This document shows positions 1 to 64,000 of a DNA stretch of 64,000 nucleotides, piece after piece. How positions within the stretch are numbered: the stretch's first letter is position 1; each line of letters starts with the position of its first letter. The stretch lies in NCBI RefSeq assembly GCF_002024165.1, contig NZ_MWQN01000004.1, forward strand, positions 62,001 to 126,000, written 5' to 3'. Made by a program: the position numbers and the translations under genes. This stretch comes from Embleya scabrispora (GTDB taxonomy: Bacteria > Actinomycetota > Actinomycetes > Streptomycetales > Streptomycetaceae). Under the pieces are notes generated by a model, which was not told the DNA's origin, ran no database searches, and saw only the letters and a program-made list of their open reading frames with translations.

Positions 1-150
1 CACGAACTCGACCAGTGGACCGCGCTGGAGACACGCACCACCCGCGGTCCGGTCTACATCGGGATCACCAACTCGACCCCCTACGGCGGGACCCACGACG
101 ACGCCCGATCGCTCGATCACCTCCTCATCGCACGGGATGCCGGACCCTGA
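1..150 (+). CDS. C-terminal end of an unidentified protein (partial)
   Basis: The first reading frame is open from base 1 to a TGA at 148-150 and gives 49 residues (begins HELDQWTALETRT, ends ARDAGP) with actinomycete-like codon use. The start lies outside the window, so only the tail is visible. It carries no motif I recognise. The downstream 367 bases up to the TetR gene contain nothing supportable. Confidence 0.55.
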   Translation, partial: HELDQWTALETRTTRGPVYIGITNSTPYGGTHDDARSLDHLLIARDAGP

Positions 151-517
151 TGTCCGGGAGGACCGCGGGCAGGGGCCCGGTCATCGGCGGGTTCCTTGCG
201 TCCGGCGCGCCGCCGGGGCCGTCGCTGCCTACGGTGACGGCGGAGCCCGCCCCCGCCAGGCCACCGTGTCGAGCGATTCCATCGGTGCGTCGTCCAGGAT
301 CGGCGTGCTGCGTCTGTCGACGGAACACGCTCCTCGGGAGAACGTCCAGTCGGCCAGGATTCCGGCAGCACATACGGCTTCACATCGATGGTTTCACGGA
401 TTGACTCACAGTGAGGCGATCCGGAACTTCATGCCTGGATCTGATCCTTGAAACGTTCTCGTCCAACCTGCGACATCCGAGTTCACGCCACCACGCACAC
501 ACCACCGCCGCACATGA

Positions 518-1204
518 TCAGCGCAGGGCTGCGATGCCGGTCAGGAAGATGTCGACGCCGGTGAGGAACTGCTCGCGGTCGTCGTGATGGCGCAGTTTCG
601 ACACCGCCGCATGCACGAACGGGTACTTGTCGGGGTTCACTTCCGCCCATTGTGTGGCAGCGGCGCCGAGGAAGGCCGCTCGGTCCATGCCGCTGTCGGC
701 GAGGTGCCGTGCCGTTGCCGCGTTCCGTACGGCATCACCAAGGACATAGCTCATGAACGTGCCGGCCGCGTCGAAGCGTGCCCGTTCGGGGACGTCGAGC
801 GCGGCCAGCAGGCCGGCGATGCTCTCGTAGAAGTCCAGCAGTACGGGCCGCCACGGCTGCCGGGAGAGTTCTGCCGCGACCCAGGGGTGCGCGTCGATCG
901 CGTCGAAGAGTCCCAGGGCGAGGTGCCGCAGGCTTTCGCGTGGATCCGTATCGATGACCGCGCCGGTCAGCACGCGAGCGAAGATCTCGTCGGTTGCGGT
1001 CGCGAGCAGATCGCCCTTGTCCGCGACGTGGTGGTAGATCGCCCCGTAGCCGGTGCTCAGGCGAATGGTGAGCGCGCGCAGAGTCAGTGCGCGCTCACCG
1101 CCGCCGTCCAGGAGTTCGATCGCACTCTGGATGATCACGTCCCTGGACAGGCCGTCCTTGCGCCGGGGAGCCCGCGCCGATCCGTTCGCGGATGTCTTCG
1201 CCAT
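518..1204 (-). CDS. TetR-family transcriptional regulator
   Basis: A 228-aa protein with an N-terminal TetR helix-turn-helix (about residues 20-65, LSRDVIIQSAIELLDGGGER then STGYGAIYHHVADKGDLL) and a divergent ligand-binding C-terminal half. I chose the ATG at 1204 (MAKTSANG) because the longer form adds ten residues that would be encoded within the operator. It is divergent from the FAD monooxygenase gene at 1305. The shared intergenic region carries two copies of an inverted-repeat site, so the simplest reading is a ligand-responsive repressor of itself and the monooxygenase. Family assignment is firm; ligand unknown. Confidence 0.9.
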   Translation of the reverse strand: MAKTSANGSARAPRRKDGLSRDVIIQSAIELLDGGGERALTLRALTIRLSTGYGAIYHHVADKGDLLATATDEIFARVLTGAVIDTDPRESLRHLALGLFDAIDAHPWVAAELSRQPWRPVLLDFYESIAGLLAALDVPERARFDAAGTFMSYVLGDAVRNAATARHLADSGMDRAAFLGAAATQWAEVNPDKYPFVHAAVSKLRHHDDREQFLTGVDIFLTGIAALR

Positions 1205-1223
1205 GCTCTCAGTATCGCACGAG

Positions 1224-1272
1224 TGGATTGTCACTCCAATGTCGTGTTAGCGTTTTTGGAGTGGCAATCCAA
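1224..1272. promoter_or_regulatory. Paired TetR operator-like sites
   Basis: The element TTGGAGTGRCAATCCA occurs twice in opposite orientation, at 1224-1239 (bottom strand, R=A) and 1256-1271 (top strand, R=G). Each copy is internally dyadic (TTGGA...TCCA). They sit between divergent tetR and monooxygenase genes, where repressor sites are expected. Binding is inferred. Confidence 0.7.
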
Positions 1273-1304
1273 TGGGGATCGTCCACTGGATCGGGAGGAT
1301 CACC

Positions 1305-2423
1305 ATGACGACGCCGGTCACGATCATCGGAGCAGGTCTGGGCGGCCTGCTGCTGGCCCGCGTGCTGCATCTGCACGGCATCGCGTCCGAGGTCTACGAG
1401 GCGGAATCGTCTCCGTCGGCGCGCATGCAGGGCGGGCTGCTCGACATACGCGACCACAACGGTCAGCCGGCACTGGAGGTGGCCGGCCTGACCGAGGAGT
1501 TCCGCAAGCTCATCCTGGAGGGGCGGAAGGCGATGCGGCTCCTGGACCGGAAGGGGGACGTTCTGCTCGACGTGCCCGACGACGGCACGGGCGGCAACCC
1601 CGAGGTGCAGCGCGGGGAACTGCGGCAGATGCTGCTCGACTCGCTCCCGGTCGGCACGGTCCGGTGGGGTCACAAGGTCGGCGGCGTCCGCTCCCTCGGC
1701 GCGGGCCGCCACGAAGTGGCCTTCGCCAATGGCGCCATCCTCGTCACGAGCCTGCTGGTCGGCGCGGACGGTGCCTGGTCCCGGGTCCGGCCGCTGCTGT
1801 CCGGCACGACACCGGAGTACACCGGTTTCTCGTTCGTCGAGACCCACCTGTTCGACGGCGACAACCGCCACCCGACCAGCGCGAAGATCGTCGGTGGCGG
1901 AGCGATGATGGTGCTCGAACCGGGCAAGGGGATCGTGGCCCACCGGGAGCGCGGCGGGAATCTGCACACCTGGGTCATGCTCGACAGGCCGCAGAACTGG
2001 TTCGCCGACATCGATTTCACCGATCCCGGCGCGGCCACCGCACGAATCGTGCAGGAATTCGACGGCTGGGCACCGGAACTCACCGCTCTGGTCACCGATG
2101 GCGAGACCCCGCCCGTCCTGCGCCACATCCACACCCTGCCCGTCGAACACCGGTGGCACCGGACGGCCGGGGTGACCCTGCTCGGCGACGCCGCACACCT
2201 GACGGCCCCCAACGGTGAAGGCGCCAACCTGGCCCTGTACGACGGGGCCGAACTCGGCAAGGCCATCGCCGCGCACTCCCACGACACCGAGAGCGCGCTG
2301 GCCGCGTACGAGCAGGCGATGTTCGTACGTACCGAGGCAGCCAACGCCGAGGCGCCCGAGCTGCGGGACTTGCTGGGCGACAGCACACCCCACAACCTGA
2401 TCAACGCCTTCACCGGGAGCTGA
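1305..2423 (+). CDS. FAD-dependent monooxygenase (TetX/aromatic hydroxylase-like)
   Basis: A 372-aa flavoprotein. The N-terminus carries a Rossmann dinucleotide-binding motif IIGAGLGG followed by an acidic residue at the end of beta-2 (VYEAE). The second FAD motif LLGDAAHLTAPNGEGAN is near residue 290, the signature of class A flavin monooxygenases, including the tetracycline-inactivating Tet(X) group. The ATG at 1305 has a GGGAGG Shine-Dalgarno at 1293-1298, so the upstream in-frame ATG at 1272 is less likely. It faces a TetR gene across two operator-like repeats, so it is probably induced by a small aromatic or xenobiotic ligand. Tetracycline inactivation is only one possibility; the substrate cannot be read from sequence. 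Confidence 0.88.
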   Translation: MTTPVTIIGAGLGGLLLARVLHLHGIASEVYEAESSPSARMQGGLLDIRDHNGQPALEVAGLTEEFRKLILEGRKAMRLLDRKGDVLLDVPDDGTGGNPEVQRGELRQMLLDSLPVGTVRWGHKVGGVRSLGAGRHEVAFANGAILVTSLLVGADGAWSRVRPLLSGTTPEYTGFSFVETHLFDGDNRHPTSAKIVGGGAMMVLEPGKGIVAHRERGGNLHTWVMLDRPQNWFADIDFTDPGAATARIVQEFDGWAPELTALVTDGETPPVLRHIHTLPVEHRWHRTAGVTLLGDAAHLTAPNGEGANLALYDGAELGKAIAAHSHDTESALAAYEQAMFVRTEAANAEAPELRDLLGDSTPHNLINAFTGS

Positions 2424-2970
2424 CCACCGCAGGTCGCGGATGGGGGGCAGGAGATGTCACCGCCGGCGAGGAGCGGCTCACGGTCGTCGTGCCCGGGTGC
2501 CAACGCCCCCCGTTATGTCCCGAAGAACGCGTTCTACGAACAGGTCGCCGTGCGCGGCTGCCCGTCCGAAGAGGAGAAGCGCCTACGACGACAGGTCGCG
2601 AGACGCAGGGACTCCACAAGGCCGACCGCGAGGAGCCGTGCCGCCCCCGCGCCGACGTGGAAACGCTCGTCCGGGTCGTCAATCAATCGGAGCCGGAGCG
2701 GCAACGGTTCGACGGCGCCGCCGGCACGGACTCGCCGGTCCGCCCGGTGCGCCCGCCGGGGTCCCCGCGGCCGGGGTGGGCAGACAGCCGCCTGGGGCGG
2801 GCGGTCGCCGAGGGCCAACCGGGCGACCGCCCACGGGATCGTCTTCGTGGGGCGCCTGTTCGCCGGATACGACGGTCCGCGAACGGGCCTATCCCGTCAT
2901 GCTGTTCGGTCCGCGGGTTCCTGGCCGGAGGGGTCGGTCCCGGGGGCGGGGTGTTTCCGGGGGTCGGGCG

Positions 2971-3535
2971 CATCCGTAGCCCATGCATTTCCTGGGTCCG
3001 GTCCCGTAGGCCACGAACGAGTCGCGCGCCGGGTGCGGACGGGGGGCGGGGGTGGAGGCCCGGTGGTCGGGGTCGAACGTCTCGGGGTCGTCGTGGCCGT
3101 CGCGTCGGCGGTGGATCAGGCGGGGGCTGTGGAGGATGGTGGGCCCGGCCGGGATCCCAATGCCCCCAGCGCCGTGCCGACGGACGTGGCGCGGGTGAGG
3201 ATCCAGACCGGCGGATACGGGCGCAGGCTCTCGGTGACGATCCGCCCGATCAGGAGCAGTGCGGGGAGGTCCTCCAGGGAGGCGGTGTCATCGACGACGG
3301 TGTCGACCTCCTCGTGGAGGCGGCGTCGGATGTCGGGGTGTCGGGCAAGCAGGTGCAGGGCCCAGGCGAGGGTGGCGGAGGAGGTCGCCATTCCGGCCGT
3401 GTAGAACGTCACGATTTGATCGGTGAGTTCGTCCTCGGACATCCTCGGGGCGTCGTCGGCGCGGACGACGCCCGACCTGGTCCCGATCACGATCGACGGG
3501 CGTGAGCACCTCGTCCCGCCGAAGCGCGACATCAC
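2971..3535 (-). pseudogene. Cytochrome P450 remnant
   Basis: Bottom-strand translation shows a P450 I-helix (FYTAGMATSSATLAWALHLL), then the K-helix ExxR region (VTESLRPYPPVW). After a frame change at a run of five C (3163-3167) come IPAG, the meander region (HDDPETFDPDHR) and a heme-loop motif FVAYGTGPRKCMG with the cysteine codon at 2985-2987. The N-terminal 200 or so residues are missing, because the fragment begins 8 bp beyond the stop of the adjacent TetR gene. The sequence past the heme loop is not P450-like. It is a truncated, frameshifted and presumably inactive gene. The 530 bases from 2424 to the heme motif hold nothing else supportable. Confidence 0.8.
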
Positions 3536-3542
3536 GGCGTTC

Positions 3543-4193
3543 CTAACGTGTGGCGTATGCGCGGATGAATGCGTGGACCCCGTCGATCATGGTCTGACGG
3601 ACCTTGTCCGGGGCAGGGTTGGCGGGGACGGGTTGACGGTTGTAGGCCAACAGGATCGTCAGGGCGAAGAAGTGGTCGGCGGCCAGACGCGGGTCGTCCG
3701 TGTCCAGGAGTCCGGTGTCGACGAAGTCGGCGATGCGTTTCGCGAACACCTCCTCCACCACCCCCGTCGCGATGTCGTCCTCGGTCGTGGGCGTCCGCAG
3801 GCGCTCTTGGGCGACGAGGGCGAAGCCGGCGGCGTAGTCGGCGGAGCCGACGATCGACGTGCCGAGGTCGATCGCCAACGCGGTGAGGGCCTCCTCCAGT
3901 TGCGGCACCGTGGTGATCCGCGCGCCCTCCGGGAGGTGCTCGTCGAGCGCCCGGCGCGCGGTGGCCACCAGTGACTGGGAGGCGTCCGAGAGGATGGCCA
4001 GGAAAAGGCGGCGCTTGTCGCCGAAGTAGTCGTACACGGTGCGCTTGGACACCTCGGCTCCGGCCGCGACGGCATCCATGCTGACGCGGTCCACTCCTTG
4101 GCGCACGAACAGGTCCCGCGCGGCGGCGAGAATCGCCTTCCGCTTCTCCAGGGACCCCTCGCGCACCGACTTCTCCGTGCCAACAGCGCTCAT
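3543..4193 (-). CDS. TetR-family transcriptional regulator
   Basis: A 216-aa regulator with a classical TetR DNA-binding domain (about residues 15-62: KRKAILAAARDLFVRQGVD, VSKRTVYDYFGDKRRLF) and a C-terminal ligand/dimer domain ending AFIRAYATR. It is divergent from an MFS exporter at 4263. The 69-bp intergenic gap contains two overlapping dyad sites. This is the usual repressor-drug-exporter layout, so it most likely represses the exporter until its ligand binds. Family firm, ligand unknown. Confidence 0.92.
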   Translation of the reverse strand: MSAVGTEKSVREGSLEKRKAILAAARDLFVRQGVDRVSMDAVAAGAEVSKRTVYDYFGDKRRLFLAILSDASQSLVATARRALDEHLPEGARITTVPQLEEALTALAIDLGTSIVGSADYAAGFALVAQERLRTPTTEDDIATGVVEEVFAKRIADFVDTGLLDTDDPRLAADHFFALTILLAYNRQPVPANPAPDKVRQTMIDGVHAFIRAYATR

Positions 4194-4212
4194 CCGTACC
4201 TCCGAAGGTCAC

Positions 4213-4253
4213 CCTACACCGACCGGTGCAGCTACTACACTGCACGGTGTAGT
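4213..4253. promoter_or_regulatory. Two tandem dyad operators between tetR and MFS exporter
   Basis: The dyad ACTACAC-N6-GTGTAGT lies at 4234-4253. An imperfect relative, CTACACCG-N2-CGGTGCAG, lies immediately upstream at about 4214-4231. The shared half-site CTACAC supports recognition by one regulator. The sites overlap where promoters for both genes must lie; repression of both is inferred. Confidence 0.75.
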
Positions 4254-4262
4254 GTGCTCGAC

Positions 4263-5708
4263 ATGACCTCGACAGCAACGGCCGCGCAGGCCGCGGCGCC
4301 GGTGACCGATCGCCGGTTGACCCTCATCAGCCTCGTCCTGGCGCTCGGAGTGTTCACGACGCTTTTGGACACGACGATCGTCAACATCGCCCTGGACCAC
4401 CTGCAGGGGGTGTTCCATGCCTCGGTCGCCCGGACGCAGTGGGTCACGACGGCCTATCTGCTGGCGTTCGTATCGGTGATCCCGGTGAGCGGATGGCTCT
4501 CCGAACGGTTCGGCGCGCGCAACGCGTGGCTGTTCGCCATGGGCGCCTTCCTCGTCGGCTCGGCCCTGTGCGGCCTCGCGGATTCCCTGCCCCAGCTCAT
4601 CGCCTTCCGGGCGGTCCAGGGAATCGGCGGCGGCATGGTGATGCCGATCACGCTCACCATCGTCACGCGGACAGCCGGCCCGGAACGCATCCACAAGGCC
4701 ACAGCCGCGGTCATGCTTCCCGGTCTCCTCGGTCCGATCCTCGGATCAGTGCTCGGCGGCGCCATCCTGGAGTCGCTGAGCTGGCACTGGCTGTTCTTGA
4801 TCAATGTGCCGGTCTGCGTCGTCGCGCTCGTGCTCGGCCGGATCCTGTTGCCCTCGACCGCCGCACAGCGCGGCCACCGGCTCGACATTCGCGGCCTCCT
4901 CCTGCTCACTCCCGGCGTCGTCGCGCTCGCCTACGGCATCGGTGAGATATCCGGAAAGGACGGCTTCGCCGCCGTCGGCGCCTGGCTCCCGCTCGCCATC
5001 GGTGCCGTGCTGCTCGCCGCCTTCACGGTCCACTCGCTGCGCGCCCGTCGTCCCGCTCTCGTCGACGTCCGTATGTTCACGCGGCGCAGCTTCGGCCTGG
5101 GCAGCGCCATCACGTTCGCGGGCGGGTTCTCGACCTACGCCCTGTCCTTCCTGCTTCCCCTCTTCTACCTGCAGGTTCGCGGCGAGACGCTGCTGCACAC
5201 CGGCCTGCTGCTCATCCCGCAGGGACTCGGCGCGATGTTCTACGTCGTGGGCGTGCGCGACTTCGCGGCACGAATCGACAGCCGCTTCGTCATCGCCGCC
5301 GGAGCGGTGCTGACCATGATCGGGACCGTGCCGTTCGCCCTGGCCGACAGCCACGGCGGAACAGCGGTGCTACTGGCCGCGCAGTTCGCCCAGGGACTCG
5401 GCTTCGCCGCCACCACCTTCCCCGTGATGACCCTCGCCTTCTCGAATCTGAGCCACGACGAGGCTCCCCGAGGCAGCGCGGCGTTCAGCGTCGTACAGCG
5501 CGTCGGGGCACCCTTCGGCGTCGCGATCGTCGCCGTGATCCTGCAGAACCTGCTCGACGGCGCAACCACGGCGGCAGACCGACTCTCGGCGTTCTCCGAA
5601 ACGTTCTGGTGGATCTTCGGCCTCAGCGCCATCCCGCTTCTGCTCGCCTTCCTCGTTTCGCCGGACAAGCGCACCGAGCCCGCGGAGCCCACCGACCCGG
5701 CGCGGTAG
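4263..5708 (+). CDS. MFS multidrug exporter, DHA2 (EmrB/QacA) family
   Basis: A 481-aa integral membrane protein with about 14 predicted helices. DHA2 hallmarks are LDTTIVNIALDHL in TM1, a cytoplasmic loop motif SERFGARNAW after TM2, and FRAVQGIGGGMVMPITLTIV in TM4 with motif-C-like LPGLLGPILGSVLGG in TM5. It would export a hydrophobic or cationic drug using the proton gradient. It is divergent from a TetR repressor and preceded by dyad operators. I chose the ATG at 4263 because the longer frame runs back through the operator and the TetR N-terminus. Confidence 0.92.
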   Translation: MTSTATAAQAAAPVTDRRLTLISLVLALGVFTTLLDTTIVNIALDHLQGVFHASVARTQWVTTAYLLAFVSVIPVSGWLSERFGARNAWLFAMGAFLVGSALCGLADSLPQLIAFRAVQGIGGGMVMPITLTIVTRTAGPERIHKATAAVMLPGLLGPILGSVLGGAILESLSWHWLFLINVPVCVVALVLGRILLPSTAAQRGHRLDIRGLLLLTPGVVALAYGIGEISGKDGFAAVGAWLPLAIGAVLLAAFTVHSLRARRPALVDVRMFTRRSFGLGSAITFAGGFSTYALSFLLPLFYLQVRGETLLHTGLLLIPQGLGAMFYVVGVRDFAARIDSRFVIAAGAVLTMIGTVPFALADSHGGTAVLLAAQFAQGLGFAATTFPVMTLAFSNLSHDEAPRGSAAFSVVQRVGAPFGVAIVAVILQNLLDGATTAADRLSAFSETFWWIFGLSAIPLLLAFLVSPDKRTEPAEPTDPAR

Positions 5709-5892
5709 ACGCCGCCCCCGGCCCGAAACGCGCCGGCCGCGCCCGCGGTCGGCGCACAACCCACCATCGATCGGGCCTTGGACGAGTCCATCGTGGACCG
5801 GTGGGAGCCAGAGGCCGCACGCTGCGCCCCGGGGAACCTCGACACCGTGGCTGGCGGCCGGGTGCTGCCCGAACTGGGAGTATCAGGAATTA

Positions 5893-5923
5893 GGGTCTTC
5901 CAAGATTTTCGTAGGCGTTGATC
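5893..5923 (+). repeat. Left terminal inverted repeat of the ISL3 element
   Basis: Begins GGGTCTTCCAAGATTTTCGT and ends GTTGATC. It matches the reverse complement of 7179-7209 with two mismatches (third base and base 25). Confidence 0.9.
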
Positions 5924-5968
5924 GGTGCGGGGTTCCGATGACTTGGCACGGTCGTCGGAGGCAGGCTG

Positions 5969-7170
5969 GTGATGTGTGTCATCGAGTTGGGGGGCTTGTT
6001 GCCGCAGTTGACCGCGGTGCGGGTCGAGCACGTGGTGGCCAGTGCAGACACCCTGCGGGTCAGGGCGCTCACCAGCGGCGGGTGGTCGAGGCGGTTGCGG
6101 TGGCGCCGGCGGGGTCGGCCGGTGCCCGGCTTCTGTGCGCCCTGCATTGCGCGTTGAGCTGGGCGAGGGTGCAACTGCCCGATGCGCATCCCACTTCCCG
6201 ACCGGGCCGCGCCGAAGGTGGCAGGTCTCGCCGAGTTCGCTCTGCGCAAGGGACATCGGTACGCCGCGATCGTCATCGATGCCGTCAGCGGCAAGCGAAT
6301 CGAGGTGCTGCCCGATCATCGCAAGGAGACGGTCACCGCCTGGCTGCGGGAACATCCCGGCATCGAGGTGGTGTGCCGGGACGGATCCGGTGCTTGCGCT
6401 CAGGCAACTACCGCCCCCGACCCGGAGATTGTGCGGGTCACGGACCGATGGCATCTATGGCACGGCCTCATCGAAGCAGTACTCGAGGAGGTTGGCGCGT
6501 ACAGCGCCTGTTGGGCGAGGATCGGGCCGCCGATCCGGGAGGGCAAGCGGACGAGACCACCCGCGAGCGATGTTGGCAGGTCCACGACCTCCTCGACGCC
6601 GGTGTCGGGCTGCTGGAATGCTCCCGTCGACTCGACCTCCCTCTGAACACCGTCAAGCGTTACGCCCGCCACGGCGAGCCGGACCGGCTGGTCGGGGCAC
6701 CGCGGTACGGGCCCGTGCTGGTCGACCCCTACCGTGAACACCTGCGTCGGCGCCGGGCCGAAGATCCGTCCGTCCCGATCACCCACCTCCTGGCCGAGAT
6801 CAAGGAACAGGGCTATACGGCAGCGCCAACCCTCTCGTCCGCCACATCAACCAGGGCCGCGTCGAGGCCGAACACGCCTCATTGTCGCCACGCCGCGCCA
6901 CCCGCCTGCTGGCCGGCCGCCCCGAGAACCTGCGCGAGAACCAACAGGTGCTGTGCGACCAACTCATCGCCGCCTGACCTGAGATGACCACACGCGCCGC
7001 ACAAATCAGAGGGTTCGCCGTCCTGTTGGTCCCGGCCGAGAGCAACATCGAGGCGCTGACCGGCTGGATCGTCCGGACCCGCGCCGCCGAGCTGCCCTTG
7101 CTACATGCCTTCGCCAACGGCCCGGCCGGCCACGCTCTCCTACGTCAACGCGTCCTGCTCAGCTCACCCC
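5969..7170 (+). pseudogene. ISL3-family transposase, multiply disrupted
   Basis: Fragments in successive frames match an ISL3 transposase in the correct order. The N-terminal segment (LLPQLTAVRVEHVVASADTL) lacks its zinc-binding cysteines. The catalytic core piece at 6182-6480 has VAGLAEFALRKGHRYAAIVI and EVVCRDGSGACAQ, with VTDRWHLWH. A helix-turn-helix region follows at about 6560-6830 (HDLLDAGVGLLECSRRLDL). The C-terminal piece at 6984-7150 (GFAVLLVPAESN, LHAFANGPAGHALLRQRVLL) appears to have lost the segment that carries the last catalytic Glu. Several frame changes and this internal deletion make it non-functional. Confidence 0.82.
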
Positions 7171-7178
7171 GCCAAGAC

Positions 7179-7209
7179 GATCAATGCCTACGAAAATCTT
7201 GGAAGAGCC
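7179..7209 (-). repeat. Right terminal inverted repeat of the ISL3 element
   Basis: Begins GATCAATGCCTACGAAAATC and ends AAGAGCC; reverse complement of the left end with two mismatches. Confidence 0.9.
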
Positions 7210-7734
7210 AAGTCCTTGACAGTCCCGGCCCAACCGCGGGGCGAGCGTGCGATCGTCGAGCCGTTGCCCGTGTGCCTGCTGGGCCGGGAAAACGGTGAAG
7301 GGGTGCTTTGGGCCGGCGTCGTCGGTGGCTCCGTGGTGTCGGGTGGATGTACGGGTGGGTCCTGGGACGGAAACGGTTCGTGGCCGGCTCGGGTCGACGG
7401 GATGCGCGAAGGCGCCGGCGGGTCGGTAAGGGCGTTTTGTACGGCGGGTGTCGCGGCGCTTCGGGCGAGTCGGGCCCGGTCGACGGGTGGGCGTGGTTCG
7501 GCCGGAACGCGTCCTGTCGTGGGCCCGGTCGGCGGAGGACGCTTGGTGCCGGCGGGCGCTCGGCCCGCTCCGCCGCGTTCCCCCGCGTTCCCTGTTCGCC
7601 TGTTCGTCTGTTCCCCGATCGCACGTCGACCACGACGTCGTTCGGCAATGGGGGCGCGCGGCGGTGAGCGGCGGCGCGCCCGTGTCCCGGTCGGGCGCGT
7701 GCGTGTCGTCACGACTCGAAGGAGAGGGACGCGC
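7210..7734. other. Intergenic region without recognisable gene
   Basis: 525 bases between the IS end and the RTX-like gene. Frames on both strands are low-complexity Arg/Gly/Pro translations typical of GC-rich shadow frames. It must carry the promoter of the downstream secreted protein, but no convincing -35/-10 pair stands out. Confidence 0.5.
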
Positions 7735-8661
7735 ATGTCGGTGAAACGGTGGTTCGCACAGCTCACCGCCGTGTTGCTCGTGGTTGCGGGCGGCACTGCC
7801 GGCACCACCATCGTCGCCGTGGCGGCACCTACGGCCGCGCTGGCGGGCCCCACGCTGGTGTACCAGGAGAACGACGTGGTGCACGTGATCGCGTCGCCGG
7901 GCGCGGTGAACGACATCCGCACCTCCGGGGAAACGGACGAGTTCCTTGTGGTGGAGGAGTTGGCCACCTCGATGGTGGTCGGCGACGGCTGCACGAAGTA
8001 CACCGACCACAAGGTGAGATGCCACATGGAGACCGACTGGACGAGCCTGGAGATCGATGCCGGCGACAAGAACGACTCACTGGACATCCAGTTTCGGACC
8101 TGGTCCACGGACGTGTGCAAGGCGAACGGCGCCGCGGGTGACGACACGATCCGGGTGTCCGGCTGCACGGCCCTCGGAGATGCCGGAAACGACACCATTC
8201 GTGTCATGGAGAGTGCGAACGTGCAGGCCGGGCTGGGGAACGACCGGATCATCGTCAGCTATACCGCCACCGGCACCGCGCGCAACGTCTCGGGCGGCCC
8301 CGGCAAGGACGTGGTCAACTTCGCCGCCGCGACCGGTCCGGTGTCGGTCACGCTGGACGACGCACGCAACGACGGGCAGGAGGGATACCAGACCATCGAC
8401 ATCCGCTCCGACGTCGAGGACCTGGAAGGCGGTCCCTACGGCGACGCCTTCGTCGGTTCCGCCATCGCCAACAACCTGGACGGCGGCGCGGGCAACGACC
8501 TGATCCTGGGCGGCGAGGGCGCCGACACCCTGATCGGCGGATCGGGCAACGACGAACTCCACGGCGATGGCGGCTTGGACACGCTCAACGGCGGATTGGG
8601 CATCGATCGATGCGACGTCGGCGCCGGCGGCGGAACCCGCATCGACTGCGAACTCCCCTGA
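7735..8661 (+). CDS. Secreted RTX-like calcium-binding repeat protein
   Basis: A 308-aa protein with a Sec signal peptide (basic KRWFAQ, hydrophobic LTAVLLVVAGGTAGTTIVAV, small residues before cleavage near residue 38). The C-terminal half has glycine/aspartate-rich nonapeptides of hemolysin type (GAGNDLILGG, GADTLIGG, GNDELHGDGG), which form Ca2+-binding beta rolls. Cysteine pairs occur at C82/C92 and near the C-terminus. A Shine-Dalgarno AAGGAGAGGG at 7719-7728 supports the ATG at 7735. It is probably exported and folds outside the cell on binding calcium. No catalytic domain is visible, so enzymatic function is not claimed. Confidence 0.88.
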   Translation: MSVKRWFAQLTAVLLVVAGGTAGTTIVAVAAPTAALAGPTLVYQENDVVHVIASPGAVNDIRTSGETDEFLVVEELATSMVVGDGCTKYTDHKVRCHMETDWTSLEIDAGDKNDSLDIQFRTWSTDVCKANGAAGDDTIRVSGCTALGDAGNDTIRVMESANVQAGLGNDRIIVSYTATGTARNVSGGPGKDVVNFAAATGPVSVTLDDARNDGQEGYQTIDIRSDVEDLEGGPYGDAFVGSAIANNLDGGAGNDLILGGEGADTLIGGSGNDELHGDGGLDTLNGGLGIDRCDVGAGGGTRIDCELP

Positions 8662-8882
8662 ACCCGCGCACACCCGCCGGGCGGCCGGAACCACGTACCC
8701 GTCCGCCCGGCAAATCCGCACGCCGCGCACGCCGCCCACCCGGCGCTCGGGCACCACGTTCGGACGATCCTCGACGACTGCCACCGGGAGGGGATCGACG
8801 CCGGCGGTACCCGCGAACCGCCGCGGGGCGGACCCGGCGTCGAGCCCGGGTCCGCCTCGGTCGTCCGGGGTCGGGCATTCCA

Positions 8883-9300
8883 TCACTTGGGGATGTCAAG
8901 TCGGGTGGCTGTCGAACGTTGACCGTGGTGGGCCCGGGCGGTGGCTTCGTCATAGTGGGTGCGGTCCCGAGACAGCCATGAAGGATGCCGATGAGGCGGT
9001 TGCCGACCTGCCGCAGGGCGGGGTTGTAGTCGAGGTCGCGGGCACGCTGCTTGTCGTAGTAGCGGCGGCCCCGGGCGAGTTCTGCAGCGCGCGGAACACC
9101 TGTCGTTGGAGGGCGTCGGAGAGCCAGTTGTCGCGGACGTAGCGGGCCTGGACGGTGTGGACCTTGCCGGAGGCCCGGGTGATCGGGTCCGTGCCGGCCT
9201 GGTTCTTCCCGGCCTTCACGGACGCGTGGCGGGTGGGGTCGCCGCCGAACTCGGCCGACAGCCTCGGCCTGACGATCCGATTCGACCGCATCCGAGCCAC
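8883..9300 (-). pseudogene. IS110-family transposase, C-terminal remnant
   Basis: Bottom-strand frames read AEFGGDPTRHASVKAGKNQ, GTDPITRASGKVHTVQARYV and LSDALQRQVFRALQNSPGA. After a frame change come RRYYDKQRARDLDYNPALR and NRLIGILHGCLG, then after another shift HYDEATARAHHGQ before a TGA at 8883. This is the C-terminal (transposase_20) half of IS110/IS902 transposases. The N-terminal DEDD nuclease domain is absent and at least two frameshifts are present. IS110 elements lack inverted repeats, so no element ends could be drawn. Confidence 0.85.
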
Positions 9301-9379
9301 CTACGCGTCACTCTACGAGTCATATTCGTGCGAGTCCCGTCCCTGGCCGGCTGGGAAGGTTGCCGCACCTTCGTAGCCG

Positions 9380-9944
9380 TCAGGTCTTCCACTCGCGGAT
9401 GCGATGTTCGGTGTGTTCGTCGAGTCGGTTCGTCACGTAGTCGAATCGCCCGTGGGGAAGCTCGATGAGGATGTCGACGTGGCGGCTCCGCGCCGATACC
9501 AGCACGGGGTGTCGTGGCAGGGATCGCCCCGCGTCCTGCTGATACGTCACCACGAAGTCGCAGTCGTTCGACACCGGTCCCCGAAGGGGCAGACCGACGT
9601 GCATGCCCCGGTGGATCTCCGGGACGGTGCCACCGGAGGCGTAGCGGCCGTGTCGCCAGTCGAGGACGAGGGAGGTGTTCGGGCGGTCGACGGTGGCCGG
9701 GCGCGGGAAGAGTTGGTCGCAGGTGACCTCCCGGGCGATGGGCAATGGCCCAGCTCCGGCTCGCGTGGTGCCCAGGGTGGACGAAGATCACGTTCCCGCA
9801 CGCGTGACCGGGACCGTAGGCCGACATGAACGCCTTGTAGTCCCGGGGCAGGGTGATGCCGAACTCGGCCTCGACTTCAGCCCGGTCGTCCTCGACGTCG
9901 TGGTTCAGCGTCGGCCTCCCGAGAAGGGCCGCGAATGTGTTCGT
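9380..9944 (-). pseudogene. SUKH (SMI1/KNR4) family protein, frameshifted
   Basis: The N-terminal part resembles a SUKH domain (FAALLGRPTLNHDVEDDRAE, FGITLPRDYKAFMSAYGPGH, then VIFVHPGHH). The frame breaks near 9750 and resumes as LPIAREVTCDQLFPRP and TSLVLDWRHGRY, the usual central SUKH motif region. SUKH proteins are commonly immunity proteins to polymorphic or nuclease toxins. Related SUKH sequences lie at 21.6 kb (remnant) and 22.1 kb (intact). The tail beyond about 9560 is not clearly SUKH. No adjacent toxin gene is visible. Confidence 0.65.
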
Positions 9945-10118
9945 CCTGCGTCCTGCTCCCCCTCCTCGGCCCCGTGATGTCGTCGTCCCGCCCGTTCGGT
10001 GTTCGCCTTGGTTCGGCGACCGCGCCCGCCGAACGGCCCGAGGTGTCGCGGTGTTCGGGATCCGACCGGGCGCACGGCCGCGGTTCGGCATGCGCGGCGT
10101 CGAGGTCGTCGGCACTCG

Positions 10119-10301
10119 CTACCACGAGCGCGACCACGTAGCGGCCCTACAAGGCGATCGACCGACCAGAAGCACGGCGAACTCGCTTATGTGGGCCGCC
10201 AGTTGCGTCATCTCTGCACAGGCGGCGGTGAGATCTTGGATGAATTGGGCGTCGCTCTCCACACCGTCCGGTTCCTGCGGAGCCGTGGCGGTGCCGGTCA
10301 C
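10119..10301 (-). CDS. Small hypothetical protein
   Basis: A possible 60-aa product from a GTG start (TGTATAPQEPDGVESDAQ, then an amphipathic helix FIQDLTAACAEMTQLAAHISEF). The frame remains open upstream (AVGKLPPEADLV), so this could be the tail of a decayed gene. No family recognised; real expression uncertain. Confidence 0.3.
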   Translation of the reverse strand: MTGTATAPQEPDGVESDAQFIQDLTAACAEMTQLAAHISEFAVLLVGRSPCRAATWSRSW

Positions 10302-10469
10302 CAGGTCCGCCTCCGGCGGCAGCTTCCCGACGGCGGCGGTGGTTGGTTCCGGGTCACTGCCCGAACACCCTCGCCGCGTCGGGCCGGCTCTGCCACAACG
10401 TGCCGACCGGTGCTCTCGGTGGCGCCCGTACCCGGTGTCGTCGGAGTGGATTTCCTGTTCCGAAGGGCT

Positions 10470-12065
10470 TCAGGTGTTCGACAGCGAGTTCTCGGCGGCC
10501 TGGGACTTCTCTTCCCGCTCTGGCGGACCGTCGCCGGAGGGCGTGGCGCCGCGGCTCTTGCGCAGGACGACGAGGGCGAGGGCCGCGCTCGTCGCGGTGA
10601 TGATCGCGCCGGCGACGCCGATGATGTTCAGCCCGGTGGTGTAGGCCTGCGCGGCGGCGGCCAACAGATGCTCGGAAGCCTCGGCGGGCAGGTCCCGGGC
10701 GGCGGTGACGGCGTTCTCCATGCCCGCGTTCGCGGCATCGGCGGCGACGGGGGAGGTGTCGGCGGGCAAGTCGAGCGAGTCGCGGTAGACCGCGGTACCG
10801 AGACTGCCGAGTGTGGCGACGCCCAGCGCGTTGCCCAGGTCGCCGCAGATGGAGGAGAGGGCCGCCGCGGAGCCGGCCCGCTCCTGCGGCACCGATCCCA
10901 CGACCAGGGTGGTGCCGAGTGCCCCGAAAGTCCCGACGCCGATGAAGACGGTCACGAACGCGGCCATCAGCAGTGGCAGTCCGCCGACCGGATCGACGAA
11001 GACGAGCATCAGGTAGCCGATCGTGCCGATGAGCAGGCCCACCCCGATGACGGTGCCGATCGGATGCCGTTTGGCGAGGACCGGCGCCAGTTGCGCGGCG
11101 ATGATCGATGCCACGGCCGACGGCACCATCCAAAGCCCCGCCTCCATCGGCGAGAGTCCCTCCACCATCTGGAGGAAGCCGGAGATGAAGAGGTAGCCAC
11201 CGCCGGTGGCCAGCATCGAGACCATCAGGATCGACAGCGCGGCGGTGAACGCGCCGACCTTGAAGAGTTTCAGGTCCAGCAGCGGCTCGGCCAACTTGCT
11301 CTGTCGTGACACGAACAGGGCGCCGACGGCGATACCGACGACGATCGCGGCAATCGGTACGGTCGCGACGCCGTGGCGGGCAAGCTCCTTCAGTCCGTAG
11401 ATGGTCGAAAGGAGCGACGCCAGCGACAGTACGACGCTGAAGAGGTCGACTCCACCGGCGTCGGCATTCTTGTACTCGGGCAGGACGAGGGGCGCGACGA
11501 TCAGCAGCACCACCATGACGGGTACGCCGAGCAGGAACACCGAGCCCCACCAGAAGAACTCCAGCATCACTCCGCCGATCGCCGGGCCCAGGGCTGTACC
11601 GCCCATGAAGCAACCGGCCCATACCGCGATGGCGCGTCCGCGCTGGTACGGGTCGTGGAACATGTTGCCGATGAGGGCCAGGGTCGACGGCATCAGGGTT
11701 GCGGCGGCGACGCCGAGCAACGCGCGGGTGACGATCAAGGCTTCTGTACTGGTTGAGTAGGCAGCCGCGATGGAGGTGATGCCCACGGCGGCGGCGCCGA
11801 TCATCAGCAGCTTCCGGCGGCCGATCCGATCCCCCAACGCGCCCATCGTGATGAGGAAACCGGCGATCAGAAAGCCGTAGATATCCATGATCCACAGCGT
11901 CTGCGTGCCGGTCGGCCGCAAATCCTCGGCGAGATGCGGCAGCGCCAGGTACAGCACGCTCTGATCGAGGGAGATCAGCAGTGTGGGCAGGGCCAGTACC
12001 GCGAGCCCCAGCCATTCCCGAGGCCCGGCTTTTCCGAACGGGGCCTGGAGCGCCATCGATGACAT
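10470..12065 (-). CDS. MFS exporter, DHA2 family (SmvA/QacA-like)
   Basis: A 531-aa membrane protein with 14 predicted segments. Signature pieces are LISLDQSVLYLALPHLAEDL in TM1, GALGDRIGRRKLL in the TM2-3 loop, and LLGVAAATLMPSTLALI in TM4 with GTALGPAIGGVML in TM5. This places it with Qac-type and SmvA-type quaternary-ammonium/antibiotic exporters. The gene is divergent from the large AfsR-like regulator at 12257, a layout that suggests the regulator may control it, but the 190-bp gap shows no obvious operator. The hydrophilic C-terminus (SGDGPPEREEKSQ) is cytoplasmic. Confidence 0.92.
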   Translation of the reverse strand: MSSMALQAPFGKAGPREWLGLAVLALPTLLISLDQSVLYLALPHLAEDLRPTGTQTLWIMDIYGFLIAGFLITMGALGDRIGRRKLLMIGAAAVGITSIAAAYSTSTEALIVTRALLGVAAATLMPSTLALIGNMFHDPYQRGRAIAVWAGCFMGGTALGPAIGGVMLEFFWWGSVFLLGVPVMVVLLIVAPLVLPEYKNADAGGVDLFSVVLSLASLLSTIYGLKELARHGVATVPIAAIVVGIAVGALFVSRQSKLAEPLLDLKLFKVGAFTAALSILMVSMLATGGGYLFISGFLQMVEGLSPMEAGLWMVPSAVASIIAAQLAPVLAKRHPIGTVIGVGLLIGTIGYLMLVFVDPVGGLPLLMAAFVTVFIGVGTFGALGTTLVVGSVPQERAGSAAALSSICGDLGNALGVATLGSLGTAVYRDSLDLPADTSPVAADAANAGMENAVTAARDLPAEASEHLLAAAAQAYTTGLNIIGVAGAIITATSAALALVVLRKSRGATPSGDGPPEREEKSQAAENSLSNT

Positions 12066-12256
12066 CGTTGACCTTCCTTGATCCTGGATCTCCGGTGCTG
12101 GTTGCGCGCCGTGCTTGTGGCGCGCCGTGCTCGATCCGTTGTGATTGCCACACTGCGCTGCGGGGCTCGCGGCGATCTCTCGGTTCTCTCTCGGTCCGCC
12201 GTCGACCCCGCGGTGCCGTAGGGGATGGAGTCGGCTCTCTCGGTTAGCCTGGCCGC

Positions 12257-15200
12257 ATGCGTTTCGGGGTGTTGGGTCCCTTGCGGGTATGGGCTGCCGA
12301 CGGATCGGAGGCCAGGATCCCCGAGCGGAAGGTGCGCGCCCTGCTTGCGTGTCTCCTGGTGCACCGAGGGCAACCGATCTCCCGGGACCGGCTCGTAGAG
12401 GATCTGTGGGGCGTGAAACTCCCGAACAATCCCTCGGGCATGCTCCAGACGAAGGTGTGGCGGTTGCGGCGGTCCTTGGAGGACGCCGAGCCGGGCGGAC
12501 GCTTGCTGGTGCTCTCGCGCCCGCCGGGGTACGAGGTGCGTGTCGGGCCCGACGCGGTGGACGCCGATCGTTTCCGGGAGACTCTCGACCGCGCCCGGGC
12601 GGCCGCCGATCCGCGGGCCCGAGCCGCTCTGCTGACGGACGCGCTGTCCCTGTGGCGCGGTCCCGCGTTCGCCGACTTCATCGACGAGGACTTCGCGCGC
12701 GGCGCGGCGGCCCTGTTGGAAGAGCAGCGGTTGACCGCAGTCGAGGAGCAGGCGGATGTACGCCTCGAGCTCGGCGCGCACGCCCAAGTCGCCGACGAAC
12801 TCAACGACTTGGTGCACGTCCACCCGCTGCGTGAGCGTATGCGCGCCGCGCACATGCGGGCGCTGTATCTCGCCGGCCGCCAGGATGCGGCGCTTCGCAG
12901 CTACAGGGATCTGCGTGCCCGACTGGCCGAGGAGTTGGGAGTGGATCCGAGTCCGGAGCTGGTGGCCCTGCACCAGGCGATCCTCACCCAGGACCCCTCG
13001 CCGGCGACCCTGCGGGCTCCCGTGCCACGGGCTCCCGCTCCCGTTGCACCGGGCCGCCCGCCGAGCGGCGTGCCGGCCGCGCTGAACGCGCTGATCGGCC
13101 GTGACGAGGCAATCGAGAAGCTGCGCCTGCTGCTGGGCGCGCACCGACTGGTGACGCTCACCGGGCCCGGTGGTGTCGGGAAGACACGGCTCGCGCTGGC
13201 GACCGCCGCGCGGCTCGGCGCCATGTTCCCCGGGGGCGTCCACCTCGCGGAGTTCTCCGCGCTCCACCCGACGTCGGCTTCGCAGGGCAGTGGATGGCCG
13301 GCGGTGACCGAGGAGGTCTGCACCGTCCTCGGGGTGCGGGACGACACCGTGCGTACCGGAGACGCGCCACTGTCGCCGGCCACGCGTATCGCTCACGCAC
13401 TGGGCGACCGCCCGGTCCTGCTGATCCTCGACAACTGCGAGCACGTCGCCGCGCCCGTGGCGGAGTTGGCCGAACAGTTGCTGAAGCGGGCCCCCGCTCT
13501 CCGCATCCTGTGCACCAGCCAGGTGCCGCTCGACATCACCGGCGAGTGGCTGGAGGAGGTTCCTCCGCTGCGGCATCCGGCGTCCGCCGCAGGACTCGGC
13601 ACGGCGGATGTGCGCGGGTTCAGCGCGGTGGAGCTGTTCGTGGCGCGTGCCACGGCCGCCGCGCCGGGATTCGTCCTCGACGACGGCACCCTCGATGCGG
13701 TGGTGTCGATCTGCCGGCGCCTGGACGGCCTTCCCCTGGCCCTCGAGATGGCCGCCAGGCGTGTGCGCGCGCTGGGCGTGCGCGAGTTGGCTGCCCGGCT
13801 GGACGACCGCTTCCGCTTGTTGGCGGTCGGTTCGCGGAGCGCTCCGGCACGGCAGCGCACGCTGAGGGCGGTGATCGACTGGAGTTGGGAACTGCTCGGC
13901 GACCGAGAGCAGGCAGTGCTGCGCCGCCTGGCCGTACACGTCGACGGCTGCACCCTCGCCGCGGCCGAGGAGATCTGCACGGGCAACGGGGTGGACCGCG
14001 CGGAGGTTGTCGACCTCCTGGCCCGGCTGGTGGACTGCTCATTGCTGGTCGTGGCGGACGGCGCGGACGCCACGAAGGGCCCCCGCTACCGAATGACCGA
14101 GTCGGTGGCCGCGTATGCCGCGGAACAGCTCGCCGAATCCGGCGAGTCGGCAGACTGCCACCGCGGGTTCCGCGCCTACTACACGGTGCTGGCCGAGCAG
14201 GCCGAGTCGTATCTGCGAGGTGACAGGCAGCGCGAGTGGCTGCGTCTGCTGGATGCCGAACACGCGAACCTGCGCTCCGCGTTGGACGCCGCCGTACGGG
14301 TCGGGGATGCCGAGTGCGCACTTCGCCTCGTGAACGCCATGGCCTGGTACTGGTGCCTGCGGGGGCGCAACACCGAGGCCCGGCGCTGCCTCACGATGGC
14401 TTTGTCGATCGGGGCCGAGGCCCCCGCTGTTCTGGTCGCGCCTGCGACGGCCTGGCTGGGTGGCGTCGGACTGCGGCTCGGTGGCAGCGCGGACCCGGTC
14501 GACGCGTACTCGGCTGCGCTGCGTGCGTACGACGGGATCGACGCTCCTCTGGGGAAGGCGCGCGCCCAGTGGTTCGTGGCGTCCAACATGTACGGCATCG
14601 GTGATCCGGCGCCGAGCCGGAGTCTGGTCGAATCCGCCCTCGTGGCGTTCCGGTCGCTCGGGGACCGCTGGGGCACGGCGGCAGCGCTGGCCGGCCAGGC
14701 GTTCCACGCGAAGCTGCACGGCGATTTCGGGGCGGTGCGCGGCCGCGGCGAGGAAAGCCTGGCACTGTTCCGGGAACTGGGCGACCAGTGGGGGCAGTTG
14801 CAGGCCATGGTGCCGCTGCAGACACTGGCCGAGGTCACGGGCGACTACGACCGCGCCGAGCGGCTGCACCGCGAAGGGCTGCGCATGGCCGAGGAACTGG
14901 AACTGTGGCCCGAGGTGTCCTTCCAACTCTCCGGCCTGGGACGCATGGCCCTGCTCACACGGGACTACCCGCGCGCCCGGGAGTTGCACGAACGGGCCCG
15001 GCGCGTGGCGATCGCGCAGTCCGACACGTTCGGCGAACAGTACGCCGAGATCGGCCTCGGGATGGGCGCACGCCGCGAGGGCGACCTGGACGCCGCCGAA
15101 GCCCACCTGCGGAACGTCTTGGAACTGCACCGCCGGATGGGGTACGAGCCGGGAATGCCCGCCCTCATCCTGGCCGAACTCGGCTTCGTCGCCGAACTGC

Positions 15201-15574
15201 GGGGCGACCCGAGAACCGCACTGGAGATGCAGCTCGCCGGCCTGTCCGCCGCCCGCGCCGCCGGGGACGCACGCTCGGTGGCTCTTGCCCTGGAGGGCTT
15301 GGCCGGCGCTCAGGTCCTGGCAGGCCACGCCGATCAGGCGGCGCGCCTGTTGGGCGCCGCCGCGGCGGCTCGTCGTTCGGTCGGCACGCCGTTGCCGGAG
15401 GGCGAACGGGACGACGTTGCCCGCATCGAGGCGCGGGCTCGCGATATCGTGGGCGATGCGCGGTTCGACGACGCGTACGGCACTAAAGTGTCGTGGGACG
15501 ACGCGTCGAGGGAGGCACTCCTCGCCGACTCGTCCTCGCCCGGCGGGCCCGTCCCCGGGTCCACCGAGGCGTAG
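12257..15574 (+). CDS. AfsR/SARP-type regulator: DNA-binding + BTAD + NB-ARC + TPR
   Basis: An 1105-aa regulator. An OmpR-type winged helix occupies residues 1-95 (MRFGVLGPLRVWAADG, ISRDRLVEDLWG). The bacterial transcriptional activation domain spans about 100-245 (ELGAHAQVADELNDLVHVHPLRE, ELGVDPSPELVALHQAIL). A proline-rich linker follows, then an AP-ATPase with Walker A GPGGVGKT near residue 302, Walker B-like PVLLILDNCEHV and a winged helix containing DWSWELL. Tetratricopeptide-like helices fill the second half. AfsR-class proteins activate secondary-metabolite genes by recruiting RNA polymerase at direct repeats. The only adjacent divergent gene is an MFS exporter. The ATG at 12257 has no clear Shine-Dalgarno. 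Intact and full length for the family. Confidence 0.93.
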   Translation: MRFGVLGPLRVWAADGSEARIPERKVRALLACLLVHRGQPISRDRLVEDLWGVKLPNNPSGMLQTKVWRLRRSLEDAEPGGRLLVLSRPPGYEVRVGPDAVDADRFRETLDRARAAADPRARAALLTDALSLWRGPAFADFIDEDFARGAAALLEEQRLTAVEEQADVRLELGAHAQVADELNDLVHVHPLRERMRAAHMRALYLAGRQDAALRSYRDLRARLAEELGVDPSPELVALHQAILTQDPSPATLRAPVPRAPAPVAPGRPPSGVPAALNALIGRDEAIEKLRLLLGAHRLVTLTGPGGVGKTRLALATAARLGAMFPGGVHLAEFSALHPTSASQGSGWPAVTEEVCTVLGVRDDTVRTGDAPLSPATRIAHALGDRPVLLILDNCEHVAAPVAELAEQLLKRAPALRILCTSQVPLDITGEWLEEVPPLRHPASAAGLGTADVRGFSAVELFVARATAAAPGFVLDDGTLDAVVSICRRLDGLPLALEMAARRVRALGVRELAARLDDRFRLLAVGSRSAPARQRTLRAVIDWSWELLGDREQAVLRRLAVHVDGCTLAAAEEICTGNGVDRAEVVDLLARLVDCSLLVVADGADATKGPRYRMTESVAAYAAEQLAESGESADCHRGFRAYYTVLAEQAESYLRGDRQREWLRLLDAEHANLRSALDAAVRVGDAECALRLVNAMAWYWCLRGRNTEARRCLTMALSIGAEAPAVLVAPATAWLGGVGLRLGGSADPVDAYSAALRAYDGIDAPLGKARAQWFVASNMYGIGDPAPSRSLVESALVAFRSLGDRWGTAAALAGQAFHAKLHGDFGAVRGRGEESLALFRELGDQWGQLQAMVPLQTLAEVTGDYDRAERLHREGLRMAEELELWPEVSFQLSGLGRMALLTRDYPRARELHERARRVAIAQSDTFGEQYAEIGLGMGARREGDLDAAEAHLRNVLELHRRMGYEPGMPALILAELGFVAELRGDPRTALEMQLAGLSAARAAGDARSVALALEGLAGAQVLAGHADQAARLLGAAAAARRSVGTPLPEGERDDVARIEARARDIVGDARFDDAYGTKVSWDDASREALLADSSSPGGPVPGSTEA

Positions 15575-15599
15575 CGGCTGTTGTTGCGCCGGGCCGTCG

Positions 15600-15843
15600 G
15601 CCCGGTGTCACAGACGCCGGCGCAGTGGGTCGGTCGGGGCGTACACGCAGACCGCGGCCCTGGACACGTCCTCCCGCAGGTGTTCGGCCAGGCGCGGTGC
15701 GGCCGCCCGAGCCGCCGGAGTGTGTCGCGGATGCGGGCGGTGGCTCGCCGGCGTGCGCGTTCCGCCTCGTCTCCACGTCGTCGCGAACGTCCGCCGAGGC
15801 CGCCGGCACGGCGCAATTCGTCCACCAGGGATCCGCGTTCACG
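15600..15843 (-). pseudogene. C-terminal remnant of an ATPase-type regulator
   Basis: The bottom strand reads SLVDELRRAGGLGGRSRRR, DEAERARRRATARIRDTLRR and, after a frame change, AAVCVYAPTDP. This matches the conserved C-terminal tail of large actinomycete AAA/LuxR-like ATPase regulators (VDELRRAAGLGGR ... AERARxxVTRxIR ... TGxxCxYxPD). Only the last 80 or so codons are present, opposite in orientation to the TniB remnant that abuts it. Confidence 0.5.
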
Positions 15844-15849
15844 ATCGTC

Positions 15850-16320
15850 CTGCTCGACGCTGCGTAACGGCGCAACCGCCTCGACCCGCGCGCCACCACC
15901 GGTGCGGAGACCGCGGATCTGTTGCAAGACCTCACCGAACGCATCGGCGCGACGTTCGTGTACGCGGGCATCGACGTGGCCGCCACATCGTTGTGCGCGG
16001 GGGTACGCGGGGCGCAACTCGCCGGACGGGCCTCGCTGGTCGAGTGCGGGGCGTTCCCTGCGCGGTCGGGGAAACGCGAACCATTCACGGAGTTGATCGC
16101 CGGCGTGGAAACCGCCCTCGACCTGAACGCACACCAGGCCGGGACACTCCCCCGCCTCGCCGCCTACCTCCACCAACGCACCGCCGGACGATTCGGCGGC
16201 CGCGCCCGCCAGGTCCGCCAAGCCGCGATCGACGACGGCACCGAACGCATCACCGGAACCAGCCTCGACCGGATCCGCATCGACCACCTCGCCGAAACCC
16301 GACACCGCCCCACCACCGGG
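15850..16320 (+). pseudogene. TniB-like transposition AAA ATPase remnant
   Basis: The frame reads IVLLDAA, an in-frame TAA at 15865-15867, then DLLQDLTERIGATFVYAGID, QLAGRASLVECGAF, NAHQAGTLPRLAAYLHQRT and DGTERITGTSLDRIRIDH. These are the post-Walker-B, sensor and lid segments of the TniB-like ATP-binding proteins that accompany TniQ and DDE transposases of Tn7/Tn5053-type elements. The N-terminal Walker A half is missing and the stop codon interrupts the Walker B strand. It suggests a former TniABQ-type transposon. No tniA or tniQ is visible nearby; the 300 bases to 16615 show nothing else. Confidence 0.6.
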
Positions 16321-16615
16321 TTCCCACACACCCGGACGGTAGACCACCCCGGCCCTGCGACCAAGGCAAAACCCTGTGAGCCGGCACAAACACGATCCGG
16401 TCCTTTCGGACGCAGGGCGCTGTGTGAAACACACCCGGACCTTCTCAACCAGCCCGCGACACCCCCAGGTCACAACGGCAGCCGCACACCAACCACCACG
16501 GCGACCCCGGGAGTTGTCGAGGCCGAGGCCGGCGGTACGCCGGCACCGTTTGCCGGGCGCGGCACCAGTGCCCTGCCCGGCTCGGCCGGTGCCGAGGGGT
16601 TTGCGGTGTCGGTCG

Positions 16616-17374
16616 CTACTCCATCCCCTTCTTGCCCGGCGTCCAGAACGGCTTGGTCAGCACCGAACGGCGCGGCCACCCGCGATCGACCACCAGGTGC
16701 TCGCGGATCGACTGCACCGTCTTCGCCTCGCCGGCCACGTACGCGATGCCCGGTTCGGTGGGCAGTTCCAGACCGCGGACGGCGTCGAGCAGCACGGCCG
16801 AGGCCGCCGCCGAGGCCGCGCCGCGCAGGGGCAGCACCAACTCGGCGCCACGGGCGAGCGGCAGCCGGTCCTCGGGCGTTGCGGTCTCCACGGCGCCGTA
16901 CACGGCCGCGTCGGCGGGCAGCGCCGCGAGCATCGCGCCGATCGCCACCGCCGCGGTCTCCTCGCCGGCGAAAACATGGTACGGCGCGTCCGGGCGCAGG
17001 GTGAACTTGCCCTCGGGCTTGCCGAATCGGACCTCCCGGCCCACCGTCAGGTCACGTCCCCAACGCGCCCCCGGACCCTCGCCATGGTCCATGACACACA
17101 GGTCCAGTTCGCCGACCACCGGGTCGTACCACCAGACCGAGTACGTGCGCAGCAGGTCACCGGGTCGTATCCACATCCGCGGCGACAACAGGTCGCCGAC
17201 GTGTACCCGCACCTGTTGCCCCGGCAGTCGGCCGAGCCCGCGGACGGCGTCGCCGCCGATCCGAACCCGGCGCATCCGCGGCGTGATCGCCTCGATCTCG
17301 ATCACGGTGCCGGTGACGAACAGCCGGTCGAGGAACCGGCGACCGACTCCTGTCGATCGTTGGGTCGTACTCAT
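16616..17374 (-). CDS. Siderophore-interacting flavin reductase (SIP family)
   Basis: A 252-aa protein of the SIP/ViuB family, which reduces ferric siderophores in the cytosol with a flavin and NAD(P)H. Visible features are the N-terminal FAD-binding barrel (VTGTVIEIEAITPRMRRVRI), the flavin-contact motif LLRTYSVWWYDP, a central NAD-domain strand AGEETAAVAIGAML, and the C-terminal family signature KPFWTPGKKG. It lies 121 bp downstream of a PadR-family gene on the same strand. That arrangement parallels E. coli yqjI-yqjH, where a metal-responsive PadR protein represses a SIP-type ferric reductase. Probably co-transcribed or co-regulated with it. Confidence 0.93.
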   Translation of the reverse strand: MSTTQRSTGVGRRFLDRLFVTGTVIEIEAITPRMRRVRIGGDAVRGLGRLPGQQVRVHVGDLLSPRMWIRPGDLLRTYSVWWYDPVVGELDLCVMDHGEGPGARWGRDLTVGREVRFGKPEGKFTLRPDAPYHVFAGEETAAVAIGAMLAALPADAAVYGAVETATPEDRLPLARGAELVLPLRGAASAAASAVLLDAVRGLELPTEPGIAYVAGEAKTVQSIREHLVVDRGWPRRSVLTKPFWTPGKKGME

Positions 17375-17495
17375 CAGACGAGCTCCTTGGTCCGTCGAGT
17401 AAGTCGGGTTGATCGAGCGGTCGCGCAGCGTCGAGCGCGTCGAGCAGGCGTGGCCGGGCCGGCGTCCGGGGCGGCTTCCGGTTCGGCTCGGTGAC

Positions 17496-18038
17496 TCAGC
17501 GGTGGTGCTTGCGATCGCGGTCCATCTCCTTGAGCTCCCGGCGGGCGCGCTCCAGCACCGCGCGCACCCGCTCCACGACCGCCGGATCCCCGTGTGCGCG
17601 GACGATCGTCGCCACCGCCGCCTTGATCAGGCGCAGCGCCGGGGCGACGATCTCGGCCGCGTTCGGGTCGCGCAGCATGCCCCATTCGCCGCGCACGGTC
17701 GCGCGGGCCCAGATCGCCTCGACCTCGTCGGCATGTGCGGCGACCTCGGCGCGGCCCGCGTCGGTGATGTGGAAGACCTTGCGCCCACCGTCCGTTTCGC
17801 GCAGCGCGAGTTGCTCGTCCTCGACCTGCTGAAGGGTGGGGTACACCGCGCCGGCGCTGGCCTGGTAGGCGCCGGCGAAGCGGGCCTCCAGGCGCGTCAT
17901 CAGTTCATAGCCGTGACCCGGCTGCTCCGCGATCAGGGCGAGCAGCGCGATGCGCAACTCGCCGGGGGCGAAGAACCGCCCGGTTCCGCCGTCGGCTCTC
18001 CTGCGACTGCCGTGGCCGTGCCCACGTCGTGCGTTCAC
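17496..18038 (-). CDS. PadR-family metal-responsive-type regulator (YqjI-like)
   Basis: A 180-aa protein with a GTG start at 18038 placed just inside the operator palindrome. The N-terminus is His/Arg-rich (ARRGHGHGSRRRADGG), followed by the PadR winged helix (FAPGELRIALLALIAEQPGH, GYELMTRLEARF, SAGAVYPTLQQVEDEQL, DGGRKVFHITDAG) and a helical dimerisation tail. E. coli YqjI has a similar, longer His/Cys-rich extension that binds nickel and regulates the ferric reductase gene yqjH. Here the next gene is a SIP-type reductase, so a role in metal-controlled iron metabolism is a reasonable inference. The shorter extension may bind metal differently or not at all. Confidence 0.88.
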   Translation of the reverse strand: MNARRGHGHGSRRRADGGTGRFFAPGELRIALLALIAEQPGHGYELMTRLEARFAGAYQASAGAVYPTLQQVEDEQLALRETDGGRKVFHITDAGRAEVAAHADEVEAIWARATVRGEWGMLRDPNAAEIVAPALRLIKAAVATIVRAHGDPAVVERVRAVLERARRELKEMDRDRKHHR

Positions 18039-18041
18039 TCT

Positions 18042-18071
18042 CGGAAGATATGTCGTACGACATATCTTCCG
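18042..18071. promoter_or_regulatory. Perfect 30-bp palindrome, PadR operator
   Basis: The half-site CGGAAGATATGTCGT is followed directly by its exact reverse complement. The core ATGTCGTACGACAT resembles known PadR-family operators. It begins 4 bp upstream of the padR GTG and so overlaps its promoter. It is locally AT-rich in a 70 percent GC background, consistent with an operator. Confidence 0.9.
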
Positions 18072-18109
18072 CAAGTTCCCTTCGGTTCGAGTCGAACCCC
18101 GTCGAAGCC

Positions 18110-18530
18110 CGAACAGGGCCGGCCGATAACGGCGTTGCCGCCTTCGCCCCCCGGTGGCCCGGGGGGCGAACGGCGAACGCGGTGTCGTCGACCTGGTCCA
18201 GGACGAGAAGCCACCCGTGGTGGTCGGCAAGCCGGCGAATCGCGCGCTCGGCCTGCAACTCGGCGGGCAGTCCGACGAGTCCGGGTTGCAGGGCGCGTGC
18301 CGGCACGGCCAGTCCCGCGTCGATCGCTGTCGTGCCGTCGGCGCTGCCTCCCATCGCAGTGTTTCGGGTCGTCCTCCGGCCCGGTGGGTGGCGCGCGCGG
18401 GACTTGCCGACCCCACCCGGTCCGTGCACCGCGTGCACGACGACCTCGCGGGATCGGGCGAACTCCGTCTCCCCCAACGCGGCAAGTTCACGGTCGCGGT
18501 CGACGCCCACCGTCGAACAGAGCGTGGCGG
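18110..18530 (-). pseudogene. NB-ARC/TPR ATPase remnant
   Basis: Bottom-strand pieces read GVDRDRELAALGE and VVVHAVHGPGGVGKSR (Walker A). After a gap and frame changes come RALQPGLVGLPAELQAERAI and HGWLLVLDQVDD (Walker B). This is the order seen in NB-ARC domains of actinomycete tetratricopeptide ATPases. Segments between the motifs are missing or frameshifted and no downstream TPR region survives. Confidence 0.6.
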
Positions 18531-18552
18531 CTCCCGACTCCGGAAGCACTCC

Positions 18553-20019
18553 TCAGTGACCCGTGTGGTTCCCCGCCCACACCGCCGGGGTCCGGCCCGC
18601 CCAGGGGCTTGCCTGCTCGAGTTGTCCGGCAAGGCGGAAAAGGCGACCTTCGAGCCCGTATCCGGCGGCGAACTGCATACCGATCGGGAGACCCGTCTCC
18701 GCGTCGGCCGTCACCGGCACCGACATGGCGGGCGTGCCCGCCACGTTGAACACCACGGTGAACGGCGAAAGATCCAAGAGATACCGCAACCAGCCGAGAC
18801 CATCCAGCGTCTCCGCGTCCGCCGCGTGAGTGCCCAAGAACACGGGAAGCTCCGGCACGGTAGGGGTGAGCAATATGTCGTGGGCGCCGAAGTACCGCGC
18901 CAGACTCCGGGCGATCCGGTTGCGGACTTCGAGAGCGGTGACGAACTGGGCGCCGGTGACCCGCTGCCCGTAGTGGTAGCCGGCCAGGGTGGGCGGCTCC
19001 AGGGTCGAGGAGTCGATGGGGCGGTCGAAGGCGGCGGCCAACTCGTCGACCGAGGCCGTCAGATTCGCCGTCCACTGCCGGGCGCTGGCCAGGACGAACT
19101 CCTCCCAATCGACCCCGAGGTCGACCTCGACCTCCTCCACCCGGTGGCCGAGAGACTCGAGCAGGCGCGCGGTGCGGGAGAGCGCGTCGGCCACCGGCGT
19201 GATCGTGCGGCGCCCACCCCAGGCCTGGGTGAGTACGCCGATCCGCAGCGAGCCGGGATCGCGGCTGACTTCCTCCGCGTACGGCCGGGACGGCTCCTGG
19301 GCGAAGTACGGGTCACCCGGTTCCGGGCCGCGGATCTGGTCGAGCAGTGTCGCGCTGTCGCGTACGGTGCGGCTGACGCTGCCGTGCACGACCAGGCCGT
19401 TGAAGAGCTCGTCGAAGTAGGGCCCCACGGAGACCCGGCCACGGGTGGGCTTCAATCCGAACAGGCCGTTGTGGGCGGCGGGGACGCGGATCGAGCCGGC
19501 GGCGTCGGTGGCGTGCGCGATCGGGACCACGCCGGCGGCGACAGCCGCGCCGGCGCCCCCGCTGGATCCGCCCGCGCTGCGCGCCGGGTCCCACGGGTTG
19601 CGGGTCGCGCCGTACAGCACCGGCTCCGTCGTGTTGCTGTAGCCCATCTCCGGTGTCGCCGTGCGCCCGAACGTCACGAGCCCCGCGCGGCGCAAGCGCA
19701 GCATCAGCGAGGAGTCGGCGCCGGAGACGTTGCCGGCCGCGAGACGGCTGCCCAACTCCATTCGTTTCCCGGCCATGGCGACGGCCATGTCCTTGATCAG
19801 GAAAGGAACCCCGGCCAAAGGAGACCCGGCCGACGGAGCGCTGTCGGGACCGGGCTCGTCGTCGGTCGGCCATGTCTCCACGATGGCGTTGATCTGCGGA
19901 TCGACCGCCTGCGCGGCCTCGCGTGCGGCCGCTTCCAGTTCGGCGGGAGTCACCTCCCCTTCGGTCACCAGCTCCGCGAGCCCGACCGCGTCGAAGCTCA
20001 CGTACTCGGAAATTCTCAT
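18553..20019 (-). CDS. Amidase (amidase signature family)
   Basis: A 488-aa serine hydrolase with the amidase-signature triad: Lys76 (FLIKDMAV), cis-Ser152 in GGSSGG and nucleophile Ser176 in [19 protein letters not shown]. It would hydrolyse a small carboxamide to acid plus ammonia in the cytosol. The C-terminus ([22 protein letters not shown]) is complete. The ATG at 20019 has a GGGAG Shine-Dalgarno. The gene is divergent from a TetR regulator at 20148 across repeats containing AACGATACC, so substrate-linked derepression is likely. Substrate unknown. Confidence 0.93.
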
Positions 20020-20035
20020 TGTTGCTCCCATCGAG

Positions 20036-20096
20036 AACGATACCTTCGAGTCCCGAACGATACCAACCGGTATCGTGCAGCACCGACTGGTACCGT
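20036..20096. promoter_or_regulatory. TetR operator cluster between amidase and tetR
   Basis: The dyad ACGATACC-N4-GGTATCGT lies at 20057-20076. The half-site AACGATACC occurs twice exactly 20 bp apart (20036-20044 and 20056-20064), and a degenerate copy GCACCGACTGGTACCGT follows at about 20079-20095. Location between divergent tetR and amidase genes supports autorepression plus control of the amidase. Confidence 0.75.
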
Positions 20097-20147
20097 AACA
20101 GGAGAAATCAAGTGGCCCCACAACGGACCGGACGTCACGGAGCAGTC

Positions 20148-20792
20148 ATGGCAGCAAGCGTCAGCAGACCGAGCAGGGTGGCCAAACTGCCGCCTCGTGA
20201 GCGCATCCTCGACGCCGCGGAAGAACTCTTCCAGAGCGAGGGGATCCGGCGGGTGGGTGTCCAGACGATCGCCGAGCGGGCCGAAACCACCAAGATGGCG
20301 ATCTACCGGCACTTCGAAACCAAAGACGCGCTGGTCGCGGAGTGGCTGCGGATCGTCGCGGCCGAGTACCAGGCGGCCTTCGACCGGGTCGAGGCCGAGC
20401 ACCCCGGCCGCCCCGGGGACCAGATCCTTGGCCTGGCCCGCTTCATCGCCGAGGGATTGCCGGCGATTTCGCACCGGGGCTGCCCGTTCATCAACTCCAT
20501 CGCCGAGTTGCCCGACCGCTCCCATCCCGCACGGCAAGTGATCGAGAAGCACAAGGCTCACCAGGCCCACCGACTGGTCGGCATGTGCACCGCGGCCGGG
20601 CTGCGCGATCCGGAGCAGGCCGCGGCCGCGATCACCTTCGTACTGGAAGGCGCGCAGGTCAGCACCCACAACGGAAGCATCGATCAAGCGGGGGACCGCC
20701 TGCTGGGAATCGTCGAGGGAATCCTGGCTCACCACCGCTCCCCCCTCGGCGCGTCCCGGGCATCAACCGACGACACGGCAAAGGCGGTGTGA
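20148..20792 (+). CDS. TetR-family transcriptional regulator
   Basis: A 214-aa regulator with the TetR N-terminal domain (about residues 18-64: RERILDAAEELFQSEGIR, AERAETTKMAIYRHFETKDAL) and a TetR_C-like effector domain (ISHRGCPFINSIAELPD), a pattern frequent in TetR members that regulate oxidoreductases or hydrolases. The ATG at 20148 is preceded by CGGAGC. It is divergent from the amidase gene at 20019 and the shared spacer contains a clear dyad, so the amidase is the likely target. Confidence 0.92.
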   Translation: MAASVSRPSRVAKLPPRERILDAAEELFQSEGIRRVGVQTIAERAETTKMAIYRHFETKDALVAEWLRIVAAEYQAAFDRVEAEHPGRPGDQILGLARFIAEGLPAISHRGCPFINSIAELPDRSHPARQVIEKHKAHQAHRLVGMCTAAGLRDPEQAAAAITFVLEGAQVSTHNGSIDQAGDRLLGIVEGILAHHRSPLGASRASTDDTAKAV

Positions 20793-20877
20793 CCTTCTCC
20801 CAGACGACGGGGAGGCCCGTCGTAGTCGCCGGAACCAGGGCCACCGCAACCACGCGCCCTTGGCGTGAGTGCGGAAG

Positions 20878-20998
20878 ATGAGTCGGATCGGTCGCCGTGC
20901 GGGGAAGCAGGCACTGATCACGGGCGGGACAGGCAGCATCGGTTCCTTGGCCCCGAGCCCGCCGGGGATCGACGGCGACGCCGGCGCTCACCGGTGAG
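20878..20998 (+). pseudogene. Possible short-chain dehydrogenase N-terminal fragment
   Basis: A 40-codon frame reads MSRIGRRAGKQALITGGTGS then stops at 20998. The segment resembles the first beta strand and TGxxxGIG cofactor loop of short-chain dehydrogenases (KVALITGGTSGIG). Nothing after the loop fits the family, so it is at most a remnant. The assignment rests on one short motif. Confidence 0.3.
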
Positions 20999-21012
20999 CC
21001 CAAGGAGGAACG

Positions 21013-21411
21013 ATGCCGACAGCAGAGGTGATCCGGCCGCTGCTCGCACAACCGGCGGCCCTCGACGTCGGCGTCGTCCGTGCATCGGCCGACGGAGACA
21101 CCGTCCACGCCAACCCGCAGATCGAACACCAGGTCGGCCCCGTCCACCCGGCCTTCCCGGCCCCGACAGGGCCAACCGGTTCGGCCTGGCGCGACCTGGG
21201 CTGCTCTGAGTTGGGTGGAGTCCTTGAAGCCGGGTTATGGCGCCCGGCGAGCCGAGCCCCACACTCCTCCCGGAAACATGGCCACTGCCGAAACCACCCG
21301 GGCCGGAAGCAGTCTCACGCGGCGTTCCTTCAGCCGCGCCAAGTTCCAGGACCTCAACGACGAGTGCGGTCGGCAATACCTCCGTCACCTCTCCGGGATG
21401 TGCCGGAATGA
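21013..21411 (+). CDS. Doubtful hypothetical protein
   Basis: A frame with an excellent Shine-Dalgarno (AAGGAGG at 21002-21008) and a credible first 55 residues (MPTAEVIRPLLAQPAALDVG, VVRASADGDTVHANPQIEH). After about residue 60 the composition becomes shadow-like (RPASRAPHSSRKHGH). It may be a decayed gene whose start survived. No family recognised. Confidence 0.35.
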   Translation: MPTAEVIRPLLAQPAALDVGVVRASADGDTVHANPQIEHQVGPVHPAFPAPTGPTGSAWRDLGCSELGGVLEAGLWRPASRAPHSSRKHGHCRNHPGRKQSHAAFLQPRQVPGPQRRVRSAIPPSPLRDVPE

Positions 21412-21571
21412 ACGCCCTTGCGGTGCAGGACGTCGGAATCTCAACGGACACGAACTCTCACCAGACGAGATCACACGGTCAATCGACCGTCCTAGCGGCA
21501 GCCCTGACACCGCGGCGAGGTTCTCCGAAAATAGTCGAAGATCCTTGTCTACCTGCATCACCCCAACCCAC

Positions 21572-21757
21572 ACCAACGATCGTGTATTCATGCCATTCAT
21601 GACGCCCGTCAAGAATGAGTGATGGGTTTCTATTTACGGCGGAAGCCGGCCGCAACAGGAGTTCATCGCCCGTGATCTCCCGTGCAATAGGCATGACCCA
21701 TCCAGGTTCCGGATAAATCGGCCATGCCACGAGCGAAGGGTCCATCGACCGAAAGTC
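21572..21757 (-). pseudogene. SUKH-family internal remnant
   Basis: The bottom strand reads FRSMDPSLVAWPIYPEPGWV, MPIAREITGDELLLRPASAV and NPSLILDGRHEW. This corresponds to the central YPEPGGLLPxAxTxxGD segment of actinomycete SUKH proteins and resembles the second half of the 9.4-9.9 kb pseudogene (MPIAREVTCDQLFPRP). No N-terminal SUKH helix is present, so this is a fragment. A short GCGACC tandem repeat lies next to it at about 21772-21798. Confidence 0.5.
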
Positions 21758-22123
21758 CCGATATTTTGCTCCGCGACCGCGACCGCGACCGCGGTCGCGT
21801 CGATTTCGAGCAGGAGGGACCCGAACCAGTGGAATGATCACTTCCGTGGCCGGTGTGATCACGATGTCGGAGACGTCCCGGACATCCCCGTTGAACGAGT
21901 TGATCCCGCGCCGGTTCGGCAAGCCGATGACCGCGCCGCCGACACACCACGACCCATCCGCGTACCCGGCCGAGGACCGAGCGAGGAACGGGTGCGGCTG
22001 TCCACCGAACTCGACGTGCGGTGGTGGACGGCGTGCGCGAGCCGGGATCGTCCCTGTCCGGAACGGCGGCAGCTTTTTCACGGGTTTCGCTCTGAAACAG
22101 GTGCGTGGAGCGCTGACCCGGTG

Positions 22124-22711
22124 TCACAGGAGTGGGGCCATGCGGCATCGCTCCGGGTGGGCCCGGAGGCCGGGCGAGGTGAGTTCCAGGGCTCTGTTGT
22201 CCCTGCCGGCGGCCATGTGGTCGAGCCAACGTTCGTACCAGGCCAGGAAGTCGGCGGCCGACGAGACGTTCGGTCCCCACCACCCCGAGCCGTTGCCGAT
22301 CACGACGCGGCCGGTCAGGGGCCCCTCGAGTGCGATGAGGACCAGATCGAGACAGCCCATCTCGGCAATGGACAGAAACCTGTCGCGCGTGGTGCCGGCC
22401 GCGGGGACAAGATCGAATCCCCGGTTCTCGCCGGGGGGATCCATCGTGTAAATCGACGCCACAGAGCGAGCTGTCGGGTCGACGAGACCGTAGAACGGCC
22501 CGGCGCCCGAACTTCCGAGGTGCAGCAGGAACTGTCGGTAGGCGGCGGGGAGAAGCAGGTCGTGCTCGGCTTCGAAGGCGCTCAGTCGGGCAGCGGCCGA
22601 CGGGGCGCCCAGGCGGAACCGGTGCCGCTCCTCTCCGAACGAGTGGCTGCGATGTGGCCGGAAGGCGATGGCGGCCAGCTTGCGGCGGATCCGGGGAATG
22701 CGGGCATCCAC
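22124..22711 (-). CDS. SUKH (SMI1/KNR4) family protein
   Basis: A 195-aa protein from a GTG start. The SUKH core is visible: helix LSAFEAEHDLLLPAAYRQFL followed by LHLGSSGAGPFYGL, a middle region GFDLVPAAGTTRDRFLSIAE, the strand DLVLIALEGPLTGRVVIGNG, and a final helix SSAADFLAWYERWLDHMAAG. SUKH-1 proteins act as immunity proteins in contact-dependent and polymorphic toxin systems or as interaction modules. No toxin gene is adjacent, so it may be an orphan immunity gene. The arrangement beside another SUKH fragment suggests a former immunity array. Confidence 0.82.
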   Translation of the reverse strand: MDARIPRIRRKLAAIAFRPHRSHSFGEERHRFRLGAPSAAARLSAFEAEHDLLLPAAYRQFLLHLGSSGAGPFYGLVDPTARSVASIYTMDPPGENRGFDLVPAAGTTRDRFLSIAEMGCLDLVLIALEGPLTGRVVIGNGSGWWGPNVSSAADFLAWYERWLDHMAAGRDNRALELTSPGLRAHPERCRMAPLL

Positions 22712-23229
22712 GGCAGTTCTTCTTTCGTCCCCGGCAGCCTACCGCCCACGGGACCGTCAACCAGGCACTACCCGTTGGCTGGATGAGCGACCCGGCACGG
22801 CCGAACGTCTGCCGTAGGCGCGCCGCCGACCCGGACGACGAGACCGGCGCGTGAACACGCCCCCGGAGGGGCGACCTTCGCTGGACTGGGCCCATGGTCG
22901 AATCCGGTCACCGTCGTCGAGGGACGCCACCTGCACGCCCGGCCCACCACGACCCCGGGGCCGGTCTCCGCGCCGCACATCGCGCACTGCCCGATGTGCG
23001 GCGCCCAATACCCGGGCTGGTGGACTCGTTCCCGACTCCCGCAGTCGACCCGATCCCGGGACGACCCACGCCCGCGGCGGTCACCGGGACTCGGGGCGGG
23101 ACAGATCCTTCGAACCGCAGGCCACGCCCGGTCCGGTGGCCTGGCGGACATGGTGGGATCGGTGTCATTGCGCGGCGACCAGGTGGACGCGCAGGTCGCC
23201 ACCGGTGATCGGGGCATGGGGCGTGTCCG

Positions 23230-23743
23230 CGACCTTGACCGAAGCGGTCCCGGGGGCGTTCGAGTCGGATTCGGAGAGGGACGACCGAGGCCACCGAGTC
23301 GCGGTCGGGCGCGAGGGCCACCCGCATCAGGGCGCCGGTATCGGCGCACACGAACGACATGTTGTCGATCCAAAAGCGCGGCGAGCAGTGTGCGGGGTTT
23401 TGTCGCCGCCGGGCGTGCGTTCCTCGTCGAGGATGTACCAGGCGCCGATCCGGACGGCATCGTTGATGTGTTGGCGGCCGTTGCGGACCAGACGCATGCC
23501 GCGTCGGTACTCGTACGCCACGGCCACGTCACCGCCCGGGGAGACCATCTCGACGGTGGCCGCGGGGCTCCACACGCTCTCGCCGGACGGCAGGAACGAG
23601 TTCGTGCTCGAACGTCCGCGTTCCCTCGGCGCGGCGGGGTTGCGGGGGTCACGGAAGAAGATGCGTTTGTCCGCGTCCTGGTACACACGGTGTCGGCATC
23701 GGGCGCGAACAGGGGTACCGACTCCGACGGAGCGCGCGGGCAC
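23230..23743 (-). pseudogene. Decayed hypothetical gene
   Basis: Bottom-strand pieces in two frames read like real protein: YQDADKRIFFRDPRNP, NSFLPSGESVWSPAATVEMV, GDVAVAYEYRRGMRLVRNGR and AVRIGAWYILDEERTPGGD, then after a shift MSFVCADTGALMRVALAPDR. The stretch is interrupted at least once, near 23370, and I cannot assign a family. The following 450 bases (22760-23230) show only low-complexity frames. Confidence 0.4.
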
Positions 23744-23789
23744 GTGAACTCGTCGCCTGCGGCGGGGCGACCACGCGCCCGGTGATCAG

Positions 23790-24305
23790 GCCGAACGCCG
23801 CGGCACGGCGCCCTCGGCCGGGCGGGCTCGGGACGATGCCGGCCACCCGGGTGTGGTCGCGGTCGAAGAGCCGGCGTGGGCCATGCGGGCCAGGATCACC
23901 GGGTACGTCCGCAGCACGTCGTGGGTGCGGTAGCCGGGCGGCAACTGGTCGAACAGCCAGGCGACGGCGGTGTCCTCCCAGCCCGCCTCGCCGGGAGGAC
24001 GCACACCCCGAGGCCACCCAGACGGCGCGATACCCGGCAGGCCGGGTAGCCGCGTGGATGGATCTTGGTGCATGTCTCCATCCGGTGTAGGCGTCGGCCA
24101 GGGGGAGCGTCGTCTCGGCCTGACTCCGGGTGACCTGGAGATCCCACGTGACGTGCAGCAGCTCCTCGGTGAACGCGAGGGGTGATGCGTCCGGACAGCG
24201 CGGCAGATCCATGGTCTTGGGTGGCTCGTACGGCGGCGCGTCCTTGTGGTTCAACGGCAGCACGTTGTAGTCACCGAGGGGGAAATCGCCGAACCTGCTG
24301 GTCAT
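23790..24305 (-). pseudogene. Decayed hypothetical gene with intact start
   Basis: Begins with a convincing N-terminus at 24305 (MTSRFGDFPLGDYNVLPLNH, then PDASPLAFTEELLHVTWDLQ and SQAETTLPLADAYTGW). It then shifts frame; a later segment in another frame reads GWEDTAVAWLFDQLPPGYRT and HDVLRTYPVILARMAHA. The motifs look like one conserved actinomycete protein of unknown function that has acquired two or more frameshifts. Confidence 0.45.
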
Positions 24306-24439
24306 GCCGAAGCCTCTCTCTCCGGGCCGACGGTCTGGATCGTGCTTGGCGCACGGACGGCCGGTTGCCCGATCACACCGAAACAGACAACAAATTGGGG
24401 GGCGTGTGGTGGTGCGCACGCCCTGGTCGAGGCGGGGCA

Positions 24440-24600
24440 CCCGGCGCGCGGCCACCCTCGTCGTACTCGTCGCGGCCGAGCACGGCGTGGCGCTGGTACC
24501 AAAGACGGTGCGGAGCCTTCGGCTCGACGGCGTGGCCTGTATACCGCTCGCCGAGAGGGAAACCATCGACCTCGTCCGGGGCCCCGAGCAGGACATACCA
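24440..24600 (+). pseudogene. LysR-type regulator C-terminal remnant
   Basis: The top strand reads VVLVAAEHGVALVPKTVRSL followed by RLDGVACIPLAERETIDLV. This is the typical end of a LysR effector-binding domain (AAGxGVALVPxSVRxLxxxGVxYxPL). There is no DNA-binding domain upstream, so only a fragment survives. Confidence 0.45.
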
Positions 24601-24763
24601 CGCCGACCGTGCGGCGGGTGGCCTCGATCATCGAGCAGTGCGTACCGCTCCGTAGCCGCCCCGCATGGCCCCGGGACGCACGCGCCTGATGCCGGTTCGG
24701 TCCGGGCCGAGTCGACGACGGGTCGCGACCCGGGCCGGGGCGCGCCGGGGTTTCACCCCTTGC

Positions 24764-25243
24764 TCAGAAGCCATAGGTCATGACGGCCGTCGCGGAGGTG
24801 AAGTCGAGACGGACGCCGGCCTCGTTGGACGACCACTGTCCGTCGGCGGGGAGAAACGAACGCAACGGCACCGGTACCTCCGGGGGTCGTGCGGCCGGCC
24901 GCCATGGTCCCCACTTCTGCACGGTCGTGGTGTCCGCGAGGCGGACGACGGCGTAATAGAAATGATCCGATGGACCGGGCGGCCCCAAGTCGCGCCCGTC
25001 ATCGCCCAGATCGGAGGACCAGGCACACCAGTGCGCGGAGACCACGGGCCCCAACTGGGACACCCCCTGGAACACCTCCGCCAGACCGGACGTCTGCGTC
25101 GGCCCACAGCCGACCCCGGGCGGCCCGGCATGCGAGTCGTCCCCTTCGCCCCCGCTGCCGCACGCCCCGGTGAGCGCGACGGACACCGCGACGAATGCCA
25201 CAGCCGCCGCTCGCGCCCCGATCGTCGTCCTCGACCCGCCCAT
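24764..25243 (-). CDS. Putative secreted lipoprotein
   Basis: A 159-aa product with a lipoprotein signal: Arg-containing N-terminus, hydrophobic core AAAVAFVAVSVALTG, and lipobox LTGAC with the lipidated cysteine at residue 28. A Gly/Ser/Asp-rich linker and an extracellular domain follow (LAEVFQGVSQLGPVVSAHWC, DHFYYAVVRLADTTTVQKWG) that ends with VRLDFTSATAVMTYGF. The first four residues after the start are MGGS. I recognise no named domain. It would be anchored on the outer face of the membrane. Confidence 0.75.
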   Translation of the reverse strand: MGGSRTTIGARAAAVAFVAVSVALTGACGSGGEGDDSHAGPPGVGCGPTQTSGLAEVFQGVSQLGPVVSAHWCAWSSDLGDDGRDLGPPGPSDHFYYAVVRLADTTTVQKWGPWRPAARPPEVPVPLRSFLPADGQWSSNEAGVRLDFTSATAVMTYGF

Positions 25244-26064
25244 GTGCCCGTCCCCCTGCTCGACACGGAATCGACACCCGAGTCTGGCACCGGGATCATC
25301 CCCGGCGCGTCAGACTTCGTGCGTACTCGAGCGTCACGCCGCCCTTCCCCGCCGCACACGACTACCGTCCCTCGCTCGACGAACGCCACACCGAGAGCGG
25401 CGACCTCGTCGCGTACGGCCACCGAGAGCCGCGCCATGCGGACCTGCGGAGTATGCGGCCACCACGCGATCGTCCGCATCGGGCGACCTCGTACTGGGGT
25501 TGCGTGACCCGCGCGTCGGCTCCCCGACACGCCACCCAGGGCCCCGGAACCCGGCACGTCGGGGTCCGGGGTCCTTCCTCGTCTCGGTGGGGACGCACCA
25601 ACGGGCCGGGTTTCGGATTCGGGATCCAACGACTGTCGGCGGCCGCGTCGGGGAATCCCGACGAACTTCGTGATCGGGGATTGGCCGATATTCGCCGTCG
25701 ACGGTGGGGGCGAGTACATGTCTGGGTTGCGTGGTGCGCCAGGGAGTCCGGAAGTCCCCTATCGGCGGCGCGTCGCTCCGTATTCCCGGCTTTTTCGGCC
25801 ATGTCGTGAACAGAATACGAGACTCGGAGCCGGACGCCCGTTTTCCGGCCGACCGGCCGCTTCGCGTTTTCAGGCCCGTTTGAGGGATCTTCCGGACGTC
25901 TGCTCGACGGCGGCCGGGGGTTCCCGTCCGTGGACGTGAGTCGTAATGTGGTCGGCGGTCCCCGGGACGGCCGTAGTCGTCCATCCGGACCGCGGTCGAT
26001 CTTTCGACGCTTGTCCACAGGGCGTTTACATGATCGCCGAATGGGCTTTGGAAAGAGGTTTCCT
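25244..26064. other. Long intergenic region upstream of the 26-34 kb operon
   Basis: 820 bases with no convincing gene on either strand. It separates the lipoprotein gene, which points away, from the first TenA-like gene, so it should contain the operon promoter. The sequence just before 26041 (TTGTCCACAGGGCGTTTACA at 26009-26028) is relatively AT-rich, but a properly spaced -35/-10 pair is not evident. Confidence 0.5.
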
Positions 26065-26733
26065 GTGGCTGCCACCGAATTCCTCGACGCAGTCGGTGTG
26101 AATGTGGCCGATCACGTCCGATCCAACGAATTCCTCGCGCTGGCGCGCGAGGGAAAGATCGACACCGAGCGACTGAAGCGCTTCGCCCTCGCTGAATTCC
26201 AGTCGCAGGAGGCGGAGTTCACGGCCTATGGGCTGTTGCTGTCGCGGTACCCGCACGAGGTCCCCGGTGGGTTCTTCTCCTTCGTGGCGCACGAACTCAT
26301 GCAGGCGCGTCATCGCATGGTTTCGGGGGCCGCCCCCGCGTTGGGAATGTCCCCGGACGAGATGCGACGCGCCCCTGTGGCCGGGCCTGTGCGGCGGTTC
26401 ACCGAGTTCATCTCGTGGGTTGCGCTGCACGCGGGAGCAGCGGAAGCCGCGTTGACGGCACGGACGGACTTCACGTTGTGGTGCAACAGTTGCGCGGAAC
26501 TCGCCGACGTACTGCGCGACGCGGACGACGTACCCGAGGAAGTCGTCGCCTACATCGACGCCTACCGCGACAACCCGCCCGAAGTGGCCGACGGCGTACT
26601 TCAGGTCATCGAGCACGGCTTGGCCCAGGGCGAGCCCCGAGACTGGGTGACTCGCAGTGCGGTCCGCATGGATCCGGCCCTGCGTGCTTGGTGGCAGTCC
26701 GCAGCCGTGGGCAGGCAGGAGTCCGGGTGGTGA
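26065..26733 (+). CDS. TenA/PqqC-like (heme-oxygenase-fold) protein, first paralogue
   Basis: A 222-aa helical protein from a GTG at 26065 with Shine-Dalgarno GAAAGAGG; the upstream ATG at 26041 lacks one. The layout resembles TenA/PqqC: helix AEFQSQEAEFTAYGLLLSRY, helix FFSFVAHELMQARHRMV, linker ALGMSPDEMRR, helix WVALHAGAAEAALTARTDFT and a C-terminal block VADGVLQVIEHGLAQGEPRD. It shares these blocks with both halves of the protein at 31555-32967. Members of this fold hydrolyse thiamine fragments, oxidise PQQ precursors, or act as diiron oxygenases. The residues that would ligate metal are not conserved across the three copies, so the reaction is open. First gene of the operon. Confidence 0.72.
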   Translation: MAATEFLDAVGVNVADHVRSNEFLALAREGKIDTERLKRFALAEFQSQEAEFTAYGLLLSRYPHEVPGGFFSFVAHELMQARHRMVSGAAPALGMSPDEMRRAPVAGPVRRFTEFISWVALHAGAAEAALTARTDFTLWCNSCAELADVLRDADDVPEEVVAYIDAYRDNPPEVADGVLQVIEHGLAQGEPRDWVTRSAVRMDPALRAWWQSAAVGRQESGW

Positions 26734-26840
26734 TGCACCTGCCGTGATTCTCCCGACCCTTTGACGGAACTCCCGTCACGGCAACCGTTCTCGTCGAATG
26801 CCCCGATCGGCTCGGCCCCCGGGCGTGGAAGGAGCCTTGT

Positions 26841-28331
26841 GTGGAGGGAACCGAGGGACACGAGACGTTGCGGCAGTGGGAGATCGACGTCTTCCGGACC
26901 CGACTCCGCGCCTCCATAGCCGAACTCGAAGGCGTGTTGCGTCGACCGGAGTTCGGCGCCGCGAGCACCACACTGGGAGGAGAACTGGAACTGTTCCTCG
27001 TCCACGGCGACGGCTCAGCGGCTTTGGTGGGTGATGTCGTGCGCACTGCGGTCGCGGACGAGCGGGTAGCTCCCGAGGTGGACCGCTTCCTCCTCGAAGT
27101 GAACCTGACGCCGGTACGAGCCGCCGGTGCCCCGTTTCGGTCCATGGCCGCCGAGAGCGGCGAAGTTCTGGCCGCGATCGCCGACGCGACTCCGCGATCC
27201 GCGGTCGAGCCGGTGACCATCGGCAGCCTGCCCACGCTGACGTCGGCCGATGTGGGCCCCGGGGCGCTGACCCCGTGCCCCAGGTACAGGGCGCTCGAGC
27301 GGGCCTTCACCGCGGGGCATCCACTCCCCTTCGCCTTCACCCTCGACGGAGCGGAACCCACCACCGTGCGTGCTCGGTCCGTCGCGGTCCAGGGCGTGTC
27401 CTGTTCATGGCAGGTCCATCTGTCGGTCGCTACGGACGCGTTCACTCGTACCTACAACGCCGCCCAACTCGCCACCTCGCCCGTTCTGGCCGCGGCGTGC
27501 AACTCCTCGTTGATGCTGGGCCGGCGATTGTGGCAGGAAACCCGCATCCCCATGTACGAGCACGGCTTCGGCGACCGCTCGGACGGTGCTCATCGGCCGC
27601 CGCGTGTCGCCTTCGGGCCGAGCGGGCGGTGGCTGGTCGGGGGCGTGCGACAACTCTTCGAGAACGCGGTGCGTTGGTACGACGTTCTGGAACCGGTCGT
27701 CTTGGACATCCCACCGCGTCCGGATGCGGCGGACACGGACGTGCCGGGTCTGCGGGAACTGCGTGCCCACATGAGTACGGTGTGGTGGTGGAATCGGCCG
27801 GTCTACGATCCCTCCGGACACGGACACGTACGCATCGAATTTCGCGCGTTGCCCTCCGGTCCGACCACTGTCGACATGGCGGCAAACGGTGCCTTTCTCG
27901 TGGGACTGACCACAGGACTCGCGGCGAAGACCGACGTGGCGACGCTTTTGCCGTTCACGTACGCGCAGGAGAACTTCTACCTCGCGGCGGAGAACGGCTT
28001 GGACGCGCGCCTGTGGTGGCCCTCGACCGTCGGCGAGTCCCCCGCCCGTCGCCGGGCCGCCGATCTGGTGCGCGAGTTGCTGCCGCTCGCCGCCGCCGGC
28101 CTGCGCTCTCTCGGGGTCGACCGGGAGGAATGCGAATCACTGCTCGCGATAATCCACGCACGCGCGACCACCGGCATCACCGGGGCAACCTGGCAACACC
28201 GGACACTCGCGGCGCTCGAGCACGACTTCGGTCGTGCGGACGCCTTGCGAACATTGACCCGCACCTACGCCGACCTGTCGCGCACCGGCGCTCCCGTGCA
28301 CACGTGGCCCGTACCCACCCCGGGCCTGTGA
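26841..28331 (+). CDS. Glutamate-cysteine ligase family 2 (GCS2) carboxylate-amine ligase
   Basis: A 496-aa protein from a GTG at 26841 with Shine-Dalgarno GGAAGGAG. The GCS2/YbdK/EgtA fold is indicated by the acidic metal-binding strand LGGELELFLVHGDG near residue 55, EVNLTP and a later arginine strand HVRIEFRALPSGPTTVDM. The conserved QVHLSVATDAF segment lies in the middle. Such enzymes use ATP and Mg2+ to join a carboxylate to an amine through an acyl phosphate. Position between a TenA-like gene and an amino-acid flavoenzyme argues for amide formation on an amino-acid-derived intermediate rather than glutathione or ergothioneine synthesis. A second family member, of YbdK type, lies at 60.4 kb. 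Confidence 0.82.
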   Translation: MEGTEGHETLRQWEIDVFRTRLRASIAELEGVLRRPEFGAASTTLGGELELFLVHGDGSAALVGDVVRTAVADERVAPEVDRFLLEVNLTPVRAAGAPFRSMAAESGEVLAAIADATPRSAVEPVTIGSLPTLTSADVGPGALTPCPRYRALERAFTAGHPLPFAFTLDGAEPTTVRARSVAVQGVSCSWQVHLSVATDAFTRTYNAAQLATSPVLAAACNSSLMLGRRLWQETRIPMYEHGFGDRSDGAHRPPRVAFGPSGRWLVGGVRQLFENAVRWYDVLEPVVLDIPPRPDAADTDVPGLRELRAHMSTVWWWNRPVYDPSGHGHVRIEFRALPSGPTTVDMAANGAFLVGLTTGLAAKTDVATLLPFTYAQENFYLAAENGLDARLWWPSTVGESPARRRAADLVRELLPLAAAGLRSLGVDREECESLLAIIHARATTGITGATWQHRTLAALEHDFGRADALRTLTRTYADLSRTGAPVHTWPVPTPGL

Positions 28332-28427
28332 GCCGCCGCCCGGCCTCCGGCGGCCATGGATACCGCAAACACCCAGGGAGTTCTCGCTGCCCCGCGTTCG
28401 CCCCCTCGCCCCGCGAATGAGGTACCG

Positions 28428-30161
28428 ATGAGTGCGCAACCCCCGCCGGCCGCCGACCTGCAGGTCGACTTTCCCTTCGACTACGCCGCCCATGTGGGCG
28501 GAGGCCGGCGTATCGGCCGGTTGCCCGACGCGGCCCGAGGTGCGCCGGTGGCGATCGTCGGTGCCGGCGGCAGTGGCCTGGCTGCGGCGTACGAGCTCCT
28601 GCGGGTGGGGTGTCGCCCGCTGCTGTACGAGGCGGAACGCAGCGCCGACGGGCCCGGCGGGGCTCGGTTGGGCGGGCGCATGTTCTCCCGGCGGCTGAAC
28701 AGGGCCGACAGCGCCGTGGTGGAGATGGGCTGCATGCGCTTCCCCGATTCCGCGCGCCTGCTGTGGCAGTACGCAGCGACGTTCGGCTTGCACTGGGAGC
28801 CGTTCCGCGACGACTACGCGGCCGGAACCACGCCGATCACCGTCCTGGAGGTCGACGGGGTACGTCATCTGGTCCGGGAGATCACCGACCTCTATCCTCT
28901 CGACGAGGAGTTACACCGTGCCCATACTCGCTGGTTGGACGCGTTGACCCGCCTGGGCCTGGACCGGATCCGGCGCGACCTGGCCCGGCGCGACCTGGGC
29001 GCCGTGCGTCGACGCTGGCAGGAGGTGGTGCGTCGGTACGAGCAGTGGACCTTCTACCGTTTCCTGCGCGAGGAGGAGGGTGTCGGGCTCACCCACGACC
29101 AGGCCAGGCTGTTGGGCACCGCGGGCGTCGCCCCTGCGGCGTGGGACTGCTTCTTCGGACTGAGCCTGCTGGAGACGCTTCGACTGGTGCTGGCCTCCGA
29201 AGGCAGCACGGCGTACTACCCTCGCGAGGGCATCAGCGCACTCGCCGAGGGTTTCTGGAGCCACCGCACCACGGACCCCGCCGGTCGCTCGGTCAGCCTG
29301 GAAGAGGTCAACGGCGGCGCCCCGCGTCCCGCGGTCACGGCCGTCGAGGTCGACGAGGATCCCGGTCGCGGCGCCGTCGTGCACAGTGCCGACGGGCGCA
29401 GCGAGCATGTGGCCGCCGTCGTGCTGACTCCCCAACTGAATGTACTGGAAACGGCCATAGAGCTGCGTTCCACCCACCCGGGCCGCTCTCCGTTGGGTCC
29501 CAGGCTGTGGCGTGCGGTGCGCCGACTCAGCTATCGACAGTCGTCCAAGACCGCGCTTGTGGTGGACGAACCCTTCTGGAAGGGCACCACCCTCGACGGC
29601 GTCACCCTCACCGACCGCCTGCCGCGCGCCTCCTACACCTTCGACTATGGGCCCCCTCGCGCCCCGGGAGGCCGTACCGCCGTCCTGGACCTGAGCTTTT
29701 CCTGGGGCCGGGATGCCGTCAAGGTGGCGGCCTCCTCCCGACGGGAACGCGTCCGGCTCTTCGTCCGCGAACTGGCCCGCATCCACCCCGAAGCCGCCGA
29801 CGAGCTGCGGCGCCAGGCGGACCGGGCGCAGTCGGTCACCATCTCCTGGGAGAACGAACCCCACTTCCGCGGCCTGTGCCGTTTCTCGGCACCCGGTGAG
29901 CACCCGTACCAGCGAGACCTGTTCAGTCATTTCATGAAGGACTTCACCGGACGCCCCGCCGTACCCGGTGAGCCCGCCAACGCCCTCTTCCTCGCCGGCG
30001 ACGACACCGCCTGGTCCCCCGGCTGGCTCGAACACGCGCTCGGCTCGGGACTCAACGCGGCCTGGGGTGTCGTTCGGCTGTTGGACGGCCGCTCCGAACC
30101 CGGCAATCCGGGCCCGGGTGACATGTGGAACCACCCCGACTTCGCACCCATCGACCTGTGA
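28428..30161 (+). CDS. Flavin monoamine oxidase, tryptophan 2-monooxygenase-like
   Basis: A 577-aa FAD enzyme. An N-terminal extension precedes GAGGSG at residues 45-50 (VAIVGAGGSGLAAAYELL), then the substrate-domain motif VVEMGCMRFPDSARLL. The flavin-closing C-terminal motif ALFLAGDDTAWSPGWLEHAL is followed by GSGLNAAWGVVRLL. The MGxMRFP and SPGWLExAL motifs are those of bacterial tryptophan and phenylalanine 2-monooxygenases and L-amino-acid oxidases, which oxidise an alpha-amino acid to imino acid and, in the monooxygenases, decarboxylate it to the amide. The ATG at 28428 with GAGG upstream is preferred over 28356. It is central to the operon, so the pathway probably starts from an amino acid. 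Confidence 0.87.
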   Translation: MSAQPPPAADLQVDFPFDYAAHVGGGRRIGRLPDAARGAPVAIVGAGGSGLAAAYELLRVGCRPLLYEAERSADGPGGARLGGRMFSRRLNRADSAVVEMGCMRFPDSARLLWQYAATFGLHWEPFRDDYAAGTTPITVLEVDGVRHLVREITDLYPLDEELHRAHTRWLDALTRLGLDRIRRDLARRDLGAVRRRWQEVVRRYEQWTFYRFLREEEGVGLTHDQARLLGTAGVAPAAWDCFFGLSLLETLRLVLASEGSTAYYPREGISALAEGFWSHRTTDPAGRSVSLEEVNGGAPRPAVTAVEVDEDPGRGAVVHSADGRSEHVAAVVLTPQLNVLETAIELRSTHPGRSPLGPRLWRAVRRLSYRQSSKTALVVDEPFWKGTTLDGVTLTDRLPRASYTFDYGPPRAPGGRTAVLDLSFSWGRDAVKVAASSRRERVRLFVRELARIHPEAADELRRQADRAQSVTISWENEPHFRGLCRFSAPGEHPYQRDLFSHFMKDFTGRPAVPGEPANALFLAGDDTAWSPGWLEHALGSGLNAAWGVVRLLDGRSEPGNPGPGDMWNHPDFAPIDL

Positions 30162-30270
30162 GGAAGAGCCCGGCGCCCGGGCCGAGAACCCGGTACCGCG
30201 CGGCGGCGCCCGACGTCCCGCGGGTACCCGTCGTACCCGCGAATGGATGCCGACCCGAAGGACGGTGAAC

Positions 30271-31497
30271 ATGCGCCCCTCCGACCAGCGAGGGATCCTA
30301 CTGCGCCCGGACGCGGTCTGGGACGCGATCGCTTCCGCGCCCGTGAGCGGTTTGGACGTTCTGCTCCGCGACCACCGAGTGGTCGAGATCGCTCCCGACC
30401 TCGCGCCGGGGGACGCCGAGGTGGTGGACCTGCCCGGGTGCACGGTGATGCCCGGTTTCATCGACTGCCACGTCCACCTCCTCGACGAGGGCGCCGAGAT
30501 GTCGTCGGCCGCCTACCAAACGCTCACCGGCATACGGCCTTTGCGGCAACTGCTGGCCAACGGATTCACCACCGTGCGCGACCTCGGCAGCGCCCATCAA
30601 GCCCTCAACGTCGCACTCCGACAAGCCGTCGAGGACGGTTTGATCGTAGGCCCACGCGTCCTGGCCGCCCCGAACATCCTCTCCCCGCGCTCGGGCCACG
30701 GCGACAAGTCGCCGGACCTCGCGCAGCGTTACGGCACCCGGATCGGCGCGCTCGCGGACGGGATCGAGGAGGTGCGCCGCGCCGTACGCGACCAAGCCCA
30801 GGCCGGCGCGGACTGGATCAAGTTCGCCGGCGGCGGCGGCTTCTCCTCACCCGTCAGCCAACCCACCAGCACCGCCTACTCCCAAGCCGAAATGGACGCA
30901 CTCGTCGCCACCGCCGACGACATGCTGCTTCCCTGCGCGACCCACGCCCTGCACGACGAGGCCGTCGTTCGGGCCGTCAGGGCCGGAGTGCGCAGCGTCG
31001 AGCACGCCTGCCTGGCCACCGATCCCACATACGAGTTGATGACCGATGCCGGCACCTACCTGGTGCCCACCCAATACGTCCAGCGGTACTTCGTCGACAA
31101 CCTCGACGACGACGACTTCTGGAGCGAACGACCCGCGCACGCGCGCGAGGCGTACCGCGTCCACGCCGCGCGGCTGCGTGAAGGGTTGTTGCGTCCCGCG
31201 CGCACCCGGGTCAAGGTCGCGTTCGGCACCGACGCCGGGATGTTCCCGCACGCCGACAACTGGCGCGAGTTCCCCGCCATGCTCTCCCACGGCTTCACCG
31301 CCCTGCGCGCCCTGCGCGCCGCGACCACCGTCGCCGCCGACCTGCTCGATCGCGGCGACCTGGGCAGGCTCGCCCCCGGCTCCACAGCCGACGTCATCGC
31401 CCTGCACGGCGACCCGTTCGTGGACATCCAAGCCACCGGCCGCGTCCGCTACGTCGTCAAGGACGGACGGTCCTACCCCCCGGGCTCCCTGGCCTGA
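30271..31497 (+). CDS. Metal-dependent amidohydrolase (imidazolonepropionase/prolidase-like)
   Basis: A 408-aa amidohydrolase-superfamily enzyme. Metal ligands are His67 and His69 (GFIDCHVHLLD), a candidate carboxylated Lys184 (DWIKFAGGGG), the His225/His228 region (CATHALHD), His245 (SVEHAC), and an Asp near residue 320 (FGTDAGMFPH). The N-terminal and C-terminal beta-sandwich halves are complete (GCTVMPG; GSTADVIALHGDPF). Closest relatives by motif are imidazolonepropionase-like and Xaa-Pro dipeptidase-like hydrolases of cyclic amides or dipeptides. Follows the flavoenzyme by 109 bp and precedes the tandem TenA-like gene by 57 bp. Confidence 0.87.
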   Translation: MRPSDQRGILLRPDAVWDAIASAPVSGLDVLLRDHRVVEIAPDLAPGDAEVVDLPGCTVMPGFIDCHVHLLDEGAEMSSAAYQTLTGIRPLRQLLANGFTTVRDLGSAHQALNVALRQAVEDGLIVGPRVLAAPNILSPRSGHGDKSPDLAQRYGTRIGALADGIEEVRRAVRDQAQAGADWIKFAGGGGFSSPVSQPTSTAYSQAEMDALVATADDMLLPCATHALHDEAVVRAVRAGVRSVEHACLATDPTYELMTDAGTYLVPTQYVQRYFVDNLDDDDFWSERPAHAREAYRVHAARLREGLLRPARTRVKVAFGTDAGMFPHADNWREFPAMLSHGFTALRALRAATTVAADLLDRGDLGRLAPGSTADVIALHGDPFVDIQATGRVRYVVKDGRSYPPGSLA

Positions 31498-31554
31498 TCC
31501 CACGCCCCATGGTCGGCGGGTTTCCCGAGTGACCGAACCGGAGGTGATCATCTC

Positions 31555-32967
31555 GTGCGAACACGTAGGGCACGCCCGGTGCCGCTCACCTCGTTCCTCG
31601 ACGCCGTTCCCATCGGCGGCGGCGAGAAGGTGGTGTCGCAGGACGTACTCTTCCTGGCTCGGACCGGGCGTATGGACGCCGAGGTATGCCGTCGGCTCGT
31701 CATAGCCGAGTACCAAACCAGGGAGGCCGAAGCCCGGGCGTACGCCGCACTGTTGCGCTGTCACCGGCAGGAGGTGCCACAGCGGTTCTTCGCGTACGCC
31801 CACGGCCGATCGACCCACCACCGTCACCGGCTGCTCACCTCGGCCGCTCCCGCCCTGTGCCTGACCCCGGCAGACCTTCGCGGCGCCTCGACCACTTTGG
31901 CGGTGCGGCACCTGGACGCCTTCCTGGCGTGCGTCGCGCGCCGCGCCGGTCCCGGAGAGGCGGCGCTGACCATCCGTACCGGCGCCGCCCTGTGGAGCCG
32001 GTCCTGTGCGATGTTGGCCGAGACACTGGACGGACGCCCGGACGTCCCGGCCGCGTTCGTCGCTCACCTGAACGCGCATCGGGACAACTGCGCACCTACG
32101 GCCGACGGCGTCCTGCGGGTCATCGAATACGGCCTTGCCGCGGGAGAGCCCAGGGAGAACATCACCCGCAGTGCCTTGATGATCGAGTCCCTGTGGCGCG
32201 CGTGGTGGCGCTCCGTCGCCGGCGAAACGGGTGCGCGAGACAGTCCCGACCCTGCACACACCGGCGGCGAAACACCGCCGTCGCAACGCACACATCCACC
32301 CTCGAGGAGAGACCGGATGAATCCCGAACAATTGGTGGAAGCCATGAAGCCGGACGTCGAACGATTCGTCCGCGGCAACGAAATGGTGGAACGCGCGCTG
32401 GCCAAGCAGGTGCACGGCGACCAGTTCAAGCGTCTCCTGCTCGCGGAGTACCAGTGCCAGGAGGCCGAGCTCTCCTCGTACGGCCAGTTGGTGGCCCGCC
32501 ACCGGCACGAGGACCCGGCCCGACTCTTTTCCTTCATTCTCCACACGATCGCCGAAGCCCGCCGTCTCCTGCGCGAGGGCGCGCCTTCGGTCGGCATCGC
32601 GGACCGGCGCATCCCGGCGGTGCCGGTCGACCAGGGTCTGTACCGGGTCGTGCGCGACCTGTCCTGGCCGGGCATGCACGCCGGCGCCGCGGAAGCGGCG
32701 CTCTACCTCCACACGGACCTCTCCACGTGGTGCACGCTCTTCTCGCGCATCGCGGACGCGGCGGAGGATCTACCCGACGTGCCCGGTCCGGTGATCGCCT
32801 ACATGCGGTCGTGGGGCGACCGTCCGCCGCCCGAGGTCGCCGAGGGCACCTTGACCGTTCTCGAATACGGCCTCTCACAGGGCGAGGAACCCGACCGCAT
32901 CCTGCACACCGCCCGCCAACTCGGTGCCCTCCTGGACGGCTACTGGAATTACGTCGTCGGCGATTGA
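31555..32967 (+). CDS. Tandem TenA/PqqC-like protein (second and third paralogues in one frame)
   Basis: One uninterrupted 470-aa frame from a GTG at 31555 with a near-consensus Shine-Dalgarno GGAGGTGATC. Residues 1-225 form one TenA-like unit (VIAEYQTREAEARAYAALL, RRAGPGEAALTIRTGAALWS, ADGVLRVIEYGLAAGEPREN). A 30-residue Pro/Thr/Ser linker follows, then a second unit from about residue 255 (LLAEYQCQEAELSSYGQLVA, MHAGAAEAALYLHTDLSTWC, AEGTLTVLEYGLSQGEEPDR). The product could be a fused two-domain protein. Alternatively the second unit starts independently at the ATG at 32317, which has its own GAGGAG. The third unit lost some histidines present in the 26-kb paralogue, which suggests specialised or structural roles. 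Confidence 0.75.
   Translation: MRTRRARPVPLTSFLDAVPIGGGEKVVSQDVLFLARTGRMDAEVCRRLVIAEYQTREAEARAYAALLRCHRQEVPQRFFAYAHGRSTHHRHRLLTSAAPALCLTPADLRGASTTLAVRHLDAFLACVARRAGPGEAALTIRTGAALWSRSCAMLAETLDGRPDVPAAFVAHLNAHRDNCAPTADGVLRVIEYGLAAGEPRENITRSALMIESLWRAWWRSVAGETGARDSPDPAHTGGETPPSQRTHPPSRRDRMNPEQLVEAMKPDVERFVRGNEMVERALAKQVHGDQFKRLLLAEYQCQEAELSSYGQLVARHRHEDPARLFSFILHTIAEARRLLREGAPSVGIADRRIPAVPVDQGLYRVVRDLSWPGMHAGAAEAALYLHTDLSTWCTLFSRIADAAEDLPDVPGPVIAYMRSWGDRPPPEVAEGTLTVLEYGLSQGEEPDRILHTARQLGALLDGYWNYVVGD
32304..32319 (+). promoter_or_regulatory. Internal ribosome-binding site and candidate start of third TenA-like unit
   Basis: GAGGAG at 32304-32309 lies 7 nt before an ATG at 32317 (MNPEQLVEAMKPDV), exactly where the second domain begins. 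It decides whether two separate proteins or a fusion plus a short form are made. The upstream frame has no stop before it. Confidence 0.65.
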
Positions 32968-33033
32968 AGAGCGGTAACGGCGACGGGGCGCCCGACCGCC
33001 CGCGCCATATCGCGTGGGTACGGCGGGCCCGGC

Positions 33034-34113
33034 GTGCGCCGACCGGACACGCGTACCGACGCCGTCCGGCGCCACGACCCCAGGTGGCGCGACTTCACCA
33101 GCGACAACTGTTCCGGCGCGCACCCGGAGGTCCTCGCGGCTCTGTCTCTTGCCAACGGAGGTCACCAGAACGCCTATGGAAAGGACGATTACACCGCCCA
33201 CCTCGACGCGCTCTTCCGTCGCCACTTCGGGCCGCGTGCCCAGGTCTTCCCCGTCTTCAACGGCACCGGTGCGAACGTCATCGCGCTGCAGGCGGTCACC
33301 GATCGCCGGGGCGCGGTCGTGTGTGCCGATCAGGCACACCTGAACGAGGACGAGGGAGGCGCGCCGGAGAGAGTGGCCGGATTGAAGCTGCTCTCCGTGC
33401 CGTGCACGCACGGCAGGCTCGATCCGCGAGCCGTCAGGAGCGCCGTGGAGACCCGGGGTGACGTACAACGGGCCCAACCGCAGGTCGTCTCGCTCACCCA
33501 GGCCACGGAACTGGGCACCTGCTACCGACCGGACGAGATCCGTGCCCTGTCCGCGTACGCCCACGCGCAGGGCCTGGCACTGCACATGGACGGCGCCCGC
33601 CTGGCCAACGCGGCCGCCTTCCTGGGCGTTCCGCTGCGAACCTGCACGACGGACGCGGGAGTGGACATCCTGTCCTTCGGCGGGACCAAGAACGGCCTGC
33701 TCTTCGGTGAGTGCGTCGTGGTCCTGGACCCCTCCCGGGTCTCCGGGACCCCCTACCTGCGCAAGCAATCCCTGCAGCTGGCCTCCAAAATGCGATTCCT
33801 CTCGGCACAGTTCGAGGCTCTGCTCGCAGGCGACCTGTGGTGGCGCAACGCCTCCAGAGCCAACGCCATGGCCGCTCGTCTCGGGCAGTGTCTCGCCCGC
33901 ATCGACGGCGTGGTGGTGACCCGGCCCGTGGAAGCCAACGCGGTGTTCGTCAAGCTGCCGCACGACGTCATCGGGCGCTTGCGCGAGACCTACACCTTCT
34001 ACCCCAACGACGAGGAATCCGGGGAGGTCCGACTCATGTGCTCGTTCGACACCACCGAGAGTGACGTGGAGCGCTTCGGCACCGCCACGGCACAGGAGAT
34101 GACCCGACGATGA
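33034..34113 (+). CDS. L-threonine aldolase-like PLP enzyme (beta-eliminating lyase family)
   Basis: A 359-aa fold-type I PLP enzyme. Landmarks are FTSDNCSGAHPEVLAAL at the N-terminus, NGTGANVIAL, the stacking His102 in AHLNEDEGGAPE, Asp186 and Arg189 in HMDGARLANAAAF, and the Schiff-base Lys219 in SFGGTKNGLLFG. Low-specificity threonine aldolases cleave beta-hydroxy-alpha-amino acids to glycine plus an aldehyde, or run in reverse to build beta-hydroxy amino acids. As the last gene of the operon (66 bp after the TenA-like gene) it may form or cleave a beta-hydroxy amino acid. A GTG start at 33034 is assumed. Confidence 0.88.
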   Translation: MRRPDTRTDAVRRHDPRWRDFTSDNCSGAHPEVLAALSLANGGHQNAYGKDDYTAHLDALFRRHFGPRAQVFPVFNGTGANVIALQAVTDRRGAVVCADQAHLNEDEGGAPERVAGLKLLSVPCTHGRLDPRAVRSAVETRGDVQRAQPQVVSLTQATELGTCYRPDEIRALSAYAHAQGLALHMDGARLANAAAFLGVPLRTCTTDAGVDILSFGGTKNGLLFGECVVVLDPSRVSGTPYLRKQSLQLASKMRFLSAQFEALLAGDLWWRNASRANAMAARLGQCLARIDGVVVTRPVEANAVFVKLPHDVIGRLRETYTFYPNDEESGEVRLMCSFDTTESDVERFGTATAQEMTRR

Positions 34114-34596
34114 TCGCCCGCGTCCGGGCGCAGAACGGCTCACCCGTACGGAGGATCCAAGACACGAGGTGGATCTCGGGGGCGGTGGTCAGGCGTCGAC
34201 GAGCGATCTCGGGGGCGGCGCCTGGGGGATGCCAACGCCGGATCGGTGGACGAGCAGGGTTGTGGCGATGGCAAGGTGTCCGAAGCCCTCGAGGCACCCC
34301 GACACGGACGGATACACGGAGGCGGACACGATCGGATACGTCTTCATCGGCGCATGAGGCGCTATGTGAGTCGTCGGCGAGCGTTCCCACACGCGCGCGC
34401 CCTCCGTCGGGGCCGAAACCCCGCCCGTTGCGCGGCGACATCGACCTTCCCTCCCCCGAGAGCGCCGCCCCGAACACGGCGACTGCGCACCATGGCCGGC
34501 CCCACCGACACACGATCCCGGGCCACGGGGCCCACAGTCGCCCCCGCGCCCGGATAACCGAAACACCGTCATCGCGGCCCCAACGTGCGCGCCCGG
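34114..34596. other. Convergent intergenic region
   Basis: 480 bases between the end of the operon and the end of the oppositely oriented gene at 34597. Frames on both strands are low-complexity. A terminator serving both genes would be expected here; I found no stem-loop that stands out by eye. Confidence 0.45.
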
Positions 34597-35586
34597 TCAC
34601 ACGACCAGCGGGATACGGCCCGACGAGCAGCGCGCCTGGTCGAGGGTGTGGTCGATGTGCGCGCTCGGGTCGACGCCCGAAGGCAGGGGCAGATAGGACA
34701 CGATGAGGACCACATGAGCGACCGCCGTCGCGACCCGCACGAACTCGCGGTCGACGGTGCCTTCGAAGTGCCGGGCGCCGTCTCCCGTTTCCAGCCGGAT
34801 CCGGCGATCCGACGCCAGGGTCAGGCGGGCTCCGGCTCCGGGGTGTTCGGTCATCGAGTTGGGCCGGGGATCCAGGCCGAGTGCCTCGGCGAGCAGGGGC
34901 ATGGTCCGGTGGGCACGGTGTCCCGCTCCGCCGAGGGTGGACAGGTAGACGAACAGCGCTTCCCCGCCGTCGCGTCGATCGGGGCCGGCCTCCCCCGACA
35001 TGACCACGCGCGCGTATGGACCGGTGCCCCCGCCAGGGCGGTCGTTCGAAGGGGTGTTCGTGGCGTCGGGCTCCGGATCGATGTGGTGCAGTGGTGCGGG
35101 GTGTTCGGTGTTCACGTCCGCGGTGGGGGCCGACGCGACACGAACCGGGCTCAGCCACGCCGGCTCCAGGACGACTCCCAGGGCCCGGAAGCCGGTCAGG
35201 GCGAGTTCGCGCGTCCGCGGGAGGCTGTGGCGCAGGCCCAGAGCGATGAACTCCCGCGAGTCCAGGAGCGGTTCGAGGATCGTCTGGTCGATGGCGAAGG
35301 TGAGGTAGTCGTCGTCGAGGGCGAGCATGGCCTCCACGGCGCCGAAGCAGGCACGGATGCGAGCGACGTCGGGAGGGGAAGCCGCCATCGCCTTCTGCAG
35401 GACCTGGTACGTGAACACCTCGAGCAGGAACGACGACAGGGAAGTGCCGAGTTCCTCCCAGGTCGCCATCTCCTCGACCGGAGTGTCGATGAAGTCGTGA
35501 ACCGCCCACTCCCGAGACGCCTCCAGCAGGCCGGGCACCTCCCGCAGCAGATACCCGAACAACCGTCGCTCCAGCATGAAATCCAT
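34597..35586 (-). CDS. Conserved-looking hypothetical protein
   Basis: A 329-aa product from an ATG at 35586 with Shine-Dalgarno AAAGGAGGG. The N-terminal half is strongly helical and acidic (MDFMLERRLFGYLLREVPGL, HDFIDTPVEEMATWEELGTS, AVEAMLALDDDYLTFAIDQT). A Pro/Thr/Gly-rich linker near residue 190 leads to a C-terminal domain (GEALFVYLSTLGGAGHRAHR, FEGTVDREFVRVATAVAHVV). No motif identifies a family. It converges on the TenA/GCS2/flavoenzyme operon and could belong to the same locus, but orientation and lack of homology leave this open. Confidence 0.65.
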   Translation of the reverse strand: MDFMLERRLFGYLLREVPGLLEASREWAVHDFIDTPVEEMATWEELGTSLSSFLLEVFTYQVLQKAMAASPPDVARIRACFGAVEAMLALDDDYLTFAIDQTILEPLLDSREFIALGLRHSLPRTRELALTGFRALGVVLEPAWLSPVRVASAPTADVNTEHPAPLHHIDPEPDATNTPSNDRPGGGTGPYARVVMSGEAGPDRRDGGEALFVYLSTLGGAGHRAHRTMPLLAEALGLDPRPNSMTEHPGAGARLTLASDRRIRLETGDGARHFEGTVDREFVRVATAVAHVVLIVSYLPLPSGVDPSAHIDHTLDQARCSSGRIPLVV

Positions 35587-35887
35587 GGGCCCTCCTTTGG
35601 GACCGGGGTCGTGACCCGGATCGATGGTTTCGCACCGCCCGGATCGCGACCCCGCGATGTTGCCCAAGGTCTGGTGCCACTGGGATCCCAAGACCGTCCG
35701 CGCGCGCGGCGTGGACGCGCTCCTGCGGTCCGCATGGACTTCGTGCTGCTCCTGCCCCACGGCCGACGGGTTGTCGCGGTAGTCGGGCGGCGCCTGCTCG
35801 ACCCGGCACGGCCGCGCCCCCGACATATGGACGACGGGGGCGCGGCCGTCCGGGCCCGAGCCCCCACCGCGCTCGACGTCGACCTAC

Positions 35888-36274
35888 TCACTCGGCGTGC
35901 GGGCGGCTCCAGGCGCGCAGGGTCCGGGCCACGTCGGTGAGCGAGTGTTTGCGTTCGCGGATGTCGCGGGTGAGTTGCACCCAGCCGCCCGGAGGCACCG
36001 TGAGGGGTTCGTCGGATCCGGCCATGTATCCGTCAGCGCACGCGCAGCCCACAACGGCGTTGAAGTCCGCGAAGGGCTCCAGCACGACCATCGAGTGGAC
36101 GAACGTCGCGGCACGTGCCGCGGTCTCCTCGTAGTAGAGCTCCCCGCGAAAGCGTTCGTAGCGGTGGCGCTCGACGCAGAACGCGAACGAACCCCAGTCG
36201 GTGAGAGGCAGGTTCACCGGGGTGTTCGCGGTCTGGATGTCCAGGACCCATCCGGCGTCGACACGCAGGATCAC
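35888..36274 (-). CDS. Doc/Fic-like toxin with degenerate Fic motif
   Basis: A 128-aa protein from a GTG at 36274 that overlaps the antitoxin stop by GTGA. The layout matches actinomycete Doc-type toxins: VDAGWVLDIQ at the start, NLPLTDWGSFAFCVERHRYE, ELYYEETAARAATFVHSMVV, then LEPFADFNAVVGCACADGYM and a final LTDVARTLRAW. The catalytic HPFxxGNGR sequence of active Fic/Doc proteins is replaced by EPFADFN, with no lysine/arginine after it. AMP- or phosphate-transfer by the classical mechanism is therefore unlikely. It may act by another route or be attenuated. Translational coupling to the antitoxin supports a toxin-antitoxin pair. Confidence 0.65.
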   Translation of the reverse strand: MILRVDAGWVLDIQTANTPVNLPLTDWGSFAFCVERHRYERFRGELYYEETAARAATFVHSMVVLEPFADFNAVVGCACADGYMAGSDEPLTVPPGGWVQLTRDIRERKHSLTDVARTLRAWSRPHAE

Positions 36275-36477
36275 CGCTGTCCCTCGGGGAAGGCGTCCTG
36301 GAACTCGGCCAGGTGGTCGGTGACGAACCTGGCGGCCCCGGTGACGAAGTTTCGGCGGGCGGCCTCGGACACGCTCAGGTCGTGTACGTGCGCCTTCACC
36401 GACTTTCCGCCGAGTTGCGCCGCGGCGCGCACGGCGGCGAGTTCCTCGTCCGTGTACTCGATGTTCAAAGCTGGCAT
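36271..36477 (-). CDS. Small antitoxin-like DNA-binding protein
   Basis: A 68-aa protein (MPALNIEYTDEELAAVRAAA, then QLGGKSVKAHVHDLSVSEAA). The short N-terminal strand followed by two helices is typical of ribbon-helix-helix antitoxins of actinomycete Doc/Fic pairs. The C-terminal helix (FVTDHLAEFQDAFPEG) would bind the toxin. It lies immediately upstream of and overlaps the toxin gene by 4 bp. Four phased GGTACC palindromes occupy the 40 bp ending 10 bp before its ATG, which fits autorepression by an RHH dimer array. Confidence 0.75.
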   Translation of the reverse strand: MPALNIEYTDEELAAVRAAAQLGGKSVKAHVHDLSVSEAARRNFVTGAARFVTDHLAEFQDAFPEGQR

Positions 36478-36486
36478 GCCCGCCAA

Positions 36487-36526
36487 GGTACCAGGCAGGT
36501 ACCAACGGCGGTACCGGGCCGGTACC
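36487..36526. promoter_or_regulatory. Four helically phased GGTACC sites upstream of the antitoxin gene
   Basis: GGTACC occurs at 36487, 36498, 36510 and 36521, spaced 11, 12 and 11 bp, so all lie on one face of the DNA helix. The array ends 10 bp before the antitoxin start codon and must overlap its promoter. Antitoxins of this class bind adjacent short palindromes cooperatively, so this is a strong candidate operator. Confidence 0.85.
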
Positions 36527-37233
36527 GAAACCGCGGAACGCACGCGAGGTGCCGTCGGCGTCGGTCCGGAGGCCCCGCACGCGGCCGCCCGTGGGTGTGG
36601 GAGTCGGGGTACGCGATCGACGCCAGGGCGTGGGTCGTGCCGGGACGAGGAGCGATGCGGCGCGAGCAGTTGCCGGTGCTCGGCCTCGACCTCGCACGCG
36701 GCGGTCGAGGCCGAGTGGCGGTCGCGGCTGCGCCGGACACCCCCGGCGGAAGCGGGTCGTGGAGGCCGTTGGAGATCGCGCTGAGCACGGCGGTGTACCG
36801 GGCCTGGGTAGGCATCCGAAGGTGCTGCCGCGATCCCGCGCCGGCGGGTGCGCCGGAGTGTGGAGGAGTCGGTGGGCGGGCGCCGGCCCGTCCCGGATCG
36901 AAGGGGCCTGCCCGGAGCAGGACTTGGCGCGCGCCCGGCCGCAGGCCGGCATCCGCACGAGGGCGGGGGTGGTGGTGCCGGGGTGTACGCCGTCGTGTGC
37001 AACCCGGTCCGCCTGTGGCCGCGGACGCCGCTCGAGGGCGGCACGGGTGCCGGTGGTGGCGGGGATGGCGAGCGGTCGTTCCTCTTTCGAGTGAACCGCC
37101 GGACGCGGTTGTGGGCATCGATGGCGGGCGCGGGTACGTCGGTCGGCGGGAGTGACGCGGTACCGGATCGGTTCGGGTTCCGGCACTTCCGAACTTGTCC
37201 CCTTGTGTGAACCCCGGATGGGAGTTCCTTCTC
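36527..37233. other. Intergenic region, no supportable gene
   Basis: 700 bases with several overlapping Arg/Pro-rich frames on both strands. One bottom-strand stretch near 36750-36830 (MPTQARYTAVLSAISNGLHD) looks briefly protein-like but has no continuation. Contains the presumed promoters of the toxin-antitoxin pair and of the secreted protein at 37234. Confidence 0.45.
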
Positions 37234-37554
37234 ATGTGTATGCGCCTCGGCCCGCGCGTGGCCCTCGTGGTCACCGCCGGCGCCCTCGCCCTGTCCTTCG
37301 TCGCCGCCTCGACCGCCTCTGCGGCCCCCGGGGTCGTGATCATGAAGAACGGCGGCAAGTCCAAGCAGGTCCAGGACCCGAAGGACGGCCAGTGCCACCC
37401 CGGTCTCGGCCCCGATACCGCGATCACCAACCTGACCAGCGGCACCATCCTGCTCTTTCCCGACGGCAACTGTCGGACGAAGGTCTTCAATCCCCTGGGG
37501 CCGGGCGAGTTTCGGTCGAACGAGAACGTCGGCGGCTTCCAGGCCCTGGACTGA
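37234..37554 (+). CDS. Small secreted protein
   Basis: A 106-aa protein with a Sec signal peptide (MCMRLGPRVALVVTAGALAL then SFVAASTASAAPG, cleavage after ASA near residue 32). The mature part is about 75 aa with two cysteines (GQCHPGLG and GNCRTKVF) that could form a disulfide. The pattern DGQCHPGLGPDTAITNLTSG and TILLFPDGNCRTKV resembles half of a beta/gamma-crystallin-like or small inhibitor fold, but the match is weak. GGGAG precedes the start; an alternative ATG lies two codons later. Confidence 0.75.
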   Translation: MCMRLGPRVALVVTAGALALSFVAASTASAAPGVVIMKNGGKSKQVQDPKDGQCHPGLGPDTAITNLTSGTILLFPDGNCRTKVFNPLGPGEFRSNENVGGFQALD

Positions 37555-37743
37555 TACCGCACACCACGCCCAGCCGCCTCGTGGGCCTCGGGCGGCAACG
37601 CCCGGTCCCCGAGGCCGGCCGGGCCCGCGCACGTGCGGCCGGTAGGGGCCACGCAAGTTGCGCGGTGGGAGCGCCGTGGCTCCATCACGAAGCGACGCTC
37701 AGCGCCGCGATGAGTTTCCGCAACGGCGCCGGTCTGCACGGAT

Positions 37744-38613
37744 ATGAAAACTCACACGCTCGAAACAGCCGGCGCCGACCTCGTCTATGACGTTCGTGGG
37801 CCACTGCCGACCACGGACGGACGCCCGCCGTTGTTCATGATCGGGCAGCCTATGGACGCCACCGGCTTCGCCGCGCTCGCAGCGCGCTTCCCCGAGCGGA
37901 CCGTGGTCACCTATGATCCGCGCGGGCTCGGTCGCAGCACCCGTAGGGACGGGCGGGTCGACCACATGCCGCAGACCCAGGCCGACGATGTGCACGCCGT
38001 CATCGAGGCGCTCGGGGCCGGGGCGGTCGAGATGTTCGCCAGTAGCGGCGGAGCGGTCACCGCGCTCGTGCTCGTGGCGAAGTATCCCGCGGACGTGACC
38101 ATTCTGGTCGCGCACGAGCCGCCGCTCATCACCCTCACGCCGGACGGCCCGGCGGCCGCGCGGGCCCGGGCCGAAGTCCGGGACGCTTACGAGAAGCGGG
38201 GATGGGGGGCCGGGATGGCCGCGTTCGTCGCCATGACCTCATGGGAGGGAGAGTTCACCGACGCGTACTTCGCGCGGCCGGATGCCGATCCCGCCGCGTT
38301 CGGGATGCCCACGCACGATGACGGCTCACGTGACGATCCGCTGCTGTCCGACCGGTCATGGGCGATCAGCGGATATCGGCCGGATGCCGACGCGATCGCC
38401 GCTTCGCCGACCCGCGTCGTGATCGCCGTCGGCGAGGAGTCCGAAAACGTGCAGACCGGACGCACCTCCGTCGCGACCGCCGCACTCCTCGGGCAGCCGG
38501 TGACCGTGTTCCCGAGTCATCACGGTGGGTTCTGTGATGGACAATTCGGATATCCGGGGAAGCCGGACGAGTTCGCGCACCGCCTGCGGAAGGTGCTCGA
38601 GGGCGCCCCGTAG
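37744..38613 (+). CDS. Alpha/beta hydrolase
   Basis: A 289-aa alpha/beta-hydrolase-fold enzyme. Visible features are the oxyanion strand PPLFMIGQPMDATGFAALAA, VVTYDPRGLGRSTRRDG, the nucleophile elbow MFASSGGAVTALVL (Ser in the G/A-x-S-x-G position), a late acid region RVVIAVGEESENVQTGRTS, and the histidine in FPSHHGGFCDGQFGYPGKPD. Such proteins act on esters, amides or epoxides in the cytosol. The ATG at 37744 is the only good start. No operon partner on either side, so substrate cannot be inferred. Confidence 0.88.
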   Translation: MKTHTLETAGADLVYDVRGPLPTTDGRPPLFMIGQPMDATGFAALAARFPERTVVTYDPRGLGRSTRRDGRVDHMPQTQADDVHAVIEALGAGAVEMFASSGGAVTALVLVAKYPADVTILVAHEPPLITLTPDGPAAARARAEVRDAYEKRGWGAGMAAFVAMTSWEGEFTDAYFARPDADPAAFGMPTHDDGSRDDPLLSDRSWAISGYRPDADAIAASPTRVVIAVGEESENVQTGRTSVATAALLGQPVTVFPSHHGGFCDGQFGYPGKPDEFAHRLRKVLEGAP

Positions 38614-38639
38614 CGGCTTGGCGATCGTTGTCGAAGGGG

Positions 38640-38815
38640 CGGGGCCGGCCACCAAGTGAGCCCTCGCGCGACCGACACGGACGAGGGCCGAAGCCGGGCC
38701 GGTGGTTTCGACTTCGGCAGGGCCGCGTTCGTCGATCCGGAACCGGACACGCACGTCCCGACTACGTCCGGGTGCTCGGCGCTGGACACGGCCGGTGTCG
38801 GCGGCGGCCGGTAGG
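38640..38815 (-). pseudogene. C-terminal remnant of an FxLD-type methyltransferase
   Basis: The bottom strand reads GRSRDVRVRFRIDERGPAEV, ETTGPASALVRVGRARAHLV before a stop near 38640. The adjacent upstream 160 bp is duplicated at 44.97-45.13 kb, where it precedes a recognisable FxLD-type methyltransferase. This therefore looks like the end of a second copy whose catalytic middle has been deleted. Short and degenerate; assignment rests on position plus the duplicated flank. Confidence 0.4.
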
Positions 38816-38826
38816 CCGGTGTGCAT

Positions 38827-38986
38827 CGCCGCGAGCGCCCGGCGGCGATGGACCGCGATGTCGTCGGGATCGGGGGCTCACTCCTGCCGGCACTTCTGGT
38901 GATTGCCCGTCGGGTCCTCGGGCCTCGGCACGCGGCCGTCGCCGTTCCCGGAGGCGGAGCACTTTTGTCCACTGCTGATCCGGCTT
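38827..38986 (-). repeat. Diverged duplicate segment, copy A
   Basis: Roughly 160 bp clearly similar (by eye about three quarters identical) to 44974-45130 in the same orientation. On the bottom strand both copies encode the same C-terminus, GNGDGRVPRPEDPTGNHQK here and GNGDGRVPEPEDPKGKHKK in copy B, followed by ...RQE and a TGA. Conservation of the reading frame shows that this is the tail of a real gene ahead of the methyltransferase. Confidence 0.75.
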
Positions 38987-39139
38987 GCCGTGCTCATCCA
39001 TCACACGCGACGCCGACCGCACCTTTGGATGGAAACGGAGGGCACCACCCGCCCGCGCACACGACCGGGGCCACGATGCCGGAGTTGTCGCTCGATCCCT
39101 CGTCCCGGTACGGGTGACGTCCCGTTGGACAACCGCGAC

Positions 39140-39578
39140 ACCGCACGCGCACCGCGCCCGCGCCGACGCGGTATTCCTGCGCGGCGACATGCGCGAGCCG
39201 CCCGAGATCGCACCCGTCGGATTCTTCACCCCCGAGCAGGACCTCGATGTCCTGCACGCGTTCCACCGCGCGCTGCGCCCCGGTGGGCTACTGCCGATGC
39301 ACACCATGGTGACCGTGCCCGGGCTGACCGACGGCCGCATCCCGGCCGAGGAACGACGCCGACTCCCCGGCGGACGCCACCTGATCGCCCGCCGCCACCT
39401 CGACCCCGACACCCGACGCGAGCACGGGGAACACGCCGTGACCCCCTGCGACGTCCGTGTCTACACACCGGACGAGTACACCGGTCTGTGCCGCCGGGCC
39501 GGTTTCACCGCCACCACCTGCCACGGCGCCTCCTACCGCGACACCTCACGCAACCTCATCGTCCTTGCCCACCACTGA
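39140..39578 (+). pseudogene. Truncated SAM methyltransferase, paralogue of the 61.9-kb gene
   Basis: From about residue 120 of the intact protein at 61912 onward the two can be aligned: FLRGDMREPPEIAPV, GFFTPEQDLDVLHAFHRALR, LPMHTMVTVPGLTDGRIPAE, DVRVYTPDEYTGLCRRAGFT. The SAM-binding N-terminus (DCPCGYGRHS in the intact copy) is absent and 10 residues (DAVINMFYSF) are deleted between APV and GFF. It cannot bind SAM and is a decayed duplicate. Confidence 0.85.
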
Positions 39579-39941
39579 CACGGTCCCGGATTCCGGGTGC
39601 TGTTGGAGGCGCGTCCGGCCGGGGTTGTGGCTACTGCTCGCGGCGATCGTCGCGATGCCGGCCACGATGTCCGTCGGAGTGGTTCGCCGAGGGGCGGTCC
39701 TGCGCGGCGGGGCTTTCGTTCCAGGATCCGACGACCCGGACTTCACGCTCGGACAACGGCAACACGTCCTAGAACCAACCCACTTCCCCCGCGCGTTTGC
39801 GCGTTCCGTGCTCGCCGGGCGCGGCCGTTGAACCCTCCAGCTCCCCCGCGCCCTCGCGCCCTTGCCGGTCGGGCCGCCGGCTGGTCGGAAGTGCCGTGCA
39901 CGCGTACGGACATTGACGGAACACTGTTCGCTACGTACATT

Positions 39942-39954
39942 GTTCGTAACGAAC
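39942..39954. promoter_or_regulatory. Dyad GTTCGTAACGAAC upstream of MFS gene
   Basis: A 13-bp perfect dyad (GTTCGT-A-ACGAAC), flanked by further GTTCG half-sites (39926-39930 and 39957-39961), about 110 bp before the MFS start at 40061. It resembles TetR/MarR-type operators, but no regulator gene is adjacent. Confidence 0.5.
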
Positions 39955-40060
39955 GTCGTTCGTGGTGCCCGTGCTGCTCTTGTCTTCCCGCCGCACCGCT
40001 CGTCCCGCCGCGTCCAGCGCCTCGTCAGGCGCCACGCGGCCTCGACCCCCAGGAGTACCA

Positions 40061-41503
40061 ATGCCCCCCGCGCCCGCGCCCGCGCCCGCTGCCGAGGCCG
40101 AGACCCCGCTCCCCGCCGCATACGCCCGGCGCTGGCGGATCCTGGCGATCGTGCTCGTCGCCGAGGTGATGGACCTGCTCGACAGCACCGTGACCAACGT
40201 CGCCGGCCCCTCGGTGCGCGACGATCTCGGCGGCGGTGCCTCGCTGTTGCAGTGGCTCGCCTCCGGCTACACGCTCGCCTTCGGCGTGTTGCTGGTGGTC
40301 GGCGGCAGACTCGGCGACCGCTGGGGCAGACGCCGATTGTTTCTGTTGGGCGCCGGCGGCTTCGCCACCGCGTCCCTGCTCTGTGCGCTGTCCCCCTCGC
40401 CCGAACTGCTCGTCGCCGCCCGCGTCGCCCAGGGAGCCTTCGGCGCACTGCTGATACCGCAGGGCTTCGGCATCCTCAAGTCGGTATTCCCGCGCGAGGA
40501 GACCGGCAAGGCATTCGCCGCCTTCGGCCCGGTACTCGGCCTGTCCGCCGTCGGCGGCCCGATCCTGGCCGGAGCGCTCATCCACCTCGACCTGTTCGGC
40601 ACCGGCTGGCGGCTGATCTTCCTGATGAACGTCCCGCTCGGCCTCGCCGCCGTGCTCGGCGGCCTCCGCTACATCCCCCGGGACGACCCGAACCCGTCGG
40701 TACGGATCGACCTCCTCGCGGCCGTACTGCTGAGCGTCGCCTCCACGCTGATCATCCTGCCGCTCATCCAGGGCCCCGAAGCAGACTGGCCGCTGTGGTC
40801 GTTCGGTTGTCTCGCCGCCGGTGCCGCCGCGTTCGCCGGTTTCATCCTGCGCGAGCGCCGCAGCAGCACCCACTCGCTGATCGAAGCCACGCTGCTGCGG
40901 AACCGGGCGTACAAGTCCGGCATGCTCTTCGGCCTCGCGTTCTTCGCCGGCACCACCGGCTTCATGCTGATCACGTCACTGTTCATACAACTGCACCTGC
41001 GCTATGGCCCGCTCGAAGCCGGCCTCACCCTCGCCCCGATCGCGGTCGGCATCGTGATCGCCTCCATCGCCGGTTTCCAGGTGATGGCCAGGCTCGGCCG
41101 CAACCTGCTCCTGATCGGCGTCGGCGTGCACACGGCCGGGCTGACGGCGCTCGCCGTCGTGGTCGCCCACTACGGATCGCACACGACCGGCGCCGCCCTG
41201 ATCGCCCCGCTGTTCGTCGCCGGCATCGGCATGGGCGCCGTGTTCGCGCCCCTGTTCGACGTCATCCTGGCCGGTGTCGCCGAGCACGAACTGGGCAGCG
41301 CCTCCGGCTCGTTGTCCGCCATGCAACAACTCGCCGGAGCCCTCGGCGCGGCCGGCATCACGACTTTGTTCTTCCAACTCGCCGAACACCACACCGCCTC
41401 CTCAGCGATGGCCGTGGGAGCCCTCGCGGTGGCCTGCCTCGGCCTCCTCGCCGGCGGCCTGGTGTTCCTGCTCCCTCGGCACGCCAGGCCGCACGAGGCA
41501 TAG
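40061..41503 (+). CDS. MFS exporter, DHA2 family
   Basis: A 480-aa membrane protein with 14 likely helices. TM1 carries AEVMDLLDSTVTNVAGPSV, the TM2-3 loop GGRLGDRWGRRRLFLL, TM4 RVAQGAFGALLIPQGFGILK and TM5 GPVLGLSAVGGPILAGALI. The second half (LEAGLTLAPIAVGIVIASIA) is typical of DHA2 antibiotic exporters of Streptomyces. The ATG at 40061 has Shine-Dalgarno AGGAG; the longer in-frame start lacks one and would overlap the dyad region. It stands alone, with no partner regulator gene. Confidence 0.92.
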   Translation: MPPAPAPAPAAEAETPLPAAYARRWRILAIVLVAEVMDLLDSTVTNVAGPSVRDDLGGGASLLQWLASGYTLAFGVLLVVGGRLGDRWGRRRLFLLGAGGFATASLLCALSPSPELLVAARVAQGAFGALLIPQGFGILKSVFPREETGKAFAAFGPVLGLSAVGGPILAGALIHLDLFGTGWRLIFLMNVPLGLAAVLGGLRYIPRDDPNPSVRIDLLAAVLLSVASTLIILPLIQGPEADWPLWSFGCLAAGAAAFAGFILRERRSSTHSLIEATLLRNRAYKSGMLFGLAFFAGTTGFMLITSLFIQLHLRYGPLEAGLTLAPIAVGIVIASIAGFQVMARLGRNLLLIGVGVHTAGLTALAVVVAHYGSHTTGAALIAPLFVAGIGMGAVFAPLFDVILAGVAEHELGSASGSLSAMQQLAGALGAAGITTLFFQLAEHHTASSAMAVGALAVACLGLLAGGLVFLLPRHARPHEA

Positions 41504-42045
41504 GCCCGGGTGCGTACTGCCGGCAATCGATCCTCGATCGGCCCGGAACCCTGGGATTCGGCGCGACGGTCCCGGGCCGATGGCTCGCCGGGGCGGACTC
41601 GGCCTCGACGTGGACGGCTATGGCAGCCTCGGCACCACCCACAGGTCGTCTTGTGGACCGCCCAGGCTCTGTTCCGTCGGGGACGGCGCGCGCCTGCCCC
41701 GCGCTCGTGGCCGGAGGCGTGTTGTGTGACGGTCAGGACGGCATACGTCGTGGGCGGGACAAGGGGGTCCTCGGCATGTCCGTCCCGGCCGCCTTGCGAG
41801 CGGTGCCCGCCAGCACCGACGCGGTCACGACGGCGACCAACAGCCGTCGACGCAACGCGTCCCCCCCTGACGTCCATCGCACCACGCGCCGGAACTTACC
41901 GCGGGGCCGGTCGCGGCCGGGGCCGAGCTTCAGGAGAAGGGGTCCGCCCGGACGTTCTCCCAGACCACCTCCAACTCGACACGCGCGAACCGCCGGCCGT
42001 GGCAGGTTCGTCGGGGCAGTCGAAGCGGTCGATCGAGGTCCCGGC
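41504..42045. other. Convergent intergenic region
   Basis: 540 bases between the ends of an MFS gene and a methyltransferase gene. A bottom-strand stretch at about 41780-41900 (GDALRRRLLVAVVTASVLAG) resembles a signal peptide, but no coherent protein follows. Otherwise nothing supportable. Confidence 0.4.
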
Positions 42046-42747
42046 TCAGAACGCGCGGAAGTCCTCGAAGGAGGGCTCGAACGCGGCATCGGGCAAGCGG
42101 TATGCCCTGCACCGGCCCCCGTCGTCGCCCTTCGGTCCCACGCCGACCGTCTCACCGGCGAATGCGTCAGGGATCACCGTCCATCCCAGATTCTTCTCGT
42201 AGTACCGCGCGGCGGTGTGCACCGACGGCCACCAGTCGTCGTCGATGACGACCAGCCCACCGGGGCGGACGACCTTGCGCAGGAAGTACAGGTCGACGAA
42301 GACCTCATGGAACCGGTGGCTGCCGTCCACGAACGCGGCGTCCGCAACGAAGCCCTCGGTCAGCAGTCGAGGAAGCGCGAGAGAAGAAGGCGCGGCCACG
42401 AGCGTGGCGATCGTCCCGAGCCCCGCCGAGCACAGCAGGTCCCAACCGGCGTTGGCGAACTCGCTTTCCTGGAACGGGTCTATGACGACGTGCCGAGGGT
42501 CGGGACGATCGACCGTCGCCAACGCCTCGCCGATCGCGAGCGCGGAACCGGCATAGGCGAGACCGATCTCGACGACCGTCTCGACGTCCTCGGCGATCAG
42601 AAGGTCGCGCAACTGGTCACCGTGACGCTCGGGTACCGCGACGGTCTCGAAATCCCCCTCCCGATCCCGCGTGCGCGGCGGACCGTCCCGCACGAGTCGT
42701 CGGCGCACCTCGCGAACCCGCGCCGCACGTTCACGGGCGTTCGTCAC
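42046..42747 (-). CDS. Class I SAM-dependent methyltransferase
   Basis: A 233-aa protein from a GTG at 42747 with GAGGGA upstream. It has the Methyltransf_24-type order: LIAEDVETVVEIGLAYAGSA (motif I, with GLAYAGSAL in place of GxGxG), HVVIDPFQESEFANAGWDLL, ADAAFVDGSHRFHEVFVDLY and RPGGLVVIDDDWWPSVHTAA. The family includes O-methyltransferases related to rhamnosyl and macrocin modification enzymes. The longer frame upstream is basic and unlike the family. Neighbours give no pathway clue. Confidence 0.85.
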   Translation of the reverse strand: MTNARERAARVREVRRRLVRDGPPRTRDREGDFETVAVPERHGDQLRDLLIAEDVETVVEIGLAYAGSALAIGEALATVDRPDPRHVVIDPFQESEFANAGWDLLCSAGLGTIATLVAAPSSLALPRLLTEGFVADAAFVDGSHRFHEVFVDLYFLRKVVRPGGLVVIDDDWWPSVHTAARYYEKNLGWTVIPDAFAGETVGVGPKGDDGGRCRAYRLPDAAFEPSFEDFRAF

Positions 42748-43042
42748 CCGGCATCCCTCTTTCGCTGCGACAGCACCTGGAACCTCACCGTAAACACGAA
42801 CGTGGATCTCGCGAAGAGCCTTGCGGACCCGCTCCCGAATCGGCTCCCTCGAAACGCCCGGCGCCACCGTTCCGCGCACCACTCCAGCCGCCGCGCCGCC
42901 GCACCGCCGCACCGGCCGCGAGGGCCGACACCGACGGCTTCACCTACCTGGAAGGCCAAGCCGGGTCGCGCGACCGACGCGTCCTCGCCGTCCAGGTCGG
43001 AGTCCGCGCCGCGTCTACGGGGTGGGCGCGGCGCCGGCGGCG
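42748..43042. other. Intergenic region
   Basis: About 295 bases between the methyltransferase start and the next fragment; no gene or site recognised. Confidence 0.4.
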
Positions 43043-43350
43043 ATGACTGAGGTTGCGCAGCAAGCAGCGTTCTGGACCGACGACTCGCCGGCCTGCGAGC
43101 TCATGCCGCACGGTGAGGACATCACCGCGCACTTCCATGACTACGGCCGGCTGAGGTACGCCGCCTCCGGCGGCGCTCGTCACTAGGACCGAGGTCGACA
43201 CCTGGGTGACGCCGGCGAATCGTCCAGGACAAGACGTTCACCCCGAACGGAAATCTGGACGAGCGCGACGATCCCAGCGCCGGGCCGCTCGGCTCCGCCG
43301 TCACCACCAACGGAATCGCCGACGCCTACCTGAACGTGACCACCGACGCG
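43043..43350 (+). pseudogene. Frameshifted fragment of an unidentified gene
   Basis: The first frame reads MTEVAQQAAFWTDDSPACEL, MPHGEDITAHFHDYGRLRYA and stops at 43186. A second frame continues RTEVDTWVTPAN, and a third IVQDKTFTPNGNLDERD, AVTTNGIADAYLNVTTDAAG. Each piece is protein-like and in order, so this is one gene broken by at least two frameshifts. I recognise no family. Confidence 0.4.
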
Positions 43351-43542
43351 GCAGGCTCCGCGTGCTCAGCCGCATGCCGTCCCGGTGGCGTCACCCGCGT
43401 GCTTCCTCGGCGGGTCCGCCGGCAGGCCCGATACCAACGGCGCTGCCCGACGGCGCGGTTCGACCCGCGCGGCCGCCTCACCCGCCCATCGAGGGATGGC
43501 CATAGGGCACCACCAGTGTCGGCCGACGGTGGAACAGCGCGG

Positions 43543-43983
43543 TCAGAGCACCATGTGGCAGTAGAGTCCGTGGCCGTGTGACCGGGCCCGTCCGGCCAGT
43601 GCCGCAAGCTCGTTGAGGAAGTCCGCAAGATGGCCGGGATCGGCAAACCCGGGGAACTCCTCCGCTCGCGACCACGGTATGCAGATCTCGGCCAGTCGTT
43701 CGCGGGGCGCCTTCGCCAGGGCGTCGCGCACCTCGTCGGGCAGAGTAACGATCCAGGTGCTCTCTGCCTCCGGGCTCGTCACCAGATGACCGAACCGGGG
43801 ATGCCCGACAACCCGTGAGACGGGTTCACAAACAAGCAGCGCCACCGCCTGACCAAACAGGACAGCGGGGTCGATCGTCTTGACGCAGACTGTGTCGAAG
43901 CCGGCGTCCTCGGGTCCTTCCGCAAAGGCTGATGCCGCTGCTTGATCGTCGGGCGCGCTGAAGTAATCGTAGAAGATACCCAC
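43543..43983 (-). CDS. Conserved-type hypothetical protein
   Basis: A 146-aa acidic cytosolic protein (MGIFYDYFSAPDDQAAASAF, DTVCVKTIDPAVLFGQAVAL, TSPEAESTWIVTLPDEVRDA, FADPGHLADFLNELAALAGR). The N-terminal pattern MGxxYDYFxAPxD recurs in unnamed actinomycete proteins of similar size. No catalytic motif or membrane segment. Flanked by pseudogenes, with no operon context. Confidence 0.7.
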   Translation of the reverse strand: MGIFYDYFSAPDDQAAASAFAEGPEDAGFDTVCVKTIDPAVLFGQAVALLVCEPVSRVVGHPRFGHLVTSPEAESTWIVTLPDEVRDALAKAPRERLAEICIPWSRAEEFPGFADPGHLADFLNELAALAGRARSHGHGLYCHMVL

Positions 43984-44199
43984 GCTGAGGAGTCTGGCAG
44001 TGCTCCCTGACAGTCGGCGGACGGTCCGGGCGGCCAGAGGAGATCAATGCGGGACGCGGGGCACGCGGGTCTCCGTGGGTGTGCCGATCGACCGGCGGAA
44101 CCCAGGCCAACCATACGGCTCCCAATGGTGGCCAAACGCAGTCGAACCGGAACGCCTTGTGGCAACAGCCCGCCCCGCAGACACCCGCAGATCGTGACG

Positions 44200-44973
44200 G
44201 CCTCCAACGAGCGCCCCGAGGCACGATGTGTCCCCCGACGCGATCGGCGGCCTGCTCCGATTCGTCGACGACGACGTGACCGCGCAGGCGCAGCGCCCAC
44301 ATCAGGTGGGCGTTGTCGAGGAGGGGCGCGGGTCGCGGGTGAGGACGCGTTCGTGGTCGGGGTCGCGGTCGGCGCGGACGTGGCGGTGGGTGGGGGTGCC
44401 GCGGGCGTTCATGAATTGGGCGAGGCCGTGGAGCCATCCGGTGGCGGAGCGGCCGTCCTTGGCGGTGGTGAGACCGGGTGGGTGGCGATCAGCGGTTCGT
44501 AGGGGGCGGCCGAGGGTGCCGTCGCCGAGTCGGACGTCGACGCGTGCTCCGGCGCGGGTCAGGGTCGCGGCTGCGATGGTGGCGAGGGTGGGGTCGGTCT
44601 CGATGCTGGTGACGTGTCCGGTGGGGCCGACGCGGTGGGCGATCAGGGCGGCGTTCCAGCCGGTTCCGGTGCCCAACTCCAGGACGCGGTGGGCGGGTTG
44701 GAGGTCGAGGGAGTCGAGCATGTCGACGACGATCGACGTGCAGGACAGGGACGAGGACGGGACGCCGTCGGTGATCTCGGTGATCGTCGCGTCGTCGGGA
44801 CCGGCGTGGACGAACCGTGCCCACGCCTGCGGGTCGGCGGCGCGGTCGACCCGCTGCCAGGCGTGACCGTCCCAGGTCCACACGCTGTCGGGCGCGAAGG
44901 CGTCGCGAGGCAGGGCCTCGACCGCGTCCCGCAGCCACGGTGAGTCCTTCGGCCAAGCGTTGCCGGCGTCCAT
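44200..44973 (-). pseudogene. FxLD-system-type methyltransferase (PCMT-like), internally deleted
   Basis: The N-terminal half is intact: AWPKDSPWLRDAVEALPRDA, DDATITEITDGVPSSSLSCT, SAM motif I RVLELGTGTGWNAALIAHRV and VTSIETDPTLATIAAATLTR. After LGDGTLGRP the catalytic core is missing and the sequence resumes with GLTTAKDGRSATGWLHGLAQ. It then frameshifts into LLDNAHLMWALRLRG. These features match the methyltransferases that accompany FxLD lanthipeptide clusters and resemble protein-L-isoaspartate methyltransferases. Loss of about 50 residues after motif I makes activity unlikely. Confidence 0.7.
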
Positions 44974-45130
44974 CGCCGTGAGCGCGCGCCGGCGATGGAC
45001 GGATGTCGTCGGGATCGGCGCTCACTCCTGCCTGTCCTTCTTGTGCTTGCCCTTTGGGTCCTCGGGCTCCGGCACGCGACCGTCGCCGTTTCCGGGAGGC
45101 GGATCGCCTTGTCCAACGGCTGCTCCGGCT
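44974..45130 (-). repeat. Diverged duplicate segment, copy B
   Basis: Counterpart of 38827-38986. On the bottom strand it encodes GDPPPGNGDGRVPEPEDPKG then KHKKDRQE and stops at 45022, about 50 bp before the methyltransferase start. The frame lacks a start codon because a TAA precedes it, so only the gene tail survives. Confidence 0.75.
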
Positions 45131-45615
45131 TACTGTGATCCCCCACCGCAACTGACGTAGCAGAAGAACGCTGTGCGCATGGGCAGTCGACGACAGTCTG
45201 TGCCGCCTGCCCTTTCTCCGACCCGTGAACAGCGGTTCGGTCAGCCCGTGTCAGCCGGTGAGGCACACCCGCGCACCGTGGAACAAGCACGACGATTGAC
45301 GGATTCGGGAAGCGGGACGTCAGCACGCAACGGGGCCACGGCGGCGGGCATCTCCCCGGCTGTCCCGGGGCGTGGCCGTTGAACGGGTCGGCAACACCCG
45401 GCAACCACACCGAGCCGCGAAGTCGTGCAGTGACGTGTCCGGAAGGCGGCGATACCCGCCGAGCAGCTCGCCATCGGACGCTCCATCGGTGTTGAGCGAC
45501 GCCGTTTCCGCCGTTGCGGGTGATAGCTTCATCAGCCCGAGAGTTCCATGAGGAGCGTCGTCGTGATCGACCGGACACGCGGACGCGGAACATGCGCTCA
45601 GGAGCGGAACTGGAC
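45131..45615. other. Intergenic region
   Basis: About 480 bases without a convincing gene on either strand. It carries the presumed promoter for the gene at 45616. Confidence 0.45.
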
Positions 45616-45960
45616 GTGACCGTGGAGTGGGTGGACGCACGCGAACGGCTGCCGGCGGACGGCATGCCGGTAGCGGCGGCGGCAACCGGCCGCTATCCGA
45701 CCCACCCGGACGACGAGGAGTCCGGTCGGGACTTCTGGCTGGTGATGCCCATGCGTTTCGCTGCCCGTTACGTCGACGAGGACGGTGTCGAGCACCGCGA
45801 CTGCTTCATCGACTCCGACCGGGTCATCCGGCTGCCCTACGGCCGCCACTGCGCCGAACCTGTCACCCACTGGGCCGCATTGCCGACGCTGCCCGGCACA
45901 AGCGTGCACTCGGTGGTGGGCGACGGCGTGCGCTCGGCTCTGCGAAACGTCCTGGGGTAG
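45616..45960 (+). CDS. DUF551-like small hypothetical protein
   Basis: About 114 aa from a GTG at 45616 with AGGAGCGGAA upstream; an ATG at 45592 is possible but has no Shine-Dalgarno. The opening VEWVDARERLPADGMPVAAA and closing EPVTHWAALPTLPG reproduce the WxxVxxRLPxxGxxV...HWxxLPxLP frame of DUF551-type proteins, often phage- or plasmid-associated. The middle (FWLVMPMRFAARYVDEDGVE, HRDCFIDSDRVIRLPYGRH) is soluble. Function unknown. Confidence 0.65.
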   Translation: MTVEWVDARERLPADGMPVAAAATGRYPTHPDDEESGRDFWLVMPMRFAARYVDEDGVEHRDCFIDSDRVIRLPYGRHCAEPVTHWAALPTLPGTSVHSVVGDGVRSALRNVLG

Positions 45961-46775
45961 GGCTTGTTCTCGCGCTTGGTCGAAGCTTGGTGGAAAGGTT
46001 GCCGGCGTTGTGCACGGGTTCGACCCGTCGGGTGATGCCCACGAAGAGGGCCGGCACCGTCCGGAACCTGATCGATCGAGGTCGTCCCCGGGTCTTCCGC
46101 AGCGTCACGCCCCGCCGTGCCCGCATCGTCATGGTCGAGGACGTGATCGGCGGCGGGTAGCCACGCAGCGGGGACGATTTCCGGATCGGCCGGTCCGGCG
46201 TGGCGAGCGACGCGCTGGGACGGGCCCACGAGCGCCGCAGCGTGTTCGCGCCGAGGCAACGGAACACCACGCCCCGGGCCGAGGACCGGGTACCCACCAG
46301 CACCCTGGAGGTGACCTCGTCCTCAGTCCACGGGTTTTCGCGACGGTACGGCCTCGCAGGTGCTCGTCTCGTACCCGTGGCGGACGGTGAGTCTCACCGC
46401 GGTACGGCGGGCGGGCAGGATGGTCAGGTTGTCGGCGGTGATGACGGCCCAGGCGCCGGCCGCAGTGGTGACGACACGGTGAGCGTCGCGACCGGGGCGT
46501 CCCGCGTCGCGGCGCTGTCGCCGCTCGCGGGATGTCGAAGACCCCAGTCATGCCGGCACACAACGACGGAGCACCGGTGCTTCCACCCGACAGGCCGTGT
46601 ACGGAGCCGCGGGCCTGTCCCTGGTTGCCGCCGCCCAAGGCGTGGCGGTCCTCCCCCACCTGGGCATCCCAACCCCACCGAACTCGCCCCCACGTAATCG
46701 CCACCGCCACCGAAAAACCCGTTGGCCGTCGCCGATCGAGCCGGGACAATCCCCGTGACCGAAGTAAGGGGATGC
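45961..46775. other. Gene debris, unidentified
   Basis: About 815 bases. Bottom-strand stretches such as AWAVITADNLTILPARRTAV and RLTVRHGYETSTCEAVPSRK (46310-46470) read like protein but end in stops and cannot be joined. No family recognised. Confidence 0.35.
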
Positions 46776-47861
46776 ATGGCCCGGTTCGCGTGCGCCGAGT
46801 GCGGCACCGTCTTGTCCGCCCCCGTGTCGCGGGTGGCACTTCCCGTCCACGCCGGCCACGGTGTCGGCCACGAACTACTGCCCCCGCTCATGGAATCCGG
46901 GACCTACGCCATCGACCCCGCACCCTTCGGGCCGCCTTGGCGACCGTGGGACGAGGTGGGGCCGGCACAAGCGGCGGCCCGGGGCCTGTTCGCACCCACG
47001 CATACCGTGTGCTTCGGCACGCCCGGAACCGTGGTCGTCAGACCCGGTGACACCCGCAACACCGCCCTGATTCCGGACCGATGCGAAGGCTCCTGCTACG
47101 GGGTGGACGGCAGGGCCGGACCGAACCTGGCCTGTACGGGGTGCGGCCGGCCGGTGGCCACCCGGATCGACGACTGCGGGGCCTGGCAGGAGGTGCGATT
47201 CGCCCCGCAGGCCGTACGCCTCCTTGCCGGCGACGAACGCGAACCCTGGCCGCTCGACTGGGCCACGTTGGCGAACGAGCGCTCGGCCATCGAGCCGATC
47301 GAGCCGCAGGGGTGGTGGAACCCCCGATGGGAGGCGGCGGTCGCAGTGGCCCTGGCCCACGTGGTGGCGGCATCGGCGGGTGGTCCCGTGACCGTGCCCG
47401 ACGGTCTGCTCACCGAGACCTTCGGCCGCTCGCTCGACATCCTGCTGCCGCCGGGACCGCCGGCGAAACGCCTGATCCCGGCCGGCCCGGGCCTGCCCGA
47501 TCACGACGACGACGCCGACATCGTCCTGGTTCCGGGCCACCCGCAGACGGGCGAGGCGTGGCAGTCGCCCGCCCCCGTCGCCGCTGTTCCCCTGGCCGCC
47601 GAGGTGTGGATGTACCTGGCCTTCCACCAGGACCGCCACGACCGCCGCCACCAGTGCGACCGCCTGCCCATCCCGGCGAGCGGCGGCATGCCCGAGGGGG
47701 TGCTCCGCGATGACCCGCTGCCGCGCCACCCGTGGAGCAGGTTCCGCCCCGCCGGCCCTCTGTTCCTCCGCACCCTCGTCGGCCTGCCCGCCGTCCGCCG
47801 GCCGTGGTTGCGCGAGATCCACGACCGCGTCCGAACCGACCCGTACGCCTTTCCGTTCTGA
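46776..47861 (+). CDS. Hypothetical protein with zinc-ribbon-like cysteines
   Basis: A 361-aa protein from an ATG at 46776 with AAGGGG upstream. It opens with a CxxC knuckle (MARFACAECGTVLSAPVSRV) and later has CEGSC, LACTGCGRPVATRIDDCG, together enough ligands for one or two zinc sites. The remainder is an alpha/beta domain (WNPRWEAAVAVALAHVVAAS) with an acidic patch DHDDDADIVLV and a Trp/Arg-rich C-terminus. The pattern recurs in Streptomyces proteins of unknown function. It converges on a large unknown gene at 48078. Confidence 0.72.
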   Translation: MARFACAECGTVLSAPVSRVALPVHAGHGVGHELLPPLMESGTYAIDPAPFGPPWRPWDEVGPAQAAARGLFAPTHTVCFGTPGTVVVRPGDTRNTALIPDRCEGSCYGVDGRAGPNLACTGCGRPVATRIDDCGAWQEVRFAPQAVRLLAGDEREPWPLDWATLANERSAIEPIEPQGWWNPRWEAAVAVALAHVVAASAGGPVTVPDGLLTETFGRSLDILLPPGPPAKRLIPAGPGLPDHDDDADIVLVPGHPQTGEAWQSPAPVAAVPLAAEVWMYLAFHQDRHDRRHQCDRLPIPASGGMPEGVLRDDPLPRHPWSRFRPAGPLFLRTLVGLPAVRRPWLREIHDRVRTDPYAFPF

Positions 47862-48077
47862 CCGACCGCCCGAATCACTCCCGGAAGCCGGAGCGTTGCC
47901 GCAGCGGGTTGTCGTCGGGGCCAACGGCGGCCGGCGGACGCGCCCCGGACCCGTCGACGGGGACGAGGTGGTCACCCGGATGCACAGACCCGATCCACGC
48001 GGAGAATCGAATTCCCCCTCCCACCCCGAACCGCCACCCACGCAGCCGGATCACCCTCCGCAACCGAAGGCCGAACC

Positions 48078-50093
48078 TCAGTTCCGGGGGCTTTTGCCGC
48101 GGGCGACCAGGGCCCAGGCGGCGGCGAACAATTCGGGATGCGTCCGGTCGAGGGTCGGGTGACGGTGGATTCTGAGGCGGTTGGGCATGAAGGGAATGCC
48201 TAGGAACTCCGCCTTCCACACCTCCATCGGGTGGAAGGGCTTCTTCGCGATCGCCCACGGGCCCGGCAGGAAGACGCCTCGGCCGGCGCGGGGCCGCTTG
48301 TCGGCGACCACGAGGCCGGCGTCGAGGAGCGCCGCCGCCGCCTTGCGGTGGCGGGTGGGGCTCCAGCCGTTCCAGGTACGTACGCTGCGGTCGGTCGGTG
48401 CCTCCAGGGCGAGCAGTTGCAGGTAGAGGGTGGCCGCGTCCGGCGGCACGGTGAGCGATTCGGCGACTTCGTCGACCAGTTCGGGCGCGCTCGCGGCGGG
48501 GTTCGACTCGTACGCGCCGACGGGCAGCACGCCGGAGCGCACCCGCTCGACCACACGCGTGAAGTAGTCCCCGCGGATTCGACGCACGTGCGCGATGACG
48601 TCCATCGCGTGCCGATCCCACTCTCCGTAATAGTCCCGGTCGTCGGTGAGCCGCTTCGTCTGCTCGGCGTCGACGTCGAGCAGGGCGGGACGGAAGTACA
48701 GGTGGGGGCAGGGCTTGGGTGGACCGTACGACGGGATCGCGGCGGCCAGAGCCACGGTCAGTCCGTCGTCGAACGCCGGCACGCTCAGCGGCTCCGGGCC
48801 GATATAGGGGGCGGGGCCGAAACGTCGACGCTGGTCGTCTTCGGTGACGTCGGGGAAGGCACGGGCAGCGTGGAGCAGCAGTCCGGGATATGCCAGCCGA
48901 GCGCGCAATGACTCGATCAATTCCGGCAGGCCTGCTCGGAGCGGATCGCCGGCGGGTAGTTCGGCGTAGACGGTCGGAACGAGCGTGGCCACATCGTGGA
49001 GCAGGGATTCCATCCGGCGGGGTGTTTGCCGATCGGCCGTGCCGGCGGTCGGCGCGATGCTGCCTCGGTAGTCGTGCAGCCGGGTGTCCAGGTCCTCGGT
49101 GATCAGCGGTTCACCGGCGGGGTGGGCGAGGATCCCGCACAGTTCGGCGGCCGGTTCTCGCGGTTCCAGCGAGGCGATCAGCGCGCGTGACGTCTCGGGC
49201 ACCGGGGCGTGGTGACCGCGCCGAGCCCGCCACGCGTCGGCGAGGCGGGTCGCGACGTGGCGCGGGCCGGCCGCCGTCCACAGATCCGCCGGGTCCGGCG
49301 GCAGGGCATCGGCGAACACATCGAGCCGATCGGTCAGCCGCGACAACTCGTCGTGCCCGGACCTGATTTCGGTGATCCCCAGGCCCAGCACGCGTTGCCC
49401 CTCGCGATCCGGCAACGGCCCTCGGGGCGTCCTGTTCCCGGGGTCGACGGCCAACAGCAGGGCGGCCGCCGCGCGGGACATCCCGGTGGCGTCGGCGAGC
49501 AGGGCGACCGCTTCGGGATCCCACGGCATCGGGCCTCGAGTGCGTATCAGTTCCACCAGTTCCCGGATCTGACGCGCGCTGCCCCAGTGGGTGCGCGGCG
49601 GCTCGATGACGTCCGAAACCGGGCCCAGCCGGGGGGCCTCGGCGTCTCCCTTACGGTATTCGAGGACGAAGATGTCTTCCAGCAGGGGGAACAGCATGAT
49701 CGTGGCCCCGTGTTCGTCACGGATCGCGCGTTGTGCCCCGGTGTGGTTCAGGACGGTTCCGGTGCGCAGCCGCGCGTCGGGGTCGACGAAGACGGTCCCC
49801 GCCCAGACGTCGAGCAGGGCCAGGAGGCGCTCACGGTGTTCGGGCCGGGTCGACGGCGCCGCCGCGCGCAAGGCGACCCCACCGATCCGACCGATCAGCA
49901 GGGACCAGTCGCCGTCGCCGACTCCTTCGGGACCGTCCCGTCCGGCCGGCGGAGCCCAGGTGCCGGCGAGATAGTCGTTGATCCGCGCCAGGCCGGCGAG
50001 CGAACCGGCCCCCCAATCGCAGGTCGACGGAAGCAACCCGTCGACAGCGAGCCCCACGCCTTGGTCGTCTATTGCCTGGAAGTCGTGCGCCAT
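48078..50093 (-). CDS. Large hypothetical protein, possible DNA-interacting
   Basis: A 671-aa soluble protein from an ATG at 50093 with ACAGGAGCC upstream. It is acidic and helical, with segments such as ALLADATGMSRAAAALLLAV (HTH-like), ELSRLTDRLDVFADALPPDP, a Pro/Tyr stretch SYGPPKPCPHLYFRPALLDV and a C-terminal winged-helix-like block TRHRKAAAALLDAGLVVADK. The N-terminus (MAHDFQAIDDQGVGLAVDGL) is unlike secreted proteins. I recognise no named family. Intact and well-coded, so likely functional. Confidence 0.7.
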   Translation of the reverse strand: MAHDFQAIDDQGVGLAVDGLLPSTCDWGAGSLAGLARINDYLAGTWAPPAGRDGPEGVGDGDWSLLIGRIGGVALRAAAPSTRPEHRERLLALLDVWAGTVFVDPDARLRTGTVLNHTGAQRAIRDEHGATIMLFPLLEDIFVLEYRKGDAEAPRLGPVSDVIEPPRTHWGSARQIRELVELIRTRGPMPWDPEAVALLADATGMSRAAAALLLAVDPGNRTPRGPLPDREGQRVLGLGITEIRSGHDELSRLTDRLDVFADALPPDPADLWTAAGPRHVATRLADAWRARRGHHAPVPETSRALIASLEPREPAAELCGILAHPAGEPLITEDLDTRLHDYRGSIAPTAGTADRQTPRRMESLLHDVATLVPTVYAELPAGDPLRAGLPELIESLRARLAYPGLLLHAARAFPDVTEDDQRRRFGPAPYIGPEPLSVPAFDDGLTVALAAAIPSYGPPKPCPHLYFRPALLDVDAEQTKRLTDDRDYYGEWDRHAMDVIAHVRRIRGDYFTRVVERVRSGVLPVGAYESNPAASAPELVDEVAESLTVPPDAATLYLQLLALEAPTDRSVRTWNGWSPTRHRKAAAALLDAGLVVADKRPRAGRGVFLPGPWAIAKKPFHPMEVWKAEFLGIPFMPNRLRIHRHPTLDRTHPELFAAAWALVARGKSPRN

Positions 50094-50419
50094 GGCTCCT
50101 GTCTAACCCGTCACCCCGACATCGCGGGTGGTGAGGGGGTGGGTATCGAAATCGCCGACGCGACGCGTCCGATAACGCCCCCGGCGGGACAGGCCGGGTC
50201 GCCGATTTCGGAAAACGCCCTTCCCGCAAGGTGGGCGGGCCGGCGCTCGCCCCACAGGACCCGCTCGACCGGCCGGGGGCTGTCCTGGAGATCACGAGCG
50301 GAGCCGCGGCGATCGGACACGGGAGTCGACGCCCGGCCGGTGCCGAGTTCGCCTTCGGCTTCGGCTTCGGCCATGGAGACGTTGCCTGCGAGTGGTCCGA
50401 CAAGGATGACGCGCTTGTC
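50094..50419. other. Intergenic region
   Basis: About 325 bases ahead of the NarI remnant, containing the promoter of the gene at 50093; no gene recognised. Confidence 0.4.
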
Positions 50420-50967
50420 CCGCCCCGCCTTGTGGGCGGTACTGCCTATCTGGTGGCGGTCCTGGCGATCGCGGGCACGGCCCGGCGCTATCACTACGAC
50501 CGTTTCGGATTCACCACACGCTCCAGCCAACTGCACGAGAGCCGCCTGCTGGGCATCGACGGACCCCTGTTCCACTACCGGCTGCTGTTCGTGGCCGCCG
50601 GACACGTCACCGGGCTCCTCGTACCGGAGGGCTGGACCGAGGAACTGCACATCGGCGAAAACCTCTACCGAGCGAACGCACTGGTACACGGCGGCGCGGC
50701 CGGCATCGCCTGCGTGGTCGGACTCGCCGTACTGGTATGGCGGCGCCTTCGCGTCACCGCCGTGCGCAACTCCCCCAAGGGCACCGACCGGGCCGTCCAC
50801 CCGCTGCCGGCCACCGTCCTGCTCGCCGGGCTCACCGCCACCGCGACCGGAGTCGGATCGCACTCCTACGACTACCGGACCGGGGTCTCGGTCTGGTTCC
50901 GCAGCCTGTGCGTCCCCGATCCGGACGTCGACGCCATGCGGCACGCCCCTCTCGTCTACCAACTCTG
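50420..50967 (+). pseudogene. narI: Respiratory nitrate reductase gamma subunit (NarI), truncated
   Basis: A NarI-type membrane cytochrome: AYLVAVLAIAGTARRYHYDR, FGFTTRSSQLHESRLLGIDG, PLFHYRLLFVAAGHVTGLLV, ANALVHGGAAGIACVVGLAV and YRTGVSVWFRSLCVPDPDVD. It breaks off at VYQL (50967), exactly where a MarR remnant in the opposite orientation begins. The last transmembrane helix with heme-ligating residues and the N-terminal start are missing. No narG, narH or narJ is present, so this is an isolated relic of an anaerobic respiration operon. Confidence 0.85.
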
Positions 50968-51059
50968 TTTCGGCCGTACGTCGTCTACCGTTCGATCCCG
51001 GCGGGGCGCTCGGATCCTTCCGGCGGTCTCCGCCGCCGATCTCGTCCACGGGACGCTCG

Positions 51060-51560
51060 CGGCAATCGCCCGCACGCGGAACCGGGTCGTCCGCCGCTTC
51101 GAGCAGCGCCCGCAACGCCGGTGCCAGGTCCGCCCGTCGCCCCGGCGGGACCCGCGCCGGCAACGCCACCACCTCCGCCCGGCGCGCGGTCATGACCCGC
51201 TCCACCAATCGTGTACCGGGCACGGTCAACCGCCGCGTCACCTCACGTCGGGCATCGGGATCGGTCCGACGATCCACCAGGCCCGCCACCTCCAGCCGAT
51301 CCACCGTGCGCATCGCCGTCGACGGGTTCACGCCCAACGACGCCGCCAAGGCGGCAGGCTTGACCGGGGCGTGCTCCGCCGGCACGACCAGGGTCCGCAA
51401 CTGCGGCAGCGTCAATACCGGCTCGATACCCGCCAACGCGCGGGTGGAGATCGCCATCACCAACCGCGACGCGGCCATGATCGCGTCGACAACCCCGTTG
51501 AACGAAGGCCTGCGCCGCGGCCTCGAGGTCGAACGACTGCCGACGCGCGCGGACCGGGAC
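51060..51560 (-). pseudogene. MarR-family regulator, frameshifted
   Basis: The bottom strand reads SFDLEAAAQAF, then one extra base (GTTCAAC for GTCAAC near 51505) shifts into GVVDAIMAASRLVMAISTRA. The winged-helix core follows: LTLPQLRTLVVPAEHAPVKP, AALAASLGVNPSTAMRTVDR, LEVAGLVDRRTDPDARREVT and a C-terminal helix (LVERVMTARRAEVVALPARV). An internal ATG at 51478 could restart translation and yield a shortened protein with an intact DNA-binding domain, so residual function is possible. Its 3' end abuts truncated narI. Confidence 0.65.
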
Positions 51561-51865
51561 CGGGTGTCGTGGTGTGGGAGTTCGTCGCGTCGTTCGTGGT
51601 CGAGGACGAAGGTGGCTCAATCGAGTTCTTGACCTGGGTGGCCGTGGTCTGTTCGTGATCGCTTGGGTCTTGCCCCACACGTGCACACCGGGCGGCGGGT
51701 CGGGGCGCGCTCTCGTTCCGCTGTTGCTCGCGCTGGTGTTGCGCGCTTCGCCGTGAACGGGCGCCGGGGTCGGACAACGGGTGCGCTGAACCGACCCCCG
51801 ACAATCGAGCCACGACGTCGGGCCCGCCGTCCGCCGATTCGGACCCGCCTGGCAGAGTCCTCGTC

Positions 51866-53335
51866 ATGATCATCTCCGACGATTCCGGGGCCCCGGAGTT
51901 CTCGACCTGGCACGGGGACCGGGACACGTGGGTCGACCTCGCCTATCCGCCCCCTGAACGGACCATGTTGCTGCGCTTCGAGAAGGAGCCGAGCAAATGG
52001 ATCTCCCTGCGCACTCGGGGTCGAGGTCGAGGCCGTCGCGAGAAGGAGAGCCGCGAATACCTGTGGCTGGGGCGACCGGAGACCCCGACGGGTACCTTCC
52101 TGGTTCGTCCGAACGGCCACGCCGCGCTGCGCGAAGTGCTCGTCGAAGGTAAGGGCCGCTGGTCTCTGCGTCTGCTCGACCACGACCGCGCCCGGGAGTT
52201 CGCGATCGAGGAGACGATCGCGGGCGACGGCCCGGACGTGCTCCGCTACACAGGTCCCGAGGGCTGGGCGACCATCACTACGCGCGGCAAGCACCCCCGC
52301 GTCCGTCTCGTCCGACATCCCTGCGGCGCCGATGCACCGCCCGAGGAACTACTCGACACGGTAGGCGAGTTCGAGTGTACGGATGACGGGCCGGAACTCG
52401 TCGGCGAGCACTTGTTCCTCCTCGCCGGTCCCACCCTGCTCGCGATCGAGGAAGCCCAGCGCTGGTCGCTGACCGTCACACCGCCCCCGACCGCCGAACC
52501 CGAGGACTCCGGAAGCCACTTCGTCCACCTGGGTCTGGGCAGACAGACCATCGCGCTGCCCAAGCCGGATCCGAGCGGTCCCACACTCGTCGAACTCCGT
52601 CGCTTGGACAAGAACATCCCACTCGGGCCGACCTTTCTGGACGCGACGGGCGGCGTCACCGACACCCACCTCTCCATGGGCACCGCACGCGAACACCGCT
52701 TCCTCATCGATGGCGATGTCGACGCCAGGCGCACGACGCACGTCGAGGTAGACGGCTTCGGAGGCCGATGGGAAATTCGTACGATGCATCCCGACCAGGC
52801 CCACCCCCTGGTCGAAAGGGTCCGCGGCAACGGCCACGACGTACTGCGCTACTCCGGGCCACCGGCGCTGCTGTCGGCTCGTAGCCTCGACGGGCTCGGC
52901 GGCGCGATCGAGGGTCTGGGCCTCGACGGCTACCGCTGGTCGACGCGCACCTCCCGCCGTGACCCGATCGTGGTCGGCCTGCTCGGCACGGGCGAACATC
53001 CCGACTTCGTGGTCTCCCGGCACGCGGGCGTGTGGGAGGTACAGGTCGAACCGCTCGCCGCCGCAAGGACCTTCGATCGCACGATTACCGGCGTGGGCAG
53101 CGAGATCGTGCGCTACACCGGCCCCGACGCGAACGCCCGACTGCGTGTCGGCTCGTGGCGGTACGTGGGATTCGCCGAGGTGAACGCGCTCGGCGAGGGT
53201 CGAACCGCGCTCGACCACGCCGCCGTCCGAGGCCGCGGCCGGCCGGCCGGCCGCGGCACCCGTTTCGCGATCACCGCAGGACTCGTGCACGTCCAGTGCA
53301 GCCGGGACGAGCCGTGGCGCATCAGGGTCGGCTGA
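51866..53335 (+). CDS. Hypothetical protein with internal W-x-(I/L/V)...VLRYtGP repeats
   Basis: A 489-aa soluble protein from an ATG at 51866. A unit of about 40-45 residues recurs: WSLRLLDHDRAREFAIEETI then GDGPDVLRYTGPEGWATI; WEIRTMHPDQAHPLVERVRG then GNGHDVLRYSGPPALLSA; WEVQVEPLAAARTFDRTITG then GSEIVRYTGPDANARLRV. Partial copies begin with WSLTVTP and end with WRIRVG. Beta-rich repeats of this type suggest a beta-propeller or multi-sandwich scaffold. There is no signal peptide. I recognise no named family. Confidence 0.72.
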   Translation: MIISDDSGAPEFSTWHGDRDTWVDLAYPPPERTMLLRFEKEPSKWISLRTRGRGRGRREKESREYLWLGRPETPTGTFLVRPNGHAALREVLVEGKGRWSLRLLDHDRAREFAIEETIAGDGPDVLRYTGPEGWATITTRGKHPRVRLVRHPCGADAPPEELLDTVGEFECTDDGPELVGEHLFLLAGPTLLAIEEAQRWSLTVTPPPTAEPEDSGSHFVHLGLGRQTIALPKPDPSGPTLVELRRLDKNIPLGPTFLDATGGVTDTHLSMGTAREHRFLIDGDVDARRTTHVEVDGFGGRWEIRTMHPDQAHPLVERVRGNGHDVLRYSGPPALLSARSLDGLGGAIEGLGLDGYRWSTRTSRRDPIVVGLLGTGEHPDFVVSRHAGVWEVQVEPLAAARTFDRTITGVGSEIVRYTGPDANARLRVGSWRYVGFAEVNALGEGRTALDHAAVRGRGRPAGRGTRFAITAGLVHVQCSRDEPWRIRVG

Positions 53336-53578
53336 TGCCAACGCTCTCCGACGAGACCCGATGGGTCGACCGGGGTACGGAGGGGATCCCGAACGCCGGC
53401 GTCCCGCCACGCAGCATGTCGCCCTGGGACTGCGAATCGACCTGCCGGTAGTCGAGGAGCCGGCGCCGACTTCCCCCACGGTTCGTAGCCACCTCTACGA
53501 CACGCGCCTTCGACGTTTTTCGCCGCGTTGCGGCGGCGCTCGCATGCCCGGATCGTCCGCAGGTGTCGGCGTACTGGT

Positions 53579-54475
53579 CTACTCCTGGTCGATGGCCTTC
53601 AGGAGGTTGCCGACCAGGGGGCTTCGGTCGTCTGTGCGCCAGGCGATGGCGACGCGGGTGTGGGGGGCGTCGGGGTCGATGGTGCGGAAGGTGACGCCCT
53701 GGAGGCGGATGCGGCGGATGCTTGCCGGGGCGAGGGACACGCCGAGGCCGGCTTCCACCAGGGCGCAGACGGTCTGCCATTCGACGGCGTGTTGGACGAC
53801 GTGTGGGGTGAAGCCGGCGGTGGTGCACAGGTCGATGATGCGGTCGTGCAGGTGTGGGCCGACGTGGCGGGGCAGGAGTACGAAGGGCGAGTCGGCCAAC
53901 TGGGCGACGCGCAGTGTTCGTCGGGTCGCGAGGGGATGGGTGCGGGGCAGTACCGCGACGAAGGGTTCGGTCAGTACGGTCCTGAAGCCGAGTCGGGGTT
54001 CGTCGTCGGTGGGCGGTTCGCGCATCAGGCCGATGTCGATGCTGCGGTCGTGGAGTGCGGCGAGTTGCGGTGTGGTGGTCATCTCCCGGATGTGCAGACG
54101 TACGTCGGGGAACCGCTCGTGGAAGGTGCGCAGCAGGCCCGGCAGTACGGTCGGGGCGAGGGAGGCGGCGAAGCCGATGCGCAGGTGGCCGACCCGGCCG
54201 CTGCCGGCGGCGCGCGCCGCCGCCAGGGCGTCCGCGAGGTGGGCCAGGATCCGGCGTGCGGCGGGCAGGAGTTCCCGGCCCGCGGGGGTGAGCGTCACGC
54301 GTCCCGGTTCGCGGCTGAACAGCGCGTGGCCGACCTTGTCTTCGAGGCGGCGGATCTGCTGGCTCAGCGGGGGCTGCGCGATGCCCAGGCGGGCGGCGGC
54401 ACGGCCGAAGTGCAGTTCCTCGGCGAGCACGACGAAGGCGTGCAGCTGCGGCAGGGGAAGTTCGGGGCGTTCCAT
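53579..54475 (-). CDS. LysR-family transcriptional regulator
   Basis: A 298-aa LTTR from the ATG at 54475. Residues 1-65 form the winged helix (LPQLHAFVVLAEELHFGRAA, RLGIAQPPLSQQIRRLEDKV), followed by a coiled linker (AGRELLPAARRILAHLADAL) and a two-lobe effector domain (HLRIGFAASLAPTVLPGLLR, LVEAGLGVSLAPASIRRIRL). It is divergent from a RidA gene at 54547, and the 71-bp gap should contain its T-N11-A type site. A likely activator of the RidA gene; the inducer is unknown. Confidence 0.93.
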   Translation of the reverse strand: MERPELPLPQLHAFVVLAEELHFGRAAARLGIAQPPLSQQIRRLEDKVGHALFSREPGRVTLTPAGRELLPAARRILAHLADALAAARAAGSGRVGHLRIGFAASLAPTVLPGLLRTFHERFPDVRLHIREMTTTPQLAALHDRSIDIGLMREPPTDDEPRLGFRTVLTEPFVAVLPRTHPLATRRTLRVAQLADSPFVLLPRHVGPHLHDRIIDLCTTAGFTPHVVQHAVEWQTVCALVEAGLGVSLAPASIRRIRLQGVTFRTIDPDAPHTRVAIAWRTDDRSPLVGNLLKAIDQE

Positions 54476-54546
54476 ACGCGCAGGGATATCACACACCAGC
54501 GGACGACGTATTGGACGTATCGACCACGCTCGCCTAACTTCGCCGC

Positions 54547-54936
54547 ATGACAGAACGACGCGCGATCCTCGGCGGCTCGACGTTCGAGGAACACATCGGC
54601 TACGCCCGAGCCGTGATGGACGGCGACTGGGTACACGTGTCCGGAACGACCGGCTTCGACTACACCACCATGACGATCCCCGACGACGTGGTGGAACAGG
54701 CACGACAATGCCTGCGCAACATCGAGACCGCCCTGACCGAGGCACGGTGCGGCTTCGCCGACGTCGTGCGGGTGCGATACCTGCTGCCCGACCGGGCCGA
54801 CTTCGAACCGTGTTGGCCGGTGCTGCGCCGGTGCTTCGGCCCGGTGCGACCGGCGGCCACGATGTTGGTGTGCGGGCTTGCCGATCCCCGGATGAGGATC
54901 GAGATCGAGGTGTACGCCCGGCGGGCGACCGCGTAG
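54547..54936 (+). CDS. RidA-family protein (YjgF/YER057c/UK114)
   Basis: A 129-aa protein with the RidA core: VMDGDWVHVSGTTGFDYTTM, VVEQARQCLRNIETALTEAR, DVVRVRYLLPDRADFEPCWP, and the conserved strand and arginine RPAATMLVCGLADPRMRIEI. RidA enzymes deaminate reactive 2-aminoacrylate/imine intermediates released by PLP enzymes and amino acid oxidases. Divergent from a LysR regulator, which suggests conditional expression. The catalytic Arg (normally RxxxxV in RPAxTxVEV) is represented by RPAATMLVCG, so activity is plausible. Confidence 0.88.
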   Translation: MTERRAILGGSTFEEHIGYARAVMDGDWVHVSGTTGFDYTTMTIPDDVVEQARQCLRNIETALTEARCGFADVVRVRYLLPDRADFEPCWPVLRRCFGPVRPAATMLVCGLADPRMRIEIEVYARRATA

Positions 54937-55442
54937 CGGGCCACCGGGCGCAACCGGCCACGCGCGGACCGAAGGGCCGAGGCCGGGGCACTGAGCGACG
55001 GCGTAGGCCGATGGGGCAGGAACAGGCGGTCCAGGGGCGGCTGTTCCGCCACGAATTCGTGCCGGAACCTTTGTTCGGGACGCACGCGGAGAACGCGCAT
55101 CCCCGGCGGTGTCGAACGCCGGCTCCCGACGAGCGGCCCTCGACCGCGGGTTCCGTCGGGGCGGGTTCTCCCGCGCCGGGGAACTGCGCCCCGTATGTCT
55201 CGCGTGGATACCACCGATGAGCCGACGCCCGTTCGGCCACGGAAGGTGACGCACGCGCTCCGTGAAGACGTCCGAGCTTGAACGCGGGGGCACCGGCGGC
55301 CGGTCGCGGATGGAATCTCGTCGGCCGGGGCCAGGTGGCCGTGGACCCGTCTCGGCGCACGCCCGTCGAGCCAAAGGATCAAGACCCCGGCGGGCCGCAT
55401 CGACGACGACCGCAACGCCCACCCGGTGAAAGGACATACACC
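54937..55442. other. Intergenic region
   Basis: About 500 bases with no convincing gene; contains the promoter of the penicillin-binding protein gene. Confidence 0.45.
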
Positions 55443-56986
55443 GTGAACAAGCCGTTGAGGCGGGTCTCCGTCTTCTGTCTGGTCCTGGTCGCGGCACTGA
55501 TGCTGCGGGCCAACTGGGTCCAGGTCGTCAAGGCCGACGACTACGCGAACAACAGCCACAACAAGCGGGCGATCTACGAGAAGTACTCGCATCCGCGAGG
55601 CGACTTCCTGGTCGAGAACAAGCCGATCACCAGCTCGGTCAAGACCGACGACAAACAGTACGAGTTCCTGCGCAAATACGAGTTCGGCCCGATGTACGCG
55701 CCGGTCACCGGCTACATCTCGCCGTTCGTCGGCAGCAACCTGCTGGAGAACCTCGACGACGACATCCTCAGCGGCAAGGACAGCCGGCTGTTCGTGCGCA
55801 AGGTGCTCGACACGGTCACCAACAAGGGCACCCGGGGCGGCAACGTCGCGCTGACGATCAACGCCAAGGCGCAGGAGGCCGCGTACAACGGCCTCAAGGA
55901 CAAGACCGGCGCGGCGGTGGCGCTCGACCCGGACACCGGCAAGGTGCTGGCGATGGTCAGCACGCCGTCCTACGACCCGAACGTGCTGGCCCAGAACGAC
56001 CGCAACGCGGTGGCCGAGGCGTACGACCGGATGACCCTGGACACCAATCCGAAGCTGAAGAAGCCGGACACCAAGTTCGACCCGAAGATGCCGATGGACA
56101 ACCGGGCGCTGCGCTACACCTATCCGCCCGGGTCGACCTTCAAGCTGATCACCGCGGCGGCGGCGCTGTCCGAGGGCAAGGCCAAGCCGGGCGACGTGCC
56201 CTTTGTCAACCTCCAGGGCCCAAGAACACCCTGTTCTACCCGTCTTCGAACCAGGGTCTGGACGAGTCCGCCCACCCGGGCTGCGTCAAGGCGACCATGC
56301 AGCGGGCGCTCGAACTGTCCTGCAACACCGTCTTCGCCCAACTGGGCACCGACGTCGGCGAGGCGAAGCTCAAGGAGCAGGCCGAGAAGTTCGGCTTCAA
56401 CAACTTCGGCAAGGGCGCCAACACCAACCCGCTCGACATCCCCACCCGGGCCAAACCGAGCCTCTTCCCCGGCGGAAACGACGGCGGACAGCTCATGCGG
56501 GCCTCGATCGGCCAGCAGAGCGTCGCGGCCACCCCCATCGAGATGGCCATGGTCGCCGCCGGGATCGCCAACAACGGCAAGGTGATGAAGCCGTACGTGG
56601 TGGACGAGTTGCGGGCGCAGAACCTCTCGGTGCTGGAGAAGACCCAACCGCAGGTGGCCAGTCAGGCGATCGCGCCCGAGGTCGCGCAACAACTCAAGGA
56701 CATGATGGTGGGCGTCGTCGCCAACCCCGGCGCCACCGGCGCACCCGGCGCGATCAAGGGCGTCACCGTGGGTGCCAAGACCGGCACGGCGCAGCAGGGC
56801 GTCGACAACAGCAAGCCCCCGTTCGCGTGGTTCGTCTCCTTCGCCGAGGCCGACGGCAAGAAGGTCGCCGTCGCCGTCGCCATCGAGCCCGACAGCACCG
56901 GCAACGTCGAACGCGACGACATCGGCGGCGGTAAACTCGCCGGTCCCATCGCCAAGGCGATCATGGAAGCCGTCGTAGGGAAGTGA
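55443..56986 (+). pseudogene. pbpA: Penicillin-binding protein A (class B PBP), single frameshift
   Basis: The first frame gives an N-terminal membrane anchor (RRVSVFCLVLVAALMLRANW), the PBP dimerisation region (GPMYAPVTGYISPFVGSNLL) and the transpeptidase SxxK motif PPGSTFKLIT (Ser near residue 231). After VNLQGP near 56220 one base appears missing (GGCCCAAGAAC) and the frame shifts. The second frame continues KNTLFYPSSNQGLDES, the SxN motif LSCNTVFAQLG and KTGTAQQG, to a normal C-terminus ending AIMEAVVGK. All three active-site motifs survive, so a sequencing error or recent mutation is possible. If real, transpeptidase activity is lost. Confidence 0.85.
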
Positions 56987-57194
56987 GCATCGCCCGGGCT
57001 CGGCACCCTGATTCCGTGGCTGTCGACCGGACCTGAGCCGGGCCCAAGGCGGGCCGACGGCTCGGCCGAGGCCGCGTCGGGCCACGACGTGATCGTGGCG
57101 TCCGCGGCGGCAGGCACGATCGCCGTGCGCCGCGCGCCCGCGAACGACGCCTTGGCGATCCGGTACGCGTCGGTGCGGGTGTGCCGTCGAGGTG
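56987..57194. other. Convergent intergenic region
   Basis: About 210 bases between the ends of pbpA and the prolyl oligopeptidase gene; no feature recognised. Confidence 0.4.
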
Positions 57195-59300
57195 TCACAG
57201 GACGAGACCGGTGTGTTGGGCACAGAAGGCCAGGACGTCGCTGTGCAGGTCGGCGTGACGGGTTGCGGTGCGAGGTCCGTGGCCGGCTCCGTCCTCGGTG
57301 CGCAGCAGGACGGGCTTGCCGGAGTCGGTGGCGTGTTGGAGGGCGGCGGTGAACTTGCGCATGTGGGCGGCGTCGACGCGGGGATCGGTGCGGGGGCTGG
57401 TGAGGAGGACGGCCGGGTAGCGGACGCCCGATCGGACGTTGTGGTAGGGGGAGTAGCCGAGCAGGGTGTCGAGTTGGTCGGGTTCGTCGGGTGTGCCGAA
57501 CTCGTTGGCCCACCAGGCGCCCAGGCCGAGCTGGGGGTAGCGGACCATGTCGGTGACGGCGTCGGAGCAGACGGCGGCGGCGTAGAGTTCGGGGTTGCGG
57601 GTGATGGCGACGGCGACCATCAGACCGCTGTGGGAGGCGCCTTTGACGGCGAGTTGCGGGGCGGTGGTCAGGTCCTGGTCGATCAGATGGCGGGCGGCGC
57701 AGGCGAAGTCGGCGAAGGCGTGGGGTTTGTTGGGTCCGCGGCCGGCCGCGTGCCAGGTGGTGCCCTGCTCGCCGCCGCCGCGCACCCCGGCGACGGCGTA
57801 GATGCCGCCGGCTTTCACCCATGCGGCGATGGTGGGTGAGTAGGCGGGGGCGGCGGAGGCGCCGAAGCCGCCGTAGGCGGTGAGCAGCGCGGGGCGAGGT
57901 CCGCGGGCTCCGGGAGGGGAGATGACGTACAGGCCGATGGGGGTGCCGTCTTCGGAGGGATAGGTGAGGTGCCGCACGACCGGCTCTTGCCGGCGGGAGC
58001 GCGGCCCGGGTCGGGCGGTCGTCGTCCCGGTCGTCGGTCGGGCCTCGGGCAGACAGCGCCCTTCGGGCAGGGCGAGGCGGTAGACGGTGGGAGGGGTGGT
58101 GAAGTCGGTGTATCGAAACCACATCCGGTCGCTGTCTCCGGGTGGCGTGCTGAGGCCGTTGATCGTGCCCGGCCCGGATCCGGGCGTGGGGATGTCCGTG
58201 AGCGGCCGGCCGGACATCTCGTGCAGCGTCAAGCGCGGTACACCGTTGCTCACCGTGCCCACCAGCAGCCTCACCTGCCGGCTGCGGGGGTCGTGCAGGG
58301 CCGTGCACGCGGACAACACGGCGTCCGGGCCCGGTTCGACCACGGTGGTCCAGGCCGAGGACCGGGGGTCGGCCGGATCGATGACGCAGACCCGGCCGCG
58401 TGGGGCCTGGGCGTCGGTGACGGCGTAGAGCAGTCCGCGTGGACCCGACTTGACCAGAGCGCTGGAGCCCTGGGACGTCCCGTCGTGGACGATCACCAGT
58501 TCAGGGCTCGCGTAGTCTCCTCCGCGGGCTGCGGTGGCCCGCAGGTCCGCCATGCGGAGAACGTTGCCGGTCTGTGCCCCCGGGGCTGCGCTCACCAGCA
58601 GCCAGCGGCCCTCGGGGCCCAGCGAGACCGACAGGTGACGCATGTGCGTCTCCCACACGACGGGATCGGACTCGGGGTCGTCGCCGATACGGTGCAGTCT
58701 GACCCGGCGCGGTTCGGCGGGCGAGCCGGTGACGTAGTAGAAGCCGCTGTCGTCGGGAAGCCAGGCGACCGCCGTCGGCCGGTTCAGGAACAGTGGGTCG
58801 TCCACGACCCGGCCCCTCGCCACGTCCAGCACCCGCAGTTTCGGTGACTCCGCGCCCCCGACCGCCGTCTGAAACGCCAACAACCGCCCGGTCCACGAGG
58901 GGCGCCATGCCAACAACGATGTCGCGCCGGACGGATCGAGCTCCAAGGGATCCAGCAGGACGTTCCCGACGCCGGGACCTGCTCCTTCGACGGCGACGAC
59001 CAGCACGGGCATCTCCTGCCCGATCCGCTGACGCACGAAGAACGTTCGTTGTCCGCGCACCACAGGCGCCGACACCGCCACACCCGCACCGTCGGCCGAC
59101 TCGTCCAGCAACGCGCGAAAGGCCGCCCGGGTCCGGACCTGTGAGAGGGGCGTGTGTTCGACGAGCAAGCGCTCCTGCTCGGTAAGCCATCGGGCACATT
59201 CGGCCGTGCCGCCGTTCTCCAACCATCGATAGGGATCGGCGACCGTCCGGCCGTGAATCCTCTCCAGGATGGGTTGCCGCCGAACGCACCCGTCGCTCAC
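57195..59300 (-). CDS. Prolyl oligopeptidase (peptidase family S9A)
   Basis: A 701-aa protein from a GTG at 59300. The N-terminal beta-propeller cap (VRRQPILERIHGRTVADPYR, WLENGGTAECARWLTEQERL) is followed by the alpha/beta-hydrolase catalytic domain: GPRPALLTAYGGFGASAAPA, nucleophile region VKGASHSGLMVAVAITRNPE (Ser near residue 556), Asp in TSPRTDPRVDAAHMRKFTAA and His in DGAGHGPRTATRHADLHSDV. The usual GGSNGG around the nucleophile reads GASHSG here, a notable variation. There is no signal peptide, so it cleaves short Pro-containing peptides in the cytosol. A 34-codon peptide gene lies 74 bp upstream on the same strand, reminiscent of RiPP loci with dedicated S9 proteases. Confidence 0.9.
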   Translation of the reverse strand: MSDGCVRRQPILERIHGRTVADPYRWLENGGTAECARWLTEQERLLVEHTPLSQVRTRAAFRALLDESADGAGVAVSAPVVRGQRTFFVRQRIGQEMPVLVVAVEGAGPGVGNVLLDPLELDPSGATSLLAWRPSWTGRLLAFQTAVGGAESPKLRVLDVARGRVVDDPLFLNRPTAVAWLPDDSGFYYVTGSPAEPRRVRLHRIGDDPESDPVVWETHMRHLSVSLGPEGRWLLVSAAPGAQTGNVLRMADLRATAARGGDYASPELVIVHDGTSQGSSALVKSGPRGLLYAVTDAQAPRGRVCVIDPADPRSSAWTTVVEPGPDAVLSACTALHDPRSRQVRLLVGTVSNGVPRLTLHEMSGRPLTDIPTPGSGPGTINGLSTPPGDSDRMWFRYTDFTTPPTVYRLALPEGRCLPEARPTTGTTTARPGPRSRRQEPVVRHLTYPSEDGTPIGLYVISPPGARGPRPALLTAYGGFGASAAPAYSPTIAAWVKAGGIYAVAGVRGGGEQGTTWHAAGRGPNKPHAFADFACAARHLIDQDLTTAPQLAVKGASHSGLMVAVAITRNPELYAAAVCSDAVTDMVRYPQLGLGAWWANEFGTPDEPDQLDTLLGYSPYHNVRSGVRYPAVLLTSPRTDPRVDAAHMRKFTAALQHATDSGKPVLLRTEDGAGHGPRTATRHADLHSDVLAFCAQHTGLVL

Positions 59301-59374
59301 GCGCCTCACATCCCTTCCACGGAGCGGGCGGCGAGCCTGAACCAAGCAGGCCCGCCGCCCCAGTACGGAAACCG

Positions 59375-59479
59375 TCAGTCGGTGTCTCCCTCGGCAAGCT
59401 CCATGCGCCATTCCTCGAGGCCGGCCACCTCGTCCGCGAGGATGGTGAGGATCAGGGGAAGCCCTGGCATCTCTTGCAT
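59375..59479 (-). CDS. Short peptide gene upstream of prolyl oligopeptidase, possible RiPP precursor
   Basis: A 34-aa peptide, MQEMPGLPLILTILADEVAG then LEEWRMELAEGDTD, with a GAAGGGCG Shine-Dalgarno 5-6 nt before the ATG at 59479. It is amphipathic and acidic with a Pro/Leu-rich front and a single Trp, and contains no Cys. Translation coupling is not obvious, but the same-strand 74-bp spacing to an S9A peptidase mirrors class III lanthipeptide and other RiPP loci in which a prolyl oligopeptidase trims the leader. No modification enzyme is adjacent. It could equally be a regulatory upstream peptide. Confidence 0.5.
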   Translation of the reverse strand: MQEMPGLPLILTILADEVAGLEEWRMELAEGDTD

Positions 59480-59897
59480 CGTTTCGCCCTTCGCGTTGTC
59501 GCTCGTCGACCGTCTCAGGGTCCCCCACCGTGACCGACCCGATGGCGAGGAGCACGGTGTCGCTCGTCGAAACCACCCATATGGATCGGGGCGCCACCAC
59601 CCTGGCGACCGCGCCGCGCCGGACCGGACCACTTCCACAGCGGCGGCCGGCTCCGAAAACGCCGCCGATCGACACGAGCGAGTGACACGGCGGCGCGGCG
59701 TCCGCAACGACGACGCAGGACGGCGGACTCACCGCAATCGAGCGGGGCTATGTTTCGGCGGGGCGGTTGTCGGCCGAAAAGACCACGTCCGCCGGATAAC
59801 CGGGCGCGTCGAGTGCGGGTATCTCCCTTCGCCGAGGCGGGATCAGCGGCGCGTGGGCGCTCGCCGTCGGGGTGGTGCCGGGGGCGGTCGGGCCCGC
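59480..59897. other. Intergenic region
   Basis: About 420 bases; contains the presumed promoter for the peptide-peptidase pair. No other feature recognised. Confidence 0.4.
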
Positions 59898-60176
59898 GTG
59901 ACGGGCTCGGGGCAGGGCCCGCCTCTGCGGGCGGTCCTGGGCCTGTTCCGCCGGGAGGTGGAGCAGCCGGGTGTGGGCGCCGACGCGGTGATCGGCACGC
60001 TGTCGGACACATCGCCGGTGTACGCCCTTCGCTGGTCGTACCGAAAGCACGGCGCGAATACGGAGTTCGCCTTCTCCCTCGTCCTCGAACGCGAGTTCGG
60101 CATGGGGCCCGACGCCTTCCGTGAGCGGCTTCCGCTTTCACCCCCGCAGCGACGGGACATGAGCGGGATCGGCTGA
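59898..60176 (+). CDS. Small hypothetical protein
   Basis: A 92-aa product from a GTG at 59898 with GGGGGCGGT upstream. Sequence such as LRAVLGLFRREVEQPGVGAD, SDTSPVYALRWSYRKHGANT and EFAFSLVLEREFGMGPDAFR is protein-like with balanced composition. No family recognised. The 240 bases after it contain a further stretch (ERTDAGFEHSVLSQLSVMLG at about 60270-60330) in another frame that may be debris. Confidence 0.4.
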   Translation: MTGSGQGPPLRAVLGLFRREVEQPGVGADAVIGTLSDTSPVYALRWSYRKHGANTEFAFSLVLEREFGMGPDAFRERLPLSPPQRRDMSGIG

Positions 60177-60416
60177 TCGAGGCGTTCCCGACGTCGGTGG
60201 GCAACCGGCGGCGGGCCGCGGTGGCGGCGCGGGCACGCGTCGGCGGGACATACGCGCTCGGGGCTCGAACGCACCGACGCGGGCTTCGAGCACTCGGTCC
60301 TGTCGCAGTTGTCGGTGATGCTCGGGCCGAACGGCGAACCTTGCCCGGACGTGTATCCGACGAGTGTTCGAGCGCACTGCCGGGGTGGTGTCCCGTCGAG
60401 GGGTACCCGCGGCCGG

Positions 60417-61610
60417 TCACGTCACGTTTCCGCCCGCGGGATGGGGCACGTCGCCGACTGCCCGGCACGTCCGGGGCGACAGGGCGGGTACCCGCGCGGT
60501 GTGGTCGGCCAGGTCCTCGACCACGTCCCGCAGGCACCTCGCCCGGGCGAACGCGGATCGTTGGCGCCCGGCGCCGCCGCCTTCGCGGGCAAGCCGTTCC
60601 AACACGGTCCCCACCCACGCGGACTCCTCCCGCCCCGCGAGCGCGGGACGGGCCCTCGCCAGGAGTCGGCGGGCCATGTCCGCCGCGGGCACGATCCGGC
60701 CGCTGTCGAGATCGACGCCGTGTCCGGGCCAACCGTCGCGCGCACCGCGCCAGTACGCCGCCCGCAGCCACGCCTCCTCCACCGTCGGCCCCGGGTCGCC
60801 GCGTCGTACGCGCTCCAGGGCGTTCGCCACCAACCCCCGTACCAGCACGGCGAACGCGACCGTCTCCTCGAGTCCGGCGTTGACGTCCATCACCCGGATC
60901 TCCACCGTGGACAGCCGCTCGCACGGCCGTACGTCCCAGAACAGGTTGTGCTCGTCCAGCGCGGCTCCGCTGTCCAGAAGCCGGCCCACCAGGCGGTCGT
61001 AGTCGCTCGCGTCGCGAAAGAACGGCGGCGGCCCGGCGATCGGCCATCGGCTCAGGGCCACGGCCCGCCAACTCGCGTACCCGCTGTCGCGGCCGGCCCG
61101 GAACGGGGAGTTCGCGGCGATCGCCACCAGGGTGGGCAGCCACGGCCGCAGATGGTTGCTCACCAACACCGCCGCCTCACGGTCGGGGACCGCGACGTGC
61201 GTCTGCAACGCGCAGAACGCGAAACCGTCCTGCAGCCCCCGATAGGCCTCGACGCCGGCCGCGTAGCGCGGGTCCTCTCGCAGCGGAACCGGGCTGCGGG
61301 CGCCCAGTACCGGGGTGCCCGACGCCACCACCCGAAGATCCTCCGAGGCGGCGGCCCTCGCCACGGCCGCGCGCACCCGCGCCAGATGGTCCCTGAGTTC
61401 GCCCGTCTCCGAGCACGGCGGCGTCTTGCCCTCGATCTGATACTCGCTGAACTCGCCGGAGACCAGATCGCCCACCTCGATCCGGGCCCGCCGCAACACC
61501 CGCGAGCCCGCCTCCCGTACCGCCCCGTCACCGGCGTCGACCAGGAAGTACTCCTCCTCGACGCCCAGCGTCGGCAACTGCCCCCGCCCGTCCGATCCCC
61601 ACACCGACAC
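60417..61610 (-). CDS. YbdK-type carboxylate-amine ligase (GCS2 family)
   Basis: About 397 aa. The canonical GCS2 opening LPTLGVEEEYFLVDAGDGAV carries the metal-binding glutamates. SGEFSEYQIEGKTPPCSETG, ALQTHVAVPDREAAVLVSNH, IAANSPFRAGRDSGYASWRA and STVEIRVMDVNAGLEETVAF complete the fold. YbdK has weak glutamate-cysteine ligase activity in vitro; physiological substrates vary. I place the start at a GTG at 61610, because it puts the conserved LGVEEE eleven residues from the N-terminus; ATGs at 61649-61652 are alternatives. It shares a family, but not close motifs, with the operon ligase at 26841. Confidence 0.88.
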   Translation of the reverse strand: MSVWGSDGRGQLPTLGVEEEYFLVDAGDGAVREAGSRVLRRARIEVGDLVSGEFSEYQIEGKTPPCSETGELRDHLARVRAAVARAAASEDLRVVASGTPVLGARSPVPLREDPRYAAGVEAYRGLQDGFAFCALQTHVAVPDREAAVLVSNHLRPWLPTLVAIAANSPFRAGRDSGYASWRAVALSRWPIAGPPPFFRDASDYDRLVGRLLDSGAALDEHNLFWDVRPCERLSTVEIRVMDVNAGLEETVAFAVLVRGLVANALERVRRGDPGPTVEEAWLRAAYWRGARDGWPGHGVDLDSGRIVPAADMARRLLARARPALAGREESAWVGTVLERLAREGGGAGRQRSAFARARCLRDVVEDLADHTARVPALSPRTCRAVGDVPHPAGGNVT

Positions 61611-61852
61611 GCTCGCCCCACATCCCGCCGACCCGAAACGAACAAACATCATCGCCCGCCCCAGCATCACGCCTGCACCGGGACGTTCACCCGCCGGCAC
61701 GCCGACATGACGACCGCCCGTCACGAAACCGCCGACCACCACCGGCAGCCGCCCCGGCGGAATGACCGCGAACTCGGGTGAGGCGAGCACGGCGACCGGC
61801 CAAGCGATCGGCGCGCCCAACTCCCGACCATTACCAACGAAGACTAAAAGGT

Positions 61853-61877
61853 CTCATATCATGCCAAATGACATGAG
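61853..61877. promoter_or_regulatory. Inverted repeat upstream of the methyltransferase gene
   Basis: CTCATATCAT-N5-ATGACATGAG, 10-bp arms with one mismatch, in a short AT-rich patch (61845-61880) that stands out from the GC-rich surroundings. It ends 34 bp before the ATG at 61912, so it overlaps the likely promoter or leader. Regulator unknown. Confidence 0.55.
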
Positions 61878-61911
61878 GTGTGCCACGGAGCGTCGCGGCG
61901 AGGAGAAGGAT

Positions 61912-62727
61912 ATGGCGGGGCCGGTCACGGATCCGGAAGGGCCGGACAAGGCGTGGTGGGAGCCGGACGGCGGCTTCTTCGGGGACCTGTACCGGGAGGC
62001 CGACGACTCCCTCCGCACGTTCTTCGGAGACCGGACACGGCTGAACGATCGTACGGTCGTCGAGGCGGACGGCGTCACCCGCCTGTGCGGTCTGACCGCC
62101 AACTCGCGGCTGTTGGACTGTCCGTGCGGTTACGGTCGCCACAGCGTCGAACTCGCCCGGCGCGGCCTGGACGTGGTCGGCGTCGACATCAACCCCGGCT
62201 TCCTCGAAGCGGCCCGGCGCGAGGCCGCGGACGCCGACGTCGCGGCCCACTTCGTCGAGGGCGACATGCGGGAGTTGCCGGACGTGGCACCGGTCGACGC
62301 GGTGATCAACATGTTCTACTCCTTCGGGTTCTTCACCCCCGAGGAGGACCTGGCGGTACTTCGCGGCTTCCACGCCGTGTTGAAGCCGACCGGACGTCTG
62401 CTGATGCACACGATGGTCACCATCCCCGCGTTGACCGAAGGTCGGATCCCGGCCGAGGAACGACGCCTACTCGCCAGCGGACGCCATCTGGTCTCGCGCC
62501 GCCGCCTCGACGCGGACACCCGCCGGGAAGTCGGCCAATGGGCGATCGTCGACGACGAGGGCACCGAACAACCCATGACGCCCTACGACGTGCGGATCTA
62601 CGCCCCCGACGAGTTCACCGACCTGTGCCGCGAGGCCGGTTTCGCGTCGACCACCTGTTACGGCGGCTGGGATGGCGCACCCTACGAGGACGCGTCCCCC
62701 AACCTGATCGTCATCGCAGACCGGTGA
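61912..62727 (+). CDS. Class I SAM-dependent methyltransferase (UbiE-like)
   Basis: A 271-aa enzyme from the ATG at 61912 with AGGAGAAGG upstream. Motif I is SRLLDCPCGYGRHSVELARR, the acidic ribose-binding position DVVGVDINPGFLEAARREAA, motif II FVEGDMRELPDVAPVDAVIN, and the post-motif strand GRLLMHTMVTIPALTEGRIP. A Methyltransf_11/25-type N- or O-methyltransferase acting on a small molecule in the cytosol. A truncated paralogue lacking the SAM site sits at 39.14-39.58 kb. No neighbouring biosynthetic gene reveals its substrate. Confidence 0.9.
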   Translation: MAGPVTDPEGPDKAWWEPDGGFFGDLYREADDSLRTFFGDRTRLNDRTVVEADGVTRLCGLTANSRLLDCPCGYGRHSVELARRGLDVVGVDINPGFLEAARREAADADVAAHFVEGDMRELPDVAPVDAVINMFYSFGFFTPEEDLAVLRGFHAVLKPTGRLLMHTMVTIPALTEGRIPAEERRLLASGRHLVSRRRLDADTRREVGQWAIVDDEGTEQPMTPYDVRIYAPDEFTDLCREAGFASTTCYGGWDGAPYEDASPNLIVIADR

Positions 62728-62899
62728 CACCGACGATCCCGACCCTCCGCCCCGGACACGGTCCCCGGCCCGGGACGGAGGTCACTCCCGCCCCTGGACC
62801 CGGAACCACGGGAAGTGTGAACGCCCGCCGTCGGGAGCCGGATTGAAGCCGATCGTTCGAAATCGGTGTCGGTCGGACCAGGGTGTACGCGTCGCGTGC
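62728..62899. other. Intergenic region
   Basis: About 170 bases after the methyltransferase; nothing recognised. Confidence 0.4.
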
Positions 62900-63370
62900 G
62901 GATGATCGCGATCATGTCGAGTGCGTTCCGGAGTCGGGTGGCGGTGGTGTTGCAGTTCTCGGTGAACCTGACACGCCGGCAAGCTCGGCCGCCACCAAAC
63001 GCTCCCCGAATACGGCCAACAGCCAGTCCGCGCGATGACCTTCCGCAACACGGTTTCGGAACTCGGGCAGCACCGAGTGGTCGAATCCGGGGTCGTCCGA
63101 CTCCAAGCCCAGCGCGTACTTCCAGTCGATCCTGCAACGAACCGACTCGGCCGCCTGGTGGGCGGCAGCGGACCGCCGGGGTGGGCGGAGCGTTACGGAC
63201 GGTCCGCCCCATACGACCGGCTGCCGAAGAGCAAGGCCGAGTTGGACGCCTACGACGAACAGGTCGGTGCGGACGGCATGTTGCTCCCGCGCGCGGTTCA
63301 CGCGCGGACGCCCCGCCGAGACCGCGAGCCCTGACCCCGATGCAGGTCCTGCAGCGGGACCGGCCTTCGC
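62900..63370. pseudogene. IS1182-family transposase remnant with internal inversion
   Basis: Top strand at about 62930-62990 reads RVAVVLQFSVNLTRRQA (early segment, normally WRLAVVTVLQFAEGLSDRQA). Bottom strand from about 63165 down to 62985 reads HQAAESVRCRIDWKYALGLE, DDPGFDHSVLPEFRNRVAEG, ADWLLAVFGERLVAAELAG (the next segment). Top strand from about 63175 reads GWAERYGRSAPYDRLPKSKA, ELDAYDEQVGADGMLLPRAV, a later segment. The middle piece is therefore inverted relative to its flanks. All pieces are short and frameshifted. Confidence 0.75.
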
Positions 63371-63623
63371 CGGGCCGCGTCCGCCCCGGTCGCCGACAGC
63401 TCACCCAACCCTGAATCGGCACGAGTGCCCGGCCGGGCATCGCACCGTGACCCGCGTTTTTCGAGACCATCGGCGGGAACCACACCCGGTCCGGTACGAC
63501 TGCCCCTTCGGGTAGTCGTACAACCGCTGTGCCCGGGAACCCCGTCCTGCGACGGCGGTGCGATTGTGGCTTGAGGCGACCGCGTCCGGCAGGTCGCTCG
63601 GGCGCGGGCGGCCGGCCGTCACG
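63371..63623. other. Intergenic region
   Basis: About 250 bases upstream of the end of the HD-domain gene; no gene recognised. Confidence 0.4.
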
Positions 63624-64000
63624 TCACTCCTCGAAGGGTGCGGCGAGCAGGAGATCCTCCACGGTGGGCACCGGGAAGCCCGAGAGGTGACGGCGGCCGA
63701 CTTCGGCGAAGGGGTGCATCAGTACCGACATCGGCTTGGTGCGGCACAGCGAAAGGATGTTCTCCAGGGCGTCCTGTTTGAACCCGGCCCTGGGGAACAC
63801 GGACAGGATTTCGGTGAGAGCGTCGGACGGGAGCCCCTGGATGCCATTCCCGGTGAAATCGAGACCGGAGCCGACGCAGACCATGCCGATCTCCGGCCTC
63901 TTTCGGCTCGCGACACCCGGGTTGGTGTGCAGGGCGATGGCATCCCAGACGACTTCCACCCGTGCGGCCGGCATCCGCCGTTCCCGCAGGAACGTCCGGG
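63624..64000 (-). CDS. HD-domain protein (cyanamide hydratase-like), partial
   Basis: The visible 125 or so C-terminal residues, ending AAPFEE at 63624; the gene continues past the right edge. The sequence TFLRERRMPAARVEVVWDAI, ALHTNPGVASRKRPEIGMVC, VGSGLDFTGNGIQGLPSDAL and ILSLCRTKPMSVLMHPFAEV matches the later half of HD-domain hydrolases of the Ddi2/cyanamide hydratase type (AIxLHTxxGIA). The HD dyad itself would lie upstream of the window edge. Function beyond metal-dependent hydrolase is unknown. Confidence 0.75.
   Translation of the reverse strand, partial: RTFLRERRMPAARVEVVWDAIALHTNPGVASRKRPEIGMVCVGSGLDFTGNGIQGLPSDALTEILSVFPRAGFKQDALENILSLCRTKPMSVLMHPFAEVGRRHLSGFPVPTVEDLLLAAPFEE

Follow-up and report, generated by a model that had tools for sequence, protein, structure and literature searches.

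Analysis of a 64,000-nucleotide stretch of the Embleya scabrispora genome (the window) reveals a six-gene operon whose products seem to make up a small, previously undescribed route for oxidizing and cleaving amino-acid derivatives. Its core consists of a flavoenzyme and an amidohydrolase; a GCS2-like ligase, a TenA-like protein (TenA1), and an aldolase are frequent but dispensable members. The first-pass annotation of the window held that this gene combination fits no known pathway, and no published cluster with the same gene set was found in the open-access full-text literature, among the matches listed.

Operon Structure and Conservation

The genes occupy positions 26065-34113 of the + strand and are co-directional, with intergenic gaps of 107, 96, 109, 57, and 66 bp; all six lie where the first-pass annotation had placed them, 57-109 bp apart. 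The features are as follows.

26065..26733, +: TenA1, a distant TenA-superfamily protein of 222 aa with a GTG start, first gene (open reading frame and homologs)
26841..28331, +: putative GCS2-like ATP-dependent carboxylate-amine ligase, divergent, 496 aa (partial NCBIfam match, profile-profile comparison, motifs)
28428..30161, +: flavin amine oxidase of the L-amino-acid oxidase/monooxygenase type, 577 aa, core enzyme (Pfam and PDB homology)
30271..31497, +: binuclear amidohydrolase of the dipeptidase/ochratoxin-hydrolase group, 408 aa, core enzyme (Pfam, PDB, metal ligands)
31555-32967, +: double TenA-like open reading frame (TenA2, linker, and TenA3)
31555..32220, +: TenA2, first half of the double frame, a paralog of TenA1 (46% identity)
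32221..32316, +: in-frame linker with a low GC3 (0.594)
32317..32967, +: TenA3, second half of the double frame, ortholog (71-74%) of the amidohydrolase-fused domain of L009-L014
33034..34113, +: PLP-dependent enzyme of the L-threonine-aldolase/GntG type, 359 aa, accessory (Pfam, NCBIfam)

The linker of the double frame carries a possible ribosome-binding stretch (gaggag) ahead of an internal ATG at 32317.

That these genes form one operon, as had been suggested, is borne out by recurring gene order, fused frames, and the pattern of divergence. The order TenA1-ligase-flavoenzyme-amidohydrolase is kept in nine further Streptomyces-type loci (L007-L014 and L056), and Saccharothrix algeriensis (L015) has TenA1-flavoenzyme-amidohydrolase with the ligase absent. 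S. californicus is among the carrier strains. Seven relatives have ligase and flavoenzyme genes that overlap by ATGA. The flavoenzyme and amidohydrolase share a single reading frame in Saccharothrix, and an amidohydrolase and a TenA3-type domain do so in all six non-window loci having that domain (L009-L014). Between the window and L009, differences peak at third codon positions in 6/6 genes compared (TenA2, which has no ortholog, was left out). Some members are missing at some loci, as a chance neighborhood of unrelated genes would allow, but the order of the genes is conserved, reading frames are fused, and genes overlap by ATGA, which together refute that explanation; we regard it as practically dismissed.

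The amidohydrolase adjoins the flavoenzyme gene in all 14 flavoenzyme genes examined, so that homologs of the core pair are not scattered independently of each other. The ligase is present at 11 of the 14 (missing at L015, L110, and the second flavoenzyme copy of L008), as is TenA1 (missing at L109, L110, and the second flavoenzyme copy of L008), a count biased upward in that nine of the loci were found with TenA1 as query; the aldolase is present at five. L110 has the core pair with neither ligase nor TenA. For the 12 loci outside the window, each gene was scored as present or absent by tblastn. Co-occurrence of the genes in other actinomycetes, suggested as a check on the first-pass annotation, is therefore partial: the core and the first four genes recur as a unit, whereas the complete six-gene set is found, among the loci examined, in the window only, and L009, L010, L012, and L014 each have five of the six kinds of gene, TenA3 being fused. 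The flavoenzyme clade is rare; a scan of 392 Streptomyces-genus genomes, which scored the best three candidates per genome, found eight genes in seven genomes, with the amidohydrolase adjoining 8/8 and TenA1 5/8.

Scans of the locus for promoters (no promoter-like site, 0.3 expected) and terminators (two terminator-like sites, both inside genes, 3.3 expected) were uninformative, and a tRNA search found no tRNA. The 300 bp upstream of TenA1, aligned across loci and judged by eye, have only a ribosome-binding stretch in common. In the loci compared, the genes next to the operon include no conserved transporter or regulator. Five short rows of tandem repeats were also recorded.

Predicted Properties of the Encoded Proteins

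The flavoenzyme matches Pfam Amino_oxidase (1.8e-41), and its nearest solved enzyme is an L-amino acid oxidase/monooxygenase (L-AAO/MOG; PDB 3we0, 1.4e-84, residues 12-568). The earlier label "Trp-monooxygenase-like" holds insofar as tryptophan 2-monooxygenase is homologous (5.9e-34), but that enzyme is second best behind 3we0. According to published work (PMC5832979), Arg102 and Trp516 of L-AAO/MOG hold the amino acid, Tyr416 contacts the carboxylate, Asp238 recognizes basic side chains (specificity for lysine, ornithine, and arginine), Trp235 is replaced by Phe in aromatic-specific enzymes, and Cys254 sets the oxidase/monooxygenase ratio. Equivalents of Arg102, Trp418, and Trp516 are retained in all 13 flavoenzymes aligned, as is that of Trp235; the Asp238 position is Phe and the Ala515 position Gly in 13/13, Tyr416 is replaced by Phe in 11 and kept in two, and the position of the cage residue Phe473 is Cys or Ser in this clade. 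The pocket thus appears to lack a residue for a basic side chain, and evidence from it is otherwise mixed (Trp235 kept, Tyr416 mostly Phe). Cys254 aligns with Glu (12/13) or Gln (1/13), so amide formation by the flavoenzyme is a putative activity.

The amidohydrolase matches Pfam Amidohydro_1 (5.4e-40), and its closest solved relatives are ochratoxin-hydrolyzing enzymes and dipeptidases (best 2.2e-56), which cut peptides or N-acyl amino acids. The metal ligands H67, H69, K184, H225, H245, and D321 (HxH, Lys, two His, Asp) are invariant in 12 sequences. Against the NCBIfam Xaa-Pro dipeptidase model NF051886 the protein scores 286 bits, under the 500-bit cut-off. The aldolase matches Pfam Beta_elim_lyase (2.6e-50) and contains the PLP-lysine motif FGGTKNG; its match to the GntG family (NF041359; 3.3e-23, 82.4 bits) is under the 230-bit cut-off.

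Our analysis supports placement of the ligase in the GCS2 superfamily as a divergent member, in agreement with the first-pass call. The ligase family aligns with 14 canonical GCS2 proteins at an hhalign probability of 96.2% over 346 columns, the motifs G-x-E-L-E, Q-x-H-L, and R-I-E-F-R are conserved, and the protein has 34-36% identity with a 500-aa paralog family, a member of which (L172) exceeds the Pfam GCS2 cut-off. The NCBIfam GCS2 match is partial (4.9e-7, 28.9 bits against a cut-off of 409), none of nine ligase members matches Pfam GCS2 (PF04107) at E up to 1, a single-sequence profile comparison with GCS2 gives 7.5%, and a PDB sequence search with the family returned nothing usable.

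The TenA-like units appear to be, at best, distant TenA relatives. Pfam gives no family for the window TenA-like frames, or for the GCS2-like protein, at E up to 0.1, and no Pfam model, nor any NCBIfam model above its cut-off, matches the units; PDB sequence searches with TenA1, the TenA-like family, and a genomic paralog (L017) found nothing usable. TenA1 identity is 72-77% in eight Streptomyces loci and 54% in Saccharothrix. TenA2 is seen only in the window and not in the other 12 loci examined; the three TenA-like units of the first-pass annotation are accordingly not the rule, other loci having one or two, the second fused to the amidohydrolase. Two profiles were built, one of the narrow family (A1, 17 sequences) and one broader (A6, 21 sequences) that contains a bridging gene, G857:C1116 (L134), which is matched by the family profile (5.3e-17) and lies above the PF03070 cut-off (32.4 versus 22 bits). 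PF03070 signal is found in 6/21 A6 members (best 3.1e-9) and in 1/17 A1 members (E 0.023). Direct comparison with TenA/PqqC-type proteins gives 3% for A1 and 68.8% for A6, A6 itself holding L134. A TenA profile match of 99.9% had L134 on both sides, and the values of 3% and 68.8% come from comparison with a set that lacks it (A7); given this and the negative Pfam result, membership in thiaminase/TenA (PF03070) was not accepted. Cys135 and Glu205, the catalytic residues of TenA, are not seen at the aligned places in an alignment that is remote; because these residues appear not to be kept, the TenA reaction is not implied.

The suggestion that these units oxidize a substrate as diiron (haem-oxygenase-like) oxidases is not supported, and we consider it very improbable. 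Such enzymes belong to the same broad helical superfamily, one of the 21 members has a weak PF14518 match (E 0.0015), and A1 compares slightly better with PF14518 proteins (13.5%) than with the TenA pair; but the PF14518 matches span only part of the proteins, and A6 favors TenA over PF14518 (27.6%), so that the profile comparisons are not one-sided. No histidine is invariant in the 17 or the 21 sequences, in contrast to H84/E138/H169/D173/H176 in the aligned set of PF14518 homologs, and for this reason the units are probably not diiron oxidases. The residues conserved in the TenA-like proteins include E44, Q46, E49, E51, and E127.

Relatives of the TenA-like units adjoin an NRPS-like A-T-reductase in 11/11 loci checked, an association from a genome scan that scored the best two candidates per genome. 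An amine oxidase is also present in all six of those loci examined (in L050 as two overlapping frames, by tblastn). The A-T-reductase is absent from four of the eight operon genomes searched, and the overlap statistic from the neighborhood analysis ignores shared ancestry. The flanking position ties the uncatalogued TenA-like family to enzymes producing reactive amino-carbonyl species.

Possible Pathways

We tentatively propose, at somewhat short of an even chance, that the operon is a compact, patchily distributed specialized-metabolism module of the ligate-oxidize-deprotect kind, by which a small molecule derived from an amino acid is made or modified. The GCS2-like ligase would join a carboxylate to an amine, the resulting glutamyl-type amide protecting or bulking up an amino acid; the flavoenzyme would oxidize the alpha-carbon of that amino acid to give an imino acid or, with decarboxylation, an amide; and the amidohydrolase would cut the N-acyl bond. 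A TenA-like domain may then receive the reactive amine or imine so released, to hydrolyze, rearrange, or shield it, while the aldolase, where present, may add or remove a glycine unit. The fusions could stop an unstable intermediate from escaping (channeling). Consistent with a biosynthetic module are the conserved order and 14/14 adjacency, the fused frames and ATGA overlaps, the kinship with L-AAO/MOG, the intact amidohydrolase ligands, the superfamily of the ligase, the A-T-reductase neighbors, and rarity. The ligase and TenA1 are each missing at 3/14 flavoenzyme genes; the core step can therefore do without either of them, and the idea of protection loses force. The amidohydrolase could also act before the flavoenzyme. 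Further points against the proposal are the mixed pocket evidence, the TenA catalytic residues that appear not to be kept, the lack of a conserved neighboring transporter or regulator, and the four of eight operon genomes without an A-T-reductase.

A catabolic or detoxifying operon is unlikely, if still to be reckoned with. Its amidohydrolase would liberate an amino acid bound in a peptide or N-acyl conjugate for breakdown by the flavoenzyme, with the aldolase splitting beta-hydroxy amino acids and the TenA-like proteins dealing with intermediates that release ammonia. Dipeptidases and ochratoxin-hydrolyzing enzymes are the nearest solved relatives of its amidohydrolase, relatives of the flavoenzyme oxidize free amino acids (PMC5832979), and L110 dispenses with both ligase and TenA; against this, the frequency of the ligase (11/14) and the rarity of the clade (7/392) suit biosynthesis better, and the association with NRPS-like reductases also speaks for it. 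Slightly less likely still is a two-step amide route without protection, in which the flavoenzyme makes a primary amide that the amidohydrolase hydrolyzes to the acid, with the ligase and TenA-like proteins in another branch. It would fit the closeness of the flavoenzyme to the amide-forming L-AAO/MOG and tryptophan 2-monooxygenase and the single frame of the two core enzymes in L015, but the substrates of those solved enzymes named as relatives of the amidohydrolase are peptides or N-acyl amino acids rather than primary amides, and with Glu or Gln at the Cys254 position amide formation by the flavoenzyme is putative.

Going beyond the ligate-oxidize-deprotect proposal, the TenA-like proteins, with no invariant histidine, might be a new family of enzymes (or carriers) that handle reactive alpha-imino or alpha-amino-carbonyl intermediates and serve both this operon and NRPS-like A-T-reductase clusters. 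Two unlike pathways would then share an undescribed handling step, leading to a new class of amino-acid-derived metabolites; we think this rather doubtful.

Significance and Comparison with Known Systems

If the proposal is correct, the operon represents a pathway not described before and recognizable by a simple combination of flavoenzyme, amidohydrolase, and TenA-like protein. Common cluster finders may miss it because PKS, NRPS, and terpene genes are all absent from the operon itself. From the natural fusions it can be predicted which enzymes pass intermediates to each other, and the fused proteins are ready-made for testing. The TenA-like family also recurs alongside A-T-reductase NRPS-like enzymes.

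The flavoenzyme resembles L-AAO/MOG of Pseudomonas sp. AIU 813 (PDB 3we0, 5yb6-8) in near full-length homology and in Arg102, Trp235, Trp418, and Trp516, and differs at Asp238 (Phe), Ala515 (Gly), Phe473 (Cys/Ser), Cys254 (Glu/Gln), and Tyr416 (mostly Phe), as well as in lying in an operon and being amidohydrolase-fused in one species. The amidohydrolase shares homology over most of its length and binuclear ligands with ochratoxin-hydrolyzing amidohydrolases and Xaa-Pro/Arg dipeptidases (PDB 9l6p, 2qs8, 3mtw, and 4c5y), but often has a C-terminal TenA-like domain and falls below the NF051886 cut-off. The aldolase has the fold family of GntG, the PLP aldolase of the guanitoxin pathway (NF041359), but scores below its cut-off.

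TenA/thiaminase II (PF03070) is similar in length to the TenA-like units and distantly related through L134; unlike it, the window units have no Pfam match, do not show Cys135 or Glu205 at the aligned places, and have other partners. In thiamin salvage, the YlmB amidohydrolase and TenA act together, an amide-cutting enzyme handing an amine to a TenA protein much as we envisage here, but YlmB is of another hydrolase family and no thiamin gene is recognized among the operon genes. The clusters of the mgo/pvf type likewise set an NRPS A-T-reductase beside a small helical protein, haem-oxygenase-like in their case; here the partner is TenA-like with no invariant histidine, and the operon itself contains no such NRPS.

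Organization and distribution of the operon

Six co-directional genes at 26065-34113 were proposed as an operon in the first-pass annotation, and our analysis bears this out; all lie on the + strand at the positions given there, separated by gaps of 107, 96, 109, 57, and 66 bp.

Genes of the operon in the window
26065-26733, +, TenA-like protein (TenA1)
26841-28331, +, GCS2-like ligase
28428-30161, +, flavoenzyme (Pfam Amino_oxidase)
30271-31497, +, amidohydrolase (named by Pfam)
31555-32967, +, double TenA-like ORF (TenA2-TenA3)
33034-34113, +, aldolase (Pfam Beta_elim_lyase)

The TenA-like ORFs and the GCS2-like protein matched no Pfam family (E up to 0.1). Between the window and a Streptomyces locus (L009), third codon positions differ most in all six genes compared (0.18/0.11/0.47 differences per codon position in TenA1). 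The operon is preceded, at a distance of some 10.5 kb, by a large SARP/BTAD-type regulator with a TPR match (12257-15574, +).

A TenA1 search, which finds close relatives only, of a collection described by the tool as 84,980 species matched 52 stretches, nine of them relatives: eight Streptomyces loci, all with the order TenA1, ligase, flavoenzyme, amidohydrolase, and one in Saccharothrix algeriensis (L015), with TenA1, flavoenzyme, and amidohydrolase and without the ligase. Together with the window, a second copy at L008, and loci L056, L109, and L110 (genomes G147, G905, and G334), these provide 14 operon-type flavoenzyme genes, every one adjoining an amidohydrolase gene (the L007 copy being split by a frame shift). 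The ligase lies upstream of the flavoenzyme in 11 of the 14 (missing at the L008 second copy, L015, and L110), and TenA1 is likewise found at 11 (missing at the L008 second copy, L109, and L110); TenA3 accompanies seven (window, L009-L014) and the aldolase five (window, L009, L010, L012, and L014). An ATGA overlap joins the end of the ligase gene to the beginning of the flavoenzyme gene in seven relatives (L007, L009, L010, L011, L012, L014, and L056). Flanking genes are common only to L009/L010/L012, to L011/L014, and (one gene) to L008/L054, so the operon occupies differing genomic surroundings.

Three loci have further peculiarities. In S. fulvorobeus a second flavoenzyme-amidohydrolase pair adjoins the operon, with a short-chain dehydrogenase gene directly upstream of the pair (L008:15974-19926); at L110:6702-11730 a pair without TenA or ligase is preceded by a gene for a thiamine-diphosphate enzyme; and the S. 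monomycini amidohydrolase gene is frame-shifted into two (L007:13998-15232), a pseudogene or a draft error.

TenA3 and the amidohydrolase form one reading frame, joined by a Pro/Ala/Ser-rich linker, in all six TenA3 loci outside the window (L009, L010, L011, L012, L013, and L014), and in L015 the flavoenzyme and amidohydrolase are a single frame of 1,022-1,032 aa. In the window a stop codon separates the amidohydrolase from TenA3, whose fusion partner is TenA2 instead. This paralogue of TenA1 (46%) was not seen in the operon loci examined outside the window. The window TenA3 may also be produced separately, from an internal ATG at 32317 preceded by a ribosome-binding-like stretch.

The locus is rare and patchily distributed. 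Of 392 genomes of genus g9 (taken as Streptomyces), seven carry flavoenzyme orthologues (E up to 1e-110), which share 64-71% identity with the window protein; the next group reaches at most 42%. Some flavoenzyme match (E up to 1e-80) was present in 103 of 200 family genomes, with the orthologue only in the window's own genome and G147; among 396 phylum genomes 15 had some match, with the orthologue only in the own genome (best other 1.3e-88). A TenA-like relative was found in 19 of 394 family genomes and a TenA1 orthologue in three (own, G147, and G222), all of which carry the operon.

Predicted enzymes

The flavoenzyme had been called Trp-monooxygenase-like; among solved proteins Trp 2-monooxygenase ranks second (5.9e-34), the nearest being the L-amino acid oxidase/monooxygenase 3we0 (1.4e-84), and animal-type L-amino acid oxidases rank third. 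Residue positions come from an alignment with an inferred 20-residue numbering offset, and the residues were compared in 13 sequences. Arg102, Trp235, Trp418, and Trp516 are kept in all 13, Asp238 is replaced by Phe and Ala515 by Gly in all, aromatic-cage Phe473 by Cys (seven) or Ser (six), Cys254 by Glu (12) or Gln (one), and Tyr416 by Phe in 11. According to PMC5832979, Asp238 holds the basic side chain in L-amino acid oxidase/monooxygenase, Cys254 tunes oxidase versus monooxygenase activity, and Gly at the Ala515 position also occurs in the Trp and Phe enzymes. Those aromatic-specific enzymes have Phe in place of Trp235, whereas the operon flavoenzymes keep Trp235, which counts against a simple aromatic-type pocket. 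Given these pocket residues, lysine is an unlikely substrate and a larger side chain is plausible; the product may be either an imino acid or an amide.

The solved proteins nearest the amidohydrolase are ochratoxin-hydrolysing amidohydrolases and Xaa-Pro and Arg dipeptidases (best 2.2e-56), and all 12 sequences compared keep the metal ligands unchanged. Those nearest the aldolase are L-threonine aldolases (9.1e-81); it scores 82 bits on the GntG model against a 230-bit cut-off.

The ligase is more divergent. Profile comparison with 14 canonical GCS2 proteins gave 96.2%, and the protein shares 34-36% identity, over most of its length, with a family of 500-aa paralogues found in the same genomes. 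Three results count against the assignment: Pfam GCS2 matched none of nine family members, a PDB search gave no match, and a single-sequence GCS2 comparison reached 7.5%. The paralogues (L169, L172, L173, and L174) are themselves divergent GCS2 proteins barely detected by Pfam. Elsewhere in the window, at 60417-61610 (-), lies a canonical GCS2 (PF04107, 4.4e-39), unlike the operon ligase; PF04107 is matched seven times in the own genome.

Neither Pfam nor the PDB gave a match for the TenA-like units, and NCBIfam gave none above cut-off. Their relation to TenA is suggested by a bridging gene (G857:C1116), matched by the family profile (5.3e-17) and above the PF03070 cut-off, and by some PF03070 signal in six of 21 broader members (best 3.1e-9). 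Direct profile comparisons of the narrow (A1) and broader (A6) families were weak, both with two TenA/PqqC-type proteins (3% and 69%) and with PF14518 proteins (13.5% and 27.6%). PF14518 proteins have conserved histidines, whereas no invariant histidine was found in alignments of the TenA-like family. The operon family retains E44, Q46, E49, E51, Y55, E65, R82, E127, and E190, acidic or polar residues; the catalytic Cys and Glu of TenA appear to be missing.

An associated A-T-reductase module

Broader TenA-like relatives adjoin an NRPS-like protein with AMP-binding, PP-binding, and NAD_binding_4 reductase domains. Where the A-T-reductase shares 50% identity or more with the own-genome one (11 loci: L112-L120, L150, and L151), a TenA-like frame always lies in the ~1.5-kb flanks; for L114 and L120 it is the same gene, situated between two reductases. 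Neither of two loci at 39-40% identity has such a frame in its flanks. In six of six loci examined (L016, L048, L049, L050, L052, and L054) the reductase has as its neighbour a relative of the L016 amine oxidase, present in two frames at L050; the clusters also contain an aminotransferase gene (at L016 and L052) or genes of HisA-like and Zn-dehydrogenase type (L048, L049, and L054). The own-genome cluster (L016:3508-10485) comprises the A-T-reductase gene with TenA-like, amine oxidase, and aminotransferase genes, and is placed at G000:C4:146125-150475, 20 kb past the window end.

The operon and the reductase gene are direct neighbours at L011 and L014. Among 392 genomes the operon flavoenzyme occurs in seven, the reductase in six, and both in three (G222, G857, and G905; hypergeometric 6.9e-5, a statistic that ignores shared ancestry). 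Since they co-occur in three genomes and the reductase is missing from four of eight flavoenzyme-bearing genomes (G147, G842, G1041, and G334), the modules are associated and not dependent on each other.

Possible pathway and known systems

Linkage of the genes is established; for their function we tentatively favour a channelled module, whose order and chemistry are inferred. The ligase would produce a bulky, amide-linked amino acid, the flavoenzyme would oxidize it, the amidohydrolase would open the amide, and the reactive amine or imine would pass to the TenA-like domain; an optional first or last step could fall to the aldolase. Two chief rivals, each less likely than this module, are a catabolic role for these enzymes and a two-step amide route with no protection.

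Searches of open-access full-text literature for gene-name combinations showed, among the matches listed, no paper on this gene set, in keeping with the first-pass view that the combination matches no familiar pathway; an earlier report in subscription journals is possible. The enzyme superfamilies of the operon are already known; what looks new is the gene combination, the fusions, and the partners of the TenA-like family.
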